Below, piece by piece: positions 1-10,207 of a stretch of 10,207 bases of DNA. The position numbers and the translations under genes are program-made. Origin of the DNA: Gemmatimonadota bacterium (GTDB lineage: Bacteria; Gemmatimonadota; Gemmatimonadetes; Longimicrobiales; Longimicrobiaceae); NCBI GenBank assembly GCA_019348475.1, contig JAHWJJ010000123.1, positions 1-10,207 of the forward strand. Reading direction: 5' to 3'. Every line of letters begins with the position of its first letter. Within the stretch, counting starts at the first letter, position 1. The notes beneath the pieces are model-generated. The model did not search any database. It was not told the DNA's origin and saw only the letters and a program-made list of their open reading frames with translations.

Positions 1-387
1 GGGGAGGCCGCCCGCCAGCGCGCGCAGCCGCGCGACCACCGGCGCCACGGAGGCGCCGTCGTCGTCCCCCTCTTCGACGGCCGTCTCGATGCTCAGCTCC
101 AGCGCGTCGCAGGCGGCGAACAGCGCGTCCACCATCTCCGCGTCCGCCGTCATCCGCCCCAGCCGCACGCGGTCCAGCAGGTCTTCCATCTCGTGGGCCA
201 GGTCCGCCACGGCGCGGTAGCCCATGGTGGCCGACATCCCCTTGATGGTGTGCACCGCGCGGAACAGCCCCTCCACCGCCTCGCCGGAGCGCGGGTCGCC
301 CTCCAGGGTCAGCAGCAGGTGGTTGATGGCGGAGACGTGCTCGCGGGATTCGCTGAGGAACAGCTCCGCGTACTGGGACAATTCCAT
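1..387 (-). CDS. cheA: Chemotaxis histidine kinase CheA, N-terminal part (runs off the window)
   Basis: Only the first 129 residues are present; the frame is open to the left edge. They form a histidine phosphotransfer (Hpt) domain: an acidic N-terminal helix beginning MELSQYAELFLSES, then the phospho-acceptor His46 in AVHTIKGMSATMGY, then helix 3 with LAHEMEDLLDRVR. In CheA this His takes phosphate from the kinase domain and passes it to CheY. The kinase, dimerisation and CheW-like domains must lie outside the window. It is the third gene of a cheW-cheY-cheA run on the minus strand, 118 bp after cheY. No clear Shine-Dalgarno sequence precedes the ATG, which sits directly against a tandem/inverted repeat. 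A stand-alone Hpt protein cannot be excluded from this fragment, but the length after the domain and the neighbours favour CheA. Confidence 0.88.
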   Translation of the reverse strand, partial: MELSQYAELFLSESREHVSAINHLLLTLEGDPRSGEAVEGLFRAVHTIKGMSATMGYRAVADLAHEMEDLLDRVRLGRMTADAEMVDALFAACDALELSIETAVEEGDDDGASVAPVVARLRALAGGLP

Positions 388-388
388 A

Positions 389-503
389 GTGCGTCAGTGC
401 GTGAGTGCGTCAGTGCGGAAGCGGCTCGCGGCACGGGCCGGCCCCGGAGCGTGGGCCCCGCCGCCGGTTCTCCCGCACTCACGCACCGCCGCACTCACGC
501 ACT
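389..503. repeat. Inverted repeat built of 8-bp units between cheY and cheA
   Basis: On the plus strand positions 389-420 are four units of GTGCGT[C/G]A, the last degenerate. Positions 474-503 hold the reverse complement of the same unit in two blocks. The 14-bp arms at 396-409 and 490-503 are perfectly complementary, enclosing about 80 bp of GC-rich sequence. The element fills nearly the whole cheY-cheA gap, so in the minus-strand transcript it would fold into a long stem-loop ending one base before the cheA start. A role in tuning cheA translation or mRNA processing is possible but is only inferred. Confidence 0.8.
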
Positions 504-505
504 AC

Positions 506-868
506 TCAACCGAGAACGCGCTGCACCGCCTCCAGCACGCGAGACGGCTGGAAGGGCTTGACCACGAAGTCCTTGGCGCCGGCCTGGATGGCCTCGATCA
601 CCAGCGCCTGCTGGCCCATGGCGCTGCACATCAGGATGCGGGCGCCCGGGTCTTCCCTGGTGATCTCGCGCACCGCGTCGATGCCGCCCATGTCGGGCAT
701 CACGATGTCCATGGTGACCAGGTCGGGCTTGTGCTGCCGGTACTTCTCGACGGCCTGGACGCCCGTCTCGGCCTCGGCGACGATCTGGAATCCGGCCTGC
801 GTCAGGATGTCGCCGATCATCGTCCGCATGAAGATGGCGTCGTCGCAGATCAAGACGGTCTGGCTCAT
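506..868 (-). CDS. cheY: Chemotaxis response regulator CheY (single receiver domain)
   Basis: 120 residues, a stand-alone receiver domain of the usual CheY length with no output domain. Visible key residues are the acidic pair Asp9-Asp10 that binds Mg2+, the phospho-acceptor Asp54 in TMDIVMPDMGG, the switch Ser82 in MCSAMGQQ, and Lys104 followed by Pro105 in FVVKPFQ. CheA phosphorylates Asp54 and the phosphorylated protein binds the flagellar switch or another motility target. The ATG at 868 is chosen because the protein then starts directly at the first beta strand (MSQTVLICDD); the frame stays open 38 codons upstream but that part overlaps cheW. It lies 52 bp downstream of cheW in the same transcription direction. 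The sequence resembles the Bacillus/Thermotoga type of CheY. Confidence 0.93.
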   Translation of the reverse strand: MSQTVLICDDAIFMRTMIGDILTQAGFQIVAEAETGVQAVEKYRQHKPDLVTMDIVMPDMGGIDAVREITREDPGARILMCSAMGQQALVIEAIQAGAKDFVVKPFQPSRVLEAVQRVLG

Positions 869-920
869 TGGCGTCTGTTGGGGTGCCGGGTTGGGGCGCT
901 GGCGCCCGGAAAGTTCGGTT

Positions 921-1412
921 TCACGCGGAGAGGATGGGGGCGATGATCTCGTCGGGGTCCACGGCAACGAACACCTGCCCATCCGTTTCGCCCACGCCCC
1001 GCAGGTAGGCCCGGTCGATGCGCAGCGCCCGCAGCGTGGCGGCGGCGTCCTGCAGCGCCGCCGGGTCCACGTTCACGATGCGCGATACTTCCTCCACGGC
1101 CAGCCCCGCCAGCCGTCCCCGGTGCTCCACGATCACGATGCTGTGGTCCGGGGTGGCCGACGCGGCGTGCAGCCTGAGCCGCGCGCCCAGGTCGATGACC
1201 GTGACGATGCGCCCGCGCAGGTTGATCAGCCCGCAGACGTGGGGCCCGCTTCCCGGGAGCGGCGTGTACGGCCGGGCCGGGATGATCTCGCGGATGTGCT
1301 CGATGGCCACGGCGAACCGGTGCTCGCCCACCACCAGGAGCGCCATTCGCTCCAGAACGGCCTCGTCCTGGGTCTCCCCCAACGGTTCAGCCCGGGTGTC
1401 GGTCGGGAGCAT
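921..1412 (-). CDS. cheW: Chemotaxis coupling protein CheW
   Basis: 163 residues forming one CheW domain, close to the usual family length. It links chemoreceptors to CheA in the membrane-proximal signalling array. Visible signatures are the first beta strands (MALLVVGEHRFAVAIEHIRE, residues 23-42), the Pro-rich turn ARPYTPLPG, and the conserved GLINLRGRIVTVIDL block at residues 61-75, which in CheW contacts receptor and kinase. The hydrophobic strand SIVIVEH and the LAVEEVSRIVNV segment follow. The first about 22 residues are polar and could be dispensable; Met23 is an alternative start, but the upstream ATG is kept because the frame is open and non-overlapping. There is no strong ribosome binding site for either start. 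It is the promoter-proximal gene of the cheW-cheY-cheA set. Confidence 0.9.
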   Translation of the reverse strand: MLPTDTRAEPLGETQDEAVLERMALLVVGEHRFAVAIEHIREIIPARPYTPLPGSGPHVCGLINLRGRIVTVIDLGARLRLHAASATPDHSIVIVEHRGRLAGLAVEEVSRIVNVDPAALQDAAATLRALRIDRAYLRGVGETDGQVFVAVDPDEIIAPILSA

Positions 1413-1502
1413 CGGCGGCCTGGAGGTAACGCCCTGGAAGGTGAGCGCACAGTATAGCGGGGGCGCGGGGCGGCGGTCAAGAAAGGAGCGGCGGGGTGAA
1501 AC

Positions 1503-1566
1503 GGGTGAAGGGGTGAAGGGGTGAACGGGTGAACGGGTGAACGGGTGAACGGGTGAACGGGTGAGC
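1503..1566. repeat. Tandem repeat, eight units of GGGTGAAC-like 8-mer
   Basis: Eight contiguous 8-bp units run from 1503: two GGGTGAAG, five GGGTGAAC and one final GGGTGAGC. A further degenerate unit lies at 1494-1501, separated by one base. The unit is not a multiple of three and the array is upstream of cheW (about 90-155 bp from its start), so it is non-coding. Such an array is prone to slippage and could vary in length between strains. Confidence 0.95.
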
Positions 1567-1637
1567 GCGGGGGAGGGACGCGGGAGTCGGTGGCTGGGAC
1601 GTCGCGGGGAGGAGGCCGCAGGGTCCCTGACGAGCGC

Positions 1638-1673
1638 GGTCTCCGGCGCCAGGGATGGATGGCACCGGAGACC
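1638..1673 (-). terminator. Hairpin, distal copy, downstream of the Cys-rich peptide gene
   Basis: Arms at 1638-1650 (GGTCTCCGGCGCC) and 1661-1673 (GGCACCGGAGACC) pair over 13 positions around a 10-nt loop. The only non-Watson-Crick position is a G-U wobble in minus-strand RNA but a C-A mismatch in plus-strand RNA, which suggests a minus-strand function. The stem is the same as that of the hairpin at 1808-1840. There is no U tract, so calling it a terminator is tentative; a processing or stabilising stem is equally possible. Confidence 0.45.
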
Positions 1674-1807
1674 AGGGGGAGAGCAGGGCAGCTGTGCTGA
1701 TCCGCGAACGCCGTGGGGCGGCGGCGTTCACGTGCTGCGTTCAGCGCCTACTGGCAGTTGCACGTAGCGTCGCGCAGCGTGCCCCAGCAGCATTCGGTAA
1801 CGGCGTC

Positions 1808-1840
1808 GGGTCTCCGGCGCCCCGGGGGCGCCGGAGACCC
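1808..1840 (-). terminator. Strong hairpin just downstream of the Cys-rich peptide gene
   Basis: A perfect 13-bp inverted repeat (1808-1820 GGGTCTCCGGCGC against 1828-1840), extendable to 15 bp with a 3-nt loop. It starts 36 bases after the stop codon of the minus-strand peptide gene, the normal place for a terminator. No U tract follows, so termination may be weak or the stem may protect the 3' end of the short mRNA. The stem sequence recurs at 1638-1673. Confidence 0.55.
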
Positions 1841-1876
1841 GAGGGAGGGAACGGCGTGAAGGATTAGCTCACCAGC

Positions 1877-2059
1877 TCAGCACAGGCACGACCAGCCACC
1901 GTTGCAACTCTGCATGCAACTCAAGTCGCAGGTCTCCTGCCCAAACTCGGTGTGCGTCGTCCCGTAGTGCCCCACGACCGTCCCCCTCTCCGCGGACTGC
2001 TTGTCCGTAGCAAACGACTCCACCCTCAGTGCCTCGACGTTCAGCGTCAGCTTCTTCAT
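1877..2059 (-). CDS. Cys-rich precursor peptide, pinensin-family lanthipeptide-like
   Basis: 60 residues. The leader begins MKKLTLNVEALRVESFAT, which resembles the leader of pinensin-type class I lanthipeptide precursors found in Bacteroidetes and Longimicrobium-like genomes (from memory of the family). A mid-region RGTVVGH separates it from the core. The core has five Cys (44, 48, 52, 58, 60), and the first four are each directly preceded by Thr or Ser (T43, S47, S51, S57). Further Thr at 34, 35 and 37 offer dehydration sites, so lanthionine rings are plausible. The start is well set by a GGGAG ribosome binding site. Two related hairpins lie downstream. No dehydratase, cyclase, protease or transporter gene is visible, so it is an orphan precursor here; the enzymes would have to act in trans. 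An unmodified disulfide-rich peptide is the alternative, although there is no signal peptide. Confidence 0.72.
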   Translation of the reverse strand: MKKLTLNVEALRVESFATDKQSAERGTVVGHYGTTHTEFGQETCDLSCMQSCNGGWSCLC

Positions 2060-2065
2060 GGCGTG

Positions 2066-2070
2066 CTCCC
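2066..2070 (-). promoter_or_regulatory. Ribosome binding site of the Cys-rich peptide gene
   Basis: In minus-strand sense this reads GGGAG, followed by six bases and then the ATG at 2059. It fixes the 60-residue start and excludes the longer open frame that extends upstream with GTG at 2323. Confidence 0.75.
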
Positions 2071-2295
2071 GTGGTGGATGGGAAGGAACGGGGCACGTCG
2101 GCGGCCCCGGGCCAGCGCCGGAGTCCCTGAGCAAAAACTGAACCGAAAGGTGTAGCGCGCAGGCGCACGGCGCGGGCTCCCTGAGGTAAGGCTGGATCCC
2201 GCCAGGCCGCGGGCCCGGGCTGCGGGCTCGACCGGACCCGATCTGCTGCCGCCGGTCCACGCACGTGGGCGAACACCGGGAAGTTCGCGTCGATG

Positions 2296-2316
2296 CCAGA
2301 GAAGAATCTCCCCTGG
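2296..2316 (-). terminator. Possible terminator hairpin after rluD
   Basis: In minus-strand RNA, CCAGGGGAG and CUUCUCUGG-type arms pair over nine positions, two of them G-U wobbles, around a 3-nt loop. It starts 13 bases beyond the rluD stop codon. No U tract follows. It may separate the ileS-lspA-rluD unit from the peptide gene. Confidence 0.35.
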
Positions 2317-2329
2317 TCGCCACCGCCGT

Positions 2330-3304
2330 TCAGGTTCCGGCCGGCGCGGCCCCCCGCGCCCACTCGGCGGCAGCCTGGAGGTCCGGCGGCAACGGCGATT
2401 CGACGCGCATCGGCTCGCCGGTGCGCGGGTGGGTGAAGCGCAGTTCCGTCGCGTGCAGGAACTGGCGGGGGACGCGCTTCGCGAGGCCAGCGGCCCAGGC
2501 GCGCTCCGGGCCGCCGAACCCGCGGTGCCGGTCCGGCGCGTAGGTGCGGTCGCCCACCACGGGGTGGCCCAGGTGCAGCAGGTGCACGCGGATCTGGTGC
2601 GTCCTACCCGTATCCAGCTCGGCGCGAACGAGATCCGCCGCCCGCCAGCGCTCCAGGCGGATGAAGCGCGTCCGCGCCGCCCGGCCGCCGGGCACCACCG
2701 CCATCCGCTTGCGCTCCGTCGGGTGGCGGCCGATGGGCGCATCCACCGCCACCTCGTCGTCCGGAAGATGCCCCCACGCGGCGGCCAGGTACGCGCGCCG
2801 CACCCGCCGCGCCTTCAGCTCCGCCGAGAGCGCGCGGTGCGCGTCGTCGTGCTTGGCCACCACCATCAAGCCCGAGGTGTCCTTGTCCAGCCGGTGCACG
2901 ATCCCCGGCCGCAGCACCCCGCCGATCCCCGAGAGGTCGCCCACGGCGTGCAGCAGCGCGTTCACCAGCGTCCCCGTGGGAGTGCCGGGCGCGGGGTGCA
3001 CGACCAGCCCCGGCGGCTTGTCGATCACCAGCAGGTCGTCGTCCTGGTGGACGATGGCCAGCGGGATGGCTTCTGGGGCGAGGTGCGACGGCTGGGGCGG
3101 GGGGATGCGCACCTCCACGCGGTCGCCCGGGGCGGGGCGGTCGCGCTTTTTGGGAGCCGCGCCGTTCAGGGTGACGCGGCCCTCCGCGATCAGGTGCGCG
3201 GCGCGCGAGCGGCTGACGTCCAGGCGGGCCGCCAGCCAGCTGTCCAGCCGCTCGCCCGCCTCGTCCCCGGCAACCAGCTCCACCCGCTGCTCAGGCAACG
3301 CCAT
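2330..3304 (-). CDS. rluD: Large-subunit rRNA pseudouridine synthase, RluD family
   Basis: 324 residues, normal for RluD-type enzymes, which isomerise uridines to pseudouridine in helix 69 of 23S rRNA. An N-terminal S4 RNA-binding domain is visible (RLDSWLAARLDVSRSRAAHL, residues 19-38, continuing to about 65). It is followed by the RluA-type catalytic domain: LLVIDKPPGLVVHPAPG (91-107), then the signature HRLDKDTSGL with the catalytic Asp140, and GRTHQIRVHL (233-242). The C-terminus ends in an Ala/Pro tail. The start lies 12 bp downstream of lspA, so the two are very likely cotranscribed; lspA-rluD adjacency is common in bacteria. RluC or RluB-type specificity cannot be excluded by sequence alone, but the S4 domain plus lspA neighbour favours RluD. 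Confidence 0.93.
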   Translation of the reverse strand: MALPEQRVELVAGDEAGERLDSWLAARLDVSRSRAAHLIAEGRVTLNGAAPKKRDRPAPGDRVEVRIPPPQPSHLAPEAIPLAIVHQDDDLLVIDKPPGLVVHPAPGTPTGTLVNALLHAVGDLSGIGGVLRPGIVHRLDKDTSGLMVVAKHDDAHRALSAELKARRVRRAYLAAAWGHLPDDEVAVDAPIGRHPTERKRMAVVPGGRAARTRFIRLERWRAADLVRAELDTGRTHQIRVHLLHLGHPVVGDRTYAPDRHRGFGGPERAWAAGLAKRVPRQFLHATELRFTHPRTGEPMRVESPLPPDLQAAAEWARGAAPAGT

Positions 3305-3316
3305 CTGCGCGTGCCG

Positions 3317-3928
3317 TCAGTCGTCGTCCGCGCCGGCGTGTCGGCGGGCGCCCGGAGCCGCGCCGGGGGGCGACGCGGCGGCCTCCTTCTGCTGCTCCAG
3401 CGTCTGCTCCTCGCGCCACAGGCTCACGGCCAGCAGCAGGGCCCCCACCGTGACGCCGATGTCGGCCACGTTGAACACCGGCCAGCGCACGTTCCCCACG
3501 CCGAAATCGAAAAAGTCCACCACCCCGCGCGAGCTGCGGATGCGGTCGATCAGGTTGCCGATGGCCCCGCCGGTCACCAGCGCGATCGCCACCAGCCGCG
3601 TGCGGTCGCTCCACGGCGTCTGCCGGTACATCAGGTACAGCAGCACCGCCGCGGCGACGGGAAGAATGCTGAACGCGATGCGCGACCACTCGCCCAGGTG
3701 GATTCCGAACGCCGCGCCGCGGTTGAAGATGTACGTCAACCGAAAGAAGTCGCCCATCACCGGCACGGGAACCCACAGCGGCAGCGTGCGCTGCACCACG
3801 TACTTGGTCAGCTGATCCACCACGATCAGGCCGATGGTGAGCCCCAGGTACAGCGCCATCTTCTTGCGGGCCTCGTCCGGCGTGTCCGCTCGCACCACCG
3901 GCGGCGTATCCGTCATCGTGTCGCTCAT
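3317..3928 (-). CDS. lspA: Lipoprotein signal peptidase (signal peptidase II)
   Basis: 203 residues; an inner-membrane aspartyl protease that removes the signal peptide from diacylglyceryl prolipoproteins. The catalytic aspartates are visible as Asp128 in GGAIGNLIDRI and Asp156 in FNVADIGVT; the conserved VDQLTK (Asp38) in the first membrane helix and NRGAAFGI (69-76) are also present. Membrane segments lie near residues 24-44, 82-101, 109-127 and 152-171. A polar 22-residue N-terminal extension and an Ala/Pro/Asp-rich C-terminal tail of about 30 residues make it longer than the usual 160-170. The ATG at 3928 is chosen over a second ATG at 3916, which also fits; the longer open frame upstream runs through the simple repeat and is not credible. 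It sits between ileS and rluD. Confidence 0.94.
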   Translation of the reverse strand: MSDTMTDTPPVVRADTPDEARKKMALYLGLTIGLIVVDQLTKYVVQRTLPLWVPVPVMGDFFRLTYIFNRGAAFGIHLGEWSRIAFSILPVAAAVLLYLMYRQTPWSDRTRLVAIALVTGGAIGNLIDRIRSSRGVVDFFDFGVGNVRWPVFNVADIGVTVGALLLAVSLWREEQTLEQQKEAAASPPGAAPGARRHAGADDD

Positions 3929-3990
3929 CTGCTCACTGTCTGGATTGATCCACCCGTAACGCGGTGGTGCGCTCCTCCCGGTCCTCCACT

Positions 3991-4026
3991 CCCTTGTCCC
4001 CCTGTCCCCTCGTCCCCCTTGTCCCC
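3991..4026. repeat. Tandem repeat of CCCCTTGTC-like 8/9-mers between ileS and lspA
   Basis: Four imperfect units occur in a row: CCCTTGTC, CCCCTGTC, CCCTCGTC and CCCCTTGTC, followed by CCC. On the minus strand the unit is GACAAGGGG. It fills the centre of the 128-bp gap between the ileS stop and the lspA start, about 60-100 bp upstream of lspA. The array is strongly strand-biased (pyrimidine on plus). Confidence 0.85.
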
Positions 4027-4056
4027 GAACTGCGCGCGGAGCAGGAGAGCAACCCG

Positions 4057-7000
4057 TCATCCGGCGACGCGGGCGATCGCCACGGTGCCGGCGACGCCGT
4101 CCAGGTCCACCTCGCGCGACGCGTCGTATCCCTCGAAGTCCGTCACCGATCCCGTCTCCAGCTCCGTCGCCAGCGTTTCACCGGCCACGAACTCGCCCCA
4201 CTCGCGGCTCACGTCCAGGATCTCGCCGTCGCCAAAGATCCCCAGTCGAATGCGGTCCTGCACCTCCAGCCCCGTCTCCTTGCGCAGGTTCTGCACCCGG
4301 TTCACGAGCTCGCGCGCCAGCCCCTCCAGCCGCAGCTCCGGTGTGATCGTGGGGTCCAGCGCCACGGTGAACCCCGCCTCGTCCGCCGTGGCAAAGCTGC
4401 CCCGCGCGCTCTGCACGATGTCGAAGTGCTCCGCGATCACATCGAACGCCTCCCCGTCCGCCTGCACCTTCAGCGGCTCGCCGCGGCGGAAGGCGGCCAG
4501 CACCGCCGACTCCAGCCCGCGGATGGCCTCCGCCACCTTCGGAGTGAGTTTCCCGAACACGGCGCCCAGCGCCTTGAAGTTCGGCTTCGCGCTGAACGTC
4601 ACCAGCTCCTCGGCGGCGTGCATGAACTCCACCGTGCGCACGTTCAGCTCGTCGCGCAGGATTGCGAGCAGCGCGTCGTCCACCTGGTAGCCGTCCGGGA
4701 CCACGGCGTACAGCGTCCCCAGCGGCTGGCGCACGCGAATGCCCACGGAATCCCGCGCCGCGCGGCCCAGCGTGGACAGCGTGCGGACCGCCTGCATCCC
4801 CCGCTCCAGCCGTGCGTCCACCGAGGCCACATCCACCGCCGGGAAATCCGCCAGGTGCACGCTGCCGCCCGTCAGCGCGCGGTGCAGCCAGTCGGAAAGG
4901 AAGGGGGCGAACGGCGCCATCAATCGCGACACCGCCACCAGCGCCTGGTGCAGCGTGGCGAAGGCGGCGCGGGTGTCCGCCGCGTCCGCGGAGCCCCAGA
5001 AGCGGTCGCGCGAGCGGCGGACGTACCAGTTGCTCAGGTCGTCCACCACGAATTCCGCCACGGTGCGGACCGCGTGCGTCAGGTTGTACGCCTCCAGGTC
5101 TTCCGTGACCTCCGCCGTCACCGTCGCCAGGCGCGAAAGGAGCCAGCGGTCCAGCAGCGAGCGCTCCGCGGGCGCGTCCGCATCCGCCGTCCATCCCTCC
5201 AGTCCCGCGTACATGGCGAAGAAGCGGTACGTCTGGCGCAGCGTGTCGAACGTCTTGCGCTGCACCTCCTTTACGCCCTCGGGATCGAAGCGCTTGGGAA
5301 GCCAGGGGTTGGACGACGACAGCAGGTACCAGCGGATGGTGTCGGCGCCAAAGCGGTCGATCGCCTCCCACGGGTTCACGATGTTGCCGCGGGACTTGCT
5401 CATCTTGAGCCCCTTGTCGTCCAGCAGCATGTCGTTCACCACCACGTTGCGGTACGACGGCCCCCGGCCGAGGAGCGTCGAGATCGCCAGGAGCGAGTAG
5501 AACCACCCGCGCGTCTGGTCCACCCCCTCGCAGATGAACTCCGCGGGAAACTGCCGCTCCTGCCGCTCGCGGTTCTCGAACGGGTAGTGGTGCTGGGCGA
5601 ACGGCATCGATCCCGAGTCGAACCAGACGTCGATCACCTCCGGCGTGCGACGCATGGTCCCCCCGCACTGCTCGCACGGCCACTGCAGCTCGTCCACGTA
5701 CGGGCGATGCGGATCGGGAAGCTGGCTGAGCCCCGTCTTCTCCCGCAGCTCGTCGAAGGATCCGATGAAGTGGAGGTGCGAGGGGTCGCGGTCGCACACC
5801 CAGGCGGGGAGCGGGGTGCCCCAGTAGCGGTTGCGGCTGATGGCCCAGTCCACGTTGTTCTCCAGCCACTCGCCAAAGCGGCCGGCGCCGATCTCCGGGG
5901 GAAACCACCGGGTCTCGGCGTTATTGGCCAGCAGATGGTCGCGCACGGCGGTGGTGCGGATGAACCACGAGTCGCGCGCCATGTACAGCAGCGGGCTCTG
6001 GCACCGCCAGCAGTGCGGGTAGCTGTGCTCCTCGCGCGACGAGCGGAACACCCGGCCGCGGCGCTTGAGCTCGATCACCAGGTCGGTGTCGGCGTCCTTG
6101 ACGAACACGCCGCCCACCAGCGGGATGTCTTCCCTGAACCGCCCGCGCTCGTCCACGGGCATGATGATGGGAAGCCCCACCTCCTGCCCCAGCCGGTAGT
6201 CGTCCGCGCCGAACGCCACCGCGGTGTGCACGATCCCCGTGCCGTCCTCCGCCGAAACCCACTCCGCGCCGTACACCTTCCACGCGCGCGCCACCGTCTG
6301 CGCGTCGAACCCCACGGGATGCGCCCAGTCCAGCGGCCGCTGGTACGCCAGCCCGATCAGCTCGGACGCGGGAAAGGTGCGCGCCACGGCGTCCTCGGAG
6401 CCGAACAGCGGCGCCACGCGCGCGCGCGCCAGGACGTAGCGGTGCCCCTCGTGCTCCACCTCGGCGTACTCCAGCTCCGGGCTGACCGCCAGCGCCACGT
6501 TGCTGACCACGGTCCACGGCGTGGTGGTCCAGACCAGGAACTCGCGGCCGTCCGGCTCGCCATCCGCCCCCAGCACGGGGGCGGTAAAGAAGAGCGACGG
6601 GTCCTTGACGTCCTTGTAGCCCTGCGACAGCTCGTGCGAGGAGAGTCCCGTTCCGCAGCGCGGGCAGTACGGCAGCACCTTGTGCCCGCGGTAGAACAGC
6701 CCGCGCTCGCTGATCTGCTTCAGCAGCCACCACACGGATTCGATGTAGTCCGCGTGATAGGTGACGTACGGCTTCGAGTAGTCCAGCCAGTAGCCGATGC
6801 GGGCGGAAAAGCGCTCCCACTCGTCCGTGTAGGTGAGCACGCTTTCGCGGCACACCTCGTTGAAGCGGGCGATGCCGAGCGCCTCGATCTCGCGCTTGCC
6901 GCTGATCCCCAGCTTTTTTTCGGCCTCGATCTCCACCGGCAGGCCGTGCGTGTCCCACCCCGCCATGCGCGGCACCCACCGCCCCTGCATGGTGCGGAAG

Positions 7001-7209
7001 CGGGCGACGGTGTCCTTGATGGTGCGGCTGAGGACGTGGTGGATGCCGGGGCGCCCGTTGGCGGTGGGCGGCCCTTCGAAGAAAACGAACGGCTCGCCGT
7101 CCGCCGTCTTTTCAAGGCTCTGGCGAAAGGTGCCCTCGGCCTTCCAGCGCTCCAGCACCTCGTCTTCCAGCGCGGTGACCGTCGGGGGAAGCTCGGGAAA
7201 CTTGCTCAT
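4057..7209 (-). CDS. ileS: Isoleucyl-tRNA synthetase, long (IleRS2-like) type
   Basis: 1050 residues; charges tRNA-Ile with isoleucine in the cytoplasm. The class I signature appears as PPTANGRPGIHHVL (47-60), with Gly55-Ile-His-His in place of the common HxGH, and KMSKS is at 602-606. The editing (CP1) domain shows VWTTTPWT (226-233) and DGTGIVHTAVAFGADD (322-337). Zinc-ligand pairs CPRC (182, 185) and CWRC (400, 403) are present, with a second group near 472 and CEQC (512-515). The anticodon-binding region includes LDRWLLSRL and DLSNWYVRRSRDRFW. Overall the sequence follows the Thermus thermophilus enzyme closely by memory, which places it in the IleRS2 clade, a clade typically insensitive to mupirocin. 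ileS followed by lspA is a frequent bacterial order and suggests one transcript. The start MSKFPELPPT is the first in-frame ATG near the conserved N-terminus. Confidence 0.97.
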   Translation of the reverse strand: MSKFPELPPTVTALEDEVLERWKAEGTFRQSLEKTADGEPFVFFEGPPTANGRPGIHHVLSRTIKDTVARFRTMQGRWVPRMAGWDTHGLPVEIEAEKKLGISGKREIEALGIARFNEVCRESVLTYTDEWERFSARIGYWLDYSKPYVTYHADYIESVWWLLKQISERGLFYRGHKVLPYCPRCGTGLSSHELSQGYKDVKDPSLFFTAPVLGADGEPDGREFLVWTTTPWTVVSNVALAVSPELEYAEVEHEGHRYVLARARVAPLFGSEDAVARTFPASELIGLAYQRPLDWAHPVGFDAQTVARAWKVYGAEWVSAEDGTGIVHTAVAFGADDYRLGQEVGLPIIMPVDERGRFREDIPLVGGVFVKDADTDLVIELKRRGRVFRSSREEHSYPHCWRCQSPLLYMARDSWFIRTTAVRDHLLANNAETRWFPPEIGAGRFGEWLENNVDWAISRNRYWGTPLPAWVCDRDPSHLHFIGSFDELREKTGLSQLPDPHRPYVDELQWPCEQCGGTMRRTPEVIDVWFDSGSMPFAQHHYPFENRERQERQFPAEFICEGVDQTRGWFYSLLAISTLLGRGPSYRNVVVNDMLLDDKGLKMSKSRGNIVNPWEAIDRFGADTIRWYLLSSSNPWLPKRFDPEGVKEVQRKTFDTLRQTYRFFAMYAGLEGWTADADAPAERSLLDRWLLSRLATVTAEVTEDLEAYNLTHAVRTVAEFVVDDLSNWYVRRSRDRFWGSADAADTRAAFATLHQALVAVSRLMAPFAPFLSDWLHRALTGGSVHLADFPAVDVASVDARLERGMQAVRTLSTLGRAARDSVGIRVRQPLGTLYAVVPDGYQVDDALLAILRDELNVRTVEFMHAAEELVTFSAKPNFKALGAVFGKLTPKVAEAIRGLESAVLAAFRRGEPLKVQADGEAFDVIAEHFDIVQSARGSFATADEAGFTVALDPTITPELRLEGLARELVNRVQNLRKETGLEVQDRIRLGIFGDGEILDVSREWGEFVAGETLATELETGSVTDFEGYDASREVDLDGVAGTVAIARVAG

Positions 7210-7319
7210 CGGTCCGGTCTGATCTTTTCTGCGCGAGTGGTAGAACCGCTGAAGTTAACCCGTGGGGGAAGATTCGGACACCGGGTCCGCGGCGCTTCGA
7301 TCCCCGTCCTTCCCGCGCC

Positions 7320-7353
7320 CCCCGCAGATCCCGCACGTGTCGGGATCGCGGGG
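7320..7353. other. Strong stem-loop upstream of ileS
   Basis: CCCCGC-A-GATCCCG (7320-7333) pairs with CGGGATCGCGGGG (7341-7353), giving 13 pairs with one bulged A around a 7-nt CACGTGT loop. Outer complementary blocks (GTCC/GGAC and others) may extend it. It lies 111-144 bp upstream of the ileS start and would be part of its leader if transcription starts far upstream. Confidence 0.6.
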
Positions 7354-7407
7354 ACGGCGCGGCTGCGGAAGGGGGAGAGTGATCACCTTCGCGGGAAAAC
7401 GCCAGGA

Positions 7408-7481
7408 ACCGGCGGAGAGCCGAGCCGTCCGCCGGTCGGTTCGCCGATCGAACCCGTTCAGCCTTGCGGCCGATCGGCTCA
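7408..7481 (+). repeat. Left copy of a 75-bp direct repeat
   Basis: 74 bp that align with 9334-9409: the first 14 bp are identical, a short variable middle differs in length by 2 bp, and the last 54 bp match at 45 positions. The last 28 bp match except at one position. It carries a perfect 9-bp inverted repeat (ACCGGCGGA at 7408-7416, TCCGCCGGT at 7428-7436). Unlike the right copy it is not next to the 3' end of a gene but lies between two divergent genes. Confidence 0.8.
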
Positions 7482-7690
7482 CGCTGATGCCGTTCACGGC
7501 GCCGGCGGTGATGCCGATGCGCGCCGTCGCCACCGAGATCCCGCCGCTGGAGATCGCGGGTCAGGCGCAGACCCTGCGGACCAGCGGGTGCGCGATTCTC
7601 GTCTGGCGCTCCGTGGCCGTCGCTGCGCGAGCTGGGGCGGTGCGCGCGCCCGGTGACCGGCCGTCCGCCACCCATCACCGTGTCGGAGCG

Positions 7691-8653
7691 ATGTGGAAGC
7701 ACGAACTCGACCCCGCGCAGGCAGCGTCCGCTCTCCTGCGGGCGGGGCTCTCTCTGCGCCCGGAGCAGCTCGTCCTGGAGCGCCGCGACGAACGGTGGCT
7801 CGTCGGCCTTCCCGGACGCCGGCTGGCGTGGTTCGCCGCTACGGCGGAAGGAGAACGGTCTCTCGCCGTGGAGCGGCGCGTCCTCCGACTGCTGCGCGCC
7901 CGGTGCTCGTTCCGGGTGCCGGAGGTGCTCTTCGTGGACCCGCTCGGCGAGTTCGAGATCCGGACGATGGTCGGGATGCCGGTGGACGTTGCGGCAATCA
8001 TGCGCCGGCTGCGGACCGACCCGGCCACCGAGCGCCGCGTGGGCGAGCAGATCGGGCGAATCCTCGCGGAGCAGCATACCCGGATCGCCGCGCGGGAGGT
8101 GGAGGGGTGGCTGCCGCGAACGCTCACAGGGCCGCTGCCGCTGGAACGGGTGCCACCCCAGCTCGAAGGCGTCGTTCCGGACCGCCCGGACCTGCACGCC
8201 GCGGCCAGCGAGGTGCTCGCCCGGTACGACGCGCTCTCCGTCGCGCCCGGCGACCACGCGCTCATCCACACCGACGTCGGCTTCCACAACCTGGCGATCG
8301 AGAAGGACGGCATCTCCGTCACCGGGCTCTTCGACTACGACAGCGCCGCGTGGGGGGACCGGCACCACGACTTCCGCATCCTGATCTACGACCTGGAGCG
8401 CCCGGGGCTGCTGAAGGCGGCGATGGAGGCGTACGGGCGCGCGACGGGCATCGCGCTCTGTTCCGAGCGGATCCTGCTCTACAACGCCGTGGTCGCGTTC
8501 AGCTACCTCGCGTACCGCGTGGGCGCGCGGCCCGAGGAGCGGCCGTGCGGCAGAACGCTGGACGAGGATCTGCGCTGGTGCGAGTGGGCGGCAGAGAAAG
8601 TCCTGGGCACGGGGCGGCGCCGCCTCTTCGGCCATGCCGTGCCGGACGAATAG
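7691..8653 (+). CDS. Aminoglycoside-phosphotransferase-fold (APH family) protein
   Basis: 320 residues. The C-terminal lobe has the APH/choline-kinase catalytic loop HTDVGFHN (193-200, catalytic Asp195, Asn200) and the metal-binding LFDYDSAAWGD motif (Asp215). The family transfers phosphate from ATP or GTP to small molecules such as aminoglycosides, macrolides, choline, homoserine or hydroxyurea; the substrate here cannot be read from sequence. The N-lobe is unusual: apart from Lys3 there is no lysine before residue 205, so the beta-3 ATP-binding Lys is missing, although a possible helix-C Glu61 (AVERRVLRLL) is present. The ATG at 7691 is chosen because homology-like sequence begins there and GGAG lies just upstream; the frame is open for 143 more codons, but that part contains a dispersed repeat and is low-complexity. 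It lies on the opposite strand to ileS and groEL, inside a direct-repeat-bracketed segment. Confidence 0.82.
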   Translation: MWKHELDPAQAASALLRAGLSLRPEQLVLERRDERWLVGLPGRRLAWFAATAEGERSLAVERRVLRLLRARCSFRVPEVLFVDPLGEFEIRTMVGMPVDVAAIMRRLRTDPATERRVGEQIGRILAEQHTRIAAREVEGWLPRTLTGPLPLERVPPQLEGVVPDRPDLHAAASEVLARYDALSVAPGDHALIHTDVGFHNLAIEKDGISVTGLFDYDSAAWGDRHHDFRILIYDLERPGLLKAAMEAYGRATGIALCSERILLYNAVVAFSYLAYRVGARPEERPCGRTLDEDLRWCEWAAEKVLGTGRRRLFGHAVPDE

Positions 8654-8918
8654 CGGCAGCCCCGTCGCATCCAGGTCCGTCGTCCGTGCGGGCGTGAAAG
8701 CCGTAGTTTCAGCCATCGCGTTGGGCACCTTGTCGCCGACGATGCTGCCCATCCCGGGCTCGCGGAGACGTGCGTGCGGGCGTGTGCACTCCTGACCGCA
8801 GGACACCCGCCCGGCTGTACCGGCCGCGCCGGAGCGGCATTCCAAATGCATCCTTTCACGCCGTGGAGTGCGCGCCCGGGTCCGGAGCGACGGGGACGGA
8901 GCGCATCCACGCCGGTCG

Positions 8919-8930
8919 CGTCCGCGGACG
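8919..8930. promoter_or_regulatory. 12-bp palindrome upstream of the defensin-like gene
   Basis: CGTCCGCGGACG is a perfect palindrome ending 32 bp before the ATG. It could be an operator or just a GC-rich chance palindrome. Confidence 0.25.
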
Positions 8931-8949
8931 GCGCGTCGAAACCTCTTTC

Positions 8950-8955
8950 GGAGGG
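8950..8955 (+). promoter_or_regulatory. Shine-Dalgarno of the defensin-like gene
   Basis: GGAGGG lies seven bases before the ATG at 8963. This is the best ribosome binding site in the window and selects the 68-residue start over an upstream in-frame ATG at 8774. Confidence 0.85.
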
Positions 8956-8962
8956 AACGGAG

Positions 8963-9169
8963 ATGAAGAAGACGGGAATCCCACGGCTGGCGTTCGCGGC
9001 CGCGACGTCGGTGGCGCTGGCGTTCGGCGCCAGCCAGGCGGTCGCCGCGCCTTCCACGGCAAAGTCCGCCGGCGAGGCGGCCTGCACGGACCGGCAGTGT
9101 CGCCAGGCGTGCGCCCCGTTCGGCGGCTACTGCGACGAGTTGCGCGGCGTCTGCGTCTGCGAAGGATAG
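8963..9169 (+). CDS. Secreted six-Cys peptide with a defensin-like (CS-alpha-beta) cysteine pattern
   Basis: 68 residues. The N-terminus is a Sec signal peptide: MKKTGIPR, a hydrophobic core LAFAAATSVALAFGA, and an AVA or VAA cleavage site near residue 28-29. The exported part of about 40 residues has six Cys (41, 46, 50, 57, 64, 66) spaced C-x4-C-x3-C-x6-C-x6-C-x-C. CxxxC plus CxC in this order is the cysteine-stabilised alpha/beta signature, and GGYCDELRGVCVC fits the defensin gamma-core (G-x-C-x3-9-C). It resembles the C-terminal half of insect defensins, but the C3-C4 loop is shorter (6 instead of about 9-10). The mature peptide is not cationic (net charge about -1), which is atypical for a membrane-active defensin. 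Bacterial defensin-like peptides are known from myxobacteria, so the fold is possible. The function could be antimicrobial, signalling or protease inhibition; none is shown. A strong ribosome binding site and a downstream hairpin support a real gene. Confidence 0.75.
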   Translation: MKKTGIPRLAFAAATSVALAFGASQAVAAPSTAKSAGEAACTDRQCRQACAPFGGYCDELRGVCVCEG

Positions 9170-9179
9170 AGCCGGAGAG

Positions 9180-9198
9180 CCGCGCCTCCCCGGCGCGG
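9180..9198 (+). terminator. Hairpin downstream of the defensin-like gene
   Basis: CCGCGCC (9180-9186) and GGCGCGG (9192-9198) form a perfect 7-bp GC stem with a 5-nt loop, 10 bases after the stop codon. No U tract follows, so this is a tentative terminator. A second weaker stem (9240-9245 with 9256-9261) follows. Confidence 0.4.
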
Positions 9199-9333
9199 AC
9201 ACGGTGACGCGCTCACGTCCTGCTGGACACGTGACACCGGCCCTCTCGCGAGAACGAGGGCGGGCGTTCGTCTGCGTCTGCGCGGGCTGGGTCCGCCGAA
9301 CGAGTGGGCACGGTGGCGGTTCCCGAAAGGAAG

Positions 9334-9406
9334 ACCGGCGGAGAGCCTGGGGCCCTCCGCCGATCCGTTCATCTACCGAGTCCGTTCAGCGTTGCGGCCG
9401 ATCGGC

Positions 9407-9409
<3 letters not shown>
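9334..9409 (+). repeat. Right copy of the 75-bp direct repeat, overlapping the groEL stop codon
   Basis: 76 bp aligning with 7408-7481 in the same orientation. Its last three bases (9407-9409) are the complement of the groEL TGA stop. It contains the hairpin at 9336-9362. Together the two copies bracket about 1.85 kb that hold both plus-strand genes. Confidence 0.8.
9336..9362 (-). terminator. Probable groEL terminator
   Basis: CGGCGGAG (9336-9343) and CTCCGCCG (9355-9362) form a perfect 8-bp stem, with three further pairs inside (9345-9347 with 9351-9353). In minus-strand RNA it begins 44 bases after the groEL stop and is followed by a pyrimidine-rich stretch (GTCTTCCTTTC). This is the best intrinsic terminator candidate in the window. 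Confidence 0.6.

Positions 9410-10207
<798 letters not shown>

Follow-up and report, generated by a model that had tools for sequence, protein, structure and literature searches.

A redoxin-linked, diversifying family of secreted peptides with a predicted CS-alpha-beta scaffold in Gemmatimonadota

Introduction

Peptides of the CS-alpha-beta (cis-defensin) type include insect and other arthropod defensins, ancient invertebrate-type defensins, plectasin-type fungal defensins and nasonin-1. Plectasin binds lipid II, and two-disulfide peptides carrying CxxxC...CxC have been proposed by others as ancestors of the defensins. Bacterial cis-defensins of classes I-V, including xanthusin-1, are likewise secreted CS-alpha-beta peptides with six or eight cysteines, comprising 74 sequences from three phyla according to the available part of the published survey (Cardoso et al. 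2024, PMC11561630). Among the actinodefensins, actinomycesin is described, in the available text, as blocking cell-wall synthesis via lipid II (PMC8819291), and the actifensins are also multicopy, in operons of up to seven copies (PMC6989792, available part).

Here we analyze a peptide gene within a stretch of 10,207 nucleotides (the window) from a member of the Gemmatimonadota, together with its relatives in the phylum. The available text of Cardoso et al. (PMC11561630) contains no 'Gemmatimonad', and neither tandem arrays nor a redoxin link were seen there. No report of CS-alpha-beta peptides or defensins was found, by title, in literature naming Gemmatimonadota/Gemmatimonadetes or Longimicrobium, a search for which subscription papers were mostly outside the scope, so that a prior report elsewhere is possible.

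The peptide gene and its locus

The gene is flanked by an APH-type phosphotransferase gene and by the 3' end of a second gene. The features of the locus are as follows.

7262-8653 (+), APH-type phosphotransferase gene (Pfam APH, E 2.9e-16), one flank of the peptide gene
8951..8956 (+), ribosome-binding-like GGAGGG upstream of the ATG, read from the sequence
8963..9169 (+), whole gene, stop included: 68-aa precursor of a secreted six-cysteine peptide, predicted to be of CS-alpha-beta type
8963..9049 (+), signal peptide, residues 1-29, with the family motif L-x-F-G-A-x-Q-A-x-A; cleavage probably after about residue 28-29
9050..9082 (+), variable N-terminal tail, residues 30-40, before the first Cys, with high column entropy
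9083..9166 (+), predicted CS-alpha-beta-type core, residues 41-68, from the AlphaFold model, profile match to solved structures and fold search
9407-10207 (-), 3' end of the neighbor gene on the other flank, which we take to be groEL

Translated from its ATG to the TAG stop at 9167-9169, the precursor begins with a basic n-region, continues through a hydrophobic core and reaches an AVA-A cleavage-like site, and its cysteines stand at residues 41, 46, 50, 57, 64 and 66. The initial annotation had described a Sec signal peptide followed by six cysteines spaced C-x4-C-x3-C-x6-C-x6-C-x-C, with the motifs GGYC and GVCVC, all of which are exact in the translation; the gamma-core GxC(x3-9)C that it had also noted is present as GGYCDELRGVC. 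The slightly acidic charge it gave corresponds to a net charge of -1 for residues 29-68 (counted by hand). A six-frame filter combining a hydrophobic stretch with CxxxC..C..CxC retained exactly one ORF in the window, that at 8963-9169. The full precursor reaches Pfam DUF6520 at E 0.049, below the cut-off, which we set aside as an assignment and took as a leader-type resemblance; an analogy in Bacteroidota is NVEALA.

Elsewhere in the window, a 60-aa peptide encoded at 1880-2059 (-) begins MKKLTLNVEALRVESF and has a Cys-rich end, matching the NCBIfam pinensin-type lanthipeptide leader at E 4.8e-4 with 20 bits, under the cut-off of 24. A leader akin to it (M-x-K-L/I-x-L-x-x-x-x-L-x-V-E-(S/T)-F) occurs in related genomes at L020:736-936 (+), L038:6297-6488 (-) and L187:1459-1767 (-); the first two of these peptides have no NCBIfam match, and the one in L038 adjoins the nearest relatives of the window's defensin-like peptide.

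Scaffold and comparison with described peptides

A single-sequence search of solved structures with the window peptide returned only weak unrelated matches (best E 0.48), its mature part scored 10 bits (E 0.85) against Pfam Defensin_2 (PF01097), below the curated cut-off of 20.4 bits, and no NCBIfam family matched it at E<=0.1, the actinodefensin model (NF038042) included. Fold searches with the window peptide gave a CS-alpha-beta resemblance, weak when taken alone.

A profile built from 46 mature domains of the family and searched against solved structures recovered 153 distinct chains at E<=10, led by nasonin-1 at 2.4e-6 and followed by alpha-KTx and by insect and fungal defensins; the best 60 of these 153 chains we take, by their names, to be CS-alpha-beta peptides. 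With its columns shuffled, the profile recovered three chains, the best being alpha-KTx19.1 at 0.016, the true profile thereby scoring about four orders of magnitude better than a control that is itself imperfect, being a single shuffle in which the shifting of gap columns upset some Cys spacings as well. AlphaFold models the window peptide with a helix at about residues 43-49 and strands at about 55-58 and 63-66 (core pLDDT about 88), and the family models, this one included, show helix-strand-strand order with core pLDDT of about 87-94. The eight-Cys set linked to redoxin genes (18 sequences, see below) also retrieves CS-alpha-beta chains first, with noxiustoxin best at 6.1e-5 and xanthusin-1 at 0.07, and aligns with the six-Cys profile at a probability of 84 and E 7.2e-6.

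With its six cysteines in the order C..CxxxC..C..CxC, a helix and two-stranded beta hairpin that are predicted, and fold similarity to solved members, the window peptide very probably has the CS-alpha-beta (cis-defensin) scaffold. The defensin framework originally proposed from the cysteine spacing is in this way supported by profile and fold searches as well as by the predicted structure, and the modeling suggested as a check indicates no other fold. By spacing and by the models, the CxxxC on the helix would pair with the CxC on the last strand, in line with the C1-C4, C2-C5, C3-C6 disulfides expected of the superfamily.

The insect/arthropod, ancient invertebrate-type and plectasin-type fungal defensins and nasonin-1, which are the best profile and fold matches of the family, have the same C..CxxxC..GxC..CxC order and the helix-strand-strand arrangement predicted here; the window peptide differs from them in a C1-C2 loop of just 4 residues, low overall identity and near-neutral charge, and the bacterial leader of the family carries a motif of its own. 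Scorpion short-chain alpha-KTx (alpha-KTx 19.1, alpha-KTx 5) share the compact core and the short N-terminal loop, and 1q2k, 1r1g and 3e8y are the nearest solved folds of a typical family member (Foldseek TM 0.85 for 1r1g and 0.90 for 3e8y, by target length); the alpha-KTx are, however, animal venom peptides, and a common fold is no proof of common function. Cationic membrane-lytic defensins have a clear positive charge, which is found neither in the window peptide (-1) nor in the family (mean -0.92).

As to bacterial peptides, the window peptide fits the pattern CX(2,18)CX(3)CX(2,12)CX(4,17)CXC with which the bacterial cis-defensins were searched for, and its tail of 11-12 residues, given the inferred cleavage, lies within the 9-13 residues that precede the six-Cys core in class II, a class whose membership rests also on HHblits/structure and on occurrence in Cystobacterineae (PMC11561630, available part). 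The actinodefensin model (NF038042) is matched by 13 of 47 family members at E<=0.1, with a best value of 9.3e-5; actifensin operons differ in having ABC transporters, further afn genes and a different kind of leader, as far as the available text goes (PMC6989792).

Family size, arrays and distribution

Searching with the window peptide revealed further copies in its own genome and, within the bacterial family to which this organism belongs, 53 matches at E<=0.01 in 8 of 21 genomes. A 47-member profile was then applied to 395 genomes of the phylum at a threshold of E<=0.001, with no more than 15 candidates scored in each genome, so that copy numbers are lower bounds, and 16 of the 395 genomes matched. 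Two of these (G026 and G373) match only by their signal part, within long frames, and were excluded. From the loci examined, 92 distinct sequences were extracted, and the removal of two cut duplicates left 90 members in 15 genomes: 21 in G014, 20 in G011, 14 in G010, nine in G000, eight in G013, five in G005, four in G012, two in G324 and one each in seven genomes.

Six cysteines are present in 68 members, eight in 16 and four in three, with seven, five and zero in one each; these counts include one truncated copy without cysteines and one degenerate four-Cys copy. The pattern CxxxC..[GA]xC..C(C)xC fits 73 of the 90, and among six-Cys spacings 4-3-9-4-1 is the most frequent (17 members). The Cys pattern is kept in many relatives, in agreement with the family-profile search that had been proposed as a check. 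The shorter C3-C4 loop singled out by the initial annotation also holds, at 6 residues in the window peptide against the commonest value of 9. Four-Cys members (CxxxC...CxC) lie at L050:5302-5508 (+) and at about L097:4527-4850 (+). The truncated copy without cysteines is at L041:5595-5924 (-) in G014 and the degenerate copy at L004:1265-1435 (+) in the window's genome; both are signs of gene birth and death.

Tandem arrays contain at least nine genes in G014:C30, at least five in G010:C83 and at least five in G011:C103, and one conserved flanking gene, which we take to be NYN-like, is common to all three loci. This gene occurs in 9 of 10 genomes of the genus, with a peptide array beside it in three of the nine; the stretches examined around it in the other six hold no family member. 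The groEL gene occurs in all ten, with a nearby family member in two, the window's genome (0.24 kb away) and G011 (about 3.6 and 3.8 kb away), and none in the stretches examined from the other eight, some of which had only 2-4 kb of flank. The copies in G011, about 3.5-4 kb from groEL (G011:C34:5604-6057, L009), are the closest relatives of the window peptide, being 60% and 53% identical to it, with CxxxxC against CxxxC in the window peptide; with these relatives near groEL, the frame is conserved.

Pattern scans of named genomes for relatives found none. Clustering of the neighbors of 54 loci brought out no shared immunity gene, transporter or regulator; besides the flanks of the array loci and a few three-locus clusters, a redoxin gene alone recurred (4 loci at that stage).

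Conservation of leader and core

Across the 47 aligned members, every one of the six Cys columns is invariant except the first, which has Cys in 46. Column entropy is 0.02 bits at the cysteines and 2.99 at other core positions, compared with 0.96 in the leader motif region (positions 19-30) and 2.76 at residues 31-40. A degenerate DNA pattern for F-G-A-x-Q-A-x-A, tried on six genomes, matched 31 times in four of them, all inside family genes by their coordinates, one being the truncated copy, and the reversed-pattern control found 0. GxC is present in all 45 other members scanned, its position being not always C4. Net charge over the 90 members averages -0.92 (sd 2.1, range -7 to +4), so that a charge near neutral or acidic is common throughout the family.

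For the mature part, the Nei-Gojobori comparison of the window peptide with its nearest relative gives dN 0.43 / dS 0.29, and values over 11 pairs range from about 0.23 to 1.5, rough and mixed figures in GC-rich codons. The values show fast change but are no test of selection.

A linked redoxin gene

Neighbor clustering and tblastn place a thioredoxin-like (redoxin) gene directly upstream of the peptide gene in nine genomes, which belong to six bacterial families (G007, G012, G013, G016, G156, G291, G324 with two copies, G328 and G331). Five of six redoxins tested score above the Pfam AhpC-TSA/Redoxin cut-off, and the eight that were aligned all have an N-terminal hydrophobic anchor, with CxxC kept in six. 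The two redoxins of G324, at L145:5460-6167 (-) and L145:8159-8758 (-), are one interrupted by a stop and one without CxxC.

A profile of the eight aligned sequences was searched over the 395 genomes, and the loci examined yielded 27 unique redoxins at E<=1e-20. Sixteen of them have a secreted peptide with strict CxxxC..C..CxC at most 900 nt downstream on the same strand; eight of these 16 are the profile seeds themselves, and two more (the second G324 copy and G291) were also first met via the peptide. The 17 redoxins found through the redoxin search alone comprise six with a strict peptide, one with a looser Cys-rich peptide, one with a shorter peptide (by eye), two cut by contig ends, one with a peptide 1.8 kb away and six without peptide, four of the latter belonging to genomes with scattered or arrayed peptide families. 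Of eight weaker redoxins, one has such a downstream peptide.

The association also holds by presence. With the seven seed genomes left out, a redoxin at E<=1e-22 occurs in 6 of 7 peptide genomes against 10 of 381 genomes without peptide (Fisher 1.2e-8, ignoring shared ancestry). Within the window's bacterial family the corresponding figures are 7 of 8 against 0 of 8 (p 0.0014, seeds included, ancestry ignored) and, with seeds removed, 4 of 5 against 0 of 8 (p 0.007, again ignoring ancestry). The one missing of the eight is the window's own genome (76.55% complete), in which no strong redoxin was found, and no redoxin gene was found beside the tandem arrays or the window copy. This linkage is new here; bacterial CS-alpha-beta peptides themselves were already known.

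DUF4876 and TonB-receptor genes near the peptide

Outside the window's bacterial family, genes for DUF4876 lipoprotein-like proteins and TonB receptors recur beside the peptide gene, in L145, L147, L149, L150, L148 and others. DUF4876 (PF16215) was found in 13 of 24 genomes searched, and 16 of 21 of its places lie at most 3 kb from a peptide or redoxin gene, as read from coordinates; it is absent from all nine searched genomes of the window's bacterial family. By Pfam, a TonB-receptor gene adjoins the peptide gene in L148, and one probably does so in L147 (weak NCBIfam matches below cut-off).

Discussion

The reading that we favor, with moderate confidence, is of a secreted, periplasmically oxidized CS-alpha-beta effector for microbial competition, drawn from a diversifying, redoxin-linked family. 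The secreted precursor, the conserved cysteines, the CS-alpha-beta-type core, the expansion and the redoxin linkage are well supported; the disulfide pairing, the redoxin as a folding helper, the crossing of the outer membrane, the target and the antimicrobial effect are what we infer. The window gene would give a Sec-exported precursor, signal cleavage leaving a peptide of about 39 residues that would be oxidized in the periplasm into the CS-alpha-beta (cis-defensin) scaffold, as one member of a family that appears to duplicate fast and diversify with leader and cysteines retained. The membrane-anchored redoxin (TlpA/ResA-like) may help to form or correct the disulfides, presumably acting in trans where peptide genes are scattered. 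By analogy with plectasin and actinomycesin on lipid II, the peptide could bind a specific target in competing or predatory microbes. Because the family is near neutral, it is most likely not a cationic membrane-lytic peptide, and a role other than membrane killing, as first suggested from the sequence, is plausible. Xanthusin-1, which had no antimicrobial activity according to the available part of its description (PMC11561630), speaks against an effector role.

A broader scheme is tentative, and we would not presume it to be correct: across the phylum, a dedicated membrane-anchored redoxin might oxidize or proofread exported CS-alpha-beta peptides, and in most lineages DUF4876 and TonB-receptor proteins might carry these peptides over the outer membrane. 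In the bacterial family of the window, the peptide part might have left that operon and multiplied into hypervariable genes by the tens, which would make it a counterpart in bacteria to the multigene families of venoms and defensins.

The main rival, in our judgment rather unlikely, makes the redoxin, the Cys-rich peptide, the DUF4876 surface lipoprotein and the TonB receptor together an outer-membrane uptake or export module, e.g. for metal or heme acquisition, in which the peptide is a carrier or regulator and not a weapon. It holds this place because, in the available parts of the respective papers, the iron stimulon of Bacteroidetes includes DUF4876-TonB loci among its strongly changed genes (PMC10434189) and the TonB-dependent Oar is required for PopC secretion (PMC6434023), and it is favored by the proximity of DUF4876 and TonB-receptor genes to the peptide described above. 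However, DUF4876 is missing where the peptide family is largest, and tandem expansion with hypervariable cores is a poor fit to a carrier. Signaling or kin recognition, in which cells of the same or related strains would read polymorphic CS-alpha-beta ligands, would accommodate a conserved leader with variable, near-neutral cores, as well as the variation in presence and copy number between related genomes (arrays at 3 of 9 NYN-like loci, the groEL-side copy in 2 of 10 genomes), but the clustered loci show no receptor or regulator gene that recurs next to the family, and we regard this reading as unlikely.

That the peptide has another Cys-rich fold (knottin-like or metal-binding), its spacing merely mimicking CS-alpha-beta, is very unlikely: six-Cys spacing alone does give a weak match, as the shuffled control showed, the alignment is what drives AlphaFold models when a peptide is short and Cys-rich, and some members depart from the Cys pattern, but the margin of the true profile over that control, the agreement of the predicted element order with the fold matches and the independent eight-Cys set all argue against it. 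Finally, a chance open frame, suggested by the small size and by the failure to find a sigma-70-like promoter in a scan little suited to GC-rich DNA, has a negligible probability and was rejected, given the conservation of the family and its leader, the ribosome site and the six-frame filter, which no ORF passed in 106,172 bases of control sequence (14 loci of related genomes without the family).

For the favored reading of a secreted effector family, the context is a literature in which bacterial CS-alpha-beta peptides are few and patchy, the 74 sequences in three phyla being the count in the available part of the survey (PMC11561630). Up to 21 diverse copies per genome, with a common leader and a linked thiol-redox gene, make up a large natural library for antibiotic discovery, and the family offers a way of finding out how such peptides are folded in bacteria as well as new data on the question of a bacterial or a convergent origin for eukaryotic defensins. 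Since the family is large and fast-changing, and its genes often adjoin one for a likely disulfide-handling enzyme, a rich source of defensin-like molecules may lie in these bacteria.
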